Of a stretch of 64,000 nt of DNA, positions 1 through 64,000 are shown one piece after another. The notes beneath the pieces were generated by a model. The model was not told the DNA's origin. It saw only the letters and a list, made by a program, of their open reading frames with translations, and searched no databases. The position numbers and the translations under genes are program-made. How positions within the stretch are numbered: position 1 is the stretch's first letter; each line of letters starts with the position of its first letter. Source of the DNA: Leptolyngbya sp. FACHB-8 (GTDB taxonomy: Bacteria > Cyanobacteriota > Cyanobacteriia > Elainellales > Elainellaceae); the NCBI RefSeq assembly GCF_014695575.1, contig NZ_JACJOO010000084.1, positions 186,001 to 250,000 on the forward strand. The letters are read 5' to 3'.

Positions 1-1
1 A

Positions 2-220
2 GCAATTCAGCAAGCGATGCAGTCTATTTTAGGAACCCGTACGACTATCATCATTGCCCATCGGCTGAGTACCATTCGCGATGCTGACAAGATCGTGGTG
101 CTGGATCAAGGTACCATTGCCGAGGTTGGCCGACACGATGAATTATTTAATAGGCAAGGTGTTTATCATCGGCTACACACATTGCAAGAAGCATCCATTG
201 ATGCCCCAGTAACGGCATGA
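2..220 (+). CDS. ABC transporter, C-terminal fragment of ATP-binding domain (partial)
   Basis: The frame is open from the first complete codon to the stop, so the gene begins outside the window. What remains is the end of an ABC nucleotide-binding domain. It has the H-loop histidine in AHRLSTI, then the strand and turn around KIVVLDQGTIAEVG, and a short helical tail. AHRLSTI followed by 'ADKIVVLDQG' is typical of exporter-type ABC half-transporters (MsbA/lipid or peptide exporters with a fused membrane domain), but the membrane part is not visible. Substrate cannot be told. The inference is an energy-coupling domain facing the cytoplasm. Confidence 0.8.
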   Translation, partial: AIQQAMQSILGTRTTIIIAHRLSTIRDADKIVVLDQGTIAEVGRHDELFNRQGVYHRLHTLQEASIDAPVTA

Positions 221-655
221 CAGTAGTCTGGATACTTCTTCTGAACGTGTTGATTTTGCCTACATAATGTGTACACAGAATCAAGACTCTTAGAAGGTTG
301 AACTCATGGCGCGGTAAGCTCCATTGTACCTGACAACTGAAGTTTTCCTCTCAAGCAATCTCAACATGGACTGTGCATAGGGTATCTCGCACAGTCCATA
401 TTTTCATATTTGAATTCTTTAAATCTGGTTGGCATTAAAAACAGCTTTCAATCAATAATCCAACCTCATCAATAGGAATTGAATTTAGTGGTCGTAGCTA
501 ATACTGTCAGTAGGTAGAAATACGATCGCTAATATTGAAATAAAAGTATTTCATTCGACAGTTCAGATATAAAACGTGCTTCTTTAAGCTACGTAAAGAT
601 TGAATCCTCTCGCATGCTAGTTCATGCGATTACTTGTTGAATTCAGGAATCCTCC
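221..655. other. Intergenic gap with one terminator-like hairpin
   Basis: This 435-bp stretch has no credible coding region. The only structure I see is the hairpin listed at 366-399. The remainder is AT-rich and probably carries the promoter of the helical carotenoid protein gene, but I see no clear -35/-10 pair. Confidence 0.5.
366..399 (+). terminator. Hairpin followed by T-rich tract
   Basis: An 11-bp perfect stem (ATGGACTGTGC / GCACAGTCCAT) with a 12-nt loop is followed by ATTTTC. It lies about 150 bp after the ABC fragment and is a plausible rho-independent terminator for it. Confidence 0.45.
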
Positions 656-1123
656 ATGACTTTTACAACAGATAATCCAACGATCAACCGCCCCCTCGAA
701 ATGTTTCAGAGTTTCGATGCCGATACCAAGCTGGCTCTGCTTTGGTATGGATGGTTGGATATCAAAAATGAATTGAATCCTGACCCCACTTATCAGACTG
801 AAACACTGACTCAAGCGCTGGTTGATCAAGTATTAGCCCTTCCTCGCGAGGAGCAGTTACAGGCTCAGCGAGATGTCGTGAATGGGGTTGATACTCCCAT
901 TAGCCGCAGCTATGGCACCTTCTTCAGCAGTGTCCGACTCGACTTTTGGTTGTTATTAGCTCGGGCCATCGAAGAGGGTACTGTAATTGGTGTTCCCGAG
1001 AACTATCAGTTACCTGAGAATACGCGCGAGTTTGCCGATCAAATCAAAAAATTGAGTCTGGAAGATCGCATTACATTTACCCGTAGTGCTGTTTCCCGCA
1101 TGGGCTACCACGTTCACGAATAA
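656..1123 (+). CDS. Helical carotenoid protein (stand-alone OCP N-terminal domain)
   Basis: The 155-residue protein matches the all-helical carotenoid-binding N-terminal domain of orange carotenoid protein along its whole length. Markers are LALLWYGWLDI near residue 25, the 'DTPISRSYG' stretch in mid-protein (OCP has DTPLCRTY), and the end 'SAVSRMGY' (OCP has NAVVDMGF). The C-terminal NTF2-like OCP domain is absent, so this is an HCP-type paralogue. Such proteins bind a keto-carotenoid at or near the thylakoid and, depending on clade, quench singlet oxygen or phycobilisomes. The start is backed by AGGA about 8 nt upstream of the ATG. It has its own transcription unit with a bidirectional hairpin after the stop. 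Which HCP clade it belongs to cannot be settled by eye. Confidence 0.88.
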   Translation: MTFTTDNPTINRPLEMFQSFDADTKLALLWYGWLDIKNELNPDPTYQTETLTQALVDQVLALPREEQLQAQRDVVNGVDTPISRSYGTFFSSVRLDFWLLLARAIEEGTVIGVPENYQLPENTREFADQIKKLSLEDRITFTRSAVSRMGYHVHE

Positions 1124-1177
1124 GCCATAAGCTGGGCAGTCTTTAGTGCCTCGCACTATCACTTTCCCGTTTCTTAT

Positions 1178-1209
1178 CCCTTACACTGTTCTCCGCAACA
1201 GTGTAAGGG
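1178..1209. terminator. Bidirectional terminator hairpin
   Basis: A 13-bp perfect stem (CCCTTACACTGTT / AACAGTGTAAGGG) with a 6-nt loop is followed by a TATTTTT run on the plus strand. It sits between the convergent carotenoid-protein and chromate-transporter genes and probably ends both transcripts. Confidence 0.7.
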
Positions 1210-1257
1210 TGTCTATTTTTCTGAAAGGTGAATCATCCAATCAACTCCTGTGTAGCG

Positions 1258-2460
1258 CTATAGAAGGTGAGCAGCTAGACCCATTAGCCCACCCGCTAAC
1301 ACCAGCCAGGCAGAATTAATTTTTAATCGAAAAACAGCGATCGCACTCAACACCGCCAGAGTAATCGTTAGCCAATCAACTAACGCTGCCGCTCCCAGAG
1401 TGTAGGTCACTCCAGCCATTAGCCCCAGAGAAGCAGCATTTATACCATCTAGAAAACCGCTCGTCCAGGAAGACTGGCGCAGTTTTGGCACCCAGGGATT
1501 AACAACCCATACGAATACAAAAGCAGGGAGAAAAATACCAAGGGTTCCAGCGATCGCACCTGCATTTCCCGCAATCAAATAACCAACAAAGGTAGCCGTC
1601 GTAAAGACAGGGCCAGGGGTAAATTGGCCGATCGCAACGGCATCTAAAAGCTGCTGAGAGGTCAGCCATTGGTTTTGCTCCACCAGCCCCCGTTGCAAAA
1701 ATGCCAGCAGCACATACCCGCTGCCATACAGGACGCATCCAATTTTTAGAAAAAACAGGAAAACACTGCCCCAACTAGCCGATGCCACCGTTGTGCTCCC
1801 GACCTGGGCTATCGTCCCCGTTAAAGGCAGCAGAAAAGCACCTGCAATGTTGCCACTGGTTCGGCGATTCTTAACGAGCATGACCACTGCACCCAGCAGC
1901 ACCAGCAGCACGATTTCGTTGAAGCCTGCAAAGTAGCCTACGATCGCGGCCCCCACCGCCACTGCAGTCGGCGTATCTTTGATAGACTTTTGCCCTAGCT
2001 TCCAGACGGCCTGCAGCACGATCGCGATAATTACAGGCTTGATGCCATAAAGCAACCAACCGACCTGAGGAACGGTTTGATAACGAACATAAATCGCGGC
2101 CAGTACCCAGACAATCGCCATGGCAGGCAGGATAAAGCAAGTACCCGCAACAACCAGACCACGCCATCCAGCCCGCTCATAGCCAATGTGAATTGCCAAT
2201 TCTGTCGAATTAGGGCCAGGAATCAAATTCGTGACGCCCAGCAGATCCAGCAGTTTTTCACGGCTCATCCAGTGACGACGATTCACCACTTCATCGTCCA
2301 TCATGGCAATGTGGGCGGCTGGGCCGCCAAAGGCGATTGCTCCCAACCGCAAAAATGTAGTCGCTAATTCTACCAACCGCTGTTTCTGCTGGTATGGGGG
2401 CAACTCTGCATAGGCGATCGCCTCCTGATTCTGCTGGTCATCTTCAGCTTTCGGCATCAC
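1258..2460 (-). CDS. chrA: Chromate transporter, ChrA (CHR) family
   Basis: The 400-residue membrane protein carries two tandem CHR domains. The first has the FGGPAAHIAMM motif near residue 45 and the LIPGPNSTE motif near residue 80. The second has the GQFTPGPVFTTATFVGY motif near residue 280. About ten hydrophobic helices are visible. The long two-domain form is the family's usual length. Family members export chromate from the cytoplasm, driven by the membrane potential, and many cyanobacterial homologues are linked to sulfate status or have unknown substrates. The gene stands alone, and the start codon is one of two adjacent ATGs. A palindrome-rich gap lies upstream. Confidence 0.9.
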   Translation of the reverse strand: MMPKAEDDQQNQEAIAYAELPPYQQKQRLVELATTFLRLGAIAFGGPAAHIAMMDDEVVNRRHWMSREKLLDLLGVTNLIPGPNSTELAIHIGYERAGWRGLVVAGTCFILPAMAIVWVLAAIYVRYQTVPQVGWLLYGIKPVIIAIVLQAVWKLGQKSIKDTPTAVAVGAAIVGYFAGFNEIVLLVLLGAVVMLVKNRRTSGNIAGAFLLPLTGTIAQVGSTTVASASWGSVFLFFLKIGCVLYGSGYVLLAFLQRGLVEQNQWLTSQQLLDAVAIGQFTPGPVFTTATFVGYLIAGNAGAIAGTLGIFLPAFVFVWVVNPWVPKLRQSSWTSGFLDGINAASLGLMAGVTYTLGAAALVDWLTITLAVLSAIAVFRLKINSAWLVLAGGLMGLAAHLL

Positions 2461-2564
2461 AACCGCACTCCTGACTTAGGGGTGTTACGCAAATCAATAT
2501 ATCGGATTTCGATAGTGAAATTGTATAAGGGAACTTTAAGGAGATTTCCAGTAATGAAATTACC

Positions 2565-2617
2565 CCCAGAATGTTGGTGCTTTGCCCGCTTCGCGGGCAA
2601 AGCACCAACATTCTGGG
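2565..2617. repeat. Perfect palindrome, 25-bp stem, GCTTCGC apex
   Basis: Left arm 2565-2589 and right arm 2593-2617 are perfectly complementary with a 3-nt TTC loop. Pairing continues outward as TTACC/GGTAA around a 2-nt bulge. The apex on the plus strand is GCTTCGC, so the other strand has GCGAAGC. It lies about 105 bp upstream of chrA, outside any gene. Confidence 0.85.
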
Positions 2618-2651
2618 TAAATTCTTATGCAGAAACCTCCTAAGGAGTTAG

Positions 2652-2674
2652 TGCCGTGTACTTTATACACGGCA
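2652..2674. repeat. Short hairpin in palindrome cluster
   Basis: A 9-bp stem (TGCCGTGTA / TACACGGCA) has a 5-nt loop. It sits between two longer palindromes and has no T-run, so a terminator role is doubtful. Confidence 0.55.
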
Positions 2675-2708
2675 TCATCCCAAAAAGTTAGTCATGTTCT
2701 AAACCCTT

Positions 2709-2752
2709 AATGGGGTGTAGAGGAAAGGGGCTCCTTTCCTCTACACCCCATT
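2709..2752. repeat. Perfect palindrome, 20-bp stem
   Basis: Arms 2709-2728 and 2733-2752 are perfectly complementary with a 4-nt loop GGCT. It is the third hairpin in the chrA-spoIID gap. Confidence 0.85.
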
Positions 2753-2785
2753 ACAAGTTTGAGACAGAACTGATTTATGCGTGTA

Positions 2786-2905
2786 CCTCAGCCTGGGAAA
2801 GCTGAAGTGCTCGTATTTGCGTGTGCTTCGCACGCAAATATGGATTGTTTTCGCGTACCGCACAACCCATGGCACTCAAAAATACTCTTAACCGAACTCA
2901 GGTTA
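2786..2905 (+). mobile_element. Degenerate family B palindromic element
   Basis: The left end ACCTCAGCCTGGGAAAGCTG and right end CTCTTAACCGAACTCAGGT align with the ends of the intact family B copies at 24108-24229 and 51938-52059, in the same order and at similar spacing. One inner arm is still a hairpin (2814-2840, apex GCTTCGC). The second arm has lost its pairing. No flanking direct repeat is visible, as expected of an old copy. Confidence 0.65.
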
Positions 2906-3161
2906 TCTAAAGCATCTAGAGAGTCAATAGTTTCAAGGAGATTGAGCAGAGTAGCGATGGTTAAGCAGTTGTTTTTTCACAGATATCACCCATAAGAAAG
3001 CAACTTTTTAAACATGGCTTTTCCGCATTAAGCGCAATTTGTGTTTCTCCCACTACAAATAGTTTCTCAATAGATCAGAGCGGGAACTCTGAACTCGTGA
3101 CCTATCTCTAAAGAAATACTTCTTTTGGAATAGGAAAGGTATCCCACCGTTCTGAGCTGTA

Positions 3162-4166
3162 TTGTTGATGACTTCTATTCAGAGAATCCTAAAAAATAAT
3201 CTGGGCCAACAACTGTGCGCATTTAGCCTGGGACTTGCCGGAGCGGTCGCCATGCAACCCATCTTTTCGGTGCAGGCAGACGCCCTCTCTTTTCCACTGC
3301 AAGCTACTTCATCCGTTACTGTTGGCAATTCCACAGGTGATTTGCACGCTAGCGATTCCAAAACTCAACAATTACCGGGGCGTTTGTCGCAAGCCAAGAG
3401 CGATAAGAAAACGGCTTCCACCCGACATTCCGCTAACCCGCAGCCGGCTCCAGCGATGCAAATTCGTGTCCGCATCGCTCATCATCCCAGTCAGTTCGAA
3501 ATTGCGACCTCAACTGCGGCAACGGTCAGCACCTTCAACGGCTCCCAGGAAGGGACAATGCAGCCCATGTCGCGTTATGTAGCCCAGGTGAATACACAAG
3601 GCATTCAACTGGGCCCCATGCAGCTTCAAAATGGGGTCATGATTGACCCGGGCGCGGATGGGTTCGTTTTTGTTAACGGACTCTGGTATCGAGGCCGCTT
3701 GAGCCTGGTATATGCCGACGGTGAACTCTTAGCCGTTAATCTGATTGACCTGGAACAATACCTGTACAGCGTTGTTGGCTCAGAGATGCCTGCCAGTTGG
3801 CACCCCGATGCTCTACGGGCTCAGGCGATCGCCGCCCGTTCTTACGCCCTGATTCACATCTCCCGCCCCGCCAGTACCTGGTTTGACCTGGGTAATAATG
3901 AGCGCTGGCAAGCATACAACGGCGTTGAATCCGAAGCAAACAGCACCTACGCAGCGGTCTCAGACACCTCAGCCCAGGTGCTAACCTATGATGGGCAGAT
4001 TTTAGAAGCACTGTATGCATCCACCCAGGCGATCACAGACGAAGCCCACGACGGTTTCGGCATGAGTCAGTACGGTGCAGAAGAGCTCGCCCGCCAGGGG
4101 CACAATTATCAGCAAATTCTGGCGAACTACTATCCGGGAGCCATGCTGGCTCGGTTACGAAGCTAA
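3162..4166 (+). CDS. SpoIID/LytB domain protein (amidase enhancer-like), exported
   Basis: The N-terminus has a positively charged start followed by a hydrophobic stretch (LGLAGAVAMQPIFSVQA), a likely signal peptide ending near residue 40. A low-complexity linker leads to a SpoIID-type core around residues 190-325. The hallmark is SVVGSEMPASWHPDALRAQA then IAARSYAL, and the end has GFGMSQYGAEELARQGHNY. SpoIID acts as a peptidoglycan lytic transglycosylase in Bacillus, and LytB stimulates an amidase. A cell-wall role outside the membrane is inferred here. The segment between 'EALYAST' and 'GFGMSQYG' is only about 10 residues, so this is a compact form of the family. ATG at 3162 was taken; the ATG at 3168 is an alternative. 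Confidence 0.82.
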   Translation: MLMTSIQRILKNNLGQQLCAFSLGLAGAVAMQPIFSVQADALSFPLQATSSVTVGNSTGDLHASDSKTQQLPGRLSQAKSDKKTASTRHSANPQPAPAMQIRVRIAHHPSQFEIATSTAATVSTFNGSQEGTMQPMSRYVAQVNTQGIQLGPMQLQNGVMIDPGADGFVFVNGLWYRGRLSLVYADGELLAVNLIDLEQYLYSVVGSEMPASWHPDALRAQAIAARSYALIHISRPASTWFDLGNNERWQAYNGVESEANSTYAAVSDTSAQVLTYDGQILEALYASTQAITDEAHDGFGMSQYGAEELARQGHNYQQILANYYPGAMLARLRS

Positions 4167-4402
4167 ACGCCATGTGGTGAGAGGATGGGGCGATCGTCTG
4201 TAGGGGCAGGTTTTGCCGCTATCCTAACCACACAACCGCGAATAGTACTCAAACCCGCCCTTGCAAACGTTGACGGATGCTGGCGATCGCTAGAGCGGGT
4301 TTTGTCGTTATGCTTGTGTCTGAGTAACGCGTCTTTGCTAAACCCGCCCTTTCCACACAATCACCCTTTCGGCGATCGCCCCATCGTAAGGGTGGAGTTC
4401 AT
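4167..4402. other. HIP1-rich spacer with repeated AACCCGCC motif
   Basis: This gap contains several GCGATCGC-type sites and two copies of AAACCCGCCCTT, the first able to pair with GCGGGTTT 40 bp away. It is a weak terminator candidate for the convergent SpoIID and PadR genes. Nothing else is recognisable. Confidence 0.35.
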
Positions 4403-4708
4403 TTACGAGTCCTCGAATAGTTCACCAAATAATTCGCGAACTTTTTCTTTGGCATCCTCCAGGGTAGCTTTGCCCAGATCGGTAGCACGGTAGAGCCGGC
4501 GGTTTTGGCGACCCAGGCGCTCTTCCGTTGAGGAGAGATAGCCCTTACGTTCCATGTCATGCAGCATGGGGTAAAGGGTTCCGGCGCTAATTTTGTAGCC
4601 ATGACGGGCCAGTTCTTCCATGATGCCAAGCCCAAAAATGGGTTCCTGTACGGCATGGTGTAGCACATGCAGACGGATCAAACTGGAATAGAACTCGCGG
4701 CCATCCAT
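4403..4708 (-). CDS. PadR family transcriptional regulator
   Basis: The 101-residue protein has the PadR winged helix. The recognition region is 'ISAGTLYPMLHDMERKGYL' near residues 40-58, followed by the wing 'NRRLYRATDLGKATLE'. It is the short subfamily, with only one C-terminal dimerisation helix (EDAKEKVRELFGELF). PadR proteins are usually autoregulated repressors released by small phenolics or antibiotics. No obvious target gene adjoins it: the flanking genes are the SpoIID protein (convergent) and, 83 bp upstream and on the same strand, the end of the large sensor-ATPase gene. Confidence 0.88.
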   Translation of the reverse strand: MDGREFYSSLIRLHVLHHAVQEPIFGLGIMEELARHGYKISAGTLYPMLHDMERKGYLSSTEERLGRQNRRLYRATDLGKATLEDAKEKVRELFGELFEDS

Positions 4709-4791
4709 TGAGCAAGGGGTTTCACAACGGTATCTCTAACGTTGCTGCATTTTAATGAATTTTGAGCATGGAGAAGTTACCATACTTAAAA

Positions 4792-7700
4792 TTATCTCTG
4801 GCCGTTGAGGGTCATCTGTGTACGTTGAATCCAGGTGTCATTAAAAATTTTCTCGTAAATACGGTTATGCACTCGAAGGCGATCGCCCTCCTCAATCACT
4901 AACCCAGACAGCAACAACTCTGCCTGGTCGGGGCTATCCGCCACCACAATTTCTTCCTGTTGCCACACCCGATGATAGAGGTCGAGCAATCGAGTCGCTT
5001 GCTGCTCATCCTGGCAAAGGCGATCGCGAATGGTTCGCAAATGTTCTGGTTCGTCGTTAAACTCCCAATTCTCCAGAATTTGCGTGTGCACCAGGTCGGT
5101 AATCCATGCCTCCTCCTGTTGAAAGGGGATGCTTTCGGAACGGTTGCGAATGAGTTTGCACACCTTTTGAGTCAAGAATGGTTGTCCATTTGTCCAGGCC
5201 AGCACCTCCCGCAGCACCGCCTGGGGATTACCGACTTGCTCCGCTAGACCATAAAGTAGGGGCTGGGCTTCGTGGAGTTGGAAATCGCGAAGTTGGATAG
5301 CCTGACCAATGTTAAATGGCGTGCGTTTTTTGTCCTGAATTAGTTGAGAAGGAGTCGCAACACCAAACAGGGCAAACGTCAGACGTTGATAATCAGGATT
5401 ATCGGCCCGTTTGTTGTAGCAGGCCCGTAGCAGGACAAAGAAGTCGTCAATTTCAAAATCCAGGTTGATAACACTGTCGATTTCGTCAATGAAAACAATA
5501 ATCCGCTCGGGGATCTCCTTCAACAACACGTCCTGGAAAAATTCGCTGAGCCGCTGAACGGGGGAGAGAAGTTGGCGATCGCGCCACCACGTCCGAATGT
5601 CGACCCGATCGACGAGATTAAAGCTGCTGGCAAGCGTGTAGAGAAACCCGGCATACCACTGATCAGGGGTGAGGCGACGGCTACCAATTTCAGAAATATC
5701 GATGGCAGCACAGGCCAACCCTTCAGCCTGAAGCCGCCGCATAATTTGCACGCGCAAACTGGATTTACCCATCTGCCGGGAGTTGAAAATGTAGCAGAAC
5801 TCGCCCCGTTTAAGGCTGGCGTAGAGATGGCGATCGGCTTGCCGCACCACATAGGTCGGCGCATCTAACGGCAAACTCCCCCCAACCTGGTAGTCATAAG
5901 ATTCGGCAGACTCCTCGGTGCGCAACAGGGCATTTTCAATCATCAATTCTGCCTGGGTTGCCTTCAGAATTTGCAGCGTGTCTGAAAGCTCCTGGGTGCG
6001 TTCTTTTACCTTTTCCTCCAGAATTTCCTTCTGGCGTTTCTGGTCGGTGATGTCCTCAATAATGCCTTCGTAGTAGAGCAGATTACCGGCCTCATCCGTT
6101 ACGGCGCGGGTGTTTTCCTCCACCCAGATGATGCTGCCATCTCTGCGGTAACTCTGGTAAATCAAGTTTTTCACTTCGCCATCTTCGTCCATACGACGAC
6201 GGAATTCGAGGCGATCGCTCGGGTCCACATACACTTGATGGGCCAGGTCTTGAATGTTGGCCACCATCTCTTGTGGAGATTCATAACCATAAATTCGCGC
6301 CATTGCCGGGTTAATGCGAATCAGCGTGCCTGCCGGGGTGGATTGGAAAATACCCTCCAGAGCGTTTTCAAAAATGCCCCGGTAATTCTCTTCGGCAATG
6401 CGCAGGGCAGCCTCTGCCCGCTTCTGCTCGGTGATGTTCCGAATGATCATCAACACCTCATCGGGGCCAGTCACAACCATGCGAACTTCTTCGTGGTGCA
6501 TCTGCCCATCAATGTTGAGTTGTTGCTCATACACCTGCATTACTCCCGTTTGCAGAGTCTTCTGGATATACTGCATTCGCCGTTGGGCTTCCAGGGGAGG
6601 CAGCGAATCGTAGACATTGGTGCCTACCAAAAAATCATCTCCATCGTAGAGCGCAACACGGCTACGGCCTTGAATTTCGCGGTAAGTACCATTCGGGCTC
6701 ACCCGGATGAGTAAGTCAGGAATCGCCGCAATCAGGGCACGATTATTGGCCTCACTCTGCCGCAGGGCTTCCTCTGCCTGGCGCCGCTGGGTCATGTCGC
6801 GCACCATCACCAGCACTTCGTCCTTATTCAGGGGAACCAATCGGGCCTCTTCGTAATGCACTTCCCCCTCAATTTCCAGCTCATATTCGTAAACGGTCAG
6901 TTCCCCAGTTTCCAGGGTTCGCTGCACGTAATGCATCCGCTCCGCAGCTTTATCGAGCGGCATGGAGTCACTGATGTGGGTACCCGCTTGCATAATGGTC
7001 TGGTTCAGCACTTTCATGGCCTTAGTGGCATTGAAGCTGAGGTAAGTGCCGTCCCGCCGTAACCGCATCAGTAGATCCGGAATCGCACTCACAATGGCCT
7101 GGTTGGCAACTTCTGCCTTCCGCAAAGCCGATTGGGTTTTGCGCCATTCTGTAATATCGATCCCCACAACAACGGTGGCACGGCTCTGCTGATACTTCTG
7201 CGCCGCCATCAAGTAGCTGCGTTCTTGCCCATTTACCTGAATGGAAACCTCCTGAGATGTGGAGGTCATAGAACTGGCTAAGAACGACACCATGAAACTT
7301 ACAAAGTCAGGGCTATTTCCAACCACCCCGACAGCACGACCCACAACAGACTCAGGGGCAATGCGCATATTCTGAGCCAGATAGGAATTGATCCCCAAAT
7401 AGGTGCCATTAGCGGCAATCCAGGAAATGGGACCAGGGACGGCATCCAGCACCGCAGCGAGTTGTTCATTTGCCTTCGCTAGATCGTCTTTGGTCGCTTG
7501 CAGGTCGGCGTTACGCGCTTCTAGAGCTGCGATCGAGTCTTGCAACTGACGAGCCATCTGGTTGAACGATTGGGCCAGCTCACCCACCTCATCCGGACGA
7601 TTTACATCTACAGGTTCCTGCCAGTACCCCTGGGCTAGTTCCCGAGCCGCCTGGTTGAGTCGCAGAATGGGTCGAGTAATCCAACGAACGGTGAGAACGC

Positions 7701-8820
7701 CCACTCCAACAGCAACCGCTAAAGATAACAGAGACAGGAACAGAGTTTGTTCGGTGCTGGCCTGAATCTGGCCCATAAAGTCGGCTTCGGGCACAACGAC
7801 CACAATTAACCAATCAATTCCCCGCCCATCCCGGAAGGGGAGCACCTGGACGAGTTGGCGATCGCCCTCCCCATCTTTATAGGCCAACTGTTGCTCGCGT
7901 TGAATGCTGCGAAAGTTGCCGAAGTATTTCTGTAAAAAGACGGCAGTACCTTGAACCAGCGGAGCCTCACTCTCAATGGCTTTACGATAGTTAATTCGCT
8001 CTCCACTCCCCGAAACAACGGTCTCCCCCGTTGACGTAGCGACCAACGTACCTTCGCGGTCCATAATAAAGGTTTGGCCGTGCGTACCTACATTCAGAGT
8101 GCGCAGAAAGGTACTCATCTCAGCAGGCAGAATAAAATCGGTGCCACAGACCCCCAGCAGTTTCCCGTTACTCAGGTTATAAACAGGTTTGCTCGCCGTA
8201 ATGGTTGGCAGGTCGGTATCAAAATCCAGGTAAATCTCGCTCCAGGCAGGCCCCATGCGGGCTTTCGCTGCTCTATACCAGGGGCGTACGCGAGCGTCAT
8301 ACTTGTTTTTGCCCACGTTGAACCGGGGACCGGGACGTCCGGCTTCATCAATGGTGAAGTAGTTGGCGACCCAGTTCGATGCTCTGTTGTAAACCACCAG
8401 TTGCAGGGCGTGATCGCCCTCCCGTGGCCCCACTCCCAATAGGGAGCCATCCTGCTCACTCCCACAATAGATCAGGTTGGTGTTGGGATAAATTTTGGCC
8501 TGCTCCCAGAGCTGACCAAATCCTTGAGCATTGACAATATCAATATCCCCACTCAATACACCATTGGCGTTGATACGATTAATCGCATGGGGAATTTCAA
8601 CGTAGGTTTCCAGTTGCTGCCGAATGCGAGCAGTAACCTCATTGCGCAATTGCGAAGACAAATCCCTGACAGCCGCCTGACCATTACGAAAGGCCAGGTA
8701 ACTGATTAACCCTACCACCCCTGCCAGTTGCAGCACGAAGGGAATGATCAACACCTGTCGCAGGGACGTGCGGTGGAGGCGATCGCGCAACGGCTTATTT
8801 AGGGCTGAGGGCAGCTTCAT
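4792..8820 (-). CDS. Membrane multi-PAS sensor with C-terminal AAA-like ATPase domain
   Basis: This 1342-residue protein starts at MKLPSALNK. The ATG overlaps the stop of the upstream gene as ATGA, which favours this start over one 17 codons earlier. Order of parts: transmembrane helix (about residues 22-43), a large extracytoplasmic dCache-like sensor, a second helix ([15 protein letters not shown]), a HAMP segment, a coiled coil, four PAS/PAC repeats, another coiled coil, and an AAA-like domain (PF14516 type) in the last 370 residues. Walker A is NSRQMGKSS and Walker B is IIVFIDEID. There is no histidine kinase, cyclase or GGDEF domain, so output must come from the ATPase. It is coupled to a second AAA-like protein upstream, suggesting a joint complex. 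The ligand is unknown. Confidence 0.85.
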
Positions 8821-10187
8821 AGGGTGGATCCTTGGAGGCGATCGCGGAAGTACTGAGCGTACAAATTGCAACTGCTACGAGCTAAATTCCCCTGCATCTG
8901 CACCAGACCCAAGCTCTGAAGTTTGAATCCCTGCACTAACTCTATGGGGATCGGCTCAGAGGCCGTGACCACTTTAGAAAATACCGCCGCCAGATCTGGG
9001 TTCTGCTGTAGTGCCCAATGCTGACGTTGCAGGTGTTCGCTGTAAATGCCAACCGGGATCGTTTTCGGATCGAGAAGCTCTGCCAACGTCACATCCTGAT
9101 GCCAGATGTGATAGAGCGCCGTCTGTATCAGATAGGGTGATCCCCCCACCAGGTTCATTAATTGCTGTGTTTGCTCCAGGGGCCAATCGAGGCCGTGGCG
9201 CTGCACCAGATCTTGAATTTGCTCCAGAGTAAACGCCTTCAGTTCAACAGGCAAGCCCACGTTAAAGGGAGACTGGTTCACATTGAGAGGAATGTAAACC
9301 TCTGTAGAATGGGCCACAATCATCCGTAACTGTTTCCAGATGTCACGGTTTTTGGCCTCTTCATGCCAGGTGCGCAGTAACCCAAAAAATTCATCCGCTA
9401 GATCTGGATAGTCAAATAGGCGATCGACATCATCCAGAGCCAGCACCAGAGGCTTCTCTGCACCGGGCAGAAGATACTGTTCAAAGTAAATTTTGCAACT
9501 GATTTTGCTACCAAACAGATCATCCCAGTAATCATCAATGCGTCGAGGCAGTTGTAACCCGAGGCCTACATTGGCGCAGAACCATTGTAGAAATTGATCC
9601 AGGTTTTGAAAGATGGCTTTGTCTGCAAGTTGGAAACTCAGAGATACGGTCTGACAACCCCGCTGCGATACCTGGGCCAGAATGCGGCTCATGAGCGAGG
9701 TTTTGCCCATCCGTCGGGGGGCCTTAATACGAATCAACCCACCGGGTTGTAGCACCACTTTGTAGCATTCTGTTTCTGTCGTGGCCCGCTGGATGTAGAA
9801 GCTTGAATCGAGAGGTACCTGCCCTCCCGGCAACTCTGGAGCATCATCGGGCTCACCCCCATCATTCATCTCTTCGACAGAAACTTGAGGCAGAGTGAAG
9901 TCAACGGGTTCCAGGGTTAAGTTAAACGCCCGAAACAAAATCTTTAAGGTCTGCTTATCGACACCCGATTCACAGGCCATGACCTTCATTAAGGTGTCTA
10001 CTGCGAGTCCTGTCCGTTCACTCAATGCCTCCAGGGTGTAACGATTGCCAAAGTTATCAGCAAATTCGGCATCGGTTTTAGCCTGCTGCACTTTTTGAAA
10101 CCCCTGTGGGGTCAGAACCACCCCACGCCGCCGCCGTCGTTTTGGGGCCTGGGTCGAGGTCGTAAACTGATTAGACGAAAAAGACAT
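8817..10187 (-). CDS. HTH-like domain plus AAA-like ATPase
   Basis: The 456-residue protein begins with a basic patch ([14 protein letters not shown]). An HTH-like module follows at about residues 30-95 ('[20 protein letters not shown]' and the '[13 protein letters not shown]' stretch). An AAA-like domain (PF14516 type) has Walker [10 protein letters not shown] and Walker [11 protein letters not shown] recall this kind of N-terminal module in cyanobacterial VWA-MoxR-associated conflict or signalling proteins, but no VWA or MoxR gene is adjacent. The stop overlaps the start of the PAS-AAA sensor by 4 bp (ATGA), so the two are translationally coupled and share the ATPase family. A role as adaptor or effector of that sensor is inference. 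Confidence 0.8.
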
Positions 10188-10620
10188 GGGGGCGCAGTCC
10201 TAAGCAAAATAGGGTTGCTAACGACGGAAATGTATTGGTAGAAGCCACCGGATACCTTAGAAACAGTATGGCAGGGCTTGCCGGAACTGTTTGTTATGGC
10301 GAAGGCATCACCCAAGTCCGCTACAAAAAGGACAAAATCCGCAACTCCGAACTTTTTTTCAGCTTAGAGAAATCTTACTTTGGTATTGCAAACAACGCTA
10401 TGTTCATCTGACTTCTTATTGCTAAGGTTGAGGGCGATCGCTTCCTATATCAGGCTAAAAAACCCTCAAAATCGTTAGTTTTTGTAGATTTTACCTGGGG
10501 CGGCAGGAGTGCCGTGCTTCCATTTTCCGCTTCCCTTGCGCCTTATCTTCCTCCTAATACCCTAAACATCGGTGGTTTAACTGCGAGCCAAACCGCAAAC
10601 TGAGGTCAAGGTCAAAGGAA
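10188..10620. other. Long untranslated gap before the DUF4278 gene
   Basis: About 430 bp without a credible gene. It must hold the promoter of the minus-strand ATPase operon on the left and the leader of the DUF4278 gene on the right. I see only HIP1-type sites and no long palindrome. Confidence 0.4.
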
Positions 10621-10645
10621 GCCAAGGCCCCCAAAGGGGGTTGGC
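10621..10645 (+). promoter_or_regulatory. Leader hairpin upstream of DUF4278 gene
   Basis: GCCAA pairs with TTGGC and CCCCC with GGGGG around an AAA loop, with two bulged Gs. It ends 43 nt before the ATG and about 30 nt before the ribosome-binding site, so it would lie in the mRNA leader. Function unknown. Confidence 0.4.
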
Positions 10646-10688
10646 CCAAGACCTGAAAGAAAACCCCCATTTTCTAAAGGAGTCAAAA

Positions 10689-10865
10689 ATGGAACTGTTT
10701 TATCGTGGCGCCCCCCATGAATCAGTGAATCCTGAGGTGGAAATGATAGATAGTGGCTATGAAGGTCGTTTCCTGGGTAGAGCTTACAAAATCCAGCAGG
10801 GTAAAGTTACCCAACACTACACCCCCGTGTCACTCAAATACCGTGGCATTCACTACCGTGCATGA
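10689..10865 (+). CDS. DUF4278 domain miniprotein
   Basis: The 58-residue protein starts at MELFYRGAPHE. An AAAGGAGT site 6-8 nt upstream fixes this ATG over one 16 codons earlier. The pattern MxLxYRG near the start, GRFLGRAY in mid-protein and LKYRGIHYRA at the end is that of DUF4278, a small basic family common in cyanobacteria and of unknown function. It is monocistronic, with a hairpin in its leader. Confidence 0.8.
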   Translation: MELFYRGAPHESVNPEVEMIDSGYEGRFLGRAYKIQQGKVTQHYTPVSLKYRGIHYRA

Positions 10866-10961
10866 GGTTAAGATTTCTTGAAGCCTTTGGCTCGAAGTTC
10901 CTGTTTGAATCCGAACAGCTCTTTTGCAAATAATGGCGTGAAATCATACCCAGGAAGTCTG

Positions 10962-11009
10962 TTGCACCAGGATAGAGGTGAGGGCAACCCTGTCTCTATC
11001 CTGGTGCAA
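10962..11009. repeat. Perfect palindrome, 16-bp stem
   Basis: Arms 10962-10977 and 10994-11009 (TTGCACCAGGATAGAG and its complement) pair perfectly around a 16-nt loop. The flank AAGCGCTGTAACGTGAGAGCC carries pieces typical of family C elements (GCGCTGTA, GTGAGAGCC), so this may be an eroded copy. Confidence 0.7.
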
Positions 11010-11035
11010 GCGCTGTAACGTGAGAGCCTTTTAAA

Positions 11036-11074
11036 GGGTTGTTTTTCATGCGCGAAGTGCACGAAAAACAACCC
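11036..11074 (-). terminator. Hairpin after glycosyltransferase gene, possible terminator
   Basis: GGGTTGTTTTTC pairs with GAAAAACAACCC, with a further 5 bp inside, giving a stem of about 17 bp and a GAA loop. It lies 12 bp beyond the stop of the minus-strand glycosyltransferase. The arm sequence resembles the GGTTGTTTTTG arm of family C elements. Confidence 0.55.
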
Positions 11075-11086
11075 CTCCAGTAAGTT

Positions 11087-12289
11087 TTAGTTTTGGCGGG
11101 CTGCTACATCTGTATACACGGCTTCTGCGTGTTCTACCCGCCGCCGAAAGGTTTCTAAAAATGTGTGTTCCTGGGCAAATTTCTGTGCAGTCATTGCCTT
11201 CGTGGTGATTTCTTCTCGATTTTTATTCAAGTTAGCAACCTGCCGAGCCAACAGGTCGGGGCGGTTTAAGGGTACAACCCAACCGGCATGCGAATTGTTG
11301 CTCAGTTTTTCGAATGCCTCATTACCGTAACCGACAATTGGAACACCGGCTGACATGGTTTCGATATAGGTACAGGACGGGTCTCCCTGCCGATGGCAAC
11401 AAATAAATAAATCCATTTTGGATTTGACAAAGGGGAAGAACTCAGACTTAAAATCTGGAACCCCTAGCATGGTAATCTCATTACCCAACGACTCCTGCTG
11501 GATCCGTTGTTTCATCGGTTCTTCTAAAACCCCGGCCCCGCTGATGTAAAGATGGTATGGCACATGCAGGCGCTTCAGTTGCTGGGCAACTTCGATGAGG
11601 TGATCAGCCCCCTTCATGTGATTTAAGCGCCCGGAAAATACCAGTTGTAGGGGTTCTGTGTCAGATCGATAGAATGCCCGCTTCTCAACATCATCCTGCG
11701 TTGCCATCATATCCTCGGTAATCCGGGTATCCAGATAAAGCATAGGATGGGAATTGATAGACCGATATTCCTCAAAAATTGGAAAACCGTTACATTGCAG
11801 CCCGTCGGCTAAGGCGATCGCCCGTCGTTGGCGTTTTTCCTGCTGCTGTGCCCATAAATTCTGCCGCAACCGTTTCAGCGGATTTGTAGTGCTCACTGCA
11901 ATGATTTGCTGTCGAGTCTTGAGGGTGTATTCAGCCGTGTAAATGCAGGGAATTCCATGCTCCCGGCACAGTTGGCTGAGGTGATTTTGGTGATAGTCAA
12001 CGCTACCGATAACAACACAACCTTTTAGATACTCAATTAAGTTTGGCGAATCATAGGGGACAAACTCCATTTCAAAAGGTAAATCATGACGGTTCATGAC
12101 CTTTTGATCAACTTCGTCAACTCCGTTTTTCTCTTCTTCAATCAGAACCTTGACTCGCCCATTCCACAGGCTTTCATACATCAAAACGGCTTCAATAAAC
12201 TTACGTGTAATAATAATTTGATCATTAGGTAAAAGTTTGATCTTAAAGTTGGGTATTAAAGCCAGGGTAGGCCGATTATGGCTATGCAT
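11087..12289 (-). CDS. Glycosyltransferase, GT4/GT1-like fold (GT-B)
   Basis: This 400-residue cytosolic protein has the C-terminal half of a GT-B glycosyltransferase. Visible are a donor-site motif VFSGRLNHMKGADHLIEVA near residue 215, LYISGAG near 250, and the E(x7)E-like region YIETMSAGVPIVGYGNEAFE near residues 312-331. It probably transfers a sugar from a nucleotide donor to a polysaccharide or lipid. The N-terminal acceptor domain shows no motif I can assign. The gene is alone, with no other polysaccharide genes nearby, so the product cannot be named. Confidence 0.83.
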   Translation of the reverse strand: MHSHNRPTLALIPNFKIKLLPNDQIIITRKFIEAVLMYESLWNGRVKVLIEEEKNGVDEVDQKVMNRHDLPFEMEFVPYDSPNLIEYLKGCVVIGSVDYHQNHLSQLCREHGIPCIYTAEYTLKTRQQIIAVSTTNPLKRLRQNLWAQQQEKRQRRAIALADGLQCNGFPIFEEYRSINSHPMLYLDTRITEDMMATQDDVEKRAFYRSDTEPLQLVFSGRLNHMKGADHLIEVAQQLKRLHVPYHLYISGAGVLEEPMKQRIQQESLGNEITMLGVPDFKSEFFPFVKSKMDLFICCHRQGDPSCTYIETMSAGVPIVGYGNEAFEKLSNNSHAGWVVPLNRPDLLARQVANLNKNREEITTKAMTAQKFAQEHTFLETFRRRVEHAEAVYTDVAARQN

Positions 12290-12898
12290 AACTTTGGTGT
12301 TTGTCTTTATTAGGAGTACTTTCAGTATTTTGGATCAGTAATCTAGCAACAGCTATGACGTTAGAATCATGAGTTCTCTCTAAACCTCTATTGAGTAGAG
12401 GGCCTGAGGGAATTGATGGTTCCAAGGGTGGGGGCGATCGCTTCGTTACGTATGGAGAGTATATTTGCATAGAAACTATAAAGGGGATATAAACTTGGAG
12501 AATATAAATATAAATTTGTCTAGTATCTTAGGTATGAGATTCACTCAGTAACTGGCTAGAAATCCGCGCAGCCTTTGGAATTGCACACATTTCTTTTGCG
12601 GGTGTTACGGTTCCACCCTGTACTGAGACGTTTGCTCTTGGTATACAAATCTGACAAGCAGACGAACAAAATTAACCGAACTCCAAGAGCGGCTCTACCC
12701 ATTCTGTAGGCAGCATAGCTTTGCAATTTGATGTTTAATTGAGCAGATTTTCAAAAACTGAAGTCCATGCCAGGAGCCTTAAAACGAAGTCGCTCCCGTT
12801 GGAATAAGGTCCATTGGATCAAATTGGACTCTCTTTGGTAGTGAACCCTTTTGGGATATTTACAGAAAACGCTTTTCGTCTTGAACCGTAGTAAAAAA
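12290..12898. other. Gene-free stretch
   Basis: About 600 bp without credible coding potential on either strand. A small hairpin (CCTCTA-N5-TAGAGG, 12385-12401) and one GCGATCGC site are all I see. Confidence 0.45.
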
Positions 12899-12918
12899 CC
12901 GCCATCCTAAGATGGCGG
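12899..12918 (-). terminator. Rho-independent terminator (minus strand)
   Basis: CCGCCATC and GATGGCGG form an 8-bp GC-rich stem with a CTAA loop. On the minus strand it is followed by GGTTTTTTAC. It lies about 355 bp beyond the stop of the secreted repeat protein, with two palindromes between, so the palindromes may have inserted between gene and terminator. Confidence 0.65.
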
Positions 12919-12998
12919 CACATAACCCTTCGAGGTATTCAGGTTTAGTGTTCCCAATTTTTAGAGGCTTTAATTCTTTGATGAGAATATCCTACTCA

Positions 12999-13095
12999 TA
13001 TAGCGGTATCCAAGTTGATTAAGTACAGAAGATAGTGTGTGGCACGTCACGCCACACACTATCTTCTGTACTTAATCAACGCACATAGTGCTGTA
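12999..13095. mobile_element. Family D palindromic element, 30-bp perfect stem
   Basis: Arms 13014-13043 and 13051-13080 are perfectly complementary over 30 bp with a 7-nt loop. The outer arms (TATAGCGG at left, GTGCTGTA at right) match those of the second copy at 50138-50232. The inner junction GTTGATTAAGTAC is shared between copies while the distal hairpin sequence differs entirely. Confidence 0.75.
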
Positions 13096-13102
13096 TGCCC
13101 AG

Positions 13103-13172
13103 TTAAAGAACCCTAGTATGCAGTGGTGCGGCGTATAGTGCGCCGCACCACTGCATACTATGATTCTTTAAT
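13103..13172. repeat. Palindrome, 20-bp perfect stem with outer stem
   Basis: Arms 13114-13133 and 13141-13160 pair perfectly with a 7-nt loop. Outside a 3-nt mismatch, GTTAAAGAA pairs with TTCTTTAAT. It lies within 10 bp of the family D element. Confidence 0.75.
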
Positions 13173-13273
13173 CGGATTTGATGTCAGTTACGAATCAGGG
13201 TGAATTTGAGATTACGTTTCAAATTGGGATGTTTTAATCGGAGTGGATCTGAGCAAATCTAAATCTATCCTCT

Positions 13274-14626
13274 CTAATTCTGTCTTTGTTGAGAGCTGTT
13301 GGCGCAGGCTAACGCCTGTTGAATCTGGTCGCGTAGAGCAGGAGGTTCTACTACATTCGTTACTCGTAAGGCATTGTCAGCTTGGCCCATTTCGTAGTAC
13401 ACCAGGGAAAAGGCAGCAGCAATGACATTACGTTGAGCACTGTCATCTTCTGTGTTTGCTAAATCTTCGGCTTGCGCCATGAGATCGGCAGCGCGTTCGT
13501 GAAATGCGTCCCCCGAAGAAGTACCCTCTGCTAAAGCAGCATATTGATTTGCGGCCCCTGCCACTATCATGGCTTTGAGATAGGGCTCTGTCACGACGTC
13601 AACATTGTTCAGGATGTAAGAAAGTGCTGTAGTGGCAGATTCTGTTTGCCCGGCGCGTACATAGGTAATAACAGCACCCGTTAGAAGACTGAGCGTTCCG
13701 TATTCCTGAGTGGGGAAAGTTTGCGCTAACTCAAACAATTCTGACGTTAAATCAGCGGCTTGCGATCGCCCCTCTTCCTGATCAAACCGGATATAAACTC
13801 CCACTAATCTGGCCAAAGCCCAGAACTGTAAGACATACTCCGCCTCAGATCTGGTTGCCAAATTTTTGTACACAGCGGTAGCCCGCTCCAAAGTGGCCGA
13901 AGCAGCGGCCTGTTGTCCCTGATCCCAATACTTCTCTGCAATTCGCAAGAGGGGTGATAACTGAGCCTCCTCATTCATTAGGCCAACCAGTTCTAATGCA
14001 GTTTCTAGCTGTCCCTCATTCCAGTAGCCCTGAGCAACATAAAACAATGCCTGATCCCGGATAGAACGTGCACCACTAAACGCAGCATAGGGCTTTTCTG
14101 GAGGTGTTTCTGTCAGGGTCAACGCGACTTCCCGAGCTTCATCTGTACGATTCTGAATGGAAAAGGCCCGACTAACCGCAAAGAGATTTTCGTTGCGTTG
14201 TGAGGCATCTTCTAAAGTCCTGGCAAATTCAACCGCTGCCGCTAAATTACCCTGTGCTAATAATTCGTTGACTCCTGGATGCAACCCAGGATCAGAACCA
14301 TTTCCTTGAATGTTAGAGCGATCGCTTTCCCCCGCGCTATCTAACAACGCTAGCAGCACGGTAGAAGACAACCCCATTAAATCGTTCAGGGTGGCTTCCG
14401 AGACCGGTATTGGTGGCAATGGACAAGCCGGGGTGAAAGCACCCAACATAATTTCTTGAAATGAGCTCCCTGAAGATGAACGTTCAGTCGACTGCACCCA
14501 CGGTTTCGCAGTAGCCGACTGAGCAAAGGCTATCAACCCAAGATGAATGGACAAATTCAGAATTATCCAAAGCAACCGTTTATGTTTCAATGACACCTCG
14601 AGAGACTTTCGCGTGTTAAAGAGCAC
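13274..14626 (-). CDS. Secreted helical-repeat protein of unknown function
   Basis: The 450-residue protein has an N-terminal signal peptide (HKRLLWIILNLSIHLGLIA, cleavage probably near ATAKP). The mature part is built of degenerate 35-40 residue helical repeats resembling TPRs: 'ALFYVAQGYWNEGQLETALEL', 'LLRIAEKYWDQGQQAAASATL'. Such arrays mediate protein-protein contacts, here probably in the periplasm. The GTG at 14626 gives a long n-region; a second GTG ten codons in (VSLKHKR) would give a more usual signal peptide. No neighbour suggests a partner. Confidence 0.7.
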   Translation of the reverse strand: MLFNTRKSLEVSLKHKRLLWIILNLSIHLGLIAFAQSATAKPWVQSTERSSSGSSFQEIMLGAFTPACPLPPIPVSEATLNDLMGLSSTVLLALLDSAGESDRSNIQGNGSDPGLHPGVNELLAQGNLAAAVEFARTLEDASQRNENLFAVSRAFSIQNRTDEAREVALTLTETPPEKPYAAFSGARSIRDQALFYVAQGYWNEGQLETALELVGLMNEEAQLSPLLRIAEKYWDQGQQAAASATLERATAVYKNLATRSEAEYVLQFWALARLVGVYIRFDQEEGRSQAADLTSELFELAQTFPTQEYGTLSLLTGAVITYVRAGQTESATTALSYILNNVDVVTEPYLKAMIVAGAANQYAALAEGTSSGDAFHERAADLMAQAEDLANTEDDSAQRNVIAAAFSLVYYEMGQADNALRVTNVVEPPALRDQIQQALACANSSQQRQN

Positions 14627-14753
14627 AGCGAGCTACATCTGAACTCCAATTGAAGCATGGACAGCGGAGATCCTCCAGCTTAGGTCAGACATTCGTACCG
14701 CAACTTTTCAAGCAGGCTCTTGGACGGAATTGACTCGAATTTTTAGAACCGGT

Positions 14754-14806
14754 TTGAGAAGGTTGATTTTTCGTGCCCTTCGCACACGAAGAAGCAACCT
14801 TCTCAA
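14754..14806. repeat. Palindrome, 12-bp outer stem with inner hairpin
   Basis: TTGAGAAGGTTG (14754-14765) pairs with CAACCTTCTCAA (14795-14806), and TTCGTG pairs with CACGAA inside. An 11-bp direct repeat TTTTCAAGCAG (14705-14715 and 14810-14820) brackets the structure, which could be an old target duplication. Confidence 0.6.
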
Positions 14807-14863
14807 TAGTTTTCAAGCAGCTTCTCACACCCCATTCATGACTCCTATAATTCGGCAATCCAA

Positions 14864-14995
14864 CAGCAATTCTCATTTTGAAATCCAGCCCGAAAACCGC
14901 TCGCCATAAGCGAGCGGTTTTCGGGCTTCAAAGCCGAGAGTTCGTGCCTGTAGGGCACGAACTCTCGGCTTTGAAGCTCATAATGAGAATTGCTA
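14864..14995 (+). mobile_element. Family A Y-shaped palindromic element with 9-bp target duplication
   Basis: The ends AGCAATTCTCATT (14865-14877) and AATGAGAATTGCT (14982-14994) form a 13-bp closing stem. Inside are two hairpins: arm 1 at 14888-14904/14910-14926 (17 bp, 5-nt loop) and arm 2 at 14926-14948/14954-14976 (23 bp, 5-nt loop). The 9-mer GCAATCCAA is present directly outside both ends (14855-14863 and 14996-15004), a perfect direct repeat of the kind left by transposition. It encodes no protein. Confidence 0.88.
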
Positions 14996-15025
14996 GCAAT
15001 CCAAACTTACAGCGCGAGTTGATAT

Positions 15026-15043
15026 TGACAAGTTCAGTTGTCA
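15026..15043 (+). promoter_or_regulatory. Dyad operator/promoter candidate of the MerR-like gene
   Basis: TGACAA-N6-TTGTCA is a perfect dyad. It includes a consensus -35 hexamer TTGACA (15025-15030). A weak -10 (TAGCAT) lies 17 bp further on, which would place transcription start almost on the ATG at 15060. The first gene encodes a MerR-like DNA-binding protein, so autoregulation at this dyad is likely but inferred. Confidence 0.5.
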
Positions 15044-15059
15044 TAATTAGCATGGGTGC

Positions 15060-15704
15060 ATGAGAACATTACAGCAGGTTGCCCAGCTAGATCCCCACTG
15101 GTCACTGGAAGAATTGGTGCAGATAGCAAACGAACTACTACCCCAGTTTTTACCGGAGGAAAAGGCTCATACCCGTGTACGGGAAGAGGTCACACCTCGC
15201 CTTGTACGGCATTACACCAGTCAGGGCATGTTGGATGAACCGCTGAAGGAGGGGCGAGAAGCTCGTTATACTTACCGGCACTTACTGCAAGTGTTGTTAG
15301 TACGACGGTTACTAACAGAAGGTTACGGAGCCAGTGTGATTGATACCCTGGCGCGTTCAAAACCTGACCCAGACCTGGAGGCATTACTTCAGGGCGGCGC
15401 TCAACTCACCGTCACTCCAGCAAACCCGGCCCTGGCCTTTTTGCAACAAATTCAACAACGGCAACCAGACGCAGCTCGCCAGGCCCCGTTCAGTCCCCCA
15501 ATTGTATCACCGCCGCCCATTCCATCCCCATCCCCAAGCACAACACAGTGGACTCGGCTGGAGGTTTTACCCGGCCTGGAGTTGCACGTGCGCAGCGACT
15601 TTACTTTACCGACAACATCCCAAGAGCAACAAAACCTGCTCCAGCATATCTTACGCATTCTGACATCTCTTGCTTCCTCAAAACGGAGGTCTTCCCGCTC
15701 ATGA
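15060..15704 (+). CDS. MerR-like helix-turn-helix protein
   Basis: The 214-residue protein has a MerR-type winged helix at about residues 15-105. It contains 'VTPRLVRHYTSQGMLDEP' (recognition helix and wing) and 'RYTYRHLLQVLLVRRLLTEGY', which corresponds to the conserved Arg-Tyr and the helix before the dimerisation region. A proline-rich linker and a C-terminal segment ('LEVLPGLELHVRSDFTLP') replace the usual MerR coiled coil. The stop overlaps the ATG of the VWA-macro gene (ATGA), so the two are coupled, and a dyad lies just upstream. It probably controls its own operon. No metal-binding cysteines are seen, so the signal is not a metal by the usual route. Confidence 0.75.
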   Translation: MRTLQQVAQLDPHWSLEELVQIANELLPQFLPEEKAHTRVREEVTPRLVRHYTSQGMLDEPLKEGREARYTYRHLLQVLLVRRLLTEGYGASVIDTLARSKPDPDLEALLQGGAQLTVTPANPALAFLQQIQQRQPDAARQAPFSPPIVSPPPIPSPSPSTTQWTRLEVLPGLELHVRSDFTLPTTSQEQQNLLQHILRILTSLASSKRRSSRS

Positions 15705-17470
15705 ACCAACCGCATATTGACCTCATCCCCCTGCGGGCTGCTGTTTGCTCTGATCGCCCTACGACCCTTGATCTGGTAGTACGCATTATCCCCCCCGACC
15801 TGCCTGAAACGATTGATGCCCGCCGCCCCACCCTTAATGTCGGGTTTGTAATCGATCGCTCAGGCTCTATGGGCCATCGCAAAAAAATTGAGTACTCTCG
15901 TCAGGCAGTCTGCTACGCCATTGAGCAATTATTGCCGAGCGATCGCCTCAGCGTCACCATTTTCGACAACCATGTGGAAACCCTTATTCCCAACACTCCA
16001 GCAAACAACAAAACCAGCTTTAAGCGTCTGATCAACCAGATCCAACCGAGGGGTAGTACAGCTCTCCATGCCGGATGGGTACAGGGCGGGATTCAGGTGA
16101 GCCAGTCGCTTACAGCCGAACTCAATCGCGTCATTGTGCTATCTGATGGGTTAGCGAATCTCGGGGAGACGAACCCTGATGCGATCGCCACGGATGTTCA
16201 TGGACTCGCGCAACGGGGCGTTAGCACCTCTACTATGGGCTTGGGGGATGACTATAACGAAGACTTGTTAGAAGCCATGGCCCGTAGTGGCGATGGCAAT
16301 TACTACTACATCGAAGCTGCGGAACAGCTCCCCAGCATCTTTGAGCAGGAACTTCAGGGGTTAGCCATCACTATTGGTAAAGCGGTCACCATGGCGGTTA
16401 AACCTCAGGGGGATGTGGTGCTTGCTGATGTGCTGAATGACCTGGATAAGGATGCCGACGGACAGTATAAGCTGCCCAATTTGATGTTTGGCAATCCCAT
16501 AGATTTTGTCGTGCGGCTAAAGGTTCCTGCCATAACGCAGGAAGCGCCACTCTGCGTCTTTCATTTAAGCTGGACGGATACAGAACAGCAACTTCAGGAA
16601 CTCACCATTCCGTTGCAACTTCCTGTCGTTCTTCATCACCAACTGAATGAGTTTCCGCTTAATACTGACGTGCAGCAGCAAGTTGCGTTGATGATGACAG
16701 CCCGTGCTAAAAAAGAGGCCGTCAATCTGGTAGACAAAGGAGATTACGACACAGCCAGCCAGATTTTGCAAAAGACTCGGCAGCAAATGCTGGATTACAA
16801 CCTCCCCATGTCTGTTCCCGAGGCAGCTGCTCTGGAAGACCTGGACCAGGAACTTCAAAGCCGCAAGATCTCTAGCTACCGAAAGCGCTCGTCGCATCAA
16901 TCCTACAGTCGTGGCAGCCGACGCAGTCGAGGGCACAGCAACCTGTTCTATGCCTTTGATCGAGGTCCCCTGTTGGGAGACATTACCCAGCAAACGACTG
17001 ATGCGATCGTCAATTCCACAGATTGTTATTTATCGGATAGTGGAGCTATTGCCAGGGCAATTCATCGTGCCGCTGGCCCTGAGTTACTCAAAGCTTGTCA
17101 GGCATTAAATGGATGTGCTGAAGGGTCGGCAAAAATTACCCCTGGATTCAAGTTAGCGGCTCCCTGGGTGATTCATACCGTCTGTCCTCCCTGGCACGGG
17201 GGCAACCATCGGGAGGATGCTATGCTGGCCCAGTGTTATCGTGCCTGCCTCGACCTGGCATCCAGGCAAGGAATTTATTCGATCGCCTTTCCCGCCATTG
17301 GCATCGGTGCTTTGGGGTTTCCCGTTGAACTGGCTGCACGTATCGCATTTGAAACAGTTAGCCATTACTTATTTAGCCGAAGCACCATTGGTACTGTACG
17401 ATTTGTTTGTTTTGATGAGCACACGTTGCAGGTTTATGAAGCTCAATTCAGCCGGTTTTCCAGTTGGTAA
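15701..17470 (+). CDS. VWA domain - macro domain fusion protein
   Basis: The 589-residue protein starts at MNQPHIDLIP, whose ATG overlaps the upstream stop; an in-frame ATG 51 codons earlier lies inside the MerR-like gene and is unlikely. A VWA domain occupies about residues 40-230, with the metal-binding MIDAS motif DRSGS at 52-56 and VIVLSDGLAN further on. A beta-rich middle region follows. After an Arg/Ser-rich linker (SRGSRRSRGHS) comes a macro domain in the last 160 residues: LGDITQQTTDAIVNSTD, GAIARAIHRAAGPELL, and AFPAIGIGALGFP. Macro domains bind ADP-ribose or hydrolyse it from proteins. The usual AAN of the first loop is STD here, and the glycine loop is DSGAIA, so catalysis is uncertain. 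Cytoplasmic: no signal peptide. Confidence 0.87.
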   Translation: MNQPHIDLIPLRAAVCSDRPTTLDLVVRIIPPDLPETIDARRPTLNVGFVIDRSGSMGHRKKIEYSRQAVCYAIEQLLPSDRLSVTIFDNHVETLIPNTPANNKTSFKRLINQIQPRGSTALHAGWVQGGIQVSQSLTAELNRVIVLSDGLANLGETNPDAIATDVHGLAQRGVSTSTMGLGDDYNEDLLEAMARSGDGNYYYIEAAEQLPSIFEQELQGLAITIGKAVTMAVKPQGDVVLADVLNDLDKDADGQYKLPNLMFGNPIDFVVRLKVPAITQEAPLCVFHLSWTDTEQQLQELTIPLQLPVVLHHQLNEFPLNTDVQQQVALMMTARAKKEAVNLVDKGDYDTASQILQKTRQQMLDYNLPMSVPEAAALEDLDQELQSRKISSYRKRSSHQSYSRGSRRSRGHSNLFYAFDRGPLLGDITQQTTDAIVNSTDCYLSDSGAIARAIHRAAGPELLKACQALNGCAEGSAKITPGFKLAAPWVIHTVCPPWHGGNHREDAMLAQCYRACLDLASRQGIYSIAFPAIGIGALGFPVELAARIAFETVSHYLFSRSTIGTVRFVCFDEHTLQVYEAQFSRFSSW

Positions 17471-17494
17471 ATAGGTGATGCGTAGTTCAACATA

Positions 17495-17547
17495 AAACCT
17501 GAAATGCTGTGCTGCTCGCAAGGTGGGCGACACAGCATTTTAGGTTT
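17495..17547. repeat. Palindrome, 17-bp stem (one mismatch)
   Basis: AAACCTGAAATGCTGTG (17495-17511) pairs with CACAGCATTTTAGGTTT (17531-17547) with one mismatch. It starts 25 bp after the VWA-macro stop and may serve as its terminator, though there is no T-run. Confidence 0.65.
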
Positions 17548-17562
17548 ACTCGTATCTTGCGT

Positions 17563-17625
17563 CAGAATTAAGAACCGTTGTTTTCCCGTCGCAAAGCGAC
17601 GAGAAAACAACGGTTCTTAATTCTG
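17563..17625. repeat. Palindrome, about 30-bp stem (one mismatch)
   Basis: The outer arms CAGAATTAAGAACCG... pair over 23 bp, followed by one mismatch and an inner 6-bp stem CGTCGC/GCGACG with an AAA loop. The whole structure is nearly perfect over 63 nt. Confidence 0.85.
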
Positions 17626-17857
17626 GTTTAGAAAGGATTCCAGCGATCGCCCCTTCCCCTAATACAGAAAGAAACGGTGAGCTTCTTGAGAGTATGAGCA
17701 TACGTCTCCGAGATTTGAAAGATGTTTTGTAGTGATAGATACCACTCGAAACACGAGGTCTGAGTACGTTAAAGCCACATAGTAGAAATTTTAGTTTGCA
17801 GTTCTACGGTATTTCATTCCCTTCTGTGTCCCCTCTTATCATCGGAGCTATGTCATC

Positions 17858-19057
17858 GTGAGTCAGCGCAGAATTTTTGGTTTATCCCGTCGTCAATTTG
17901 TCCGTACCCTGCTTGCAACGAGCGCTTTTGGGGTAACGGCCAAATTGGGAACCGGATGTACGGCTAGCAAGGGTTCTGGTGGAGAAGTCACTGCGGCCGG
18001 GGAATCACCGGCGGCCAGTGGTGAGCCTATCACAATTGGCTTTATTTACGTTGGGCCTAAGGACGACTATGGCTATAACCAGGCCCATGCCGAGGGGGCT
18101 GCAGGAATGGCCAGCAAGTTCTCCAATGTCAAGCTTGTGGAAGAAGCAAGCATCCCCGAAACCACAGCCGTCACCGAGTCGATGCGAAGCATGATCGACA
18201 TTGATGGTGCGATCGCCCTCTTCCCCACCTCCTTCGGATACTTTGACCCCCACATCCTCAAAATAGCGACAGAGTACCCCGATGTGCAGTTCTTCCACGC
18301 GGGTGGTCTATACATAGAAGGGAAAACCCCCAAAAACGTAGGCAGCTACTTTGGCTACATCGACGAAGCACAGTATGTTGCCGGAATTGTAGCGGCCTTA
18401 ACTTCTAAGACGGGCAAACTGGGCTTTGTAGCGGCCAAACCTATTCCCCAGGTACTTCGCAACATCAACAGCTTCACTATGGGGGCTCGCAGCGTAAACC
18501 CAGATGTAACGACCCAGGTCGTGTTTACTGGGAACTGGGCTGAACCGGTTAAAGAAGCGGAATCCACCAACAGCATGGCAGACCAGGGCATCGACGTCGT
18601 CACCTGCCACGTAGACAGCCCCAAAGTCGTGATGGAAACTGCCGAGAAGCGCAATATTTACTCCGTGGGTTATCATGCAAACCAATCTGCCCTGGCGTCT
18701 AAGGGCTATCTAACGGGGGCCGAGTGGGATTGGGTGAATATTTACTCCCGCTTTACCGAAGACCTGTTGGCTGGCAAAAAGCTGATGGATGGAAGCATTC
18801 CCCATCTGGTGCGAGGCGGTCTGAAGGAAGGGTTCTGTAAACTCTCCCCCTATGGCCCTGCGGTTAGCTCTGACACGAAAGCTAAGGCGGATGAAGCCAT
18901 GGCCAAGTTCATGGATGGCAGCATGGTGATCTACAAGGGCGAGATTAAGGATAACCAGGGGAATGTCGTCATTGCGGCCGGGCAAGAACTGAAGCAACAA
19001 GATCCAGTTTTGGAGCAAATGAATTACCTGGTAGAAGGCGTTATTGGCACCATCTAA
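17858..19057 (+). CDS. BMP family lipoprotein (PnrA-like substrate-binding protein)
   Basis: The 399-residue protein begins at GTG, because the nearby ATG at 17850 runs into a stop after three codons. The leader contains twin arginines SRRQFVRTLL, and a lipobox-like LGTGC gives Cys near residue 34, so it is likely Tat-exported and lipid-anchored. The mature part has the BMP/PnrA fold: ITIGFIYVGPKDDYGYN, 'FFHAGG', and GYHANQSALASKGYLTGAEW. BMP proteins bind nucleosides or related ligands for ABC importers. No ATPase or permease gene lies beside it, so it is an orphan binding protein or its partners lie elsewhere. Confidence 0.85.
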   Translation: MSQRRIFGLSRRQFVRTLLATSAFGVTAKLGTGCTASKGSGGEVTAAGESPAASGEPITIGFIYVGPKDDYGYNQAHAEGAAGMASKFSNVKLVEEASIPETTAVTESMRSMIDIDGAIALFPTSFGYFDPHILKIATEYPDVQFFHAGGLYIEGKTPKNVGSYFGYIDEAQYVAGIVAALTSKTGKLGFVAAKPIPQVLRNINSFTMGARSVNPDVTTQVVFTGNWAEPVKEAESTNSMADQGIDVVTCHVDSPKVVMETAEKRNIYSVGYHANQSALASKGYLTGAEWDWVNIYSRFTEDLLAGKKLMDGSIPHLVRGGLKEGFCKLSPYGPAVSSDTKAKADEAMAKFMDGSMVIYKGEIKDNQGNVVIAAGQELKQQDPVLEQMNYLVEGVIGTI

Positions 19058-19064
19058 CCAACAG

Positions 19065-19121
19065 GCCTATACAACAGAAAAGGGTGAGTGCAAAGCACTC
19101 ACCCTTTTCTGTTGTATAGGC
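19065..19121. terminator. 27-bp perfect palindrome acting as bidirectional terminator candidate
   Basis: Arms 19065-19091 and 19095-19121 are perfectly complementary with an AAA loop. It starts 8 bp after the BMP stop and ends 17 bp before the stop of the convergent PAP2 gene. There is no T-run on either side, so it may be a captured member of the palindrome class rather than a classical terminator. Confidence 0.7.
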
Positions 19122-19137
19122 TAAAGCAGCTGTAAAT

Positions 19138-19836
19138 TTAATTCTGGATTTTCGGTGGAGACGGGAATCTAATCAGCATTTTGACCCCGATCGCCCAGGC
19201 AATAGAAGCGGCCCAACCCGCCAAAATATCACTGGGGTAATGTACCCCTAAATACAGCCGGGTCCATCCAATCATCAGGACAAATGCACCACCAGCAAGA
19301 GCCACAACCCAGCACCAATAACTGCCCCAGGTCAAAACGATCAGAGCCACCACCAGCGTCATACTTGCCATGGCATGGCCGCTGGGAAAACCATAATCCA
19401 ATTCGGGAGCGGGGGATGTCCATAGTTGAGGCCGTACCCGATGCAGCATGGCTTTGGCAACTCGGTTGAGCACAGTAGCGCCCAGCAGGGTAATCAAAAA
19501 ATAGGTTAAGCGGTGCAAGCGGCGTCGGAGCAGGAGAAAAATTGAAATAATGATGGCAGCAGGAAAGACCCCCCAGAACACCCCGAAGCGGGTCAAGATG
19601 GTTACCACAGCATCAAGCTGAGGATTTGCTCTGGCATGAATGGCAAGCAGAATCGGAACATCCCAGGAAAAGCCCCCTTCATTTTCCCAAACATCCTCTG
19701 CCAACTCGCCAAACACCTGAAGAGGCAGAAATACACCAACGAGCAGAAGCAACAAGCTAGCGCGGTGGCTGATGACCCATGTTTTCGAAACCGCCCAAAA
19801 TGAACGAAGATGCCGCTTCAACTTAGCCTCTATCAT
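19138..19836 (-). CDS. PAP2 superfamily membrane phosphatase
   Basis: The 232-residue protein has five to six hydrophobic helices and the three PAP2 catalytic motifs: KAMLHRVRP, FPSGHAMAS, and TRLYLGVHYPSD. The family removes phosphate from lipids such as phosphatidate or undecaprenyl pyrophosphate at the outer face of the membrane. Which lipid is used cannot be told. The gene is monocistronic and convergent with the BMP gene. Confidence 0.87.
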   Translation of the reverse strand: MIEAKLKRHLRSFWAVSKTWVISHRASLLLLLVGVFLPLQVFGELAEDVWENEGGFSWDVPILLAIHARANPQLDAVVTILTRFGVFWGVFPAAIIISIFLLLRRRLHRLTYFLITLLGATVLNRVAKAMLHRVRPQLWTSPAPELDYGFPSGHAMASMTLVVALIVLTWGSYWCWVVALAGGAFVLMIGWTRLYLGVHYPSDILAGWAASIAWAIGVKMLIRFPSPPKIQN

Positions 19837-19936
19837 GCCGACAATGTCGCATCCTTCATGTAAAGTGCCTTCAGCTTAAAGCACTCAAAAAAGGCTTTAC
19901 TCTAGAAAAAGTTACATATTATATTGCTGTGCCAGA

Positions 19937-19991
19937 AAAACTAGAGCTCCTTTTGGCATCGCAGTGCGATGCCAAAAGGAGCTCTAGTTTT
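19937..19991. repeat. 26-bp perfect palindrome
   Basis: Arms 19937-19962 and 19966-19991 pair perfectly around a 3-nt AGT loop. It lies 100 bp upstream of the PAP2 start. Confidence 0.85.
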
Positions 19992-20043
19992 GGGTGACAA
20001 CTCTATTATCTATTGCCTCAGCAATGTTAGGGAATTCAGGAAT

Positions 20044-20098
20044 TTAAGAGAATACTCTACGTGGGGTGCGTTGCGCCCCACGCAGAGTATTCTCTTAA
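20044..20098. repeat. Palindrome, about 25-bp stem with two defects
   Basis: TTAAGAGAATACTCT pairs with its complement, then one mismatch, then CGTGGGG pairs with CCCCACG around GTGCGTTGCG-type apex bases. It lies upstream of the giant exoprotein gene, about 165 bp from its first possible start. Confidence 0.75.
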
Positions 20099-20262
20099 GT
20101 TGCCAGGGTAATAAGTTCATGCCCGCGATTGGCTCAGTCGTGCCAGGGCGGGAACCCATTGTTCTACGCCCCATGCTATATCCCCAGAAACGGGCATCAA
20201 GAGATCTACATGAATTCTGTGAAAAGCCTTTATGAGAAGTATTTAAAAGATAAATTCTTTAG

Positions 20263-23200
20263 ATGTCATCATTTCAAAACAAGGCTATAGTGCAGGACAA
20301 ACAGTACACGAAGGGGTTGGGCGCATTCTTTGAATCCTCCCCATGTCGTCGTTACTCATTTTGTGCTGTTCCCTTAAATTTTGATTTGGATGCGATGGCT
20401 AATACGGCACCAGTTTTAAATACAGCGGGTAATCCGACACTACCCAACATTCTTCAAGACATTTCCAGCGAAACGAATACCGGTATCTCTCTTCTCGATC
20501 TGGCGGGTAGTTTGATTACTGATGCCGATAATGGGTTTGAGGCGATCGCTATCACCGGAGCTGATAGCACCAACGGCACCTGGCAGTATTCCACAAACGG
20601 TGGCACCGATTGGCAGAACTTTCCCACAGGAATTAACGGTAACAACGCCCTGGTTCTGGGGGCACAAGCCCTTTATGTGCCAGGGGTGAGTGGAACGCCA
20701 CCAGCACCCGGTACCCAATCCTGGCTGTTCTACAATAATCCTACAGGAGCCACGCAGACAGCGGGTACAGACGGTACCATCCTGGACACCAGTGCCAATT
20801 CAGCTATATACGCAGGTTATAGCAACTACAGCCTAACCGGAATCAAAAATTCCAGTTTTCCTACTCTCGATCGGCAGCAGGGCTATAGCCTGGCGTTTGA
20901 GACCCGTATCAACTTAAATAACTTGGTGAATAGTAATCGCGCGGGCTTCAGTGTCACTGTCGTCAGCAGTGATGGGACGCGAGCCATTGAGTTAGCATTC
21001 CAGACCCTCACTCCCAATACGGGCCTTATTTTTGCCCAGTCAGATGACAGAACAGTCAACCCAAATGGGCAACTTCAGGGCCTCTTTACCCAGGCAGAAA
21101 GCGTCAGTTTCAACACAAACGTTTTAACCAGCTATCGGCTGGAGGTTGTGGGCAGCAACTATGTGTTGTTTGCTAATGGCACACAAATTTTAACGGGTCC
21201 CCTGCGGGACTACTCCAATTTCACACCCTCCAACCCCCTGATTCCCGACCCCTACAATTTTCCCAACTTCGTATTTTTTGGGGATAACACCACCTCGGCC
21301 AGTGGTCAATTTGAACTGGGAGATGTGGCCGTACAGACGGCAACACGCCTTCGGTTTGTACCCAACGCCGGATTTAGTGGTAAAGCTACAATTGGTTTCC
21401 GGGCGTGGGATAGCACCGATGGTAGCCTCAACGGCAGCACCGTTAATCTTGGGGTGGTCGGAGGGAATACGGCTTACAGCAGCAACCTTGAAACGGCGAC
21501 GATTTCTGTCATCCCCCTGCCACCCACCATTGGGGCGATCGCCACAGATAACATTATCAACGCCACAGAAGCCACGACCGGGGCTACCATTAGCGGCACC
21601 ACGCAACCCGGAGCCACTGTTAGCCTCACCATTGCAGGCCAAACCTATTTCGTCCCCGCTAACGGTACAACCTGGAGCTACACGCTAACCCCTCAGGACA
21701 TCGCCAATTTGGGCCAGGGGTCAGGTCGCACCGTTACAGCCGTCACCACCGATGCTGCTGGGAATGTCAGCGGAAGCCAGGTATCGCAACCCTTTACGAT
21801 TGATACAATTGCCCCGTCAGCCCCCACCGTTGAGGCGATCGCCACTGACAACATCATTAATGCGGCTGAAGCGACCGCTGGTGTCGTGCTTCGTGGCACC
21901 ACCGATACAGGCACGACCATCAGGCTGATTGTAGCTGGGGAAAGCCGCACGGCTACAGTGAATGGCACGACCTGGAGCTACACGCTGAGCAACGCTGATC
22001 TCTCAAATTTAGAACAGGGGCCAGGAAAAACCGTCAGTATCACCGCTACGGATGCAGCGGGCAATACGGCTGTCATCCAATCCCAATCATTCACCATTAG
22101 TACAGAACCGCCAGCGGCACCCACGATTGGGGCGATCGCCACTGACAATATTATTAATGCCACAGAAGCCAGCGCTGGCATTGTTTTCAGCGGCACCACC
22201 GATGCAGGTACCACCGTTAGCCTTAATGTGGCAGGCACAACCCGCACAGCCGAGGTGAATGGCACGACCTGGACGTATACCCTGACCAGTGCAGATTTAA
22301 CAAACCTGGGTCAGGGCACTGGAAAGAGTGTTACGATCACCGCCCGTAATGCGGCTGGAACCGAAACACCTACAGTTTCTCCGCTGTTTGATATTGATAC
22401 GGTCGCACCCGCGAATGTCTCTCTGAGTAGCAATAGCGTTCTTGAAAATAGCTCAGCTAATACAGCAGTTGCAACGCTATTGGCAACAGATGTTAGCAAC
22501 GTATCGTTTAGCTTTGTCAATGGCGACGGAGACAACAATAACAACGCCTTTCGGATTGAGAATAACCAGCTTTATCTGAATGTCCCCGCTGATTTTGAAG
22601 ATCAAGCGACCTACAACGTTCGGATTCGTGCAACGGATGCAGCCGGTAACAGTATTGAAATCCCTCAAACGATTACAGTTACCAATGCCAATGAAGCTGT
22701 AACGGCGATCGCCCTCAGCAACACTATCATTCCGCAGAATGTAACTGGAGCCGTAATTGGCACACTAACAGTAACAGATCCAGATGCCCTTGCCGCCTTC
22801 CGCAACAACACGTTGACGGTAAGCGACAACCGCTTCGAAGTCGTGAACACCAACAACACACTGCAACTAAAACTACTGGATGGGCAGGCATTAACCTACA
22901 ACGAGTTAACCAATGGACAACTTGCCCTGACCGTAACGGCAACCGATGCTACGGATGTAGCGTTAACCTTCACCGCCCCGTTTAACTTGTCCGTGGGCGG
23001 GACAGACGCTGCTGAATCGTTTGTTGCATCCCCACTCTTCGATCGCATTCTAGCCGGGGGAGGCGCAGATATCGTCACCGCAACTGTGGCGAACCTCGGC
23101 CAGAACGATGTTCTGGATAGTGGAGATGGCAGCGATCGCCTCACCCTCTCCGCTGGGGTCTCCACCGATTCCCTCACCCTTAACCTGACTCAACCAACCA

Positions 23201-24078
23201 ACCAGTTGCAAGGCATCAATGGCCTGACGGTGCAGAACTTTGAGCAGTTCGACTTAAGCAACTTTGCAGGACGGCTCACAGTACAGGGCAGCGCCTTGGC
23301 GGATATTGTGCTGGGGGGTGCAGGCAATGACACCATAATTGGGGCCAGCGGTGACGACAGTTTGGCTGGTGGGGGCGGCAATGATGTTTTGAATGGCGGA
23401 TTGGGGGCAGACTCTCTCAATGGTGGCCTGGGGAATGATCTGTATACCGTCGATAACGTTGGCGATCGCCTCACTGAAGGGCTCAACCAGGGCATCGATA
23501 CCGTGCGCTCCTCAATCACCTGGACCCTGGGCAACCATCTAGAAAACTTAGTCCTGACTGGAAGCGGCAACATTAACGGATTGGGCAACACTCGTAACAA
23601 CAGAATGACAGGCAATCGTGGGAATAACACCCTGACGAGTGGAGCGGGAAGCGATCGCCTCCTCGGTGGTTTGGGAGCAGATGCCCTCAACGGCGGTGCC
23701 GGCAACGACACCCTGACGGGCGGGGGCGGACGCGACAGCTTCCAATTCGCCTCTTCTCGCAGTTTCCGCCGCGCCGATTTTGGCGTGGATCGCATCACCG
23801 ACTTCCTGCGGGGCCAGGATCGCATTACGCTCTCAGCCCGCGCATTTACGCTCCTCGGCAATTCGGTGGGGCGCAGCCTCAATGGCAACCAGTTTGCCAG
23901 CGTGACCAGCGATGCTGCAGCAGGACGGGTGGGAGCAGCGATCGCCTATAACCGCACCAATGGTCGCCTGTTCTACAACGCTAACGGTAGCGCTGCAGGA
24001 TTCGGCACAGGAGGACAGTTTGCGACCCTTCAGGAAGCACCTGCGTTAACGCGTAATGATTTTACAGTGGTTGCATAA
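20263..24078 (+). CDS. Giant Ig-like / RTX calcium-binding exoprotein
   Basis: The protein has up to 1271 residues. A jelly-roll-like N-terminal region is followed by three tandem repeats of about 95 residues, each starting near 'IGAIATDNIINATEA' and containing 'NGTTWSYTL' (bacterial Ig-like folds). Then come two cadherin-like stretches, and a C-terminal block of RTX nonapeptides (GGAGNDTIIG, GGLGADSLNG, GGAGNDTLTG) that bind calcium. No N-terminal signal peptide is present, and the RTX tail implies type I secretion. It is probably a surface adhesin or S-layer-like protein. The start is uncertain: ATG 20263, or ATG 20395 (MANTAPVLN), which begins directly at the conserved region. No type I secretion genes adjoin. 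Confidence 0.85.
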   Translation: MSSFQNKAIVQDKQYTKGLGAFFESSPCRRYSFCAVPLNFDLDAMANTAPVLNTAGNPTLPNILQDISSETNTGISLLDLAGSLITDADNGFEAIAITGADSTNGTWQYSTNGGTDWQNFPTGINGNNALVLGAQALYVPGVSGTPPAPGTQSWLFYNNPTGATQTAGTDGTILDTSANSAIYAGYSNYSLTGIKNSSFPTLDRQQGYSLAFETRINLNNLVNSNRAGFSVTVVSSDGTRAIELAFQTLTPNTGLIFAQSDDRTVNPNGQLQGLFTQAESVSFNTNVLTSYRLEVVGSNYVLFANGTQILTGPLRDYSNFTPSNPLIPDPYNFPNFVFFGDNTTSASGQFELGDVAVQTATRLRFVPNAGFSGKATIGFRAWDSTDGSLNGSTVNLGVVGGNTAYSSNLETATISVIPLPPTIGAIATDNIINATEATTGATISGTTQPGATVSLTIAGQTYFVPANGTTWSYTLTPQDIANLGQGSGRTVTAVTTDAAGNVSGSQVSQPFTIDTIAPSAPTVEAIATDNIINAAEATAGVVLRGTTDTGTTIRLIVAGESRTATVNGTTWSYTLSNADLSNLEQGPGKTVSITATDAAGNTAVIQSQSFTISTEPPAAPTIGAIATDNIINATEASAGIVFSGTTDAGTTVSLNVAGTTRTAEVNGTTWTYTLTSADLTNLGQGTGKSVTITARNAAGTETPTVSPLFDIDTVAPANVSLSSNSVLENSSANTAVATLLATDVSNVSFSFVNGDGDNNNNAFRIENNQLYLNVPADFEDQATYNVRIRATDAAGNSIEIPQTITVTNANEAVTAIALSNTIIPQNVTGAVIGTLTVTDPDALAAFRNNTLTVSDNRFEVVNTNNTLQLKLLDGQALTYNELTNGQLALTVTATDATDVALTFTAPFNLSVGGTDAAESFVASPLFDRILAGGGADIVTATVANLGQNDVLDSGDGSDRLTLSAGVSTDSLTLNLTQPTNQLQGINGLTVQNFEQFDLSNFAGRLTVQGSALADIVLGGAGNDTIIGASGDDSLAGGGGNDVLNGGLGADSLNGGLGNDLYTVDNVGDRLTEGLNQGIDTVRSSITWTLGNHLENLVLTGSGNINGLGNTRNNRMTGNRGNNTLTSGAGSDRLLGGLGADALNGGAGNDTLTGGGGRDSFQFASSRSFRRADFGVDRITDFLRGQDRITLSARAFTLLGNSVGRSLNGNQFASVTSDAAAGRVGAAIAYNRTNGRLFYNANGSAAGFGTGGQFATLQEAPALTRNDFTVVA

Positions 24079-24107
24079 TGTTCTTAAATTGGATGTCGTG
24101 TAACATA

Positions 24108-24229
24108 ACGTCAGTTCGGGATAAGCCGAACCGCCCATTATTGCGTGCGCGACGCGCACGCAATAATGGGCTTTTTCGAGTGCCGCGCGAAGCGCGGCAC
24201 TCGAAAAAGCCCTTAACCCGAACTGAGGT
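24108..24229 (+). mobile_element. Family B Y-shaped palindromic element with 7-bp duplication
   Basis: The ends ACGTCAGTTCGGGATAAG and CTTAACCCGAACTGAGGT pair over the closing stem (17 of 19 positions including the flanking base pair). Inside, arm 1 (24133-24150/24154-24171) is an 18-bp perfect stem with a GAC loop. Arm 2 (about 24171-24188/24192-24209) has the apex GCGAAGC. TAACATA is repeated at 24101-24107 and 24230-24236, a likely target duplication. It begins 29 bp after the exoprotein stop. Confidence 0.82.
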
Positions 24230-24265
24230 TAACATAGGTGAGTCGCAAGGGTGCAGGTGCAGCTC

Positions 24266-24991
24266 ATGACCTACTCGGTGCTGGCTTCGGATTACGATGG
24301 AACGCTGGCGTTGCATGGGGCCGTGGATGAGGCAACTGTGCGATCGCTCTACCGATGGCGTGAAGCCGGTCGCAAGCTTGTGCTAATCACCGGGCGTGAG
24401 TTTGAAGACACCCTTCAGATTTGCTCATTCATTGATGCATTTGATTGGGTAGTCACTGAAAATGGGGCGATGCTGTATCATCCTGCTACCCAGACAGAAA
24501 AGCCTCTAACCCAAGGCCCTCCACAGGAGTTTGTGGAGGCGTTGCGCGATCGCGTCTACACAGCTGCTCGTACCAACACCGCCCCCCTCTCTGAAGAAAT
24601 GCAGCGGCTCAAGAAGGCGTACCCTCTGGTAGGGCAGGGCCGGATCATCGTATCCACCTGGGAGCCTCATAGTGTGGAAGCGCGATCGCTGATTGAGGAA
24701 ATGGGATTAGATCTACAAATTATTTTGAACAAAGGTGCTGTCATGATGCTGCCAACGGGCATCGATAAAGCCTCAGGATTGGCCGCCGCCGCGCAGGAAT
24801 TAGAGGTGGAATTGACCGAGATCGTGGGGGTGGGGGATGCAGAGAATGACTTGCCTTTTCTCAACGTTTGCGGCTATGCCGTAGCGGTCGCGAATGCGCT
24901 ACCCGAAGTGCAGTCTCAGGTTGACTGGGTAACTCATGCAGAGCGGGGAGCAGGCGTCGTAGAGTTAATCGATCGCCTGTTAAATACATAA
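24266..24991 (+). CDS. HAD-IIB (Cof-type) phosphatase
   Basis: This 241-residue protein starts MTYSVLASDYDGTLA. It shows the HAD catalytic motif DYDGT near residue 9, motif II LITGR near 42, a conserved lysine region ILNKGAVMML near residue 155, and motif IV GVGDAENDLPFL near 192. The cap type (C2) and length fit the Cof/sucrose-phosphatase branch, which hydrolyses sugar phosphates or flavin and pyridoxal phosphates. The substrate is unknown. A GTG five codons upstream is an alternative start. Confidence 0.83.
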   Translation: MTYSVLASDYDGTLALHGAVDEATVRSLYRWREAGRKLVLITGREFEDTLQICSFIDAFDWVVTENGAMLYHPATQTEKPLTQGPPQEFVEALRDRVYTAARTNTAPLSEEMQRLKKAYPLVGQGRIIVSTWEPHSVEARSLIEEMGLDLQIILNKGAVMMLPTGIDKASGLAAAAQELEVELTEIVGVGDAENDLPFLNVCGYAVAVANALPEVQSQVDWVTHAERGAGVVELIDRLLNT

Positions 24992-25029
24992 ACCATAAGA
25001 GGTTGAATGCGTTAATTTGATACAACGCA

Positions 25030-25072
25030 TTTTTGCTGCGTGTAGAGTACGACGCACATCACACACAACAAA
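25030..25072. repeat. Imperfect palindrome, family F-like
   Basis: TTTTGCTGCGTGT pairs with ACACACAACAAAA using two G-T wobbles. It is followed by TGTGTAAGCCCT, which resembles the end TGCGTAAGTCCT of the perfect family F hairpin at 33324-33394 and of 45285-45296. It is probably an eroded relative. Confidence 0.5.
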
Positions 25073-25088
25073 AACTGTGTAAGCCCTA

Positions 25089-25137
25089 AAGTAGAGTGAT
25101 GTTGACTGCGTATCACGCAGTCAACATCACTCTACTT
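25089..25137. terminator. 23-bp perfect palindrome between convergent genes
   Basis: Arms 25089-25111 and 25115-25137 pair perfectly with an ATC loop. It ends 4 bp before the stop of the minus-strand gene at 25141. It could terminate that operon and the HAD gene, or be another captured palindrome. Confidence 0.7.
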
Positions 25138-25140
25138 AAA

Positions 25141-25512
25141 TTAGTGCGTGTGGGATTTTGGGCTGTGAGTCATCGTAGCCAAATAGGCTCGGCTCGCGGA
25201 TTCCCGTTCCCCTGCATTGGCCAGCGCATCCGCTAACCGGAGATGGTCGGCAATGGTATGGTTGGGTTGGGCAACCGCTTCACTGTACTGGCGAATTTGT
25301 TGTTGGTAATAATCATATTCTTCAGCAGTCGTGGGAGGAAGATAAATAGCAGCGCTGGGGCGGATTGTAGGGGCGATCGCCACCAGGCTACTACCGGCCA
25401 TTACAATAGCAAAAATCAGCCATTTTGCCAGACTCATCTGATCCTGCGAAATCCCATTAAACTCAGGTTCTGCATCAGTGAGTTCAAGCACAGTAGGCCA
25501 TGAAGACGTCAT
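25141..25512 (-). CDS. Small membrane-anchored protein, last gene of pseudopilin operon
   Basis: About 123 residues from MTSSWPTVLE (a start 13 codons upstream is possible). A single transmembrane helix (LAKWLIFAIVMAGSSLVAIA) is followed by a soluble part with one TPR-like helical pair (HLRLADALANAGERESASRAY). I do not recognise the family. It lies 84 bp after the PilW-like gene on the same strand and may be an accessory of the pilus apparatus. Confidence 0.6.
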   Translation of the reverse strand: MTSSWPTVLELTDAEPEFNGISQDQMSLAKWLIFAIVMAGSSLVAIAPTIRPSAAIYLPPTTAEEYDYYQQQIRQYSEAVAQPNHTIADHLRLADALANAGERESASRAYLATMTHSPKSHTH

Positions 25513-25596
25513 CGGTGGGGCTCCAATCAAGTTCAGGGAAGTGAAAATCAATCAACCGAAATGATGGTTTGGATGCCGGCATCCAAACCATCCACG

Positions 25597-26223
25597 CTAA
25601 AAACTTCTAGCCGAAGCCTGGCCACTGACGGGGTAGGTACCTGTTGTATTACCTCGGGCATCCGTCAGCCTGCCATATAAAAACAACGTGACTAATTGGG
25701 TATTCGCACTATCTAAGCAGGCATAAAAGCCATTCGTACCTCTGAGCGTTTGTGTTGTAGCCGTACAGCCGCTAGGCATTGCACTGGGAGCCGTTAGAGC
25801 ATCCACTAACAGAGTGTCAGCGCCTCCTACAACTCGGCGGCGAATCGTTGTGGCGGTCCATAAATTGCCAGAGCACCCATTAATTTCATGAACGTAGTAA
25901 ACAATACGAGAACTATCGGGCATTACGAGGGTCATCACCCCAGTCGTTGGGCCGCACGACTGACTGGGTACATCCGTCGAGGTTGGGACGGTAATGGTTC
26001 TTGCCATGCGTACTTCATCAGCCATGAAGTCAAGAGCGCGGTTCAGGTTGGCCCGCCGTGAAATTTCTGACCCTGATTGTTGATTTGCCCGCAGCATGGT
26101 TGTGAGACCATAACCCGCCAGGGTAATCATGATGCTGGTTACCACCATGGCAATAATGAGCTCAACGATGGTAAATCCAGCGGTTGTTGGAGAGTAGTGT
26201 AGAAATCGTAAAAGCCGCTTCAT
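25597..26223 (-). CDS. PilW-like minor pseudopilin
   Basis: The 208-residue protein has a type III signal: a short basic leader, then the prepilin peptidase site GFTIVE, with the +5 glutamate, and a hydrophobic helix (LIIAMVVTSIMITLAGYGL). The mature N-terminus is followed by ANQQSGSEISRRANLNRALD, typical of PilW/ComGF-like minor pilins that prime type IV pilus assembly. The C-terminal globular domain has four cysteines. It is third of four pseudopilin genes transcribed together. A closely similar gene set in Nostoc (hps) serves hormogonium polysaccharide secretion and motility; equivalence is inference. Confidence 0.8.
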   Translation of the reverse strand: MKRLLRFLHYSPTTAGFTIVELIIAMVVTSIMITLAGYGLTTMLRANQQSGSEISRRANLNRALDFMADEVRMARTITVPTSTDVPSQSCGPTTGVMTLVMPDSSRIVYYVHEINGCSGNLWTATTIRRRVVGGADTLLVDALTAPSAMPSGCTATTQTLRGTNGFYACLDSANTQLVTLFLYGRLTDARGNTTGTYPVSGQASARSF

Positions 26224-26374
26224 GGCCGTTCTCCTGCAAGGTATCTAGCCGAGTCGGAACAAACGAAGGTGTGAATCGAGTTTCTTCGTTTGTGTATCCA
26301 GGGAAAATTCAAGAAAATCGAGGGAACTATTCAAAGACGAAAAGAAAAAACAGGGAAGTCAGGAAGGATGGAAA

Positions 26375-26887
26375 TCACGACCCGTTACTCGGCACACAAC
26401 TGGCCTCAAGGGTACCCGTACCGCTATAGACGCCTGTTCGAATTAGCCCTAGAGGCACCGACATCACCAAACACCGTTGCAGACTCGTTGTGGGAGATGA
26501 AATCACAACCGTAACAGGCTGGGTCATTGCACTCCCGTCCGTATTAGAAACAGCGCCCTTGATGTTAAATCGCATAGCTGTTGCAGATGAGCGAATGGCA
26601 ACACGGCTCAAAGTGCGATTTCCTGTCACTAAACAGGCTCCCGTGATAGCAGAGGTACTCGTATTTAACGAGAGATTACAGGGAGTACTGGTACGCATCG
26701 CTTGCCGTTGCGCCTCCTGAAGTGCCCCTTGTATTTCCACTAAGGATTGATTGACTCGGGTTCTAGAATACATGCCCAGAAATCCTGGGGCAGCAATGGC
26801 TGATAAGATTCCAACAACGAGGACCACCACGACCATTTCGATTAGCGAAAAGCCGGCCTCAGTTACGCGCGCATTGAAACGCCACAT
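26375..26887 (-). CDS. GspH/FimT family pseudopilin
   Basis: The 170-residue protein has the prepilin cleavage site AGFSLIEM and the N-helix VVVVLVVGILSAIAAPGFLG, followed by the helix extension VEIQGALQEAQRQAMRTSTP characteristic of GspH/FimT. Mature protein begins at Phe. Its start lies inside the end of the upstream pseudopilin gene (29-bp overlap), so the genes are co-translated. Role: minor component of a type IV pilus or type II secretion pseudopilus, processed by prepilin peptidase. Confidence 0.85.
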   Translation of the reverse strand: MWRFNARVTEAGFSLIEMVVVVLVVGILSAIAAPGFLGMYSRTRVNQSLVEIQGALQEAQRQAMRTSTPCNLSLNTSTSAITGACLVTGNRTLSRVAIRSSATAMRFNIKGAVSNTDGSAMTQPVTVVISSPTTSLQRCLVMSVPLGLIRTGVYSGTGTLEASCVPSNGS

Positions 26888-27674
26888 TGGGTATCACCTC
26901 CGTATACATTGACATGATCGGGGTTGTTTCTCCTGCCCTCTGCACCCCATAGGTAATTTGCAATACCTCAAAGGGTGCTGCTGCCTGTACTACGGCACTG
27001 CGCGTCAGGGTGTAAGACTTTCCGGCAATCGTACGGCTTCCCCCGTTGGGCAACGTTGGCAGATTTTGCAGCACGATATTGGCATAGCCATTGGCAGCAG
27101 CGGTAGCTGTACACTTGCTGACGTTATACACTGTGGTTCCTGCTGTTTGCGCCCCTGGCAAAGATGCGGAGAGTTGAACGGTATTTGTCCCCGTATTCAC
27201 TGTGTTAATGGTGTAGGCCGAGACACTGCGGCCTATAGTGATCCGTTCACCGGGACTTAATCCAGTGACTGACGTTAAGGTTAGGGTGTTTGCCCCCGCT
27301 AAAGCATTCGAAGCCAGAGTGTAATTAATTTGTGAGGCGCGCGATCGCACTGCTTCTAAATCCTGCTGAATCCAGTTCGTCGCTTCGGTGTTAACGCGAG
27401 CGCGAACCTTGAGCAGGGCTGACAAGCTAAAACTTGTCATCGCAATCCCAATGAACATAGACAGGATCAGGATAGCGACCATCACCTCGATCAAAGTAAA
27501 TCCTGCCGTTTGAGACTGTAACAGCGCACGTGTCCCTACTGGTTTTGGAGCAGCCCGCATCCAAACCATGAACAATTGAATGAGATTAGAGCGCTTCTGC
27601 CTATTGAGTTTGATTAGGCATGGGTGTGATGCTGCCGTAGAAGCAGGTTGTGAAAGAGAAGTATAGTTTTGCAT
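26859..27674 (-). CDS. PilV-like minor pseudopilin
   Basis: The 271-residue protein carries the prepilin site AGFTLIEV followed by MVAILILSMFIGIAMTSFSL. The leader is unusually long (about 56 residues) from the annotated ATG; internal ATGs (MVWMRAAPK) would give a shorter one. The C-terminal part is a beta-rich globular domain with repeated short strands. It is translated just after the PilX-like gene (12-bp spacing) and overlaps the GspH-like gene. Confidence 0.8.
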   Translation of the reverse strand: MQNYTSLSQPASTAASHPCLIKLNRQKRSNLIQLFMVWMRAAPKPVGTRALLQSQTAGFTLIEVMVAILILSMFIGIAMTSFSLSALLKVRARVNTEATNWIQQDLEAVRSRASQINYTLASNALAGANTLTLTSVTGLSPGERITIGRSVSAYTINTVNTGTNTVQLSASLPGAQTAGTTVYNVSKCTATAAANGYANIVLQNLPTLPNGGSRTIAGKSYTLTRSAVVQAAAPFEVLQITYGVQRAGETTPIMSMYTEVIPNVAFQCARN

Positions 27675-27686
27675 TGCTTATCTCAC

Positions 27687-29021
27687 CTAAGGCTGTGCAT
27701 CCTGCCGCTGCCATGTCTGGATGGGCGAAAAACGGGGCGGTAAGTTTTGAGGCATAACGCTCATCAGATCCCAGTCAGCGGTCTGCAAAACGGTAATGTT
27801 GCTGGTGTTAGAACCGCAACCGCCACTATTGCTCCAATTGTTAACCCATACCGCACCGCGAATACCGCCTGAACCGCCCGCTCCAGCAACCCCCACCGCA
27901 TATCTGGGAGCCAGAACAAACATATCGATATAGTTGTTTCCGTTTAAGCAGATAGTGCTACCAGTCCCGCCATACCCATAAATTTGGAAGTTAGTCGGTC
28001 GGCAGGTAGGAACACCAGTACAGTTATGGATGATGTCTCCACCCCGACTGATATTGCCTGCCAGATAAATCGTGACGCGGGTACCAGGTGTAATCGTCAG
28101 GCTTCCATTTTGAGGAATGTTCAGGTTATTGATGCCATACTCATACACCTGAACCGTTTGGCCGTTGTTCAGAGTTTTGGTTGTGGCCTGGGCTCCTGGG
28201 TGAGGCAGCACCACGTCATTGTTATTTCCAGTGAAAGCGTTGTTGGGTAAGCTATTGAGTGAATTTCCGGTGGGCATTGTCGGCAGAGCAGGCATCTGCA
28301 TCGTGGTGTAGTAGGCCCGATACGGTTCACTGGTATTTGGGTCAACACCCGTCGTTGAGAAGGCACTGAGGGGAACCGAACAGTCATTGGTCAGAACATT
28401 TCCCTGTACGGTGTTTCCTCCCGTTTGCCCACTGTTGAGCCAGAGACCCGGAATGGGTACTCCGCTCATATCTCCCGATTGCACTGGAATGGTCACTCGC
28501 AGACTATTGATACTGCTGCGGTTGGTTAACCGTCCTTCTACCTGTAATGTGCCAATGCCCGGTGCGCTATTAGGGCGAGTTGCGTCATTGGCCTGATATG
28601 TATAGTCCACCACTCGAAACTGGCCTTTACTGGGGCTAGCCGGATCAACGTTCTGCCAGTTGCGGGCACCAGCGGCAAACGCCGCAATATCGGTAGTACT
28701 GGTTGGACCACATAGATTACCAGTGCTGACAGTGGCGCGCGAGTTTGACCAAGCGCTCAGGTTATAGGTCGAAACGGAGCGGTTGTTATTGATGAAGGAT
28801 TGGATGCGAGCCAAGCCACTTTCCGCAACGTTAAGACTGCTACCTGTGGCTTCCTGTTGATTGGCGGTCACATCGTCATTTTGCGATCGCAACAACAATG
28901 CTGCAGAAACCATCATGATCGCCAGCCCAAAACCTATGGCGATAGGCATGGCATAGCCGCGATCGCCATTTTTCCCAATTAAATGACGCCCTACTGCGTA
29001 GCCTCGCTTTAAAACTTTCAT
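27687..29021 (-). CDS. PilX-like pilus assembly protein, first gene of the operon
   Basis: The 444-residue protein has a PilX-type N-terminus. A basic leader and GYAMPIAIGFGLAIMMVSAALLL are followed by 'NVAESGLARIQSFI', which matches the AExGL signature of PilX N-terminal domains. The rest is a large Gly/Asn/Thr-rich beta region with six or more cysteines (NDCSVP, NCTGVPTCRP, GGCGSN), suggesting disulfides outside the cytoplasm. No canonical prepilin G-F-x-x-x-E site is present. It probably caps or adheres at a pilus tip. It heads the operon of three pseudopilins and one small membrane protein. Confidence 0.72.
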   Translation of the reverse strand: MKVLKRGYAVGRHLIGKNGDRGYAMPIAIGFGLAIMMVSAALLLRSQNDDVTANQQEATGSSLNVAESGLARIQSFINNNRSVSTYNLSAWSNSRATVSTGNLCGPTSTTDIAAFAAGARNWQNVDPASPSKGQFRVVDYTYQANDATRPNSAPGIGTLQVEGRLTNRSSINSLRVTIPVQSGDMSGVPIPGLWLNSGQTGGNTVQGNVLTNDCSVPLSAFSTTGVDPNTSEPYRAYYTTMQMPALPTMPTGNSLNSLPNNAFTGNNNDVVLPHPGAQATTKTLNNGQTVQVYEYGINNLNIPQNGSLTITPGTRVTIYLAGNISRGGDIIHNCTGVPTCRPTNFQIYGYGGTGSTICLNGNNYIDMFVLAPRYAVGVAGAGGSGGIRGAVWVNNWSNSGGCGSNTSNITVLQTADWDLMSVMPQNLPPRFSPIQTWQRQDAQP

Positions 29022-29359
29022 GGGTACCTTTCTCTCCGCCCAAACTTTCCTACTGCACTTCTAACGACTGGGAGATGGCACTGACTGATTTTTTCCTTGC
29101 GATTACAAGACTAAACCGAAATAATTAAGAACTTCAAAAGATAAAGCAGAGTTAGGTGGCATTTCATCAATGCTTAATTTTCTCGATTCAACATATAAAG
29201 AGTTTCCTAAGTTACTCTTGTATTTCCTGAAAGCGAGATGGAGCAAAGCACAGTAGAAATGTCAGAGTGGCCACAACCCTTCACATACAATTAATACACC
29301 GCCTGTAGCGGGGTCTCATAACCCCTGAATCATTCTGAAAAATTCTAATTTTTGCTATA
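29022..29359. other. AT-rich intergenic region upstream of pseudopilin operon
   Basis: No coding potential seen. The region must contain the promoter of the minus-strand pilin operon. It is clearly richer in A and T than its surroundings. I find no clear dyad. Confidence 0.4.
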
Positions 29360-29465
29360 TACAGCACTTTTCAAGTCTATGAGGTACAAGTCATTTTTGT
29401 GAGAGCCTCGCAGAGCGAGGCTCTCACAAAAATGACTGCATTTTATTCAAGCGTAAAGCGCTGTA
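29360..29465. mobile_element. Family C palindromic element (TA-bounded, 106 bp)
   Basis: TA-CAGCACTTTTC at left and AAAGCGCTG-TA at right match the ends of the copies at 49952 and 60401. The central hairpin has arms GTCATTTTTGTGAGAGCCTC and its complement with an AGA apex. The apical sequence differs from other copies yet pairs (CCTCGC/GCGAGG). Confidence 0.75.
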
Positions 29466-29752
29466 TAGCAGATAAAAAATTCATTTTTTCCGGAATCTTA
29501 AATCATTCCTTGAAAAGGGAATAGGCTCTGTCTAGCCTGAAAAGAATGTTTGAAAAATTTCAAAAAAGCAATTCTTTTCGGCCCTCTAAGCATGAAAGAT
29601 TAGCCTTTCAAGCATTCTTAAAAACGAAAATTTTGCTGGATCGATTGTTAGTATTCTTGCTATTGGGAAGAGTATTGGCGATCGCTTTGCACTATCTATA
29701 CCTTTTCTAAGGCCAGGAAAGAGATCACATAAAGGAGAATGAGGTCATTTGA

Positions 29753-29839
29753 ATGCGAATCTTATTGGTTGAAGATAATCACTTCATGAGCAAGGCATTG
29801 GCTTTAACCTTAACTTGTCAAACCTACACCATTCATTAG
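29753..29839 (+). pseudogene. Truncated response regulator (receiver N-terminus only)
   Basis: An AAAGGAGA site precedes an ATG and 28 codons reading MRILLVEDNHFMSKALAL and so on, which is the first strand and helix of a CheY-like receiver with its acidic pair (ED). The frame ends at TAG just where a 36-bp-stem palindrome begins, 4 bp later. No receiver sequence continues beyond the palindrome in any frame, so the rest of the gene is deleted. The downstream gene is a hybrid histidine kinase, which suggests a former two-gene unit. Confidence 0.7.
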
Positions 29840-29842
29840 TTC

Positions 29843-29917
29843 GGACAGTTTTTCTGAAACCCTTGATTTTGCGTGCGCTTCGCGCACGCAAAATCAAGGG
29901 TTTCAGAAAAACTGTCC
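29843..29917. mobile_element. 36-bp perfect palindrome at the response-regulator breakpoint
   Basis: Arms 29843-29878 and 29882-29917 are perfectly complementary with a TTC loop. The apex is GCTTCGC. It is the longest perfect stem in the window. No flanking direct repeat is seen, consistent with a deletion on one side. Confidence 0.8.
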
Positions 29918-29977
29918 AGAGTATTAGACTCTCAAAATTTAGTGAAGTTATTGATATCAGAGAATACGCTATTGGTG

Positions 29978-32521
29978 ATGAATAAGCTTAAGTTAAATTT
30001 AAATAAAAATACACTAAAATTCCCAACGCAGTTCATACACCGTGTAGAACGTGTTAACACTTCTAGAATATTCCCAACATTCTCAAAATTACGAAATTAT
30101 ATCAGCGTATCATCGCTTCCTCTAACAATAGGTTTGAGTTTATCTACAGGTAGTCTGTTTCTTTGGTGGGCTCTGTACGAGGCTGAACAATCTCACATTC
30201 AACAATCTATTGAACAAAAAACAGTAGCGTTGAGCGCTGAAATTACCGAACAGATTGAGCCCAAGATTCTGGCCTTAGTTCGCATGGCTCGACACTGGGA
30301 ACAGGAGCATGGCCTCAGCCGCGAAAACTGGGAACTGGAAGCCCGGTTGAATCTTGAAGACTTTCGGGGATATGAAGCGATCGCCTGGGCAGACTCAACT
30401 TCTCAAATTCGCTGGACCGTCACTACCGAAACGAGAACTCCACTGCCACCGTTAAAACTTGACGCAGAGCCTGCCTTAAGTGCGGCTCTGGAGCAAGCTC
30501 GTATCACTGGAAACTTAGCCATCACCCCCTATGTGGATTGGATAGGCGGCCAGGATGAATTTTTTGTCATTGTTCCCATCCTAGGTTTCCCCAGGGTTCC
30601 CGCACAACCAAACGCTATTTGTACACAGCAGATTTTATTGGTGCCAGAGCAATGCTCCCCCCCTATCGATGGCTACATTGTTGGCATTTTTCAGGCACAA
30701 ACGCTATTTAGCACCTTGCTCGATGATGGGGATGTTCAAGGTTATGCTGTGCAGATTTTTGGTCAGGATCGGCAACTGTATAGCCACCACACCAGCAAGC
30801 AGGTCAATAATCCAAGCTTGCTTCAAGAAACGACGATTACCCTGCATAACTTGAACTGGCAATTACAGGTTGCTCCGACACGGGCTTCATGGATTCGCTC
30901 CCAAACGTATTTACCTGCAGTTTCGCTTCTATCAGGATTAAGCCTGTCCTGGTTACTGGCCTTAGCCATTTATTTAGCGCAAAGTAGCGATCGCGCAGCC
31001 AAAACAGCCCATACTAGTGCCCTACGTCTCGCTGACTTTAAGTTTGCGCTGGATGCATCATCCATCGTGGCTATTACCAATGCTGATGGCATCATTCAAT
31101 ATGTCAACGAAAAGTTTTGTCAAATCTCTCACTACAGCCGTGCCGAGTTATTAGGGCAAACCCATAAAATTATCAATTCTGGCCATCATCCCCCTGATTT
31201 TTTTGCTCACCTGTGGACCACAATTGTGCACGGGCAGGTGTGGCATGGTGAAATGTGCAATCGGACGAAGCAGGGCGATCTTTTTTGGGTCGATGCCACC
31301 ATCGTTCCTTTGCTAGACGATCAGCGAGAACCCATTCAATTTATTGCCATCAGCATCGATATTACCGAGAAAAAACTTCTAGAGACGCAGTTCTTGCGAG
31401 TTCAGCGTATGGAGAGCCTTGGCACTTTAGCCGGAGGTATGGCCCACGACCTGAACAATGTTCTCTCCCCCATCATGATGGCGGTACAGCTTCTGAAACA
31501 AAAAGAGCAGGATGAGGAAACGCAACAGTGGCTTGAGATTATGGCAGGCAGTGCCCAGCGAGGTGCCGATCTGATTAAGCAGGTTTTAGCCTTTGCCCGG
31601 GGTACAGAGGGCGATCGCATCGTCCTCCAACTGAGCGAGGTGCTTCACGAAATCAAACAGATTCTAGATGAAACCTTTCCCAAGGACATGACGATTCACC
31701 TGGATCTTGCTGATAGCCTATGGCCCGTGTTAGGCGATACGACTCAGTTGCATCAGGTATTTATGAACCTCTGCATTAATGCCCGAGATGCCATGCCTCA
31801 GGGTGGCACCCTGGCCATTGCTGCCAAAAATCTATGGATTGAGCAGCTCGACGCTCGCCACCAACCCGATCTCCAGCCCGGTGCTTATGTGGAAGTAACT
31901 GTCTCTGATACTGGCATGGGTATTCCCCCAAGCATCCTCGATCGCATTTTTGAGCCTTTCTTCACGACTAAAGACTTCGGCAAAGGCACCGGCATGGGGC
32001 TATCTACGGTCATGGGCATTGTTAAAAGCCATCAGGGGCTGATCACCGTCTCCAGCCAACTGCATCAGGGCACTCAATTTCAGGTTTACTTACCCGCAAC
32101 GCAGCAGGGAGTGCAGGCGATCGCTCCCACAGCGCCATTGCACGACGGTCAGGGCGAACTCATCTTGGTTATTGATGATGAGACCGCTATCTGCGAAATG
32201 GCCCGCTCAACTTTGCAAAGCCGCCACTACCAAGTCATCACGGCCCGTTCAGGAGCCGATGCACTTCGGCTGTATCCCCAATATGGTGATGCCATTGGGT
32301 TAGTGCTAGTGGATGTGATGATGCCAGAAATGGACGGCGTGATGACAATCGCATCCCTATACAGGCTCAATCCGGCACTCAAATTTGTCATTATGAGTGG
32401 CTTAGTGACTAACCCAGATCTGTCAGGTATATCGGATGCCACAATCGCCAAAATACTGGCCAAACCCTTTACCGCTAATGAGTTATCACTGGCCATTCGT
32501 CAGGCTTTAGAACTGGGTTGA
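29978..32521 (+). CDS. Hybrid histidine kinase with extracytoplasmic sensor, PAS and receiver
   Basis: The 847-residue protein starts at ATG 29978; an earlier in-frame ATG lies inside the palindrome and is unlikely. Order: transmembrane helix near residue 50, a CHASE-like periplasmic sensor (about 75-325), a second helix ([20 protein letters not shown]), a PAS domain with [10 protein letters not shown], HisKA with the phospho-acceptor His490 in [10 protein letters not shown], and an HATPase domain ([27 protein letters not shown]). A C-terminal receiver has Asp779 in [13 protein letters not shown]. It autophosphorylates and passes phosphate to its own receiver. Next to it is the remnant of a response regulator, so the output partner may be lost or elsewhere. 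Confidence 0.88.
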
Positions 32522-32573
32522 AACCGGAGCGTTCCACATCCAGAGGATATGGGACACTCAATTTTCAAAGCAA

Positions 32574-33176
32574 TCACCGTAAATCGTCAGGGATGGAAAC
32601 CGCTGAGAGGCCAGCGATCGCCCGTAAATTCTGTACCCGCAACAACTCCACAAAATTCAGCGGAAAGCGGTTCTCAATGCGTGCAACGGATTCAATCGCT
32701 CCCATCAGATGCCGGGCTGCATCCTGCTCTGAATAACCGCGCCGCAATGCAAACTGAACGGCTGTTTCATCCGCTTCAATTTCCTGCTTGGAGCTTTGAT
32801 TCTCCTTCCAGATCTGCCAGCCCGCCCAACCCGTCAAGGCACCGGCTGCCACCACACCCACGGCATCCCCCTGTACTAGCTCAACCACACTTCCCAGAGC
32901 CCCCACTAAAGCCAGCCCGCGCTGCCAATCCACCTTGAACCAGCGAGCAGCGGTTGCCCACACCACAGTACGCAGCAGTAACATGTCTCGCTGGGATTGA
33001 GGCAAATCGGCCCACAGGTCAAAATTAATGGCGATCGCCCGATTCCGATCCCAGGGAAGCGGCGGGGATGCTGCAATAATCTGCGTCTGGTCAGGTTTGC
33101 TCACCAGCTTGCAGTACATACGACCAGAGGCAGGCATCAGGTCGATCAGGTGTGCCATTTCAGTATCGGGATTCAT
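32574..33176 (-). CDS. DUF3318 domain protein
   Basis: The 200-residue protein starts at MNPDTEMAHLIDLMPASGRM, the conserved beginning of this cyanobacterial family, so upstream in-frame ATGs were rejected. It has the family's INFDLWADLPQSQRDMLLLR block, a hydrophobic mid-section (ALVGALGSVVELVQGDAVGV), and a helical C-terminus (EIEADETAVQFALRRGYSE). The fold suggests a membrane-associated protein with a zinc-peptidase-like 'QRDLLLLRTV' layout but without an HExxH motif. Function unknown. It converges on the hybrid kinase. Confidence 0.75.
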   Translation of the reverse strand: MNPDTEMAHLIDLMPASGRMYCKLVSKPDQTQIIAASPPLPWDRNRAIAINFDLWADLPQSQRDMLLLRTVVWATAARWFKVDWQRGLALVGALGSVVELVQGDAVGVVAAGALTGWAGWQIWKENQSSKQEIEADETAVQFALRRGYSEQDAARHLMGAIESVARIENRFPLNFVELLRVQNLRAIAGLSAVSIPDDLR

Positions 33177-33251
33177 GGCGGGCATTTTAGAGGATGGGCG
33201 ATCGCGACGGCAGACTACAGTTTTAAGTCTACGATCTCCCAAATCGACTTT

Positions 33252-33323
33252 TACAGCACTTCTCGTTTGCATAGGCCACAGCAAATTTTGTGAGAGCCGC
33301 ACGGAGCCCGGCTCTCACAAAAT
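33252..33323. mobile_element. Family C element, right end lost
   Basis: TA-CAGCACTTC marks the left end, and the central arm TTTTGTGAGAGCC pairs with GGCTCTCACAAAA. The right end (CAAGCGC...GCGCTG-TA) is missing: at 33324 the family F hairpin begins. The F element seems to have inserted into or replaced the right part. Confidence 0.65.
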
Positions 33324-33394
33324 CAGGACTTACGCATTTGTGTTGTGGGTGGGGTGCGAAGCACCCCACCCACAACACAAATGCGTAAGTCCTG
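33324..33394. mobile_element. Family F hairpin, 34-bp perfect stem, flanked by AAAAT
   Basis: Arms 33324-33357 and 33361-33394 pair perfectly with a GAA loop and apex GCGAAGC. Its ends are CAGGACTTACGCA and complement. AAAAT is present directly outside both ends (33319-33323, 33395-33399), a possible 5-bp target duplication. I recall ends of this type in cyanobacterial insertion sequences, but could not check. Confidence 0.72.
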
Positions 33395-33613
33395 AAAATT
33401 TGTAGATGCCAGACGATCAAGAATCGCTATACAACTGAGGTACTGATTACCCTTCTGTATCTATACTGGCTCCCTGCCAAACGAGATTTACAAATGGCTT
33501 CTTAAAAGCTATCCGAAAGCCGAATTTAGGGAGAGTAAGGTGCGTATGCACCCGCTCTCCCTCATATCAAATCCGGTTGAAGAACCATATAAGTTGGGCT
33601 TTCGGATTGGCCC

Positions 33614-34834
33614 TTAAAATGTGCAGTGATTAAATGCTTCAACACAGCGTATAAACATCTCAACCCCCAACCCCAAGGCTGTCTCATCAAAGTCAAAGCG
33701 AGGATGATGGTGCGGGTACGCCAACCCCTTATCCACATTGGCTGAGCCGAGAAAGAAGTAGCACCCTGGTACCTCTTGCAGGAAATAAGACATATCCTCA
33801 CCCCCCATGGTCTGGCACTCTGGCACCACACCCACGGGAGTTTCCACCACCGACTCGGCAACAGAGCGAACGAGATCGGCGATCGCCCGGTCATTCATAA
33901 CAGGAGGATACAGCCTCTGATAATCCAGCGAATACGTTGCCCCAAAACCCTGACAGATGCCGCCGATCAGCTCCCGAATGCGCGTCTCGAAGAAGGTTGA
34001 CAGTTTCGGGTCGAAGTAGCGCACCGTACCGTTAAGGCTGGCAGAATCAGCGATGACATTGCGAGCACTCCCCGCATTAAATTTGCCTACTGTCACCACA
34101 CCCGACTGGATGGGGTCCAGATTGCGTGCCACAACGGTTTGCAGGGCGTTGACAATCTGCGATGCGACTACGATCGCATCCACCGTCTGGTGGGGCATGG
34201 CCCCGTGACCACCCCGCCCCTGCACCACCAAATCAAACTGCTCAACTGCCGCCATCAAAGCGCCAGCTCGCACACCTACCGTCCCCAGAGGCAGGTTATT
34301 CCAAAGATGAAGCCCAATAATAGCATCCAGCGACGGATTCTCTAGCGCCCCCGCATCAATCATCGGCTTGGCTCCTCCTGGCCCCTCCTCCGCAGGCTGG
34401 AAGATGAATTTGACCGTACCCGCTAACTGCTCGCGATGTTGCATCAGGTAATAGGCTGTACCCAGGGCGATCGCCACATGCCCATCATGACCACAGGCAT
34501 GCATTCGTCCCTCATGCTGCGATCGATACGGCACCTCATTCGCCTCGTGAATCGGTAGCGCATCCATATCGGCCCGAATGCCCAACACCGGCCCTGATTG
34601 GCTCCCTTCGATCAGCGCCACAATCCCTGTCTCTGCCACTCCAGTCTGGTGAGGAATCCCCCACTCCTGCAACTTCTGCGAAATAAACGCCGAAGTCAAT
34701 TTCTCCTTAAACCCTAATTCTGGCTTTTGGTGCAGCCCTCGCCGCCATTCCACGAGCTGTGCCTGCAACGAACGAATCTCAAGCCGAATACGAGATGCTT
34801 CGATGGGCAAGGGTTTCAGAGTAGTTGCGACCAT
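33614..34834 (-). CDS. M20 family amidohydrolase (IAA-amino acid / hippurate hydrolase type)
   Basis: The 406-residue protein shows the M20D pattern: IRADMDALPIHEANEVPY near residue 95, MHACGHDGHVAIALG near 110 (metal-binding His), the EE pair in FQPAEEGPGGAKPMI near 148, and 'ADIADLVR...MGGEDMSYFL' near the end. The dimerisation domain lies between. The enzyme cleaves N-acyl amino acids such as hippurate or indole-acetyl conjugates, with metal ions, in the cytoplasm. It is transcribed alone, followed by its own weak hairpins. Confidence 0.88.
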   Translation of the reverse strand: MVATTLKPLPIEASRIRLEIRSLQAQLVEWRRGLHQKPELGFKEKLTSAFISQKLQEWGIPHQTGVAETGIVALIEGSQSGPVLGIRADMDALPIHEANEVPYRSQHEGRMHACGHDGHVAIALGTAYYLMQHREQLAGTVKFIFQPAEEGPGGAKPMIDAGALENPSLDAIIGLHLWNNLPLGTVGVRAGALMAAVEQFDLVVQGRGGHGAMPHQTVDAIVVASQIVNALQTVVARNLDPIQSGVVTVGKFNAGSARNVIADSASLNGTVRYFDPKLSTFFETRIRELIGGICQGFGATYSLDYQRLYPPVMNDRAIADLVRSVAESVVETPVGVVPECQTMGGEDMSYFLQEVPGCYFFLGSANVDKGLAYPHHHPRFDFDETALGLGVEMFIRCVEAFNHCTF

Positions 34835-34944
34835 AAGGATACGAGTGAATAAGGGATTGTATACAATCTAGCGTTTTAATGATGGCGATGCGGAAAGTTA
34901 AATTGATGACTATTTGGAAAAGCCGTAGATTTATTGTGAGACGA

Positions 34945-34979
34945 AGATCCCCGATTTTTCTAGGAAAAACCGGGGATCT
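34945..34979 (-). terminator. Terminator hairpin after DUF2301 gene
   Basis: A 16-bp stem with one mismatch (AGATCCCCG-ATTTTTC and its complement) has a TAG loop. It starts 8 bp after the stop of the minus-strand DUF2301 gene. On the minus strand the A/T-rich arm gives a built-in T stretch. Confidence 0.6.
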
Positions 34980-34987
34980 GAAATTAG

Positions 34988-35647
34988 TTATGTGTTCTTC
35001 GTGTGTTTCTTATGCAAATAATCGAAAACACTCTTGTCACCAATATCGGCAGGAATGTCTTGAAAGGCTTTGCGTACCGCGAATACCAACATCAACATAG
35101 CCCAGACGGAAAGGAGAATTTGCTCGGCTAAAGGGGGAAGTAAGCCAACCATGTGACCCACCAGTAAAAAGGGAACAACGGGCGTCAACACCTTTGTTTC
35201 CAAACGGTTGAAGCAGAAGGCTTCCTTAAAGAAGATCCCTGTTAAGGCCGCAAAGGTAAAACCAATCCCCAGGATCGTGATGGGATGCTCATAAACTGTG
35301 ACGGCAAACGGTTCGGGGTAGAGATGAGAGATGGCGATCGCCGCCACAACTCCCACCACCCAAAACGCTTGCAACGCCCGGTGCAACGCCGCCATATAAA
35401 TATGAATGGTGAACAAACTCACCCCCAACGCCAGGGTAAACACCGTGTAGAGGGCTGAGATAGCATGTTGCACTACCTCCGAGTCAGGCTGACGGAGTAC
35501 GAGGGTGGTGGCGATCGCAAAACTCAAAGCTGCCACCATCAGAGCCGAGCGATAGATGAGGACGCCTTTGCGATCGTCATCGGTAATCGTAAACTCCCCA
35601 AACTGCCCCTGATACATCACTGGGATTGGCGTCATTGAATCTTGCAT
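34988..35647 (-). CDS. DUF2301 integral membrane protein
   Basis: The 219-residue protein has six hydrophobic helices (for example ALMVAALSFAIATTLVL and HPITILGIGFTFAALTGIFF) and the family's conserved 'GIFFKEAFCFNRLE' and 'LVGHM' segments. DUF2301 is widespread in cyanobacteria and has no established function. The gene is flanked by a terminator hairpin at its end and a family C element upstream. Confidence 0.8.
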   Translation of the reverse strand: MQDSMTPIPVMYQGQFGEFTITDDDRKGVLIYRSALMVAALSFAIATTLVLRQPDSEVVQHAISALYTVFTLALGVSLFTIHIYMAALHRALQAFWVVGVVAAIAISHLYPEPFAVTVYEHPITILGIGFTFAALTGIFFKEAFCFNRLETKVLTPVVPFLLVGHMVGLLPPLAEQILLSVWAMLMLVFAVRKAFQDIPADIGDKSVFDYLHKKHTKNT

Positions 35648-35832
35648 AGCGCTATTTCCCTTAGCATTTTATAGAGTTGGTGGATGGGCGTTCGCATCAT
35701 CCTGTCATATCTCCCATCATAGTAGGAAGCATGAGGGGTCATTTGAAAAGGGCGCTTTTTCGTGGCCAGAAAACCCAGAAAACACGCCGTTTCACTAGCG
35801 TTTCAAACGGCTTCTTTCATAACCCTGTAGGC

Positions 35833-35937
35833 TTCAGCGCCTTTAAAGCGCTGAAAATCTGGTTGTTTTTGTGAGAGCCGCGCGGAGTGCGACTCTCACA
35901 AAAACAACCGTGGCTAATTCAAGCGCAAAGCACTGTA
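35833..35937. mobile_element. Family C palindromic element (105 bp)
   Basis: The central arms GGTTGTTTTTGTGAGAGCCG and complement are retained with mutations near the apex. The right end reads CAAAGCACTG-TA. The left end has TT-CAGCGCC instead of TA-CAGCGC. Length equals that of other copies. Confidence 0.7.
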
Positions 35938-35980
35938 ATATTGCTATCTAGGCCAGAGCGATAAATTAGTAGTCTTTCCT

Positions 35981-36775
35981 CTAACCAAATTGAAGTTGCA
36001 CTGGATCTCCTACGGCAACTCCCAACTGTTCTTGCGCATTGCCAGCATTCACTGCCACTTCGACCCATCCGTGGCTACCGACAAGTGCAACCAGATTACC
36101 AGCGGGAACAGCGCTGTAAGCGGTGCTTCGAGGCAACTGGTGATTGTGGATTTGTAGAACCCACGTGGGATTCATCACGAGTTGGGCAGGAATGTTGGTA
36201 ATTAAATTGCCAAAGCCATCAATGTATTGGATACAGCCCACTAAACCATTTCCCTCCTGCTCGCAGGGAGGGATGGGTAAGCGGATGAGGCTGGCGGGGG
36301 CGATCGCCTCCCCCAAGTTTTCCAACGGCACCCCGCGTGCCAGATGCGCCCCCACCGCGGCAAAGATGTCTCGCCCATGGAAGGTAGCACTGGGGTCGGG
36401 GGTGCGCCAATAGAACAGATTGGTTAGCTCGACGGCTGCGACAATGGGCTCTTGTTCCAGCACACCGCTGAAGAGGCCATTGTCGGGGCCGACAAGGAAG
36501 TTGCGGGTGGTTTGGAGAGCGATCGCTCGCCGCCTTCCTCCCACCCCCGGATCCACCACTGCCACATGTACCGTCCCAGCCGGGAAAAAGGGCACCGCAT
36601 TCATCAGATTGAAGCGCCCAGCGGCAATATCTTGGGGTGGAATCTGGTGAGTCAGATCAACCACTTGCACCGTGGGGTTAATGTCCGCAATCACTCCCTT
36701 CATGACGCCCACATAAGCGTCTTTCAAACCAAAGTCTGTTAGCAAAGTCAGCAGTCGTGATCCGCCGCGCCTCAC
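35981..36775 (-). CDS. SAM hydrolase / SAM-dependent halogenase family protein (DUF62)
   Basis: The 264-residue protein shows [17 protein letters not shown] at the start, [10 protein letters not shown] near residue 75, and [15 protein letters not shown] near 130, the SAM hydroxide adenosyltransferase signature. Such enzymes split S-adenosylmethionine into adenosine and methionine. The RD-H pattern (GRDIF, GAH) fits the hydroxide-type rather than fluorinase. It starts at GTG, overlapping the HxlR stop (GTGA), so the two are one operon. Confidence 0.85.
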
Positions 36776-37149
36776 TCAACTCGCTCCTGGTGGTATCGTT
36801 GCCCCCAGGCGTGCATGGCATCCAGAATCGGTTCCAAAGTGCGGCCCAGGGGTGTCAGAGAATACTCTACCTTAGGCGGCACCTGGGGATAAACCTCTCG
36901 GTGAATAATGCCATCATCCTCTAACTCGCGGAGTTGCTGAGTCAGCATTTTTTGTGTCACGCCGTTGAGGGAACGGTGCAGTTCGTTAAAGCGCTTCACG
37001 CCGTTGAAGAGTTCGTGGAGAATCAGCACTTTCCAGCGGCCACCAATGATGTCGAGGGTGGTTTCGACGGCGCAGGTGAGGCGATCGCCCCCTGTCATCA
37101 ACGGTTGGTCACCAATAGCCTGAACGGAAACCTCATAGGTGCTTTCCAT
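36772..37149 (-). CDS. HxlR family transcriptional regulator
   Basis: The 125-residue winged-helix protein has the HxlR pattern: [20 protein letters not shown], then the '[25 protein letters not shown]' recognition region, and [16 protein letters not shown] cysteine lies in the N-terminal 'GDRLTCAVE' segment, the position used for redox or aldehyde sensing in several family members (for example HypR/YodB). It is divergent from the pirin gene, with a 470-bp shared upstream region, so it probably regulates pirin and hydroquinone-reductase as well as its own operon. That regulation is inference. Confidence 0.87.
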
Positions 37150-37620
37150 CGCTCGAAAACCTCAGGAAACTCGAATAGTATCTTTTTGGGTAGTACCTTA
37201 CTTTTAAGTGCATACTTCCCTTATCTGATGTACTTACTATAAACTCAAATACATCGGAACAAAGATGAATATTTACTTCACTCCAATCCGATACACCCAG
37301 GCAGTGGTGATGCACTCGTAGACATACAAACTGCTCAGGTGCATACCTTCGTTCTTCATAGTTTGATGATTTCTACAGACTGACGGTCAAAAGTTCCGCG
37401 TTTCTTCTCCCGTAAACCCTCACACGTCTGGAGCTGATTCAGCAGGTCTTCCAATTGGTCTAATGCTATTTCACTGGTCGTTTCATAGATGTTTGAGTGA
37501 CAGCGATCGCCTCGATTAATCGACTCAATTTGTTTCTTCCAGCTTGAATCTTCGACTGCTTAAACAATCCACAAGTCTATTCCTTAAATCATTCCTTAAC
37601 CCTTCAGGAGGCTTTTCTCA
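37150..37620. promoter_or_regulatory. Divergent promoter region hxlR-type / pirin
   Basis: This 470-bp gap separates the HxlR gene from pirin. The near-HxlR part has the spaced pieces AGTATC, GTAGTACC, TTACTTTTAAG and CATACTTCC, with GTA-TAC half sites, such as HxlR operators often show. No palindromic element is present here, unlike most gaps of this size in the window. Confidence 0.45.
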
Positions 37621-38319
37621 ATGATTACGCTCCGTCCTTCTAACGAACGCGGTCATGCTAACCACGGTTGGCTAGATAGCTATCACACCTTCTCTTTCGC
37701 CAACTATTACGATCCTGAGCACATGGGCTTCCGTGCCCTGCGGGTCATCAACGAAGATCGCGTCGCCGCTGGCCGAGGCTTTGGCACTCATCCCCACCGC
37801 GATATGGAAATCATTTCCTATGTCCTATCTGGTTCGTTAGCTCACAAAGATAGCATGGGTAATGCCGCCACCATTACCACGGGCGAAGTGCAACGCATCA
37901 CAGCAGGTACGGGCATCGCCCACAGCGAGTTCAATCCTTCCGATCAAGACCCCGTTCATTTCCTGCAAATTTGGATTCTGCCGGATACCACTGGCCTACC
38001 CCCCAGCTACGACGAGAAGTCCTTCCCAACGGAAGTGAAGCAAGGGCAATGGCGGCAGATGGCGGGCCACAATCCAGCGGATGGAGCTGTTCACATCAAT
38101 CAGGATGTGGATCTCTACGCGACCGTGCTGACGGAGGGCGAAACCCGCTCTTTTGAACTGCGCCCCGATCGTTATGCTTGGGTACAAGTCGCGCAAGGCA
38201 AAATCACCCTCAATGGTCAATCCATGGAAGCCGGAGATGGTGCGGCGGTTAGCGATAAAACGCTGTTAGAGTTGCAAGCCCATAGTGATGCGGAAGTGTT
38301 GCTGTTTGACCTGGCATAA
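37621..38319 (+). CDS. Pirin family protein (YhaK/YhhW type)
   Basis: The 232-residue bicupin starts with MITLRPSNERGHANHGWLDS, preceded by CAGGAGG 9 nt upstream. The metal site is seen in FGTHPHRDMEII (His pair near 58-60) and GIAHSEFNP (His/Glu near 100-102). Bacterial YhhW-type pirins oxidise quercetin or act as redox-sensitive regulators. Together with the divergent HxlR gene and the following glutathionyl-hydroquinone reductase it suggests a quinone or electrophile response. Confidence 0.9.
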   Translation: MITLRPSNERGHANHGWLDSYHTFSFANYYDPEHMGFRALRVINEDRVAAGRGFGTHPHRDMEIISYVLSGSLAHKDSMGNAATITTGEVQRITAGTGIAHSEFNPSDQDPVHFLQIWILPDTTGLPPSYDEKSFPTEVKQGQWRQMAGHNPADGAVHINQDVDLYATVLTEGETRSFELRPDRYAWVQVAQGKITLNGQSMEAGDGAAVSDKTLLELQAHSDAEVLLFDLA

Positions 38320-38402
38320 TCGAGCCCAATAACCACCAGGGGGGTGAGGCGATCGCCCCCCTTTCCGTCCTACTGTAAAGATGATGTAAGCCGAGAAGAT
38401 CT

Positions 38403-39371
38403 ATGGCCCTGGGAATGCTGGTGGATGGCAAATGGACATCCAAACGTGAACAAGAAGACAAACAAGGACGGTTCGTTCGTCCTTCCACAACCTTTCGTCA
38501 TCACATCACTGCCGATGGTTCAAGTGGGTATAAAGCGGAGCGCGATCGCTATCACCTCTACGTTTCTCTCGCGTGTCCTTGGGCACATCGTACATTGATT
38601 ATGCGATCGCTTAAAGGGCTTACCGACATCATCACCGTTTCCATTGTCGATCCGTTTATGGGGGATGATGGGTGGTTCTTCTCAGATTATCCGGGTGCCA
38701 TTTCTGATGATGTGAATGGAGCACAGTATCTCCGTGATCTCTACATCAAAGCAGAGCCCAGTTATACTGGGCGCGTCACCGTTCCTATTCTCTGGGACAA
38801 GCAGACAGGCACCATCGTTAATAACGAGTCTCGCGAAATTATTCGTATCTTCGACACCGAGTTTAGCGAGTTCGCAAAACCCGATGTGGACTTGTATCCC
38901 AAAGACTTACGCCAGAGCATTGATGAAACCATCGATGCCATTTACCAGCCAATTAACAACGGGGTTTACCGCGCCGGATTTGCTGTTAAACAAGAGGCTT
39001 ACGAAGAAGCCGTTACCGAACTTTTTGAAGCGCTAGATCATTGGGATCAGGTGTTGGGCAAACAACGCTACCTCTGCGGCAACCAGTTAACGGAAGCAGA
39101 CGTTTGCATGTTTACGACGCTGCTTCGCTTTGACCCGGTCTACTATGTTCACTTCAAATGCAACCTGCGCCACATTTGGGATTATCCCAATTTGTCTGGT
39201 TACCTGCGGGATATTTACCAAACCCCTGGTGTTAAGGAAACCTGCAATCTGGATCACATCAAGCAACACTATTACCGCAGCCATCCGGGCGTGAATCCTC
39301 ATGGAATTGTTCCACTAGGTCCGGTGATGGATCTGGATCGTGAACATGGGCGCGATCGCCTTTACCATTAG
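38403..39371 (+). CDS. Glutathionyl-hydroquinone reductase (Xi-class GST)
   Basis: The 322-residue protein starts MALGMLVDGKW. The catalytic cysteine is Cys58 in SLACPWAHR, typical of Xi-class glutathione transferases (YqjG/ECM4). Family landmarks 'GRVTVPILWDKQTGTIVNNES' and 'LTEADVCMFTTLLRFDPVY' follow. The enzyme removes glutathione from glutathionyl-hydroquinones in the cytosol. It lies 83 bp after pirin on the same strand, likely co-expressed. Confidence 0.92.
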   Translation: MALGMLVDGKWTSKREQEDKQGRFVRPSTTFRHHITADGSSGYKAERDRYHLYVSLACPWAHRTLIMRSLKGLTDIITVSIVDPFMGDDGWFFSDYPGAISDDVNGAQYLRDLYIKAEPSYTGRVTVPILWDKQTGTIVNNESREIIRIFDTEFSEFAKPDVDLYPKDLRQSIDETIDAIYQPINNGVYRAGFAVKQEAYEEAVTELFEALDHWDQVLGKQRYLCGNQLTEADVCMFTTLLRFDPVYYVHFKCNLRHIWDYPNLSGYLRDIYQTPGVKETCNLDHIKQHYYRSHPGVNPHGIVPLGPVMDLDREHGRDRLYH

Positions 39372-39386
39372 CAACTCTTTCTGAAT

Positions 39387-39439
39387 ACGTAAGTTGGAGA
39401 TTGAATTGGACGAAGTAAAATCTAATCTCCAACCTACGT
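39387..39439. terminator. Hairpin between convergent genes
   Basis: ACGTAAGTTGGAGATT (39387-39402) and AATCTCCAACCTACGT (39424-39439) pair with one mismatch and a 21-nt loop, 15 bp after the hydroquinone-reductase stop. It is a likely terminator for that operon. Confidence 0.6.
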
Positions 39440-39488
39440 TGTATAGCTCTAAGTGATTATCCAATTTCAGCTATAAACTTTATAAGTC

Positions 39489-40232
39489 TTACATGCTAGT
39501 TCTAATAACTTCTCTTACGACTTCAATCAATCCAGGCAAATTTTTTCTCATTGCTTCTCTAGTACTTTGAACTGTAGTTCCCGAGCGGGAGTGCCCTATC
39601 TGATTTCGCAACTTCGTATAAATCGTTTCAGGCATACCTGATTTTCTTGAATAGAATGGAAGGTTAGTATGTATATTGGGTTGTTTAGTAATAACAAATT
39701 TGTCTACTTGCTCTTGCTTATCTCCCTTAAGTGAAAGAATTATATTGTATAAAGCCATGAATTGAGCGAGTGGATCTTCTAGGCCAATAGCAAAGTAGAA
39801 GAAGTCATAATACATGTAGTTAGGATTATCTCTCCTCTCCAGTAGTGCTCTCAGAGGCTTGAGTGCTGCTGCTGAAAGTAGGCAACTTCCAATCACTCTA
39901 GTGTGAAACTGTTGATTGAGTTCTGAGCTCCCAGCAACAATTTCAGAAGTTTTATTCGCTGAAAACTCTACTACTTCTTTTCTAGTCACTTGGTGAAACG
40001 AACTAAATTGAAAAGCGATGAGCTTTATTAGTTCAAAAGCAACTTCTTCAGCCTTAAGAAGCGCAAAATCACGACTATTTTGATTTTTAATTTTGACTAT
40101 TAAAGTTAGTCCTTGCACAATAGAGGATGCAATAGTAACACCTACAACATCCTTGTCTGGATATTGAATTTCAGTTGGTTCGAATACTAATCCAGAAAAG
40201 TTACCCTGAAATACTACTTGGCCTTCAAACAT
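39489..40232 (-). CDS. Unknown AT-rich gene with HEPN-like C-terminal motif
   Basis: The 247-residue protein is coded by distinctly more A+T-rich DNA than its neighbours and lacks HIP1 sites. It has no signal peptide or membrane helix. The N-terminal 120 residues look beta/alpha mixed, and the C-terminal half is helical. The segment 'KLRNQIGHSRSG' contains R-x4-H, the shape of the HEPN ribonuclease motif seen in toxins and defence proteins. I do not recognise the family and the HEPN reading is tentative. Composition and lack of linked partner suggest horizontal acquisition. Confidence 0.6.
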   Translation of the reverse strand: MFEGQVVFQGNFSGLVFEPTEIQYPDKDVVGVTIASSIVQGLTLIVKIKNQNSRDFALLKAEEVAFELIKLIAFQFSSFHQVTRKEVVEFSANKTSEIVAGSSELNQQFHTRVIGSCLLSAAALKPLRALLERRDNPNYMYYDFFYFAIGLEDPLAQFMALYNIILSLKGDKQEQVDKFVITKQPNIHTNLPFYSRKSGMPETIYTKLRNQIGHSRSGTTVQSTREAMRKNLPGLIEVVREVIRTSM

Positions 40233-40343
40233 CTTCTCTAGTTCGTAATTTCTGGGTCGGATTTATCTATATTCACTTTACATAACTTACGTGATGACAC
40301 GAGAAAAGCTTTTTTGAATACCATATATTATTCTAACAAATCT

Positions 40344-40368
40344 AAAACCCCCGGTAATACCAGGGGTT
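40344..40368 (-). terminator. Terminator hairpin of dps
   Basis: AAACCCC pairs with GGGGTTT, and after one mismatch GGT pairs with ACC around an AAT loop. It lies 33 bp beyond the dps stop on the minus strand, followed there by a TTAGATTT tract. Confidence 0.65.
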
Positions 40369-40400
40369 TGGAACTAAGCAGAGTTAGAAATATAGAAACC

Positions 40401-40877
40401 TTAACCTAACAAGCTCCGCAGCATCCACGCAGTTTTCTCATGCACCTGCATCCGCTGGGTGAGCAAATCCGCAGTCGGCTCATCGTTCGCCTGCTCCACA
40501 GTTGGGAAAATGGATCGTGCCGTGCGAACTACTGCTTCCTGACCTTCTACCAACTTGCGAATCATTTCCTCTGCTGGGGGTACGCCCGCCTCCTCGCTGA
40601 TAGATGAGAGGTTCGTAAATTCTTGATAGGTGCCCGGAGCCGGGAAGCCAAGGGCACGAATTCGTTCGGCTATGAGATCTACTGCCAGTGCTAGTTCGGT
40701 ATATTGCGTCTCAAACATCAAATGCAATGTTTGGAACATCGGCCCGGTCACATTCCAGTGAAAATTATGGGTTTTTAAATAGAGCGTATAGGTATCTGCC
40801 AGGAGTCGGGAGAGCCCTTGAGCAATCTCTTGACGAGCATTCTCTTCGATTCCGATATTGATGGGCATAGCCTGCAT
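40401..40877 (-). CDS. dps: Dps family DNA-protecting ferritin
   Basis: The 158-residue protein is a four-helix ferritin-like chain with the Dps signature [20 protein letters not shown] (residues 37-55) and [16 protein letters not shown]. Candidate ferroxidase ligands are His40, His52 and Glu56. Dps oxidises iron with hydrogen peroxide, stores it, and protects DNA in a dodecamer. A GGAGA site precedes the ATG. Upstream lies a 24-bp palindrome shared with the divergent ubiD gene. Confidence 0.92.
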
Positions 40878-40975
40878 TTTGAGGTATCTCCTTGTCCGAT
40901 AATAATTCCACCTTAGTTGGTAAAGTAGCCCTTGCCGATAGTACCGTTAGATAGATGTTTGCGGATTGGGCTCTA

Positions 40976-41034
40976 AAAACTCTTGTGTTCGTTGTTCGGA
41001 CTTTTCGCGCCCGAACAACGAACACAAGAGTTTT
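40976..41034. repeat. 24-bp perfect palindrome in dps-ubiD divergent region
   Basis: Arms 40976-40999 and 41011-41034 pair perfectly with an 11-nt loop. It stands between divergent dps and ubiD starts, 99 bp and 77 bp away respectively, so it may be in the leader of ubiD. Confidence 0.8.
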
Positions 41035-41110
41035 CGGTTTTGCTCAAGCGATCGCCCCACCCCATCCCCTCATCCCCGATAATGAGAAAGATGGTTTACA
41101 GTTCTTCACC

Positions 41111-42622
41111 ATGCCACGAGATCTGCGGGGATTCCTCAAGCTCCTTGAACAGCGCGGCCAATTGCGGCGCATTACCGTTCCGGTAGACCCGGAATTAGAA
41201 ATTGCTGAGATCAGCAATCGGCTTATGCAGGGAGGAGGCCCAGCGCTGCTATTTGAGAACGTAAAGGGAGCAGCGCATCCTCTGGCAATCAACGTTATGG
41301 GCACCGTCGAACGCGTCTGCTGGTCGATGAACATGGAGAAGCCCGAAGATTTAGAAGGACTGGGCAAAAAACTGGCGATTTTGTATCAACCTCGCCCTCC
41401 TAAGAAAATTTCCCAGGCGGTGGAGTTGGGGAAAGTGCTATTTGACGTGATCAAGGCCAAACCCAATCGAGATTTCCTGCCACCCTGCCAGCAAGTTGTC
41501 CTCAAAGGAGACGACGTAGATTTAACCAAGCTTCCCCTGCTCAAGGTCTACCCTGGCGATGCTGAGCGAGTGCTAACCCTGGGGCTAATGATTACCAAAG
41601 ACCCCGAATCCAAAATTGTCAACGTCGGGGTGTATCGCCTCCAGTTGCAGAGCAAAAATACCATGACGGTGCAGTGGCTCTCTGTGCGGGGGGCAACTCG
41701 GCATTTGCGTAAGGCCGCTGAGCGGGGCGAGAAATTGGAAGTGGCAATGGCTATCGGTGTTGATCCCCTCGTCATCATGGCCGCTGCTACTCCCTTGCCC
41801 ATTGACCTCTCCGAATGGCTCTTTGCCGGGTTATATGGTGGCGAAGGGGTTCACCTGGCCAAGTGCAAAACGGTGGATCTGGAAGTCCCAGCAGATGCAG
41901 AGTTCGTGTTGGAAGGGACGATTACTCCTGGTGAGACTGCTGTTGATGGCCCAGCCGGGGATCACATGGGTTTCTATGGTGGCGTCAACGAGGAAGCCCC
42001 GTTGATCCGCTTCCACTGCATGACCCACCGTAAAAATCCGATTTATATGACGACCTTCAGTGGTCGGCCACCCAAAGAGGATGCGATGATGGCGATCGCC
42101 CTCAACCGCATCTACAACCCCATCCTGCGCCAACAGGTACCCGAAATCGTTGACTTCTTCCTGCCAATGGAAGGATTGAGCTACAAAGCCGCTATCCTCT
42201 CCATCGACAAAGCCTATCCTGGTCAGGCACGACGAGCAGCCATGGCCTTTTGGAGTGCACTGCCTCAGTTCACCTATACGAAGTTTGTCATTGTGGTGGA
42301 TAAGGAAATCAACGTTCGTGATCCCCGTCAGGTCATGTGGGCCGTAACCTCCAAGGTAGACCCGGCGCGAGACGTGTTCATCCTGCCCGATAATCCATTC
42401 GATCGTTTGGATTTTGCGACAGAGCGAGCAGGTCTGGGTAGCAAGATGGGGATCGATGCCACGACTAAGGTATATCCCGAAACCGATCGCCCCTGGAATG
42501 AAGAACTGAAGCCTGATCCCGCCACGGCTGAACTAGTCACTCGCCGTTGGGCTGAATACGGGCTGGCTGACTTGAAACTCGACGACGTTGATCCCAACCT
42601 ATTTGGTTACGACATTCGTTAA
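41111..42622 (+). CDS. ubiD: UbiD family decarboxylase
   Basis: The 503-residue protein starts MPRDLRGFLKLLEQRGQLRRI, the standard UbiD beginning; a 52-codon upstream extension runs through the palindrome and was rejected. Landmarks are PALLFENVKGA, ITKDPESKIVNVGVYRLQ, the 'EFVLEGTITPGE' stretch with conserved Glu, and DHMGFYGG. UbiD enzymes decarboxylate aromatic or alpha,beta-unsaturated acids with prenylated FMN made by UbiX. In cyanobacteria the homologue probably acts in plastoquinone biosynthesis. Confidence 0.92.
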   Translation: MPRDLRGFLKLLEQRGQLRRITVPVDPELEIAEISNRLMQGGGPALLFENVKGAAHPLAINVMGTVERVCWSMNMEKPEDLEGLGKKLAILYQPRPPKKISQAVELGKVLFDVIKAKPNRDFLPPCQQVVLKGDDVDLTKLPLLKVYPGDAERVLTLGLMITKDPESKIVNVGVYRLQLQSKNTMTVQWLSVRGATRHLRKAAERGEKLEVAMAIGVDPLVIMAAATPLPIDLSEWLFAGLYGGEGVHLAKCKTVDLEVPADAEFVLEGTITPGETAVDGPAGDHMGFYGGVNEEAPLIRFHCMTHRKNPIYMTTFSGRPPKEDAMMAIALNRIYNPILRQQVPEIVDFFLPMEGLSYKAAILSIDKAYPGQARRAAMAFWSALPQFTYTKFVIVVDKEINVRDPRQVMWAVTSKVDPARDVFILPDNPFDRLDFATERAGLGSKMGIDATTKVYPETDRPWNEELKPDPATAELVTRRWAEYGLADLKLDDVDPNLFGYDIR

Positions 42623-42652
42623 CAGAAATAGGAACACGGTCATGCTTCAAAA

Positions 42653-42700
42653 GTGTGGTTATGAGAAGGGACGCGAAGTTCCTTCTCATAACCATCCACA
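42653..42700 (+). terminator. Hairpin downstream of ubiD
   Basis: GGTTATGAGAAGG and CCTTCTCATAACC pair over 13 bp with an inner weak stem, and TGTGG/CCACA extends it outward. It starts 30 bp after ubiD and is a plausible terminator, though there is no long T-run. Confidence 0.55.
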
Positions 42701-42750
42701 TGTCTAGGACAGCACCACCGAGACTAGTACGCTGAGGCAGAAATCCATCA

Positions 42751-42795
42751 CCTATGTTTTGTGTGGGGTGCTTCGCACCCCACACAAAACATAGG
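42751..42795. repeat. 21-bp perfect palindrome, GCTTCGC apex
   Basis: Arms 42751-42771 and 42775-42795 are perfectly complementary with a TTC loop. Outer flanks AGTACGCTGAGGC and GCCGCAGCCTACT are also mostly complementary, so this may be a larger element of about 95 bp with a diverged terminal stem. Confidence 0.8.
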
Positions 42796-42831
42796 TTGCG
42801 AACTTAGGCCGCAGCCTACTAGCAATCCCAC

Positions 42832-43287
42832 TTACAACTCGCTGAACGGCACCCGAATATACTCCGGATCCGACATCCCCAGAATTTGCTCCATGTCGGC
42901 TTCCATTGGGGTTTCGCTGACGAGAATAATGAAGTCTCCTACATCATCAATCAAACTCATATCGATGGTGTATTGGCGGAAGTGGTAGAGACGACGGCGT
43001 TTCTTCAGAATCCGGCGAATACCATATTCCTGAGTTAGCTGAAGACTGATGGGAAAGGGATCTGAAACCGATCGCTCTTCCAAAATCACAAAACCTCCAT
43101 CTTGCGCTTGAAGTTGCAGCAGGTAGGTACCTGTGTTGTCCTCCACAATTTTCAACACCTGTCCTTCCGGCTGTTTGAAATAGGTTTCAACCCCTTCAAT
43201 CTCTTGCTCAAATCGAGCGCCTATTTTGAGGAGACGCAGTTCTAGAAGAGAGAAGTCAGGGATCCGGGCTTTGAGTTCTCGCAACAT
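42832..43287 (-). CDS. CYTH-like protein (class IV adenylate cyclase / triphosphate tunnel fold)
   Basis: The 151-residue protein follows the CYTH layout. ELKARIPDFS at the start stands in place of ExExK; then come LLKIGARFEQEIEGVETYF, EGQVLKIVEDN, and a final strand 'MSLIDDVGDFIILVSETP'. CYTH proteins bind triphosphates with Mg and include thiamine triphosphatase and CyaB cyclases. Several charged positions of the tunnel are replaced here (the second Arg of KLR is Ile), so activity is uncertain. It is monocistronic. The assignment rests on pattern order and not on strong catalytic motifs. Confidence 0.62.
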   Translation of the reverse strand: MLRELKARIPDFSLLELRLLKIGARFEQEIEGVETYFKQPEGQVLKIVEDNTGTYLLQLQAQDGGFVILEERSVSDPFPISLQLTQEYGIRRILKKRRRLYHFRQYTIDMSLIDDVGDFIILVSETPMEADMEQILGMSDPEYIRVPFSEL

Positions 43288-43720
43288 GGCAATCAGGATA
43301 GTGTTCTATATCTGAGGATGAGGGACCACTCCCCACTGGCAGGTTTGGAAGATAACCCGATCGGGGCACTCTAATTTAAAGACTTTAAGTTTTACTGGAA
43401 ACGGTTGACTTTCTAATGCACCCTAGATCTGTTTGTGCGGATTCTTAGGCGAGCGCTCTGTAAAGATCATCACGACCTCTACAGTTATGTGACAAATCCC
43501 AATTCCTCCATTACAGGCACCACTCCACCAAACCGCAATTCCCCAAAACCCTTTCACCCTGAACGGGGGAATGCATAAGATAACCCATAATTTTCCTTTA
43601 GCAAGGAGTAAATAGTTATCCTATGTAAAGTGTGGCCTGTAACAAATTGCAAATATTGCAAGAGAGTGATACATTCCCTTCAAATGCAAAAAACGATACA
43701 AATCTTCGCTTTTAGCAACC
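43288..43720. other. Divergent promoter gap, no structure seen
   Basis: About 430 bp between the divergent CYTH-like and GDSL genes. I see no palindromic element and no coding region. It probably holds both promoters. Confidence 0.4.
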
Positions 43721-44482
43721 ATGTCTCCATCCGTGTCGCCTGCTCCGTTACCCTCTAGTCTTGCCAGCCATCACTCTACAGGTCGTGGTCAGATTACCCT
43801 ACGGCAGGCCGATCCGTCTAATCCTTTACGATTGATTGCGCTGGGAGACAGCCTGGTTTATGGCTTTGGTGATCCTGAAGGCGGTGGCTGGGTCGAGCGG
43901 TTGCGGCGGCGCTGGATGATGCCCGACACGCCCGGACATGTGGTGTACAACCTGGGGATCCGAGGCGATGGGGTGCGGCAGGTATTGCAACGGTTAGAGG
44001 ACGAGTTTAGTAAGCGGGGCGAATTACGTCATCGCGTACCCGATTGCATTATCCTGTCCGTTGGCACAAACGACTCTGCCCGTGTGGGCCGGCCTACTGG
44101 ACGAAACTTCACAGCCTTTGATGATTTTGAGAACGACCTCGGGGAACTGCTCAGCCGGGCACAGCGCCTCTGCCCGGTCATCTTTGTCGGCATGACACCC
44201 GTGGACGAACTACGCATGCCCTTTGCCGGGATTCTGTATTACACCCACGACGATCAATATCGCTATAAAGAAGCAACTCGTTTAGCCTGTGAAGCTCGAC
44301 AGATTCCTTACCTGGATATTTTTGAGTTGTGGAAGCAACGGGGCGATCGCTGGTGGCAGTCTCGCCTCTCCGCTGATGGCTTGCATCCCAATTCTGCTGG
44401 ATATGCCTCGCTATTTGAGGATTTCCTGGCCTGGGACTGCGGTTATGATTGGGAACCTGGCCGCCAGATGGCTGTTGTATAA
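43721..44482 (+). CDS. SGNH/GDSL hydrolase
   Basis: The 253-residue protein has block I ALGDSLVYGFG (nucleophile Ser near residue 48), the Gly of block II, block III in 'SVGTNDS' (Gly/Asn oxyanion) and block V in DGLHPNSAGY (Asp-x-x-His dyad). It is an esterase or lipase-like enzyme. There is no signal peptide, so it is probably cytosolic. It converges on the phytochelatin-synthase-like gene with 33 bp between. Confidence 0.87.
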   Translation: MSPSVSPAPLPSSLASHHSTGRGQITLRQADPSNPLRLIALGDSLVYGFGDPEGGGWVERLRRRWMMPDTPGHVVYNLGIRGDGVRQVLQRLEDEFSKRGELRHRVPDCIILSVGTNDSARVGRPTGRNFTAFDDFENDLGELLSRAQRLCPVIFVGMTPVDELRMPFAGILYYTHDDQYRYKEATRLACEARQIPYLDIFELWKQRGDRWWQSRLSADGLHPNSAGYASLFEDFLAWDCGYDWEPGRQMAVV

Positions 44483-44515
44483 GGCGAATAGCGTTGCGGT
44501 ATTCAGCAAGGCCAT

Positions 44516-45079
44516 TTAATCGAGCTTCTTAAGGGCAATGAAGCCGCGCGATCGCTCAGCACATGGATCTTTATCTACGCAAGCTTGATAAAGTTGAGCG
44601 ATCGCACAGTTCCAAAATCGTGTATATCGCTTAGGGTTGGTGTCTGCGACGGTGACAATCTGGGTCAACGAGTTGTAATCCGCGAGTAGCGCGAAGTGGC
44701 CCCCTTCTAAATTGGGGTTCTTGTGAGCGATGCGAGTATTAAAATTGAGAATGTGAATGTCAGTGTGGTCGGCGATCGCCTGCTCAATTTCCTGAGTAAA
44801 AACCTCCAGGGTCAGGGCAGGTTGATCACAGTGCTCAATCCGAACCGATATCGGCAATCCCATTTTCTCAACATATTTGAGGCAGGTATCAAAGGTCTCT
44901 GCCAGGGTCATGCCGTCATCCAGTACGGAATGAAGTGGAATACGGGTGACGTAAAAAATGTCATCAACCGTCGTGGAGTGGCCCAGAGCACTAAAGGCGT
45001 AGGCGATCGCTGTCACATTACAACATCGCAATGGTTGTTGAAATTCCAATAATTTAATAGAGGTTAGATCCGTTGACAT
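44516..45079 (-). CDS. Phytochelatin synthase-like cysteine protease/transpeptidase (catalytic domain only)
   Basis: The 187-residue protein fits the papain-like phytochelatin synthase catalytic domain in order and spacing. Adjacent cysteines occur at 19-20 in QQPLRCCNVTAIAYAF, one of them the nucleophile. The His is 128 in GGHFALLADYN and the Asp is 146 in VADTNPKRY. Bacterial short forms cleave glycine from glutathione or its conjugates and make little phytochelatin, since the metal-sensing C-terminal domain of plants is absent. Length is shorter than typical cyanobacterial forms and no signal peptide is visible. The substrate could be other than glutathione. A palindrome sits 29 bp upstream. 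Confidence 0.7.
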   Translation of the reverse strand: MSTDLTSIKLLEFQQPLRCCNVTAIAYAFSALGHSTTVDDIFYVTRIPLHSVLDDGMTLAETFDTCLKYVEKMGLPISVRIEHCDQPALTLEVFTQEIEQAIADHTDIHILNFNTRIAHKNPNLEGGHFALLADYNSLTQIVTVADTNPKRYTRFWNCAIAQLYQACVDKDPCAERSRGFIALKKLD

Positions 45080-45107
45080 ATAGAACTATTCGCAGTCCCA
45101 TACTAAG

Positions 45108-45162
45108 TTGGTAGGAATTTTGGATAGGGAAATAGAATTTTCCTATCCAAAATTCCTACCAA
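45108..45162. repeat. 21-bp perfect palindrome upstream of phytochelatin-synthase-like gene
   Basis: TTGGTAGGAATTTTGGATAG... (45108-45128) pairs perfectly with 45142-45162 around a 13-nt inner segment. It lies 29-83 bp upstream of the minus-strand start, so it could be in its leader or promoter. Confidence 0.75.
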
Positions 45163-45217
45163 TCTAACCAATCTTTTTACAGAAAAGTTTATTTTTTCTC
45201 ACCTTCCCGAAATTTAC

Positions 45218-45268
45218 GCCTGTTTGTTGTGTGTAGTGTGCTTCGCACATCACACACAACAAACAGGC
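45218..45268. repeat. Palindrome with GCTTCGC apex, family F-like
   Basis: GCCTGTTTGTTGTGTG pairs with CACACAACAAACAGGC, and pairing continues with one mismatch to a TTC loop. TGTGTAAGCCCT follows at 45285, as in the copy near 25080 and similar to the ends of the family F hairpin at 33324. Confidence 0.72.
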
Positions 45269-45362
45269 ATTAAATATAGCGGGTTTGTGTAAGCCCTACT
45301 TCTAACAAGAGATCCGGTTAAAAAACATACTATCCAGGTGTGCAGCGCAATGCACCCCACGA

Positions 45363-45458
45363 CAGCAATTCTCACGATGAACTCTCGGCTTTGAAGCCTG
45401 AAAATAGCCCGCCGAAGGCGGGCTATTTTCAGGCTTCAATTCAAAACGAGAATGGCTG
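45363..45458 (-). mobile_element. Family A element with one arm deleted, minus orientation
   Basis: CAGCAATTCTC at left and GAGAATGGCTG at right are the terminal repeats. Arm 1 is intact (GCCTGAAAATAGCCCGCC, GAA loop, complement). Only the distal half of arm 2 remains (GAACTCTCGGCTTTGAAG). The flanks ACCCCACGA (45354-45362) and ACCACACGA (45459-45467) match at 8 of 9, consistent with an aged 9-bp duplication. Confidence 0.75.
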
Positions 45459-45475
45459 ACCACACGACTGCATAT

Positions 45476-46126
45476 TCAAGTTGTAGAGTCAGTCTCTAAA
45501 ACAGTACCTTCCAGCGTCGTATTCTCTAGAATGGCACCGCTCAAATCTGCTTCGTCCAAAGCAGCTTGCGTCAGGTCTGCATCTTGGAGATCGGCGACTG
45601 TTAGATCGGCCCCCGTCAAATCCGCTTCAACTAAACGCGCTCCCACGAGCTTGGCTCCACTCAAATCGGCATCATTTAGACTGGCTTTATCCAGGGCAGC
45701 AGCTTGTAAATCCGCTTTGCTGAGATCAGCTTCAGTCAAATCCGCTTTGGTCAAATCAGCCTCACTCAAATCAGCATCGCTAAGACTGGCCCGATCCAAA
45801 ACAGCGGTTTTCAAATCGGCCTGATTCAGAATCGTGCGATCGAGAATGGCACCTTCCAAAATCGCGCCATCGAGAATCGCATCGCTCAAGTCTGCATCAC
45901 TCAAATTCGCTTCAGTCAGGTTTGCGCCCTTCAGAGTTGCGCCTCCCAAATGTGCTTCCGTCAAATTTGCCTGAATTAAGTTCGCACCATCCAGGATGGC
46001 ACCGTGAAGGACGGCACCGCTGAGGTCAATACCTTCCAGCTCAGCCCCTCTCAAATCAGCGATACTGAAATCCCGTTCTCCAGCCGCATATTTTTGCTTC
46101 AATTCTTTAACGTCCATGTCTGCCAT
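45476..46126 (-). CDS. Pentapeptide repeat protein
   Basis: The 216-residue protein consists of about 35 tandem A(D/N)LxX pentapeptides after a short N-terminal helix (VKELKQKYAAGERDF). This gives a right-handed quadrilateral beta-helix. No cysteine, signal peptide or membrane helix is present, so it is probably cytosolic. Family roles range from gyrase protection to unknown; here unknown. The repeat DNA has a matching 15-bp periodicity. It is followed by a second, exported pentapeptide protein gene upstream on the same strand, about 310 bp away. Confidence 0.88.
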   Translation of the reverse strand: MADMDVKELKQKYAAGERDFSIADLRGAELEGIDLSGAVLHGAILDGANLIQANLTEAHLGGATLKGANLTEANLSDADLSDAILDGAILEGAILDRTILNQADLKTAVLDRASLSDADLSEADLTKADLTEADLSKADLQAAALDKASLNDADLSGAKLVGARLVEADLTGADLTVADLQDADLTQAALDEADLSGAILENTTLEGTVLETDSTT

Positions 46127-46361
46127 CCTGCCCTTTTAGATAAGAGATTCAGAGGTTGTTTGAAGGGACTTTGAAAAGGTGAGCTTGCAAACATCCGCTG
46201 AAGCTTTATTTACTGCGAATAGTACTCACCATAAAGCAGCAACAACATGGCAACCCCATTCCATAGAGGTAACTTCCAGCGTCCATTAACATTCACAGGA
46301 CGTACACATTCACACCCGTTGTTGCAGGTAAAACCCACCACACGACATGAATGCATGGATT

Positions 46362-46405
46362 TATGAAAAAGGATGTGGAACTGTAGTTTCACATCCTTTT
46401 TCATA
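46362..46405 (-). terminator. 20-bp hairpin after pentapeptide lipoprotein gene
   Basis: TATGAAAAAGGATGTG pairs with CACATCCTTTTTCATA, with further wobble pairs inside to a 4-nt loop. It lies 34 bp beyond the stop of the lipoprotein gene on the minus strand. The stem contains runs of A/T that give a U-tract when transcribed. Confidence 0.65.
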
Positions 46406-46438
46406 GATTTATTTAGCAACAGCCAAATTCTGTTGTCA

Positions 46439-46930
46439 TTAGGGATGAACGGTTTCATCTGGCATCAGGGCGCCCTTGAGATTTGCCCCATTCAGCTTTG
46501 CTCCATCCAGCTTTGCCGCGCTGAGATCGGCTTCAGATAGATTGGCATCGGTGAGGTTAGCATTCGTCAAATCTGCAGTTCGCAGATACGCACCCTGGAG
46601 GCTGGTACCACTGAGGTCGGCTCCGCTTAAGTTAGCCCCTGTCATAGCCGCTTTTTCTAGCACAGCCCCACTTAAATTACTACCGCTGAGGTTGGCATGG
46701 TCGAGCAAAGCAGAAGAGAGGTTAGCACTGCTGAGATCCGATCCGCTTAAATCAGCTTTATTGAGCAATGCTCCGCTGAGATCCTGACCATTGAAATCCT
46801 GGCCTTTCAGGTCACACTCCGCACACTGTCGAGTTTTCAGAAAATCCTCACGGGGGTCTGTTTTCCCGCAGGCACTCAGGAGGGTCAGGCAACCCGTCAG
46901 CATAAGAGCAGTCAAAACGCGATGAGACAT
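46439..46930 (-). CDS. Pentapeptide repeat lipoprotein
   Basis: This 163-residue protein starts at MSHRVLTALMLTGC, giving a regular lipoprotein signal with lipobox LSAC near residue 21; the upstream in-frame ATG would lengthen the signal unnaturally. The mature part has a cysteine pair (RQCAECDLKG) and about 20 A(D/N)L pentapeptides. It is anchored in a membrane and facing the periplasm. Function unknown. It lies 46 bp downstream of the iron-transport permease gene on the same strand and may be read through from it. Confidence 0.85.
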   Translation of the reverse strand: MSHRVLTALMLTGCLTLLSACGKTDPREDFLKTRQCAECDLKGQDFNGQDLSGALLNKADLSGSDLSSANLSSALLDHANLSGSNLSGAVLEKAAMTGANLSGADLSGTSLQGAYLRTADLTNANLTDANLSEADLSAAKLDGAKLNGANLKGALMPDETVHP

Positions 46931-46976
46931 TGTTCTGTTCTTTTCGTAAATAAAAACGTTAGACATAGCACAAGAT

Positions 46977-48671
46977 TCAAGACTCAGCCCCAGAACGGTA
47001 AATCTGGCGGCTGAGTAAAATCACCGGAACCATCCCCACCAACACCACCGCCAGAGCCGGAAATGCTGCCTCTGCTAAACGCTCATCGGAGGCAAGTTGG
47101 TAAGCCCGAATAGCCAGGGTATCGAAGTTGAATGGGCGAATGATGATCGTTGCAGGAAGTTCCTTCATCACATCCACAAAGACCAGCAGGATGGCGGTGA
47201 TGAGGCCCCCGCTCATCAGCGGCACATGAACTCGGCGGAGGGTTGCAGCAGGACTGTAGCCCAGGGAACGGGAGGCATCATCCAAGCTGGGCTTGATCCG
47301 GCCGAGGCTGGCTTCGACAGAGTTAAAGGCGATCGCCAAAAAACGAACCAGGTAAGCAAAAATGAGCGCGACAATAGTACCACTTAACAGCAATCCGGTA
47401 GAGATGCCAAACGTCTGACGCATCCACGCATCCAGAGCATTATCAAAAGCGCCTAGAGGCACCAGAATGCCAACAGCGATGACCGAACCAGGGATAGCAT
47501 AGCCCATAGAAGCCAACCGGACTGAAGCTTGCATAGGGCGATGGGGATGTAGCCGCAAGCCATAGGCCAACAGCAGGGCGATCGCCCCCGCCAGCACCGC
47601 GGCCAATCCTGCCAGGATCAAGCTATTGCGGGCATACTGCCACAAGCGCTCATCCGTAATCTTATTGCTATGGCGCAACCCCATCTGCAACAGCAGAATC
47701 GCCGGAAGCACAAATCCAAGGGCGATCGGGCTCAGACAGGTGAACCAAGTAACCCACTTGCGCCATCCCTGCAAACGGTAACGGGTGGGAACGGTACGAT
47801 AGCCCGTCTGGTAATACCGTCCTCGACGCCGAAACCATTGCTCCAGCCAGATCAGGCACAGCACGAACAGCAGCAGTAGCGCAGCCAGTTGGGTCGCTGC
47901 AATCCGTTCACCCATGCCAAACCAGGTGCGGTAAATCCCAGTCGTAAATGTATCGACGCTGAAATACTGAACGGTGCCAAAGTCGCTCAGGGTCTCCATC
48001 AACGTCAGGGCCGTACCAGCGGCGATCGCCGGACGCGCCAACGGTAATGCTACCCGCCAAAAACTTTGCCAGGGGTTACAACCCAACGTACGGCTGGCTT
48101 CCAGGGTGCGGTTCGATTGCTCCAAAAACGCCACCCGGGTTAGCAAGTAGACGTAGGGATACAGCACCAGGGTAAGCAGCGCGATCGCCCCTCCCAACGA
48201 GCGAATATTCGGAAACCAATATTCACTCGCGGCCTTCCAGCCAAACAGGAATCGTAGACCTGACTGCACAGGGCCGTAGTACTCCAGAAACTCAGTGTAG
48301 GTAAACGCCAGAATGTAAGCTGGAGCTGCCATGGGTAGCAGCAACGCCCATTCCAACCAGCGTCGCCCTGGAAAGTGGCACATCGTCACGAACCAGGCCG
48401 TAGATACCCCTAAACCCACAACACCGATCCCCACTCCAACCATCAGTAGCAGAGAATTGAGGATATAGCGGGCTAAGACCGTTTCTGCTAAATGCTGCCA
48501 TACCTCCACTTGCGGGGTGAAAAGCCCTGCCATCACTACCAGCACAGGGGAGAGGATCAGGAGGGCGATCGCTCCTACCAGCACAGACCAGCCCTGGGCC
48601 ATCCCCTTACTGAAAACAAGATTCAGCAGAGAAGGAGGAGATTTCGGGGAAGAAGTTTGGGCAGATCTCAT
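46977..48671 (-). CDS. futB: Iron(III) ABC transporter permease, FutB-like
   Basis: The 564-residue protein has about twelve transmembrane helices as two fused permease halves. Two EAA cytoplasmic loops appear: EASRTLGCNPWQSFWRVALP and DASRSLGYSPAATLRRVHVP. This fused form is the AfuB/FutB/ThiP architecture used for ferric iron or thiamine. The divergent gene encodes the matching ATPase. The periplasmic iron-binding protein (FutA) is not in the window. Confidence 0.88.
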   Translation of the reverse strand: MRSAQTSSPKSPPSLLNLVFSKGMAQGWSVLVGAIALLILSPVLVVMAGLFTPQVEVWQHLAETVLARYILNSLLLMVGVGIGVVGLGVSTAWFVTMCHFPGRRWLEWALLLPMAAPAYILAFTYTEFLEYYGPVQSGLRFLFGWKAASEYWFPNIRSLGGAIALLTLVLYPYVYLLTRVAFLEQSNRTLEASRTLGCNPWQSFWRVALPLARPAIAAGTALTLMETLSDFGTVQYFSVDTFTTGIYRTWFGMGERIAATQLAALLLLFVLCLIWLEQWFRRRGRYYQTGYRTVPTRYRLQGWRKWVTWFTCLSPIALGFVLPAILLLQMGLRHSNKITDERLWQYARNSLILAGLAAVLAGAIALLLAYGLRLHPHRPMQASVRLASMGYAIPGSVIAVGILVPLGAFDNALDAWMRQTFGISTGLLLSGTIVALIFAYLVRFLAIAFNSVEASLGRIKPSLDDASRSLGYSPAATLRRVHVPLMSGGLITAILLVFVDVMKELPATIIIRPFNFDTLAIRAYQLASDERLAEAAFPALAVVLVGMVPVILLSRQIYRSGAES

Positions 48672-48829
48672 GCGATGATAGGAAAAATGGGAAGTACTGG
48701 CGAGTCGCAGGTCGAAATTGGAGCCTCTTTATTGAACTTTAATCGCAATAAGTGAGTCAACTTCGTTATGGTATCAGTTAAGACTTGCCCGTAGTCAACT
48801 ATTACAAACCTGACGCATCCGAAATTTCT

Positions 48830-49942
48830 ATGGCCTCAATTTTGTCTCTGGAGGGGGTTTCCCATCAGTTTTCTGGTTGCCCGTCTCCCGCCGTGGCTGA
48901 TGTTAGCCTAAATCTGGCAGCGGGGGATATCCTTGCCCTCCTGGGGCCATCGGGTTGCGGTAAGACGACGCTGCTACGGCTCATTGCCGGATTCGAAACC
49001 CCGCAGCAGGGACGCATTGTCATCGACGGTACTCCGGTTTGCGGCACCCACCATCATGTCCCTCCGGAGCGACGATCCGTCGGCATGGTGTTTCAAGACT
49101 TTGCCCTGTTTCCTCACCTGACGGTAGCCGAGAATCTCGCCTTTGGGCTGCAACGACTCAGCAAAGCCACCATCCAAGAGCGCGTTTCAGAAGCTCTAGC
49201 CCTGATTGGCTTACAAGGCTTTCAATCTCGCTACCCCCACGAGCTTTCGGGCGGCCAGCAGCAACGGGTGGCTCTGGCTCGCGCCCTGGCTCCCCGCCCC
49301 AGCCTGGTGTTGCTCGATGAGCCTCTGAGCAACCTGGATGTACAGGTACGCGTGGCACTGCGTCAGGAAATCCGGGATGTGTTGAAGGCAACGGGTACCT
49401 CAGCGGTCTTCGTCACCCATGACCAGGAGGAGGCGATGGCGATCGCCGACCAGGTTGCCGTCATGCGAACCGGGCACATGGAACAACACGGCACCCCCGA
49501 AAGCCTTTATCACGAGCCCACATCCCGCTTCGTCGCCGAGTTTGTGACTCAGGCAAACTTCCTTAAAGCCAACCAGAAAGGCCAGGTATGGGAAACCGAG
49601 CTAGGCACCTTTGGCACCGCTCTGGTGCAGTGTGCCTGCAATGTCCTGTGGACGGATGACCACCACGCGACTCGCTCCGGTGAGTTAATGATTCGCCAGG
49701 AAGACGTGGTCCCCGTGGTGGATGAAGCAGGGGCTGTAGTCGTGCGCGATCGCCAATTCCTGGGCCGCGAATATCGCTACACCTTAGAAACTCTCTCTGG
49801 CCAACTTCTTTATGCTCGTACCTCCACCCGCACTCAAATCCCCGTGGGTACAAGGGTCAGCCTTAACTTCAGCAACGCCATCCTCCGCTTCTTCCCAGAC
49901 GAAGTCTCCGTTGTGGATGCTGTAGCCGCCCCGATCAGATAG
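48830..49942 (+). CDS. futC: Iron(III) ABC transporter ATP-binding protein, FutC-like
   Basis: The 370-residue protein starts at [20 protein letters not shown] start 15 codons earlier is possible but less likely. It contains Walker [11 protein letters not shown]-loop, signature [15 protein letters not shown], Walker [11 protein letters not shown] and H-loop [10 protein letters not shown], then a C-terminal TOBE-like domain. It drives ferric-iron import with the FutB-like permease, encoded divergently from a shared 158-bp region. No Fur box could be seen clearly there. Confidence 0.88.
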
Positions 49943-49951
49943 CGATCGCTG

Positions 49952-50056
49952 TACAGCGCTTTTCAAGCGCTTAAAATGTGGTTGTTTTTGTGAGAGCCGC
50001 ACTCCGTGCGGCTCTCACAAAAACAACCGGGGTTGATTCAAGCGCAAAGCGCTGTA
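49952..50056. mobile_element. Family C palindromic element (TA-bounded, 105 bp)
   Basis: TA-CAGCGCTTTTCAAGCGC at left and GCGCAAAGCGCTG-TA at right enclose a central hairpin (GGTTGTTTTTGTGAGAGCCG and complement, TCC loop). Each end can also form its own mini-hairpin (AGCGCTT-TTC-AAGCGCT, and AGCGC-AAA-GCGCT). It starts 10 bp after the futC-like stop. This is the best-preserved family C copy. Confidence 0.85.
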
Positions 50057-50065
50057 TATACCCCA

Positions 50066-50104
50066 GCAAAGAGGCTTTATTGCAATGCAATAAAGCCTCT
50101 TTGC
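50066..50104. repeat. 18-bp perfect palindrome
   Basis: Arms 50066-50083 and 50087-50104 pair perfectly with an AAT loop. It stands 10 bp from the family C element and 34 bp from the family D element. Confidence 0.8.
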
Positions 50105-50137
50105 GCATGGGTGCTTTGCCCTCATTAACAACGGGAA

Positions 50138-50232
50138 TATAGCGATGTGCAAGTGCGTTAAGTACAGCAACGGTGGTGTGGGGCACGAAGTGCCCCACAC
50201 CACCGTACTTAATCAACGTGCACAGCGCTATA
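50138..50232. mobile_element. Family D palindromic element
   Basis: The ends TATAGCGATGTGC and GCACAGCGCTATA form the outer stem. TTAAGTAC and GTACTTAA pair further in, and a 15-bp perfect hairpin (50171-50185/50191-50205) forms the tip. The outer and junction sequences match the copy at 12999-13095, whereas the tip is different. The ends resemble those of family C (TAYAGCGC). Confidence 0.75.
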
Positions 50233-50304
50233 AATCAGCAAACGCGTTACGGAATTTCCTTATAAGAGTGGGAATTCTGATGGTAGTCGCATCCAAATTC
50301 CCCC

Positions 50305-51861
50305 ATGCCATCTTCCACAACGCCCCTGAGCAGCAGCATTCGCAACATTCAAACCCTGCTGATGTCGTTTCACCCACTGATTGTGATTGAAACCGTTGAG
50401 GAGGAGCGGGTACAAACGCTACTGCAAACGGTAACTGGGGAAATGAAGCTAACCCTGTTTGAATGGAGCTCGACCCAGGGATTGGTGCGATCGCCCGGCT
50501 CCAGCTCTAATTGGGTGAACGAATACGCCCCACCGACCCAACGCCCTACGGCTTTTGAAGGCACGGATGATCCTCTAAAAGCCTTAAAGCAAGTTGAAGA
50601 AAACACAGTGAAAGGGGTGTTCTGGCTCAAGGACTTTGGCAAGCATTTAGACAACGACCCCGTACTCGTGCGGCAATTTCGAGAGTTAACGCAGCAGTTT
50701 GCGCAGAAAGCTTCGGCTCTAGTGGTATCGGGAGATAGCGTTAAACTCCCCCCCGAAATTGCCCACGATGCCGTGTACTTTGACTTAAAACTACCGGGGC
50801 AGGATGAACTATATCAGGTCGTTCTAGAAGTTATCCGCGCGCTCAAAGCGAAAAATCGTCTTCAGTCCGAACCTATTGAGTTAGAGCTGCAATCCCTCGT
50901 GAAGGCACTGGCGGGAATGACCTTAAAGCAGGCACGTCAGGCGATCGCCTACGCAGCCATGGAGGACGGCAAACTGACGATCGACGACATCGCCAAAATT
51001 CTCTACCGCAAAGCCCAAATGATTCGGGAAGGGGGCGTGCTGGAGTATTTCCCCGTGGACGATCGCCCGCTCAACCTGGGAGGATTTGCAGGGCTCAAGC
51101 GCTGGCTCGATCGCGCCAAAGTCGGCTTTAGCCCCCGAGCTATCGAGCTCAATTTAACCCCACCCAAAGGCATTTTGATTGTAGGGATCCAGGGCTGTGG
51201 CAAATCTCTGGCCGCCAAAACCATTGCCCAATCCTGGAAATTGCCATTGCTCAAGCTAGACGCGGGTCGCCTCTACGACAAATATGTGGGCGAATCCGAA
51301 AAGAACTTTCGGCAAGCGGTCGCCCTAGCAGAAACCATGGCCCCTGCCGTCTTATGGATTGACGAAATCGAGAAGAGCTTTACCACCAGTGCCAGTGGCG
51401 GGGATGCGGATGGAGGCTTGAGCCGCCGCCTGTTTGGCTCCTTACTCACCTGGATGCAGGAAAAATCTCAGGAAGTTTTTGTCGTAGCAACCGCCAACGA
51501 CCTATCCCAGGTGCCTCCTGAGCTGCTGCGTAAGGGCCGTTTTGATGAAGTCTTTTTTGTCGATTTACCCAATGAGCAGGAGCGAGGCGTCATTCTACAA
51601 GCCCACTTACTGCGGCGGAAGCAGGTTCCCCGCCAATTCGACTTTCCGGCTCTGGTACAAGCATTAGAGGGATTCAGCGGTGCGGAGATTGAACAGGCTG
51701 TTATTTCCGCTCTGTACCATGCGCTACACCTGAATCAACCCCTCGATACCCCCCTGCTATTACAGACCATCAAATCCACTATCCCTCTCTCAGTATCACG
51801 CCGGGAGGAAGTGGACAATCTGCGGGCGATCGCCCAGGAACGCTTCGTCAGCGTTCGATAA
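50305..51861 (+). CDS. AAA family ATPase, Ycf46-like
   Basis: The 518-residue protein matches the Ycf46 family, found in cyanobacteria and red-algal plastids. The N-terminal domain has [14 protein letters not shown]. The AAA core has Walker [13 protein letters not shown] near residue 293, pore loop and Walker [15 protein letters not shown] near 350, sensor 1 ATAND, and the arginine finger in [14 protein letters not shown]. Ycf46 has been linked to inorganic carbon and photosynthesis regulation; the exact substrate is not known. Cytosolic, monocistronic. Confidence 0.88.
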
Positions 51862-51877
51862 TGCCAGTTTGGGGTAA

Positions 51878-51897
51878 GGGTGTTCTCGAGAACACCC
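51878..51897. repeat. 20-bp loopless perfect palindrome
   Basis: GGGTGTTCTCGAGAACACCC is its own reverse complement. It lies 16 bp after the ycf46-like stop and directly abuts the next hairpin. It could be a protein-binding dyad or a part of the palindrome cluster. Confidence 0.7.
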
Positions 51898-51930
51898 ATT
51901 TTGACGTGCGCTTCGCGCACGTCAAAATGG
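51896..51930. repeat. 16-bp perfect palindrome, GCTTCGC apex
   Basis: CCATTTTGACGTGCGC, TTC loop, and perfect complement. Its arm resembles arm 1 of the adjacent family B element (CATTTTGGCGTGCGC), so it may be a duplicated single arm. Confidence 0.78.
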
Positions 51931-51937
51931 TTAAGTA

Positions 51938-52059
51938 ACCTCAGTTCGGGATAAGCTGAAGTGCTCATTTTGGCGTGCGCTTTGCGCACGCCAAAATGAG
52001 CGTTTTCGAGTGCCGCGCGTTGCGCGGCACTCGAAAACGCCCTTAACCCGAACTCAGGT
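51938..52059 (+). mobile_element. Family B Y-shaped palindromic element
   Basis: The ends ACCTCAGTTCGGGATAAG and CTTAACCCGAACTCAGGT pair over the closing stem with two mismatches. Arm 1 (51963-51980/51984-52001) is an 18-bp perfect stem with a TTT loop. Arm 2 (52002-52018/52022-52038) is a 17-bp perfect stem with a GTT loop. TAAGTA occurs on both sides (51932-51937 and 52060-52065). Confidence 0.83.
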
Positions 52060-52138
52060 TAAGTAGCTTTCTACTGAACAGAATAGGTGGTAGCAATCCA
52101 TACGGCACAATGAAGAGTGCTGTTAATTCCTGTCTGCT

Positions 52139-52354
52139 ATGACAACACCTCAAGAAACCATCAAACTGGATCAATTCCTCAAACTCTCACAAGTTGTACA
52201 AACGGGAGGCGAGGCTAAGCTCTTGATTCAGTCTGGAGAAGTGATGGTTAACGGAGAAATAGAAACCCGCCGAGGACGCAAGTTAGTGGTAGGCGATCGC
52301 GTTACCGTCTATGGCGAAACTATTCTCGTCGAAGACGACCCAGACAACCCGTAG
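52139..52354 (+). CDS. S4 domain RNA-binding protein (YaaA/RlbA-like)
   Basis: The 71-residue protein is a single S4 fold: IKLDQFLKLSQVVQTGGEAK, then 'IQSGEVMVNGEIETRRGRKL', then VGDRVTV. Small S4 proteins bind structured RNA such as rRNA or tRNA. It lies between the family B element and the signal peptidase gene, on the strand opposite to the latter. Confidence 0.85.
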   Translation: MTTPQETIKLDQFLKLSQVVQTGGEAKLLIQSGEVMVNGEIETRRGRKLVVGDRVTVYGETILVEDDPDNP

Positions 52355-52424
52355 AAGTGGATGAGTGGATGGGTTTTAGCGGTTTTGTCCCGTACTGGGG
52401 CTTCGCCTGCTCAGGGTATGAACA

Positions 52425-53084
52425 TTAAGAAACCTCAGACTTCACCGAAGGAGCAGCATCCACTCCAGCATTTCTCCCCGATAGAGAAATCGAGCCAAGG
52501 CGAGAGAACGGATAAAACCGAAAAACAGCTCGCCCAATAATATTGGGCCGTGGGAGAAAGCCCCATACATGAGAGTCGTTGCTGTTGTTACGATTATCCC
52601 CCATCACGAAATATGCACCTTCTGGGACATGAATTGGGGGCAGTATGTAGTCGGGAGGAGCAGCAATGTAATTCTCCTGCAGGGGTTGCCCGTTCAGCAC
52701 CACCTGGCCACCCCGCACCTCCAAAATATCGCCTGGTTCCCCAATAATGCGCTTAATAAACGCCTGGTCTTGCCCATAGCCCAGCTCCTCCAGCACAGCC
52801 GGAGGATGGAACACAACAATATCGCCATGAGCCGGGGGCCGAAGCCGATAGGACACCTTCTCAACGACCAGGCGATCGCCCACGGCCAACGTCGGCACCA
52901 TCGAGTCAGATGGAATAAACCTCGGCTCTGCAATAAAGATACGAATTACCAGGGCCAAAGCCAGGGCAATGACCAGAAATCGAATATTCTCCTGCTGCGA
53001 TCGCCAAAACCCTGCTTCAGGAGCCTTGCTGGCACTTGCCTGAGTAGAAGTGGATTCGGTTTGAGGTGAGGGATTCGCAGCCAT
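52425..53084 (-). CDS. lepB: Signal peptidase I
   Basis: The 219-residue protein starts MAANPSPQTES; upstream in-frame codons run through the palindrome and were rejected. It has one membrane helix (FLVIALALALVIRIFIA), the catalytic Ser in FIPSDSMVPTL, the catalytic Lys in AFIKRIIGEPGD, and box E GDNRNNSNDSH. It removes signal peptides at the outer face of the plasma or thylakoid membrane. The catalytic serine context SDSM and one N-terminal helix are typical of cyanobacterial enzymes. Confidence 0.93.
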   Translation of the reverse strand: MAANPSPQTESTSTQASASKAPEAGFWRSQQENIRFLVIALALALVIRIFIAEPRFIPSDSMVPTLAVGDRLVVEKVSYRLRPPAHGDIVVFHPPAVLEELGYGQDQAFIKRIIGEPGDILEVRGGQVVLNGQPLQENYIAAPPDYILPPIHVPEGAYFVMGDNRNNSNDSHVWGFLPRPNIIGRAVFRFYPFSRLGSISLSGRNAGVDAAPSVKSEVS

Positions 53085-53155
53085 AGAGTTTTCTGTCGGA
53101 ACGTGCTTATTGATTTTAGGCGATCGCTCACAACAATAGGCTGAACAACCCTCGG

Positions 53156-53254
53156 TTGCCCTTTTGGTCGCTTCATGACCAAAAGGACAAGGGGTGCATC
53201 CCACTTTGTAAGTGGGTTTCCAAACTTGCAAAAGTGGGATGCACCCAAGGGCAA
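53156..53254. repeat. Two-armed palindrome with closing stem (family H)
   Basis: TTGCCCTT and AAGGGCAA close a structure with two hairpins: CCTTTTGGTC/GACCAAAAGG (53160-53186, 7-nt loop) and GGGTGCATCCCACTTT with its complement (53192-53207/53231-53246). The Y-shape resembles families A and B but the sequence is unrelated. It lies between the lepB start and the stop of the reductase gene. Confidence 0.7.
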
Positions 53255-53266
53255 AGGGCAGGGGTA

Positions 53267-53974
53267 CTAAAAGGCCACGAACTTTTCTGCACGAACTTGT
53301 GCCCAGGATGCTCCCAGAGAGAGTACGGCATCCTGTAACTGAGAGACGCGATCGCCTACCGCACAAATATCGATATCCGCAATATGCAGGTTAAGCGGCA
53401 GTTTCGAGAGCACTGACTCCACCGGGCTGTTCAGCACTTCGATGTAGTGGAAGGTGGCCCAGGTTTGTTGGAGCGATCGCCACACATCTGCATAAGGCAA
53501 GCAATCCGGCGTCTCAGGATTGGCCTGAATTAACCAGACTGGGCGGCTAAACCGCTGCTCCGCTAACCATTCGATATGGCTCTTGACAGGGGCGATGCCA
53601 GATCCCTCGGCAATATAGAGACGAGGGCGATCGGGGCACTCTGCCAGAGTCATCATCCCATAGGGACCCCGCACCGAGATTGTATCCCCGGGCTCCAAAT
53701 CCTGAATATAGGCCGAACTCCAACCCACCCGTGAAACACATAACTCCACTTCTGGGCACTGAGACGGGGACGATGAGATGGAATAAATTTTGGTGAACTG
53801 TTTACCGTCTCGCTCAAACTTGGGCCATATTGCCTGTCCTGGCAAAAATCGGAAGGATTGATCATGGAGCCGCAACCGAATTGATTTGATGGTGGGAGAA
53901 AGCTGGGTAGAGGCCACAACCGTTGCCCAGCAATCCATCGGTTGGGATGGACGTAATACTTCGTAGCTCTGCAT
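53267..53974 (-). CDS. Ferredoxin-reductase-like flavin oxidoreductase
   Basis: The 235-residue protein starts MQSYEVLRPSQP, with AAGGAGAC 5 nt upstream fixing the start. The FAD domain has KIYSISSSPSQ (usual RxYS is KIYS here) and 'SVRGPYGMMTL'. The NAD domain has YIAEGSGIAPVKSHIEWL. There is no 2Fe-2S domain. It is likely to transfer electrons between NAD(P)H and a flavin or ferredoxin partner; the partner is unknown. Confidence 0.82.
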   Translation of the reverse strand: MQSYEVLRPSQPMDCWATVVASTQLSPTIKSIRLRLHDQSFRFLPGQAIWPKFERDGKQFTKIYSISSSPSQCPEVELCVSRVGWSSAYIQDLEPGDTISVRGPYGMMTLAECPDRPRLYIAEGSGIAPVKSHIEWLAEQRFSRPVWLIQANPETPDCLPYADVWRSLQQTWATFHYIEVLNSPVESVLSKLPLNLHIADIDICAVGDRVSQLQDAVLSLGASWAQVRAEKFVAF

Positions 53975-54139
53975 AGTCTCCTTGCCGTACATGGCACGCC
54001 TGCAAAACAGGCTCCGCAAATTTCTGGCTCAACAATTCACGAGGAGACATTGTAGCCTGGACACCGCTGCTTTTGATAAGGTTTTGGCACGGGGAAACGA
54101 TTGATTTTCCGTTTAAATCCTTCTTTTGAAGCACACCCT

Positions 54140-54322
54140 ATGAACGACACAACAGGTTGGTATGTGGTAAAGCGCCCGGAAGGCTCTTGCGAGATTGTCG
54201 CAGTCGAGGTTGGTCAAACCCTGGAGGAGGGAACAGAACGATGGGGCCCATTCGCGTCCCAGAGCGAGGCGTTCGCCCGCCGCGTAGGTTTAATCCGTGC
54301 TGGCAAATGCCAACCTATCTAA
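54140..54322 (+). CDS. Conserved small protein of unknown function
   Basis: The 60-residue protein starts MNDTTGWYVVKRPEGSCEIV and ends ARRVGLIRAGKCQPI. I recall similar small proteins (WYVVK at the start, RVGLIRAGKCxP at the end) throughout cyanobacteria, sometimes mislabelled as transposase, without known function. It has no signal peptide. It stands alone upstream of the tRNA-Asp pair. Confidence 0.65.
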   Translation: MNDTTGWYVVKRPEGSCEIVAVEVGQTLEEGTERWGPFASQSEAFARRVGLIRAGKCQPI

Positions 54323-54391
54323 AAAGCCTATGAAATGAATGCTTTTGTGCCTAAACGGCACAAAAAGCTCGTTTAATGTGGGTTTAGAGAA

Positions 54392-54465
54392 CGGGACTGA
54401 CGGGGCTCGAACCCGCAACTTCCGCCGTGACAGGGCGGTGCTCTAACCAATTGAACTACAGTCCC
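54392..54465 (-). tRNA. tRNA-Asp (GTC)
   Basis: On the minus strand GGGACTG pairs with CAGTCCC. The D-arm, the anticodon stem CCGCC/GGCGG with loop CTGTCAC (anticodon GTC) and the T-arm with GTTCGAG are all intact. The discriminator is G and CCA is not encoded. An identical gene lies 394 bp upstream at 54859-54932. Confidence 0.95.
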
Positions 54466-54562
54466 AGACTGCCCGCTGCGCCCTCAACAAGTCGTTCAGA
54501 ACGCTTCGGATAATCAGCATATCAAACAATAGCGACAGTATTCAACTAATTTCAAAGATTAC

Positions 54563-54694
54563 CAGCAATTCTCATTTTGAAATCAGGCCCGAAAACCGCG
54601 CGCCTTCGGCGCGCGGTTTTCGGGCCTCAAAGCCAAGAGTTCACGCCCTACGGGCGTGAACTCTTGGCTTTGAGGCCCATACTGAGAATTGCTG
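54563..54694 (+). mobile_element. Family A element with perfect 9-bp duplication, between tRNA-Asp genes
   Basis: CAGCAATTCTCA (from 54563) and TGAGAATTGCTG (to 54694) are the ends. Arm 1 is an 18-bp stem GCCCGAAAACCGCGCGCC with TTC loop. Arm 2 is a stem of about 23 bp with TCAAAGCCAAGAGTTCACG. AAAGATTAC lies directly outside both ends (54554-54562 and 54695-54703). Confidence 0.9.
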
Positions 54695-54786
54695 AAAGAT
54701 TACTCATGGCTATTTATAGCCTTTGTCGCGCTAGCTGGGATATCAGGCGTGAGAGAGCAGTGCTCCCACTCCTGGCATCCAGCAGC

Positions 54787-54845
54787 ATTTCTACAAGACA
54801 GAAGCGGCTAGCACAACGTGCTAGCCACTTCTGTCTTGTAGAAAT
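54787..54845. repeat. 28-bp palindrome (one mismatch) after second tRNA-Asp
   Basis: Arms 54787-54814 and 54818-54845 pair with a single mismatch and an AAC loop. It ends 13 bp from the 3' end of the tRNA-Asp on the minus strand and could terminate its transcript. Confidence 0.8.
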
Positions 54846-54858
54846 TGAGTTCAAGGAA

Positions 54859-54932
54859 CGGGACTGACGGGGCTCGAACCCGCAACTTCCGCCGTGACAG
54901 GGCGGTGCTCTAACCAATTGAACTACAGTCCC
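54859..54932 (-). tRNA. tRNA-Asp (GTC), second copy
   Basis: Identical over all 74 nt to the copy at 54392-54465. Same anticodon GTC and discriminator. It is transcribed first if both are read from one promoter, but a palindrome and a mobile element lie between the copies. Confidence 0.95.
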
Positions 54933-55031
54933 TTGCGGTGTGCTTCATTTGGCACAATTTCTATTGTGCCGATGAGCGTGTGTTTTGTCAAACATTTTTT
55001 GAAAATTTCTTAGGCTCTGCCTTTTCCAGCG

Positions 55032-56645
55032 TTATAGCTTCTCAAAGGTAGGGTAGGGATTGGCTTGAATGAAGTCGATGAGCCAGTTTTTAACGTGGAA
55101 GGTGGCAAGGCAATCATCTTCGTTGTAGCGCAGGATGGCATCGCGGAAGGCGCGATCGCCCGTTCGCCGCCATTCGGCGTACCAGAAGATAGACTGGGCA
55201 CCGTTCGCATCCGCATCACGCCAGTCAAAGCCAACCCAACGGGCGATCGACTTCAGAGCATAGCTCTCTACGGGCAGCACCGCCACTCGGGTAATTCGCT
55301 CATGCAAATCCACAAATCGATCAAGAATCGACTCAATCTGCTGAGAGGGAGTGCTGTATTGAGCCCCTAGACGTCGCACCGTCTGTACTTCAAACGGGCA
55401 GAAGTGGTAAACCGGAGCATCGGGATACATCTCCATAAGAGCCAAAAATTGCTCCCAGACAATCCCTTCCTCGTTAGGGTGGTCTGCCATCAGGGGATAG
55501 AAGGCTTCAGTATTGTCCGTGCGATCGGCCACCAGGACACCGTGGAGGTACACCAGATTTTGCTCAGGGGCGGCCTCAATATCGAAATAAAGCTCGATAG
55601 GAGCAGTGGGTAGCTCTCTGGGAGTGAGTAAAAGCTGCGGCTCCTCACCGGGGAACAAAGGCCGGGGGAGGGCACGATTTTGGATGGCAGCACGGGCCTG
55701 CTGGATCAGACGATAGGCGACCTGGGTGCCAAAGCCGGGAAGCGATTCTAACCGCCGAGGTAAGGTTGTAGCCAACGCCTCAAGGGTTGTGAGTTGAAGA
55801 TTGCGAAGGTACTGGAAACGACTAGGAGTAACCCCTGGAAGAAGCGAAAGGTGAGCTTCTTGCTCAGCCTGCTCGTAGCAATGGCTAAACCAGTGGCAGA
55901 GGTCACAGCGATTATGGGCAATAAAGACTTCCGGTTCCTGCTGCAATTGCAGCATTGCGACGCAGCTATCTAAAATCTCCCGCATCTGAGGCAGCAGTTC
56001 GGCCACATAGACGGCATAGGCCCCCCGTTGACGCAGCACCAGCCAGCTCTCTGCTGACCAGGCCTCCTGAACCTGCGCCAGAACATAGGCATGATAAGCC
56101 GACGTCAGCTGGTAGTCGAGCTTGGGCCGCTTGCCCAAACGAATGTCGCTAGGGACGTAGTGCCAGTCTCCAAACGCAGAGGGGCCAGGCTGTTTGATGA
56201 GAAGGTCAGGAATACTAACGAGCCAGATGCCGGGTTCATGCTCCATCAACAGCACGCCTCGGGCAATGCGCTCAACCCCCTGACGCATTAGGTCGAGCGT
56301 TGCGATCGCCCCCGCCCACCAATCTCCCTGAGGATATTGGGGTTGCCGTGTCCCTTCGGAGCCGAGAACCGCAACCTGATGGGCCAGACTATCCTGACGC
56401 AATTTCTTGAGATAGTCACTGGGGGGGTCGCGATGTTGAAGATCGCCGTAAACGTTCAGGTATGCCCGACGATGGCAGCGTTGAAAGTCAAATAGTAGAT
56501 CGTCAGTAATCCAGAGGTCGGTGGGCTGAGGCTGGCGCACACCATCTGGAAAAAGATTATGACGGGGAGTGGGCAGTGGAATCGGGGAGGCAGAGCTATT
56601 GTCCTCAGCCTCCTGTCGCCGTAATGGGTAAGGGCTAGCGGACAC
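55032..56645 (-). CDS. TM0106-family RecB-like nuclease
   Basis: The 537-residue protein starts at GTG. The N-terminal half has DDLLFDFQRCHRRAYLNVYGD and a RecB-type nuclease core, with a cysteine cluster (RCDLCHWFSHC) typical of Cas4/RecB-like iron-sulfur nucleases. A helix-hairpin-helix follows near 'TLPRRLESLPGFGTQV'. The C-terminal half is an RNase H-like exonuclease fold: IELYFDIEAAPEQN and YNEDDCLAT. The family is widespread but its role in DNA metabolism is not established. No CRISPR array is seen nearby. Confidence 0.85.
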   Translation of the reverse strand: MSASPYPLRRQEAEDNSSASPIPLPTPRHNLFPDGVRQPQPTDLWITDDLLFDFQRCHRRAYLNVYGDLQHRDPPSDYLKKLRQDSLAHQVAVLGSEGTRQPQYPQGDWWAGAIATLDLMRQGVERIARGVLLMEHEPGIWLVSIPDLLIKQPGPSAFGDWHYVPSDIRLGKRPKLDYQLTSAYHAYVLAQVQEAWSAESWLVLRQRGAYAVYVAELLPQMREILDSCVAMLQLQQEPEVFIAHNRCDLCHWFSHCYEQAEQEAHLSLLPGVTPSRFQYLRNLQLTTLEALATTLPRRLESLPGFGTQVAYRLIQQARAAIQNRALPRPLFPGEEPQLLLTPRELPTAPIELYFDIEAAPEQNLVYLHGVLVADRTDNTEAFYPLMADHPNEEGIVWEQFLALMEMYPDAPVYHFCPFEVQTVRRLGAQYSTPSQQIESILDRFVDLHERITRVAVLPVESYALKSIARWVGFDWRDADANGAQSIFWYAEWRRTGDRAFRDAILRYNEDDCLATFHVKNWLIDFIQANPYPTFEKL

Positions 56646-56967
56646 AATCCTCCATGCTGAGGCAGCGAGGTTGTTTCCTCGTGAGCCTAAGCACTGGACA
56701 ATGGACGAAGCGGAACGAAGCCATGAGAAACCCGTTGAAGAGACAGTCTCGGTGTGATTCTTAATTAAGACTCTAACCCGATTTCCCGTTATTGTAACTG
56801 TTGTGCCTTAAATCCGACATTTATACCTTGTATTTAACTTGAATTCGGGTTAAGGGCTTTTTCGAGGGAGGCTACGGGGAAGGGACAGAGTGAACTCCCT
56901 CTGGGGTCTAACATAAATAGGTACACAGGCTATGTACGGTAATTCGTAGCCTCTTTTCTACCGTCAT
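56646..56967. other. Gap with a family B remnant
   Basis: The gap is about 320 bp. GAATTCGGGTTAAGGGCTTT with following TTCGAG (56841-56866) is a minus-orientation fragment of the family B right end and arm 2. The rest of the element is missing. No gene is seen. Confidence 0.55.
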
Positions 56968-58164
56968 ATGACCCAAACTTTCGATGCTCGCTCGACTCTG
57001 GTGAACCACCGTCAGCATTTTCCTGCCCTGCTGAACAAGAGTTATTTCAACTATGGGGGTCAGGGGCCAATGCCCCAAGGGGCGATCGACGCTCTCCTGA
57101 AGGCACACCTCTACGGCCAGGAGCATGGCCCCTTCTCCCGCAAAATTGGCCAGTGGGAAACTCAGCAGATGAGCGAGACACGGGGGGCGATCGCCACAGA
57201 GCTTCAGGTTTCCCCCACTACGATTACACTGACCGAGGCTGTTTCGACCGGGTGCAATATTCCCCTCTGGGGGTTGGACTGGCAGCCGGGGGATCAGGTG
57301 CTGGTGTCCGACTGTGAGCATCCCGGCATTGTGGCCGCTATCAACGAAATCTGCCGACGGTTTGGGGTTGAATCGAGAACTTTTCCGCTGCTGGATACCC
57401 TGAATACTGGGGAGCCGGTAGAACGGTTGCAGCAGGGGTTAACGCCTAAAACCCGGATGGTCGTGCTGAGCCATATTCTATGGAATACGGGCCAAGTGTT
57501 ACCCCTCAAGGAAATGGTAGAGGTATGCCATCAGTACCCAGGCGATCGCGGCCCTGTGAGGGTGCTGGTGGATGCGGCCCAGTCCGCTGGAGTGCTGCCC
57601 TTGAGTTTGGCGGATACTGGTGTGGATTTCTATGCCTTCACCGGGCATAAGTGGTTCTGTGGCCCGGCAGGATTGGGTGCGCTGTATGTCAGCCCTGAGG
57701 CGATGGACGTGATTCATCCCACCTATGTTGGCTGGCGTGCCATTACTCAAACACCTGAAGGACAACCCACAGGCTGGTTACCGGATGGGCGACGATTTGA
57801 AGTGGCGACTTCGGATTACACATTACTTCCGGCGTTGCGGGAGGCGATCGCCCTTCACAACCGTTGGGGGACAACGGCAGAACGCTTCAGCCGGATCTGT
57901 CAGCTCAGCGGTTACCTCTGGCGACAGCTTCAGACCGTAGACGGCATTGCGTGTTTGCGGGCAACGGCACCGGAAGCAGGGCTTGTGTCTTTCACGGCGG
58001 CAAACCGCGATCCAGGCCCAGTGGTACAGGCTTTAGAAGACCGAAACATCTTCGTACGGGTCATTCGCCATCCCAACTGCATTCGGGCTAGCGTTCACTA
58101 CCTCACGCTAGAATCCGAGCTGGATCAGTTGGTGGAAGCGTTGCGAGAAATTTTGGCCGCTTAG
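56968..58164 (+). CDS. Class V aminotransferase (cysteine desulfurase-like)
   Basis: The 398-residue PLP enzyme begins 'YFNYGGQGPMPQGAIDAL'. Family markers are VLVDAAQSAGVLPLSL and FTGHKWFCGPAGLGALYV, whose Lys binds PLP near residue 230. There is no conserved active-site cysteine loop visible at the usual SufS/NifS place, so it may be an IscS-like or epimerase-type member. It lies 53 bp before the MATE exporter on the same strand. Confidence 0.85.
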   Translation: MTQTFDARSTLVNHRQHFPALLNKSYFNYGGQGPMPQGAIDALLKAHLYGQEHGPFSRKIGQWETQQMSETRGAIATELQVSPTTITLTEAVSTGCNIPLWGLDWQPGDQVLVSDCEHPGIVAAINEICRRFGVESRTFPLLDTLNTGEPVERLQQGLTPKTRMVVLSHILWNTGQVLPLKEMVEVCHQYPGDRGPVRVLVDAAQSAGVLPLSLADTGVDFYAFTGHKWFCGPAGLGALYVSPEAMDVIHPTYVGWRAITQTPEGQPTGWLPDGRRFEVATSDYTLLPALREAIALHNRWGTTAERFSRICQLSGYLWRQLQTVDGIACLRATAPEAGLVSFTAANRDPGPVVQALEDRNIFVRVIRHPNCIRASVHYLTLESELDQLVEALREILAA

Positions 58165-58217
58165 TTTCCTCATGCTGATGGTGGCCCTTCACCACCATTC
58201 ATGGGCCAGTCCTCCAA

Positions 58218-59618
58218 ATGCTAGGCTCAGGAGGTTTGCTCAAAAAGGCGTTTCCCTTGTCTCAGTCTCTACCGTCACCACCTTTGTATCGGGTGGTGTT
58301 AAAGCTGGCGTCTCCAGCGATCGCCCATCTCTGGCTTCAATCTCTCATTTTTCTTGTCGATCGCATTATGCTGGGGCGCTACTCCACTGATGCCCTGGCT
58401 TCGTTACGCATCAGTGAGCCCCTAATCTGGAGTGTAACGGGGGTACTGTCAGCCTTCAGTATTGGAGCCGTGGCCCTGGTGGGTCGTGCCGTAGGGGCAG
58501 GCGATCGCCCCCTGGCAACTACCACAGCTCGTGTTAGCCTAGCCTTTGCTACGGCTGTAGGGCTACTCTTCACCCTATTCAGCCTGCTTGGGCTAGATGC
58601 CATTCAATATCTGTTTCCAAATTTATCCCCGGTGGTTTGGGAGGCAGCGCGGGGGTATATCCAGATTGTGTTTCTGGCGATGCCGATGTTTTTAATGGCA
58701 GAGGTTTCGGCCGCGATGCTACAGGCGTCAGGCAACACACGCACACCGTTTCTCGTGGCGATCGCTGCGAATCTGGTCAATCTTGTCTTGAACTACCTGC
58801 TGATCTTCGGTAACGGAGGTCTCCCCGAATTGGGAGTGCGGGGGGCTGCCGTGGGCAGTGCAATTGCGATTACGCTCAATGCCATTGTGCTGATTGGGGT
58901 ATTGGTGCGATCGCGCTCAACGCTTAGTCTACGCAGGGACATGAAGCAGCGATTCTATGACGGCTCAGAGCTGGCGACCCTGAAGCGAGTCGTCCATATA
59001 GCGCTACCCGCTGTGGGGGAACGGCTAACACGCGGAATTGGCTATATGGGTTTCACCATCATCATTAGTGTGCTGGGCAGTGTTGCGATGGCCACCCATG
59101 CGGCGCTGTTGGGATTAGAGGAACACTGTTACGAAGCAGCAGATGGGTTTGGCATTGCGGTGGCGGCTGTGGTGTCTCAAAGGCTGGGAGCCGGGAAACT
59201 GGAAGAGGCGGAGCGTGGGAGCTGGATCACCATGGGGATGGCGATCGCCCTCCTCAGCTCCTTTGGCCTCGTCTTCGTGATCATTCCCGCACAACTTCTG
59301 GGCTTGTTTACAGAAGACACCCGCATTGTAGAAATGGGCATTCCCTGCCTCTATGTGGCCGCCCTGGCCCAACCCTTTATGGCTGCAAGCATCGTACTGG
59401 AGCAAGCGCTTCGCGGTGCCGGGAATACCCGTACGGCTTTCTACATTTCTCTATCTGGGTGGCTGGTCGTGCGGTTAATCGCCACAGCATTTTTCGTATT
59501 TGGGCTGCATTGGGGATTGGTAGGAGTTTGGCTCGGTTCAACGTGCGATTGGATGGCACGGAGTATTAGCCTGGCTATCGTCTTCCGCCAACATCATTGG
59601 CATAAAGTCAGTGTCTAA
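58218..59618 (+). CDS. MATE family efflux transporter
   Basis: The 466-residue protein has twelve hydrophobic helices and two MATE halves, starting with LASPAIAHLWLQSLIFLVDR. The second half has 'VGERLTRGIGYMGFTIII'. Markers include AMLQASGNTRTPF and ALRGAGNTRTAFY, the conserved 'GNTRTP' loops in each half. It exports cationic drugs or metabolites in exchange for Na+ or H+. The substrate is unknown. Confidence 0.9.
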   Translation: MLGSGGLLKKAFPLSQSLPSPPLYRVVLKLASPAIAHLWLQSLIFLVDRIMLGRYSTDALASLRISEPLIWSVTGVLSAFSIGAVALVGRAVGAGDRPLATTTARVSLAFATAVGLLFTLFSLLGLDAIQYLFPNLSPVVWEAARGYIQIVFLAMPMFLMAEVSAAMLQASGNTRTPFLVAIAANLVNLVLNYLLIFGNGGLPELGVRGAAVGSAIAITLNAIVLIGVLVRSRSTLSLRRDMKQRFYDGSELATLKRVVHIALPAVGERLTRGIGYMGFTIIISVLGSVAMATHAALLGLEEHCYEAADGFGIAVAAVVSQRLGAGKLEEAERGSWITMGMAIALLSSFGLVFVIIPAQLLGLFTEDTRIVEMGIPCLYVAALAQPFMAASIVLEQALRGAGNTRTAFYISLSGWLVVRLIATAFFVFGLHWGLVGVWLGSTCDWMARSISLAIVFRQHHWHKVSV

Positions 59619-59703
59619 TGCCCTGGGCCATACACCTTATCTGAGCTTACAAGGATAAGCACACAAGGCATGCCATACGCTAGACGCTCTGTCGACGAGT
59701 TCA

Positions 59704-60114
59704 TCAGACATCCTGAAATACTTCAGCCTGGGGAGAAGGGTTAGGATCGATCGGCTGTTCAGAGTCAGTACGCTCATGCCAGCGCTGAATACCATCTTCT
59801 GCAAAATCGACCGCGATCGCTTCCTGTTTCTGGAGGCGATCGCCCGAATCCTTGTCAAAGGTTTCCCAGGCCCACTCCATCACAGCCGTATTGCCATTAA
59901 TGCGCACGTCTTGAATATCGATGTGCTTGATTACAAATTGACTAAGCAGTTCAGAAAAAGCTGTCTGAATGGCTTCCCGTCCTTTGCAGTGATGCCCTTC
60001 ACGGATAAATTCGCCTTCTGCTACAAACAAATCCGAAAAGCGATCCACATCGCTATGAACCCAGTACTCTTTTGCCTGGAAGAGGATTGCCTGCATACGA
60101 TCAGTTTCGAGCAT
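59704..60114 (-). CDS. SnoaL-like / NTF2-fold protein
   Basis: The 136-residue protein reads as a small cone-shaped NTF2-like fold: 'YWVHSDVDRFSDLFVAEGEFI', 'GREAIQTAFSELL', 'INGNTAVMEWAWETFDKDSG', 'DFAEDGIQRWHERTD'. Such proteins are hydratases, isomerases or ligand-binding domains. It is not an OCP C-terminal-domain homologue as far as I can see. It converges on the MATE gene. Confidence 0.75.
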   Translation of the reverse strand: MLETDRMQAILFQAKEYWVHSDVDRFSDLFVAEGEFIREGHHCKGREAIQTAFSELLSQFVIKHIDIQDVRINGNTAVMEWAWETFDKDSGDRLQKQEAIAVDFAEDGIQRWHERTDSEQPIDPNPSPQAEVFQDV

Positions 60115-60400
60115 TTCTCACCTCTACAAAAATGAGTAGAAAGTTTTGCAGATACTTACGGCTGACACAGCACGGGTGAACAGAACATTCAATAGCAAAC
60201 AGCGCATCTCAACGTTACTGGATTGCCCCAGGCGGAGCATGGTCAAATTGGCATACTTTTCGGCTCTAACAACTGGATTCTCGGATACCCAATTGTTACG
60301 GGGTCTATCGCAAGTATGAGCGATGGATACGTGGACTTAACGTTACACTTTGCATTCTGGGAAATTTAAGAGCTTCCTTTTTATCACTCGATTCAGCTAA
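60115..60400. other. Upstream region of SnoaL-like gene, no gene seen
   Basis: About 290 bp without a credible gene or hairpin. It probably carries the promoter of the minus-strand SnoaL-like gene. Confidence 0.4.
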
Positions 60401-60505
60401 TACAGCGTTTTTCAACCGCTTAAAACCTGGTTGTTTTTGTGAGAGCCGCGCTCCGCGCGGCTCTCACAAAAACAACCGTGTCTGACTCAAGCGCAAGGCG
60501 CTGTA
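60401..60505. mobile_element. Family C palindromic element (TA-bounded, 105 bp)
   Basis: TA-CAGCGTTTTTCAACCGC at left and GCGCAAGGCGCTG-TA at right enclose arms GGTTGTTTTTGTGAGAGCCG and complement, apex GCGC-TCC-GCGC. Compared with the copy at 49952, the tip differs by a G-C pair in place of A-T, preserving the stem. Confidence 0.83.
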
Positions 60506-60645
60506 TATTGTTTTCAAAGTTTAGTTTCTAAGCAGGCCAATCCATTTCATGAAAAGCTTTTTTTTGTATAGCTTGCTTATAGCTTTAGCCATTTTCATCT
60601 TAACGAGAATAGCTATGAGTATAGACGACATCTCTTTATAGAGTC

Positions 60646-60705
60646 GTGGCTAATTGCAGAGCATTGTAAATACTCAAGCGCCTACCATACTCTGCAATTA
60701 GCTAT
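60646..60705. repeat. 16-bp hairpin upstream of small helical protein gene
   Basis: GTGGCTAATTGCAGAG and CTCTGCAATTAGCTAT pair with wobbles and a 28-nt loop. It may be in the leader or promoter region of the 75-residue gene. Confidence 0.5.
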
Positions 60706-60853
60706 GGCTATAAAAGTAGTTTTATTTAATCCAGTAAGTTCTTTTGATAGATGCATTAGCTTGTTGATCTTCGGTAGAACACCTGTAAATCACATCGAGA
60801 GAAGCTAAACAAAACTCTTGATGTTTTATGACCTGTAAGACAAGGAGAAAATC

Positions 60854-61081
60854 ATGGTTAATGCAAGCCAATCCCGAGCTAACACCGGCACCGGAAACAC
60901 CGAATATAACTTGGTCAGCATCCTCTACCATTCTTTAGAAGAGGCTGCCACTTGTGAGCAGTATATGGCAGATGCAGAGCAGCAAAATGACCAGGATATT
61001 GCTCAGTTTTTGCGTGAGGTTCAAGATGAAGACCGTCGCCGTGCCGATCGCGCCAAGCAGCTTCTAAAGAATCGCCTGTAG
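60854..61081 (+). CDS. Small helical protein, possibly ferritin-like
   Basis: The 75-residue acidic protein follows AAGGAGAAAATC. After a disordered start come two long helices: YNLVSILYHSLEEAATCEQY and DIAQFLREVQDEDRRRADRA. The first has Glu/Tyr/His pattern similar to half a ferritin-like bundle. I recall homologues in other cyanobacteria, function unknown. A dimer could form a four-helix bundle, but that is inference. Confidence 0.65.
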   Translation: MVNASQSRANTGTGNTEYNLVSILYHSLEEAATCEQYMADAEQQNDQDIAQFLREVQDEDRRRADRAKQLLKNRL

Positions 61082-61156
61082 CAAACAGAAAGCGCACTCA
61101 TCAACCAGAAATGATAGGTATCATTCATATCCGTTGTTGAGCGCTAGTTTGCCTTA

Positions 61157-61181
61157 GTTTTCGTGTAATACACACGAAAAC
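61157..61181. repeat. 10-bp hairpin
   Basis: GTTTTCGTGT and ACACGAAAAC pair around AATAC. It lies in the 3' region of the small helical gene. Confidence 0.55.
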
Positions 61182-61199
61182 AGTTATCTAAATTAGACT

Positions 61200-61236
61200 T
61201 GAGATGGAGTTTGAACAAATTTCAAACTCCATCTCA
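61200..61236 (+). terminator. Rho-independent terminator
   Basis: TGAGATGGAGTTTGAA and TTCAAACTCCATCTCA form a perfect 16-bp stem with a 5-nt loop, followed by TTTTTTG. It lies 119 bp after the small helical gene and is the clearest classical terminator in the window. Confidence 0.85.
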
Positions 61237-61713
61237 TTTTTTGTACTGATTAAGCTCAGGGTTTTATTGCCATCGCTACAGAGTTTATCAAGAGACAAAG
61301 CAGGCAAATTAACACTGATGCTTCCCTACAGCAACGCATCAAAGTAATTTGAACTGATGCGATCGCTCATCCAGAACAATTCTCAAATACCTCCATCCAA
61401 AGGCATATCTTTCGTTCATGCCTGGCTGTATCAGACAATTTCATACCTTAGATGATTGTCGAGAAAAGCGTTTATTTTTTATATACGCAAAGAGTAGGCG
61501 AAACAGACTCTCGTGTATAAAAGTTCATCTAAGTTCCATGACACAGCTCTGCTGTAATTGATAGGCACATTCCTAAGAAAAGCCTAAGTCTGAGCGGTCC
61601 ACTGGTGACCATCACTAAAGTAGGAAGAAAGCCCTCTGGAGAAAAAATCAATCATAGGGCGAGTTCATAACTTTCCCTGTCGTTAGGCCTTTAAGATCGC
61701 GGCTTCAACTCTA
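61237..61713. other. Leader region of ctaA-ctaB, nothing recognised
   Basis: About 477 bp without gene or long palindrome. It presumably holds the promoter of the heme A operon. I see no convincing riboswitch or dyad. Confidence 0.4.
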
Positions 61714-62697
61714 ATGATTCAGAAAACTGAGTATATGCCTGAAGTGGGAGTAGCTCCACTGGTGGAGACTTCCGCAGCGGATCAACCCCTGAACACGACT
61801 GAACCAGCAATTGCCCGCACCCGCTGGCTTGTTTGGAAACTGGCGATCGCTACCTGGTTATTAATGGCAGTGGGTAGTGCAACCCGAGTCATGAACGCCG
61901 GGTTGGCCTGTCCGGATTGGCCTCTCTGCTACGGCACCCTGTTTCCAGCCCAGCAGATGAACCTGCAAGTTTTTCTAGAGTGGTTTCATCGTCTCGACGC
62001 AGCCCTAATTGGCGGTTTTACCATCGTGCTGTTGGGTTACACCCTGTGGGAGCGCAAACAGTTGCCTCGCTGGGTTCCCTGGACATCTGCTCTAGCGTTG
62101 GGTTTGATCCTAATACAGGGCTTACTCGGCGGCCTAACCGTAACGGAAATGCTGCGGTTTGATATTGTCACCGCCCATCTGGGCACAGCATTACTTTTCT
62201 TCAGCACCCTTCTGGTTATGGGTGTCATGCTGCGGCCCTATCAAGGAACGGGCACCGTTGGCTATTTACCATGGGTCAGCCTGGGCGCCGCTGTGCTGGT
62301 CTATCTGCAAAGTCTTTCAGGCGGTTTAGTTGGCTCCCGGTGGGCATTACACCAATGTCTGGGTGGCTTTGGCAACCTCTGCACAGTGATGAACGCTCAC
62401 TTACTGGGTGTTGTACCCGCTAGCGTCGCTGTACTCGTGCTGGTCGTTCTAGCCTGGCGCACCCCAGCTCTCCACAGAGCCCTACGCACCCTGACCAATC
62501 TCGCATTCGGGTTCCTTCTTCTCCAGGTTTTGCTGGGCGTCGCCACCTTCCGCCTGCACCTGCAAGTGGAACTGCTGACCGTTAGCCACCAGATGATTGG
62601 TGCTTGTTTGCTTGGCACCCTGGTGTGCTTCACAACCTTTGGGTTGCGCGATCGCCATCAAACCCGTAGCTGGGCCGAAACCGCAACCGAAACGTAA
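61714..62697 (+). CDS. ctaA: Heme A synthase (COX15/CtaA)
   Basis: The 327-residue protein has eight hydrophobic helices. The signature [17 protein letters not shown] follows the first helix, the WFHRLDAA motif carries a heme-ligand His, [10 protein letters not shown] and [11 protein letters not shown] give further His ligands, and a cysteine pair appears in [11 protein letters not shown]. It oxidises heme O to heme A in the membrane for cytochrome c oxidase. ctaB follows 28 bp later. Confidence 0.93.
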
Positions 62698-62725
62698 TTT
62701 CTTTCACCCAAACCCCCATTTGCCC

Positions 62726-63724
62726 ATGCAAGATACCCTTGTTACCCCCACCCGCCACCACGAAAACTTGGGGCAGGTCATCCGGAGCTACTGGCAGTTA
62801 ACCAAACCTCGCATCATCATCCTGCTCCTCATTACCACGGCAGGAAGCATGTGGATTGCCGCCGAGGGCCGTGTGGATCCGGTTCTTCTCTTCATCACCT
62901 TGTTGAGCGGAGCCCTGGCTGCGGCTTCAGCCAATACCATTAACTGCCTCTACGATCGCGACATTGACTACGAGATGGAGCGCACGCGTCATCGTCCGCT
63001 GCCCTCGGGTCGGATTCAGCCCTTGCATGCCCTATTGTTTGCGATTGTCCTCGCCACCATCTCCTTCACCCTATTGGCAACCTTTGCCAACTTCCTGAGT
63101 GCCTGGCTAGCGATGTCGGGCATTGTCACCTACGTTTTGGTGTATACCCACTGGCTCAAACGCCATAGCACTCAAAACATCGTCATCGGCGGTGCGGCTG
63201 GGGCGATCCCACCACTGGTCGGTTGGGCGGCAGTGACAGGAGAATTAAGTTGGGTGGCCTGGGTTTTCTTCGCCATCATCTTTTTCTGGACACCTCCCCA
63301 TTTCTGGTCGCTGGCTCTGATGATCCGCAAGGATTATGCCAAGGTCGGTGTGCCTATGCTCCCTGTGGTTGCCGGAGATGTGGTGACAGCCAAGCAAATT
63401 TGGATCTATACGCTGCTGCTGATCCCTCTCACCCTGCTGCTGGCCTTTCCACTCCACGCGCTCGGTGCCATATATGTGATGTGCGCACTGGTACTGGGCG
63501 CTCTGTTCCTGGTAAAAGCGTGGGCTTTGCTTGAAAAACCATCGGATACGGATGTGGCGCGATCGCTCTTCAAATACTCCATCTTCTATATGATGCTGCT
63601 GTGCGCTGGAATGGCCTTGGATACCATGCCCCTATCACAGCATTTGGATCAGGCGATCGCCAACAATCTGGACACCGTCCTCACGCCCGTCTCCCTCAGC
63701 CAACTATTCCAGACACCCTGGTAA
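62726..63724 (+). CDS. ctaB: Protoheme IX farnesyltransferase (heme O synthase)
   Basis: The 332-residue protein starts [18 protein letters not shown]; an earlier in-frame ATG lies inside ctaA and was not used. It has eight to nine helices and the UbiA-type Asp-rich motif [19 protein letters not shown] near residue 85. It transfers a farnesyl group to heme B, giving heme O, the substrate of CtaA. Gene order ctaA-ctaB matches cyanobacterial operons that lead to cytochrome c oxidase genes. Confidence 0.95.
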
Positions 63725-63744
63725 CAAACTCATCATTCAGGCTC

Positions 63745-63787
63745 AAAAATGAAAAGCGCGGCACTTCATGCCGCGCTTTTCATTTTT
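63745..63787 (+). terminator. 19-bp perfect terminator hairpin after ctaB
   Basis: AAAAATGAAAAGCGCGGCA and its complement pair perfectly around CTTCA. The right arm ends in CATTTTT and so has a T-run. It starts 20 bp after the ctaB stop. Confidence 0.85.
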
Positions 63788-63855
63788 GGCTTTGAAGCCC
63801 GAAAACCGCTTGCCTTCAAGCGGTTTTCGGGCCTAATTCCATACTGAGAACTGCT
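63788..63855 (-). mobile_element. Truncated family A element, minus orientation
   Basis: CCATACTGAGAACTGCT at the right is one family A end. Arm 1 is complete (CCCGAAAACCGCTTG and complement). GGCTTTGAAG at the left is the start of arm 2, after which the sequence runs into the ctaB terminator. The rest of arm 2 and the other end are missing. Confidence 0.72.
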
Positions 63856-63865
63856 AACTTCTTTT

Positions 63866-63997
63866 CAGCAATTCTCATTTTGGAATCCAACCCGAAAATA
63901 GCCCGCCTTCGGCGGGCTATTTTCGGGCTTCAAAGCTGAGAGTTCCTGCCCGAAGGGCAGGAACTCTCAGCTTTGAAGCTCATACTGAGAATTGCTG
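63866..63997 (+). mobile_element. Family A element at the window edge
   Basis: CAGCAATTCTCATTTTG (63866) and CATACTGAGAATTGCTG (to 63997) are intact ends. Arm 1 is an 18-bp stem CCCGAAAATAGCCCGCC with TTC loop. Arm 2 is a stem of about 23 bp TTCAAAGCTGAGAGTTCCTG with GAA loop. Left flank ACTTCTTTT; the right flank begins ACT before the window ends, agreeing with a 9-bp duplication so far as visible. Confidence 0.85.
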
Positions 63998-64000
63998 ACT

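Follow-up and report, generated by a model that had tools for sequence, protein, structure and literature searches.

A hairpin-rich 132-bp element of Leptolyngbya sp. FACHB-8 as a probable MITE of an IS family with a predicted Tn5-like transposase

What placed a short element, bordered on both sides by the same nine bases, upstream of a MerR-type gene in Leptolyngbya sp. FACHB-8, and why does a sequence that encodes nothing hold two near-perfect hairpins? We addressed these questions in the window (the whole stretch of 64,000 nucleotides that was analysed) and in the genome from which it comes (G000, a 6.93-Mb assembly in 95 contigs). The locus is composed of the following features, each given with its basis.

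14855-14863, no strand: left target duplication GCAATCCAA, 9 bp (sequence read, copy survey)
14864-14995, plus strand: MITE, 132 bp, non-coding (sequence read, genome copy count, flank survey)
14864-14880, plus strand: left terminal inverted repeat CAGCAATTCTCATTTTG, matching the 17-bp end of the IS exactly (comparison with IS ends)
14887-14927, plus strand: hairpin 1, 18-bp arms and 5-nt loop (fold, copy comparison)
14925-14977, plus strand: hairpin 2, 24-bp arms and 5-nt loop (fold, copy comparison)
14979-14995, minus strand: right terminal inverted repeat TAGCAATTCTCATTATG in minus-strand reading, terminal base not the usual C (sequence read)
14996-15004, no strand: right target duplication GCAATCCAA, 9 bp (sequence read, copy survey)

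The preliminary description had proposed a 132-bp element whose ends pair and enclose two hairpins, so that a single strand folds as a three-way junction; this was borne out with coordinates exact to the base. Its further observations, that a perfect 9-bp direct repeat lies exactly at the element borders and that the element itself codes for nothing, held as well (GCAATCCAA is found on both sides). The element begins with C-AGCAATTCTCATT and ends with AATGAGAATTGCT-A, its last base being A where most copies have G. Both hairpins are perfect (arms 14887-14904/14910-14927, 18 bp, and 14925-14948/14954-14977, 24 bp), and the 17-bp outer stem (14865-14881/14978-14994) is 94% paired, with one mismatch. 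The three-way junction has a computed energy of -65.6 kcal/mol as DNA (z -17.3), and the same fold computed as RNA gives -97.4 kcal/mol (z -17.1).

The window holds further members of the same family:

45363-45458, plus strand: shortened derivative of the same MITE, one hairpin partly lost (sequence read)
54563-54694, plus strand: second full copy, flanked on each side by target duplication AAAGATTAC (sequence read)
63866-63997, plus strand: third full copy, target duplication ACTTCTTTT (sequence read)

Immediately next to the insertion of the third full copy is a truncated one, whose end lies near 63856. Two other features lie near the first copy. A separate imperfect palindrome of 53 bp (14754-14806, GAGAAGGTTG...CAACCTTCTC), found as a self-match, precedes it by about 50 bp, and a promoter-like site (14822-14851) ending in TATAAT stops 12 bp before the MITE at 14864. 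The insertion may have separated this site from the MerR-type gene at 15060.

Allowing at most one mismatch, the end sequence matched 158+156 (314) times in G000, compared with 3+3 (6) times for the reversed control, and this number of end matches suggests about 150 MITE copies. From these estimated copies we surveyed 93 distinct ones with their flanks. A 9-bp duplication exactly at the C...G borders was perfect in 61/93 and had one mismatch in another 18/93 (79/93 in total), whereas cross-paired flanks gave such a duplication (one mismatch or fewer) in 0.09% of cases. The duplicated 9-mers vary from copy to copy, and only a few of their positions mildly favour A/T. These counts support the insertion by a transposase that had been suggested from the single locus. 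With its shortness, lack of a transposase gene, 17-bp terminal inverted repeats and many dispersed copies with target duplications, the element has the traits of a prokaryotic MITE. Among 40 genomes searched for the element itself, matches were confined to G000 and G012, and a plasmid search found no element DNA in plasmids.

The preliminary description had also asked for an empty site in a relative. Relatives of the MerR-type gene downstream of the MITE occur in G001, of the same genus, and in G027, and when the element and one 9-mer were removed, the join aligned from about 13 bases on the left, without a gap in G001 and with small gaps in G027. In both of these distant relatives, then, the alignment continues over the join with no element present, although only about 13 bases of it lie to the left; at this divergence, the sequence alignments are suggestive of an empty site, not proof of one. 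As no direct, good-quality empty site was found in relatives, these two weakly alignable loci and a nested insertion (L030, G000:C86:46137-49276) stand in for it. In the nested insertion, one MITE lies inside the end of an older MITE and duplicates AATTGCTGT, which is mostly part of the older element's known end. The nested pair sits between two near-identical segments that read as tRNA-like.

To find the source of the mobility, we scanned 390 cyanobacterial genomes for CAGCAATTCTCATTWTG, with the reversed sequence as control. It matched in 115 of them and the control in none. Some end pairs lie about 1.4 kb apart and delimit an IS with an open frame of about 446 aa. A search of public genomes gave 79 loci, many with exact 14-base ends and perfect 9-bp duplications; IS copies with identical ends and perfect duplications include L141, L142, L144-L146, L148, L150, L152, L153, L165, L167-L169, L173, L176, L178, L180 and L190, and L132 likewise has a perfect duplication. 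With lengths of about 1.4-1.6 kb, the IS copies span Arthrospira (sp. PCC 9108), Laspinema (L. olomoucense D3b), Leptolyngbya (sp. PCC 7375) and Pseudanabaena (P. biceps O153) as well as the deltaproteobacterium Desulfoferrobacter (D. suflitae, 1602 bp); in each of these, the ends are those of the MITE and the 9-bp duplication is perfect. The D. suflitae loci (L165, L167-L169) place these ends and duplications in another phylum, which suggests, from sequence, that the IS has been transferred between phyla. The similarity between IS and MITE is confined to the terminal 17 bp, where their ends agree; the MITE shares its ends with an autonomous element. In one genome, G296, an intact IS (L334, duplication GAGATTTAT) is present together with Y-shaped MITEs (L323, L327, L328, L331). 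A separate case is G174, where 116 end matches are exact and many stand at a distance of 110-140 bases from the start of a contig; six loci read there held no short element, and a larger repeat may carry these ends.

The IS transposase has a candidate DDE triad (D138, D227, E347) that is invariant in 26 sequences. Its predicted model (pLDDT 86) retrieved Tn5 transposase as the top Foldseek hits (E about 1e-10) and aligned to Tn5 with Z 22 over 357 residues, compared with 14 for the next fold, at 11-16% identity. On this predicted structure, the protein would have the Tn5 transposase fold with a DDE triad (IS4 superfamily). Its Pfam (DDE_Tnp_1) and NCBIfam (IS4) matches fall below the curated cut-offs, including the score that marks the IS4 family proper, and a PDB search by sequence found no relative. 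A homologue 48% identical to P0001 is a plasmid protein of Gloeothece verrucosa PCC 7822 annotated as 'ISNCY family transposase'. The IS family may belong to the ISMae2 group (ISNCY), which is marked by 9-bp repeats and CAG ends; 9-bp duplications and CAG ends are both present in its copies. In the literature searched, no relevant paper contained the end sequence.

The transposase gene bounded by these ends that the preliminary description proposed to look for is thus present in relatives, but G000 itself yielded no intact transposase. The sole trace found there is the following feature.

L133:1501-1599 (G000:C72:121607-121705): remnant of the IS transposase C-terminus, 33 residues

Three other candidates were rejected. 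First, the DDE_Tnp_1 genes of G000 were considered as the partner transposase, and none of their 7 loci has a convincing pair of matching ends. Second, IS copies might have collapsed at contig ends; each of the six contig ends of G000 that were read terminates within or next to a MITE, and none within an IS. Third, orphan end sequences were considered as IS traces, and the loci examined hold mostly truncated MITEs and no IS.

Since IS copies in relatives have identical ends and 9-bp duplications, we regard the element as a MITE mobilised in trans by this IS family. The transposase of the Tn5-like IS would act in trans on the 17-bp ends, probably by a cut-and-paste route if the predicted fold is a guide, and G000 would have lost, or no longer keep, an active enzyme. 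No intact transposase was found in G000, so the element is not necessarily active there at present, and descent from the IS by internal deletion has no sequence support past the 17-bp ends. Taken as a whole, with hairpins maintained by template switching as discussed below, we hold this reading to be very probably correct.

To examine the hairpins, we compared the 71 copies of exactly 132 bp. Despite variable arm bases, hairpin 2 is perfect in 57/71 copies and hairpin 1 is paired in 91% of cells, and several arm pairs show three or more Watson-Crick types (for instance, 35-53: CG 39, AT 22, TA 5). The loop tips occur in reverse-complement pairs (TTC/GAA and AAA/TTT in loop 1; GTA/TAC, GAA/TTC and GTC/GAC in loop 2). 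Among 27 independent (non-overlapping) nearest pairs, comprising 54 loops, 23 loops were the same, 19 exactly inverted and 12 otherwise different; inversion of a whole perfect hairpin and of the tip alone look identical in these data. The same pairs contained 5 compensated arm changes; a rough null that assumes independent sites averaged 0.30 and reached 4 at most in 5000. Exact reverse-complement loops occur between copies that are identical elsewhere. In G296, an unrelated hairpin pair on a 3.97-Mb contig shows the same kind of loop inversion (GTA/TAC, TAA/TTA), and an assembly artefact is therefore unlikely. Taken together, the inversion counts cover one draft assembly (G000) and nine copies of a second genome (G296). 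Template switching with arm homogenisation and spacer inversion has been described (PMC8794818, PMC8604942). The mutation pattern here points to polymerase template switching at the palindromes, in which one arm would be copied onto the other and the tip inverted, and loop inversion by this route looks close to saturated. The element is ordinary as a mobile element and unusual in its near-perfect internal hairpins, whose tips keep turning over.

Whether the Y shape also matters for mobility was considered in other genomes. In G012, G013 and G296, as in G000, elements of about 130-133 bp have these ends around two hairpins, whose sequences are unrelated; the Y layout recurs with unrelated arms in at least three other genera that carry these ends. 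The layout might then be an evolving module, in which template switching rewrites the hairpins, arms drift, pairing persists, tips flip almost freely, and the whole is kept because extrusion aids multiplication; we regard this as doubtful, if worth entertaining. We consider it unlikely that the Y fold is itself a selected part of mobility, with extruded hairpins joining the ends or exposing them single-stranded to aid the transposase. The recurrence of the layout with unrelated arms in these four genomes and the compensated arm changes would fit such selection. However, G046, G192, G062, G041, G021 and G187 have elements that share these ends and a perfect 9-bp duplication yet fold only weakly, and the Y fold is therefore dispensable for mobility; Tn5-type transposases, moreover, work on double-stranded ends as their substrate. 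Less likely again is that ordinary successive mutations under selection for pairing perfected the hairpins without any template switching. Compensated pairs are common, as such selection would predict, but it leaves the exact reverse-complement loops in otherwise identical copies unexplained.

The sites of insertion bear on a further alternative. A joined reading frame was hit by 7/81 insertions, compared with 55% of random positions nearby, and at least two of these seven (L229, L236), beside genes whose translations read as ilvD-like and FetB-like, appear to lie upstream of the likely true gene start. Such avoidance of genes would suit a hairpin domesticated as an RNA or for transcription control (as a terminator, attenuator or small RNA), which spread between genes because it was useful. 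Selection against gene disruption would also produce an intergenic bias, however, no Rfam family was matched at gathering score, and the 14864-14995 copy has no terminator-like site with a T run. We therefore consider domestication very improbable. Some copies are in tandem (L256, L017), as amplification of an immobile repeat by segmental duplication would produce, but the 9-bp duplications at the exact border in 79/93 copies, with 9-mers that differ, refute that explanation. At L256:1000-1272 (G000:C65, about 13223-13495), two tandem MITEs are accompanied by three copies of the 9-mer ACACTACAA, and by sequence the second MITE resembles a chimera in which two subfamilies meet in hairpin 2.

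As a MITE of an IS family with the predicted Tn5 fold, the element gives an orphan repeat a transposase family, and one that spans phyla, a deltaproteobacterium included. Template switching at palindromes is usually known from rare single events, and some 150 related copies, each with a pair of near-perfect hairpins, amount to a counted and replicated natural experiment on it. If the Y layout does evolve as a module, the copies would preserve, within one bacterial genome, a natural archive of template-switch events. A contribution of the fold to mobility, were it real, could help explain why other bacterial MITEs have internal hairpins.

Several known systems can be set beside the element. The IS family and the MITE are alike in their 17-bp ends and 9-bp duplication, but the MITE lacks a gene, and past the ends its sequence does not resemble the IS. 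Tn5 duplicates 9 bp of its target. The Tn5/IS50 transposase (IS4 superfamily) resembles the IS transposase in predicted fold, candidate DDE residues and this duplication, but the two are only 11-16% identical and use different ends. REP elements are linked to the REP-associated tyrosine transposase; REP, REPIN and BIME sequences are likewise high-copy extragenic palindromes, but they lack inverted ends with a target duplication of fixed length, whereas 79/93 copies here have the 9-bp duplication. Nezha, a Microcystis MITE and other cyanobacterial MITEs are similarly short, non-coding and mostly intergenic, with inverted ends and a target duplication. The Microcystis MITE (187 bp; PMC11448079) differs in its 8-bp duplications, its 9-nt ends and its ascription to ISL3. 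Finally, template-switch hairpins in RNA genes and yeast genes (PMC8794818, PMC8604942) share the compensated arm changes and the exact inversion of spacer or loop; there, these are rare events among many sequences, whereas here nearest copies differ by an inversion in about a third of their loops.

Follow-up and report, generated by a model that had tools for sequence, protein, structure and literature searches.

The 132-bp element on the plus strand at positions 63866–63997 of the window, the 64,000-nucleotide stretch of DNA analysed here (G000:C83:186001-250000), is very probably a non-autonomous transposable element (MITE) that was moved by the transposase of a separate insertion sequence with the same ends, leaving 9-bp repeats. 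It is short and non-coding, carries terminal inverted repeats, is flanked by a duplication of constant length, and occurs in many copies, including identical ones in different contexts. An autonomous partner exists in relatives and in other phyla, and the insertion sequences of relatives have identical ends and 9-bp repeats.

An earlier note, made from the raw sequence, had placed the element at these coordinates, with ACTTCTTTT to its left (63857–63865) and ACT as the last three bases of the window (63998–64000); coordinates and letters are correct. Assuming a 9-bp duplication, it had predicted that the six bases past 64000 would be TCTTTT. The contig, part of a 95-contig draft genome of 6.93 Mb, runs on past the window end and reads exactly TCTTTT there (read after 64000 as TCTTTTGGAAAAG and as TCTTTTGGAAAAGTATACAAACC). 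ACT inside the window and TCTTTT outside it together complete ACTTCTTTT, so that the two flanks are identical over all 9 bp. The six predicted bases would match by chance in about one case in 4,096, and those already within the window matched too.

Organisation of the element

The left terminal inverted repeat, CAGCAATTCTCATTTTG (63866–63882, plus strand), recurs unchanged at the left end of each partner insertion sequence with these ends. The right repeat lies on the minus strand at 63981–63997 (CATACTGAGAATTGCTG in forward letters) and is identical to the other end of a 1,420-bp insertion sequence in genome G023. The two repeats share 12 perfect bases and match at 16 of 18 positions overall. 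Between them are two perfect hairpins, hairpin 1 at 63891–63927 with a 17-bp stem and a TTC loop, and hairpin 2 at 63927–63979 with a 25-bp stem and a GAA loop. In this sub-family, hairpin 2 also contains end-like sequences at 63937–63969 (TGAGAGTTCCTG / CAGGAACTCTCA), 9 bases apart and with 2 mismatches to the real end, which could be a relic of a tandem-copy junction or a product of chance.

The element sits between a heme o synthase-like gene (ORF end L001:1395) and rpsN. At 63744–63788, a separate perfect 20-bp hairpin (CAAAAATGAAAAGCGCGGCA / TGCCGCGCTTTTCATTTTTG) separates that heme o synthase-like gene from an older copy's remnant, described below. This hairpin could be a terminator native to the locus, or it could mark the point at which the older copy was truncated.

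Copies in the genome and the 9-bp duplication

By pattern search, the 6.9-Mb genome holds about 75 full-length copies (73–75) with perfect 12-bp ends. Allowing up to one mismatch, the 12-bp end occurs 395 times, against 19 for a reversed control. All 132 bases of the window-edge copy are found again at G000:C5:22203-22334, in an unrelated context, and about 40 further copies can be aligned to it.

For the duplication we considered pairs of ends with up to two mismatches each. Among 115 distinct pairs in this genome, 73 were flanked by an exact 9-bp repeat and 90 by one with at most one mismatch, where 0.8 would be expected from shuffled right flanks; these pairs include false inner pairs, so the true fraction with a duplication is higher. 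The 112 pairs from other genomes gave 58 and 69, respectively, against 0.6 expected by shuffling. The longest exact flank repeat was 9 in nearly all pairs, and the pooled 9-mers showed weak base preferences. The 9-bp rule of the earlier note is thus borne out in this genome, in other genomes and, as described below, at full-length insertion sequences with the same ends. Apparent copies of 82–96 bp in this genome are mostly false pairs in which an end is joined to the end-like arm of hairpin 2.

Three more copies lie within the window. Two are full-length and on the plus strand, at 14864–14995 (exact duplication GCAATCCAA at 14855–14863 and 14996–15004) and at 54563–54694 (exact duplication AAAGATTAC at 54554–54562 and 54695–54703). 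The third, at 45363–45458, is a shortened, decayed copy of 96 bp whose duplication has one mismatch. The copy at 54563 is flanked by two minus-strand tRNA-Asp (GTC) genes of identical sequence (54391–54466 and 54859–54932), and no empty site could be obtained from the tRNA-Asp duplication around it. Nor did we find an empty orthologous site elsewhere: the only genome of the same genus is too diverged, at 72% identity over rpsN, and has none of these elements, leaving no usable empty site. Contigs C32, C48, C51 and C14 start inside a copy of the element (first ~113 bases); the assembly was probably interrupted by the repeat itself.

Insertion sequences with the same ends

Insertion sequences of 1.36–1.89 kb in other cyanobacteria and in a Chloroflexi MAG are bounded by these ends and by a 9-bp duplication, and encode a DDE-type transposase of about 440 aa. 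Ends of the form CAGCAATTCTCATTTTG...CAAAATGAGAATTGCTG with exact 9-bp repeats were found in Nostoc edaphicum (1,890 bp), Anabaena cylindrica (1,876 bp), Microcystis viridis (1,867 bp), Calothrix PCC 7716 (1,865 bp) and Pseudanabaena biceps (1,418 bp). An Anaerolineae MAG carries a 1,364-bp insertion sequence with ends CAGCAATTCGAAATATG and an exact 9-bp repeat. In Gloeothece PCC 7822 the insertion sequence (WP_013335080.1, annotated by NCBI as 'ISNCY family transposase') has the same ends and no duplication. Searching plasmids with the bare ends returned cyanobacterial records only, several of which carry a 1.77–1.89-kb insertion sequence with these ends. A more distant relative of the transposase, at 34% identity, is found on a Saccharobesus plasmid, with ends CAGCAATTATTGGT and an exact 9-bp repeat.

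G023, which belongs to the same taxonomic family as the window genome, has nine copies of a 1,420-bp element, eight of them with exact and differing 9-bp repeats; the G023 transposase is a 446-aa protein. Of the two ends of this element, CAGCAATTCTCATTTTGG corresponds to the left end of the window element and CCATACTGAGAATTGCTG to its right end, and their asymmetry mirrors that of the MITE, with CATTTTGG on one side and CAGTATGG (the reverse of CCATACTG) on the other. The 9-bp repeat is missing from five partner copies in relatives (L315–L319), which indicates that some insertions were rearranged or lost the duplication.

Across nine homologues, the transposases have invariant acidic residues spaced as a DDE triad (D130, D219 and E344 or E346 of P0001); their match to Pfam DDE_Tnp_1 is weak. 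A homologue is present in 11 of the 27 named genomes that bear MITEs with these ends, Verrucomicrobia and Chloroflexi MAGs included. Two internal-deletion forms of the partner, 1,015 bp (L244:5001-6015) and 317 bp (L241:5001-5317), have exact 9-bp duplications. They are intermediates between insertion sequence and MITE, in which the shortening of such an element can be seen directly.

In the window's own genome, as represented by the 95-contig draft, neither single-sequence nor profile searches returned a homologue of the transposase; the same searches detect homologues at 46–53% identity in other genomes. Seven DDE_Tnp_1 transposases of this genome were considered as partners and rejected, since they do not carry the ends of the family. 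Pairs of ends 1.8–3.3 kb apart at the first loci were likewise rejected as insertion sequences, having no matching 9-bp flanks. Two of these stretches, when read, contained no transposase, and one holds prfA and rpmE-like genes.

We infer that a transposase of this family moves the window MITE, and that such a transposase was formerly present in this genome and has since been lost. In the mechanism we propose, the two 17-bp ends, enclosing a non-coding interior with two perfect hairpins, would be recognised by the DDE-type transposase of a separate 1.4–1.9-kb insertion sequence with the same ends, which would excise or copy the MITE. Joining to a target whose strands are cut 9 bases apart, followed by gap repair, would then produce the 9-bp direct repeats.

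The absence of a helper today would also suit a history in which the element moved between scattered copies through homologous recombination or gene conversion and the 9-bp repeats are left over from old insertions, and at least one copy (L016:1528-1659) looks mosaic, with hairpin arms from two sub-families. Conversion would account for homogenisation but not for new sites with fresh 9-bp repeats, and the copy identical to the window element over 132 bp has different flanks and a context of its own. We therefore consider spread by recombination very unlikely and favour transposition in trans.

Insertions next to older copies

To the left of the window-edge element, at 63789–63856 on the minus strand, is the truncated remnant of an older copy, consisting of one end (TGAGAACTGCTA) and hairpin 1. 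The remnant stops exactly where the ACTTCTTTT repeat starts, 9 bp from the new copy, and its reverse complement resembles an intact sub-family copy at L085:7186-7317. At six sites, three of them in this genome and the other three in Verrucomicrobia MAGs, neighbouring copies in the same orientation are separated by exactly 9 bp. C65 reads ACACTACAA-copy-ACACTACAA-copy-ACACTACAA, its two copies belonging to different sub-families, and is therefore not the product of a simple tandem duplication. C74 and C69 deviate from this register by about one base. With some 110 copies in 6.9 Mb, we estimate that about 0.004 insertions would fall by chance at one exact position adjoining an end. The window site is an event of the same kind, a new copy 9 bp from an older end, here beside a remnant. 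Insertion at such positions probably reflects recognition of the older copy's end as a target.

Evolution of the internal hairpins

Across 62 distinct copies, 98.7% of the hairpin pair cells hold standard pairs. Both sides have changed in 25 of 41 pairs (11 of 17 in hairpin 1 and 14 of the 24 counted in hairpin 2), giving 261 two-sided cells against about 79 in shuffles, counts that do not represent independent events as the copies are kin to one another. Slid versions of the pairing collapse. One-sided changes are rare, and so are G-U intermediates.

The loops occur in both orientations. In hairpin 1 we counted TTC 19 times and GAA 15 times, AAA 15 times and TTT 14 times; in hairpin 2 (63927–63979, columns 62–114 of alignment A1), GTA and TAC occur 19 and 15 times, and TTC and GAA 10 times each. 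When copies sharing the same stem were compared in pairs, the loop was inverted in 51 pairs and alike in 47 for hairpin 1, and inverted in 60 and alike in 90 for hairpin 2. Such inverted loops are a sign of template switching or of palindrome flipping. Hairpin evolution by template switching has been described as simultaneous multiple paired changes with inversion of the loop (spacer) (Monttinen and Loytynoja 2022, PMC8794818; PMC8604942), and one-step inversion of a three-base loop together with joint change of both arms is expected of template switching between inverted-repeat arms (PMC8794818, PMC8604942). The published cases share these two features and concern RNA genes and yeast coding sequence, whereas here the substrate is the interior of a multicopy MITE. 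The comparison of copies suggests that the interior hairpins evolve mainly in this way, with template switching copying changes from arm to arm and flipping the loop.

Paired changes of this kind could also mark a conserved regulatory RNA or terminator unit, duplicated genome-wide, in which the hairpins are functional and the flanking repeats incidental. The two perfect hairpins, their strong covariation, a fold z-score of −17.6 and the position between the heme o synthase-like gene and rpsN would fit such a unit. The element has no match in Rfam, however, and between 63300 and 64000 we found neither an intrinsic terminator (a G+C-rich hairpin followed by a T run) nor a promoter-like site. Loops inverted about half the time and the rarity of G-U intermediates fit a process at the DNA level better. 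Exact 9-bp repeats at most copies are unexpected from duplication of an RNA unit, and together with the insertion sequences that share the ends they largely refute this explanation, to which we assign scarcely any probability compared with transposition of a MITE.

Distribution across phyla

Scanning species genomes for the end pattern gave at least 102 stretches. Among the matches listed, these come from Cyanobacteria and from MAGs of Verrucomicrobia, Kiritimatiellae, Chloroflexi, Thermodesulfobacteriota, Methylococcaceae, Mariprofundaceae and others. The non-cyanobacterial genomes among these matches are all MAGs, and mis-binning could thus inflate the list of taxa. The Saccharobesus plasmid, derived from an isolate, supports the view that the transposase family truly occurs beyond cyanobacteria. 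Among cyanobacteria the distribution is patchy, with elements in 8 of 60 relatives.

MITEs of different phyla have the same ends around wholly different interiors. Of 18 representative interiors, which include three sub-families of the window's own family, 15 fold far better than dinucleotide shuffles (z below −3). Some interiors in other phyla (L131-L132, L163 and other JACQWK loci; L130, L186; L152, L204) resemble REP-type palindromes, with TAGTCCCGGCTTTAGCCGG, TTCGACAGGCTCAGCCTGAGCGG and GGGTGCCCTCACCCGG as examples. We give next to no credence to a REP/REPIN-like repeat spread by a single-strand (RAYT-type) transposase, for which this resemblance and the palindromic, intergenic, multicopy nature of the element would speak, as it is contradicted by the exact 9-bp duplications (RAYT-type mobilisation is not known to make a target duplication) and by true terminal inverted repeats common to a DDE-type insertion sequence.

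Element lengths in 15 families peak near 122 and 133 bp; periods of about 10 to 13 fit, and a jitter test favours the longer ones. A search by phylum added forms of 131 and 141 bp from a single lineage. In one MITE lineage (L287-L302; G057, G282, G372 and relatives), forms of 130–131 bp and 140–142 bp differ by about one turn of DNA. Length peaks near 122, 132 and 141 bp, and helical phasing with them, are suggestive only. As a tentative model, which we regard as possible though unlikely, one transposase family with nearly fixed ends would have repeatedly spawned independent MITEs in several phyla, with selection acting on interior architecture and not on sequence. What is selected would be a palindromic spacer of fixed length, with peaks at about 122, 132 and 141 bp that lie roughly one DNA turn from each other. 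Through phasing or hairpin extrusion, the spacer would bring together within the transposase two ends separated by less than the stiffness length of DNA.

Discussion

The Nezha MITE reportedly has 24-bp ends and an 8-bp duplication, compared with 9 bp here, a difference that would set the window element apart from it. As cited in PMC10969869, Nezha is an Anabaena/Nostoc element of about 130 bp with terminal inverted repeats (Zhou et al. 2008), and to that extent resembles the window element, a cyanobacterial MITE of similar build. The 187-bp MITE of Microcystis PCC 7806 is likewise a cyanobacterial stem-loop MITE, present in about 30 copies, but its ends (GGCTCTTCG), 8-bp duplication and ISL3-type helper differ and make it a separate family (PMC11448079).

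Cyanobacterial insertion sequences annotated as ISNCY share with the window MITE identical terminal 17–18 bp and 9-bp duplications in most related copies, and encode the presumed transposase; they are autonomous elements of 1.36–1.89 kb, whereas the MITE retains only the ends. The partner, with its DDE-type transposase of about 440 aa, is putatively of the ISNCY type, which has ISDol1 and IS1202 among its named subgroups; the assignment is taken from the NCBI annotation of one homologue. ISMae2 of Microcystis has been termed 'ISNCY-like' (PMC11448079). In the literature we found no mention of the 12-mer ends in this sense and no report of MITEs of this insertion sequence type. Elements of this kind are well known; this family and its partner are undescribed in the literature searched. 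The novel details are how widely the near-identical ends are spread, that palindromic interiors recur, and how often loops are inverted.

A prediction made blind from raw sequence has held true, and the family can now be linked to a likely helper transposase. Beyond the earlier note, the analysis adds the partner transposase, the older copy adjoining the element on its left and the wide spread of the ends. If the partner reading is true, 9-bp duplications at new sites would be expected to depend on CAGCAATTCTCA. The family is useful for asking how template switching keeps non-coding hairpins perfect. Its near-identical ends across cyanobacteria and several phyla represented by MAGs offer a test bed for how one transposase can give rise to many unrelated MITEs, and for why their interiors are mostly palindromic.
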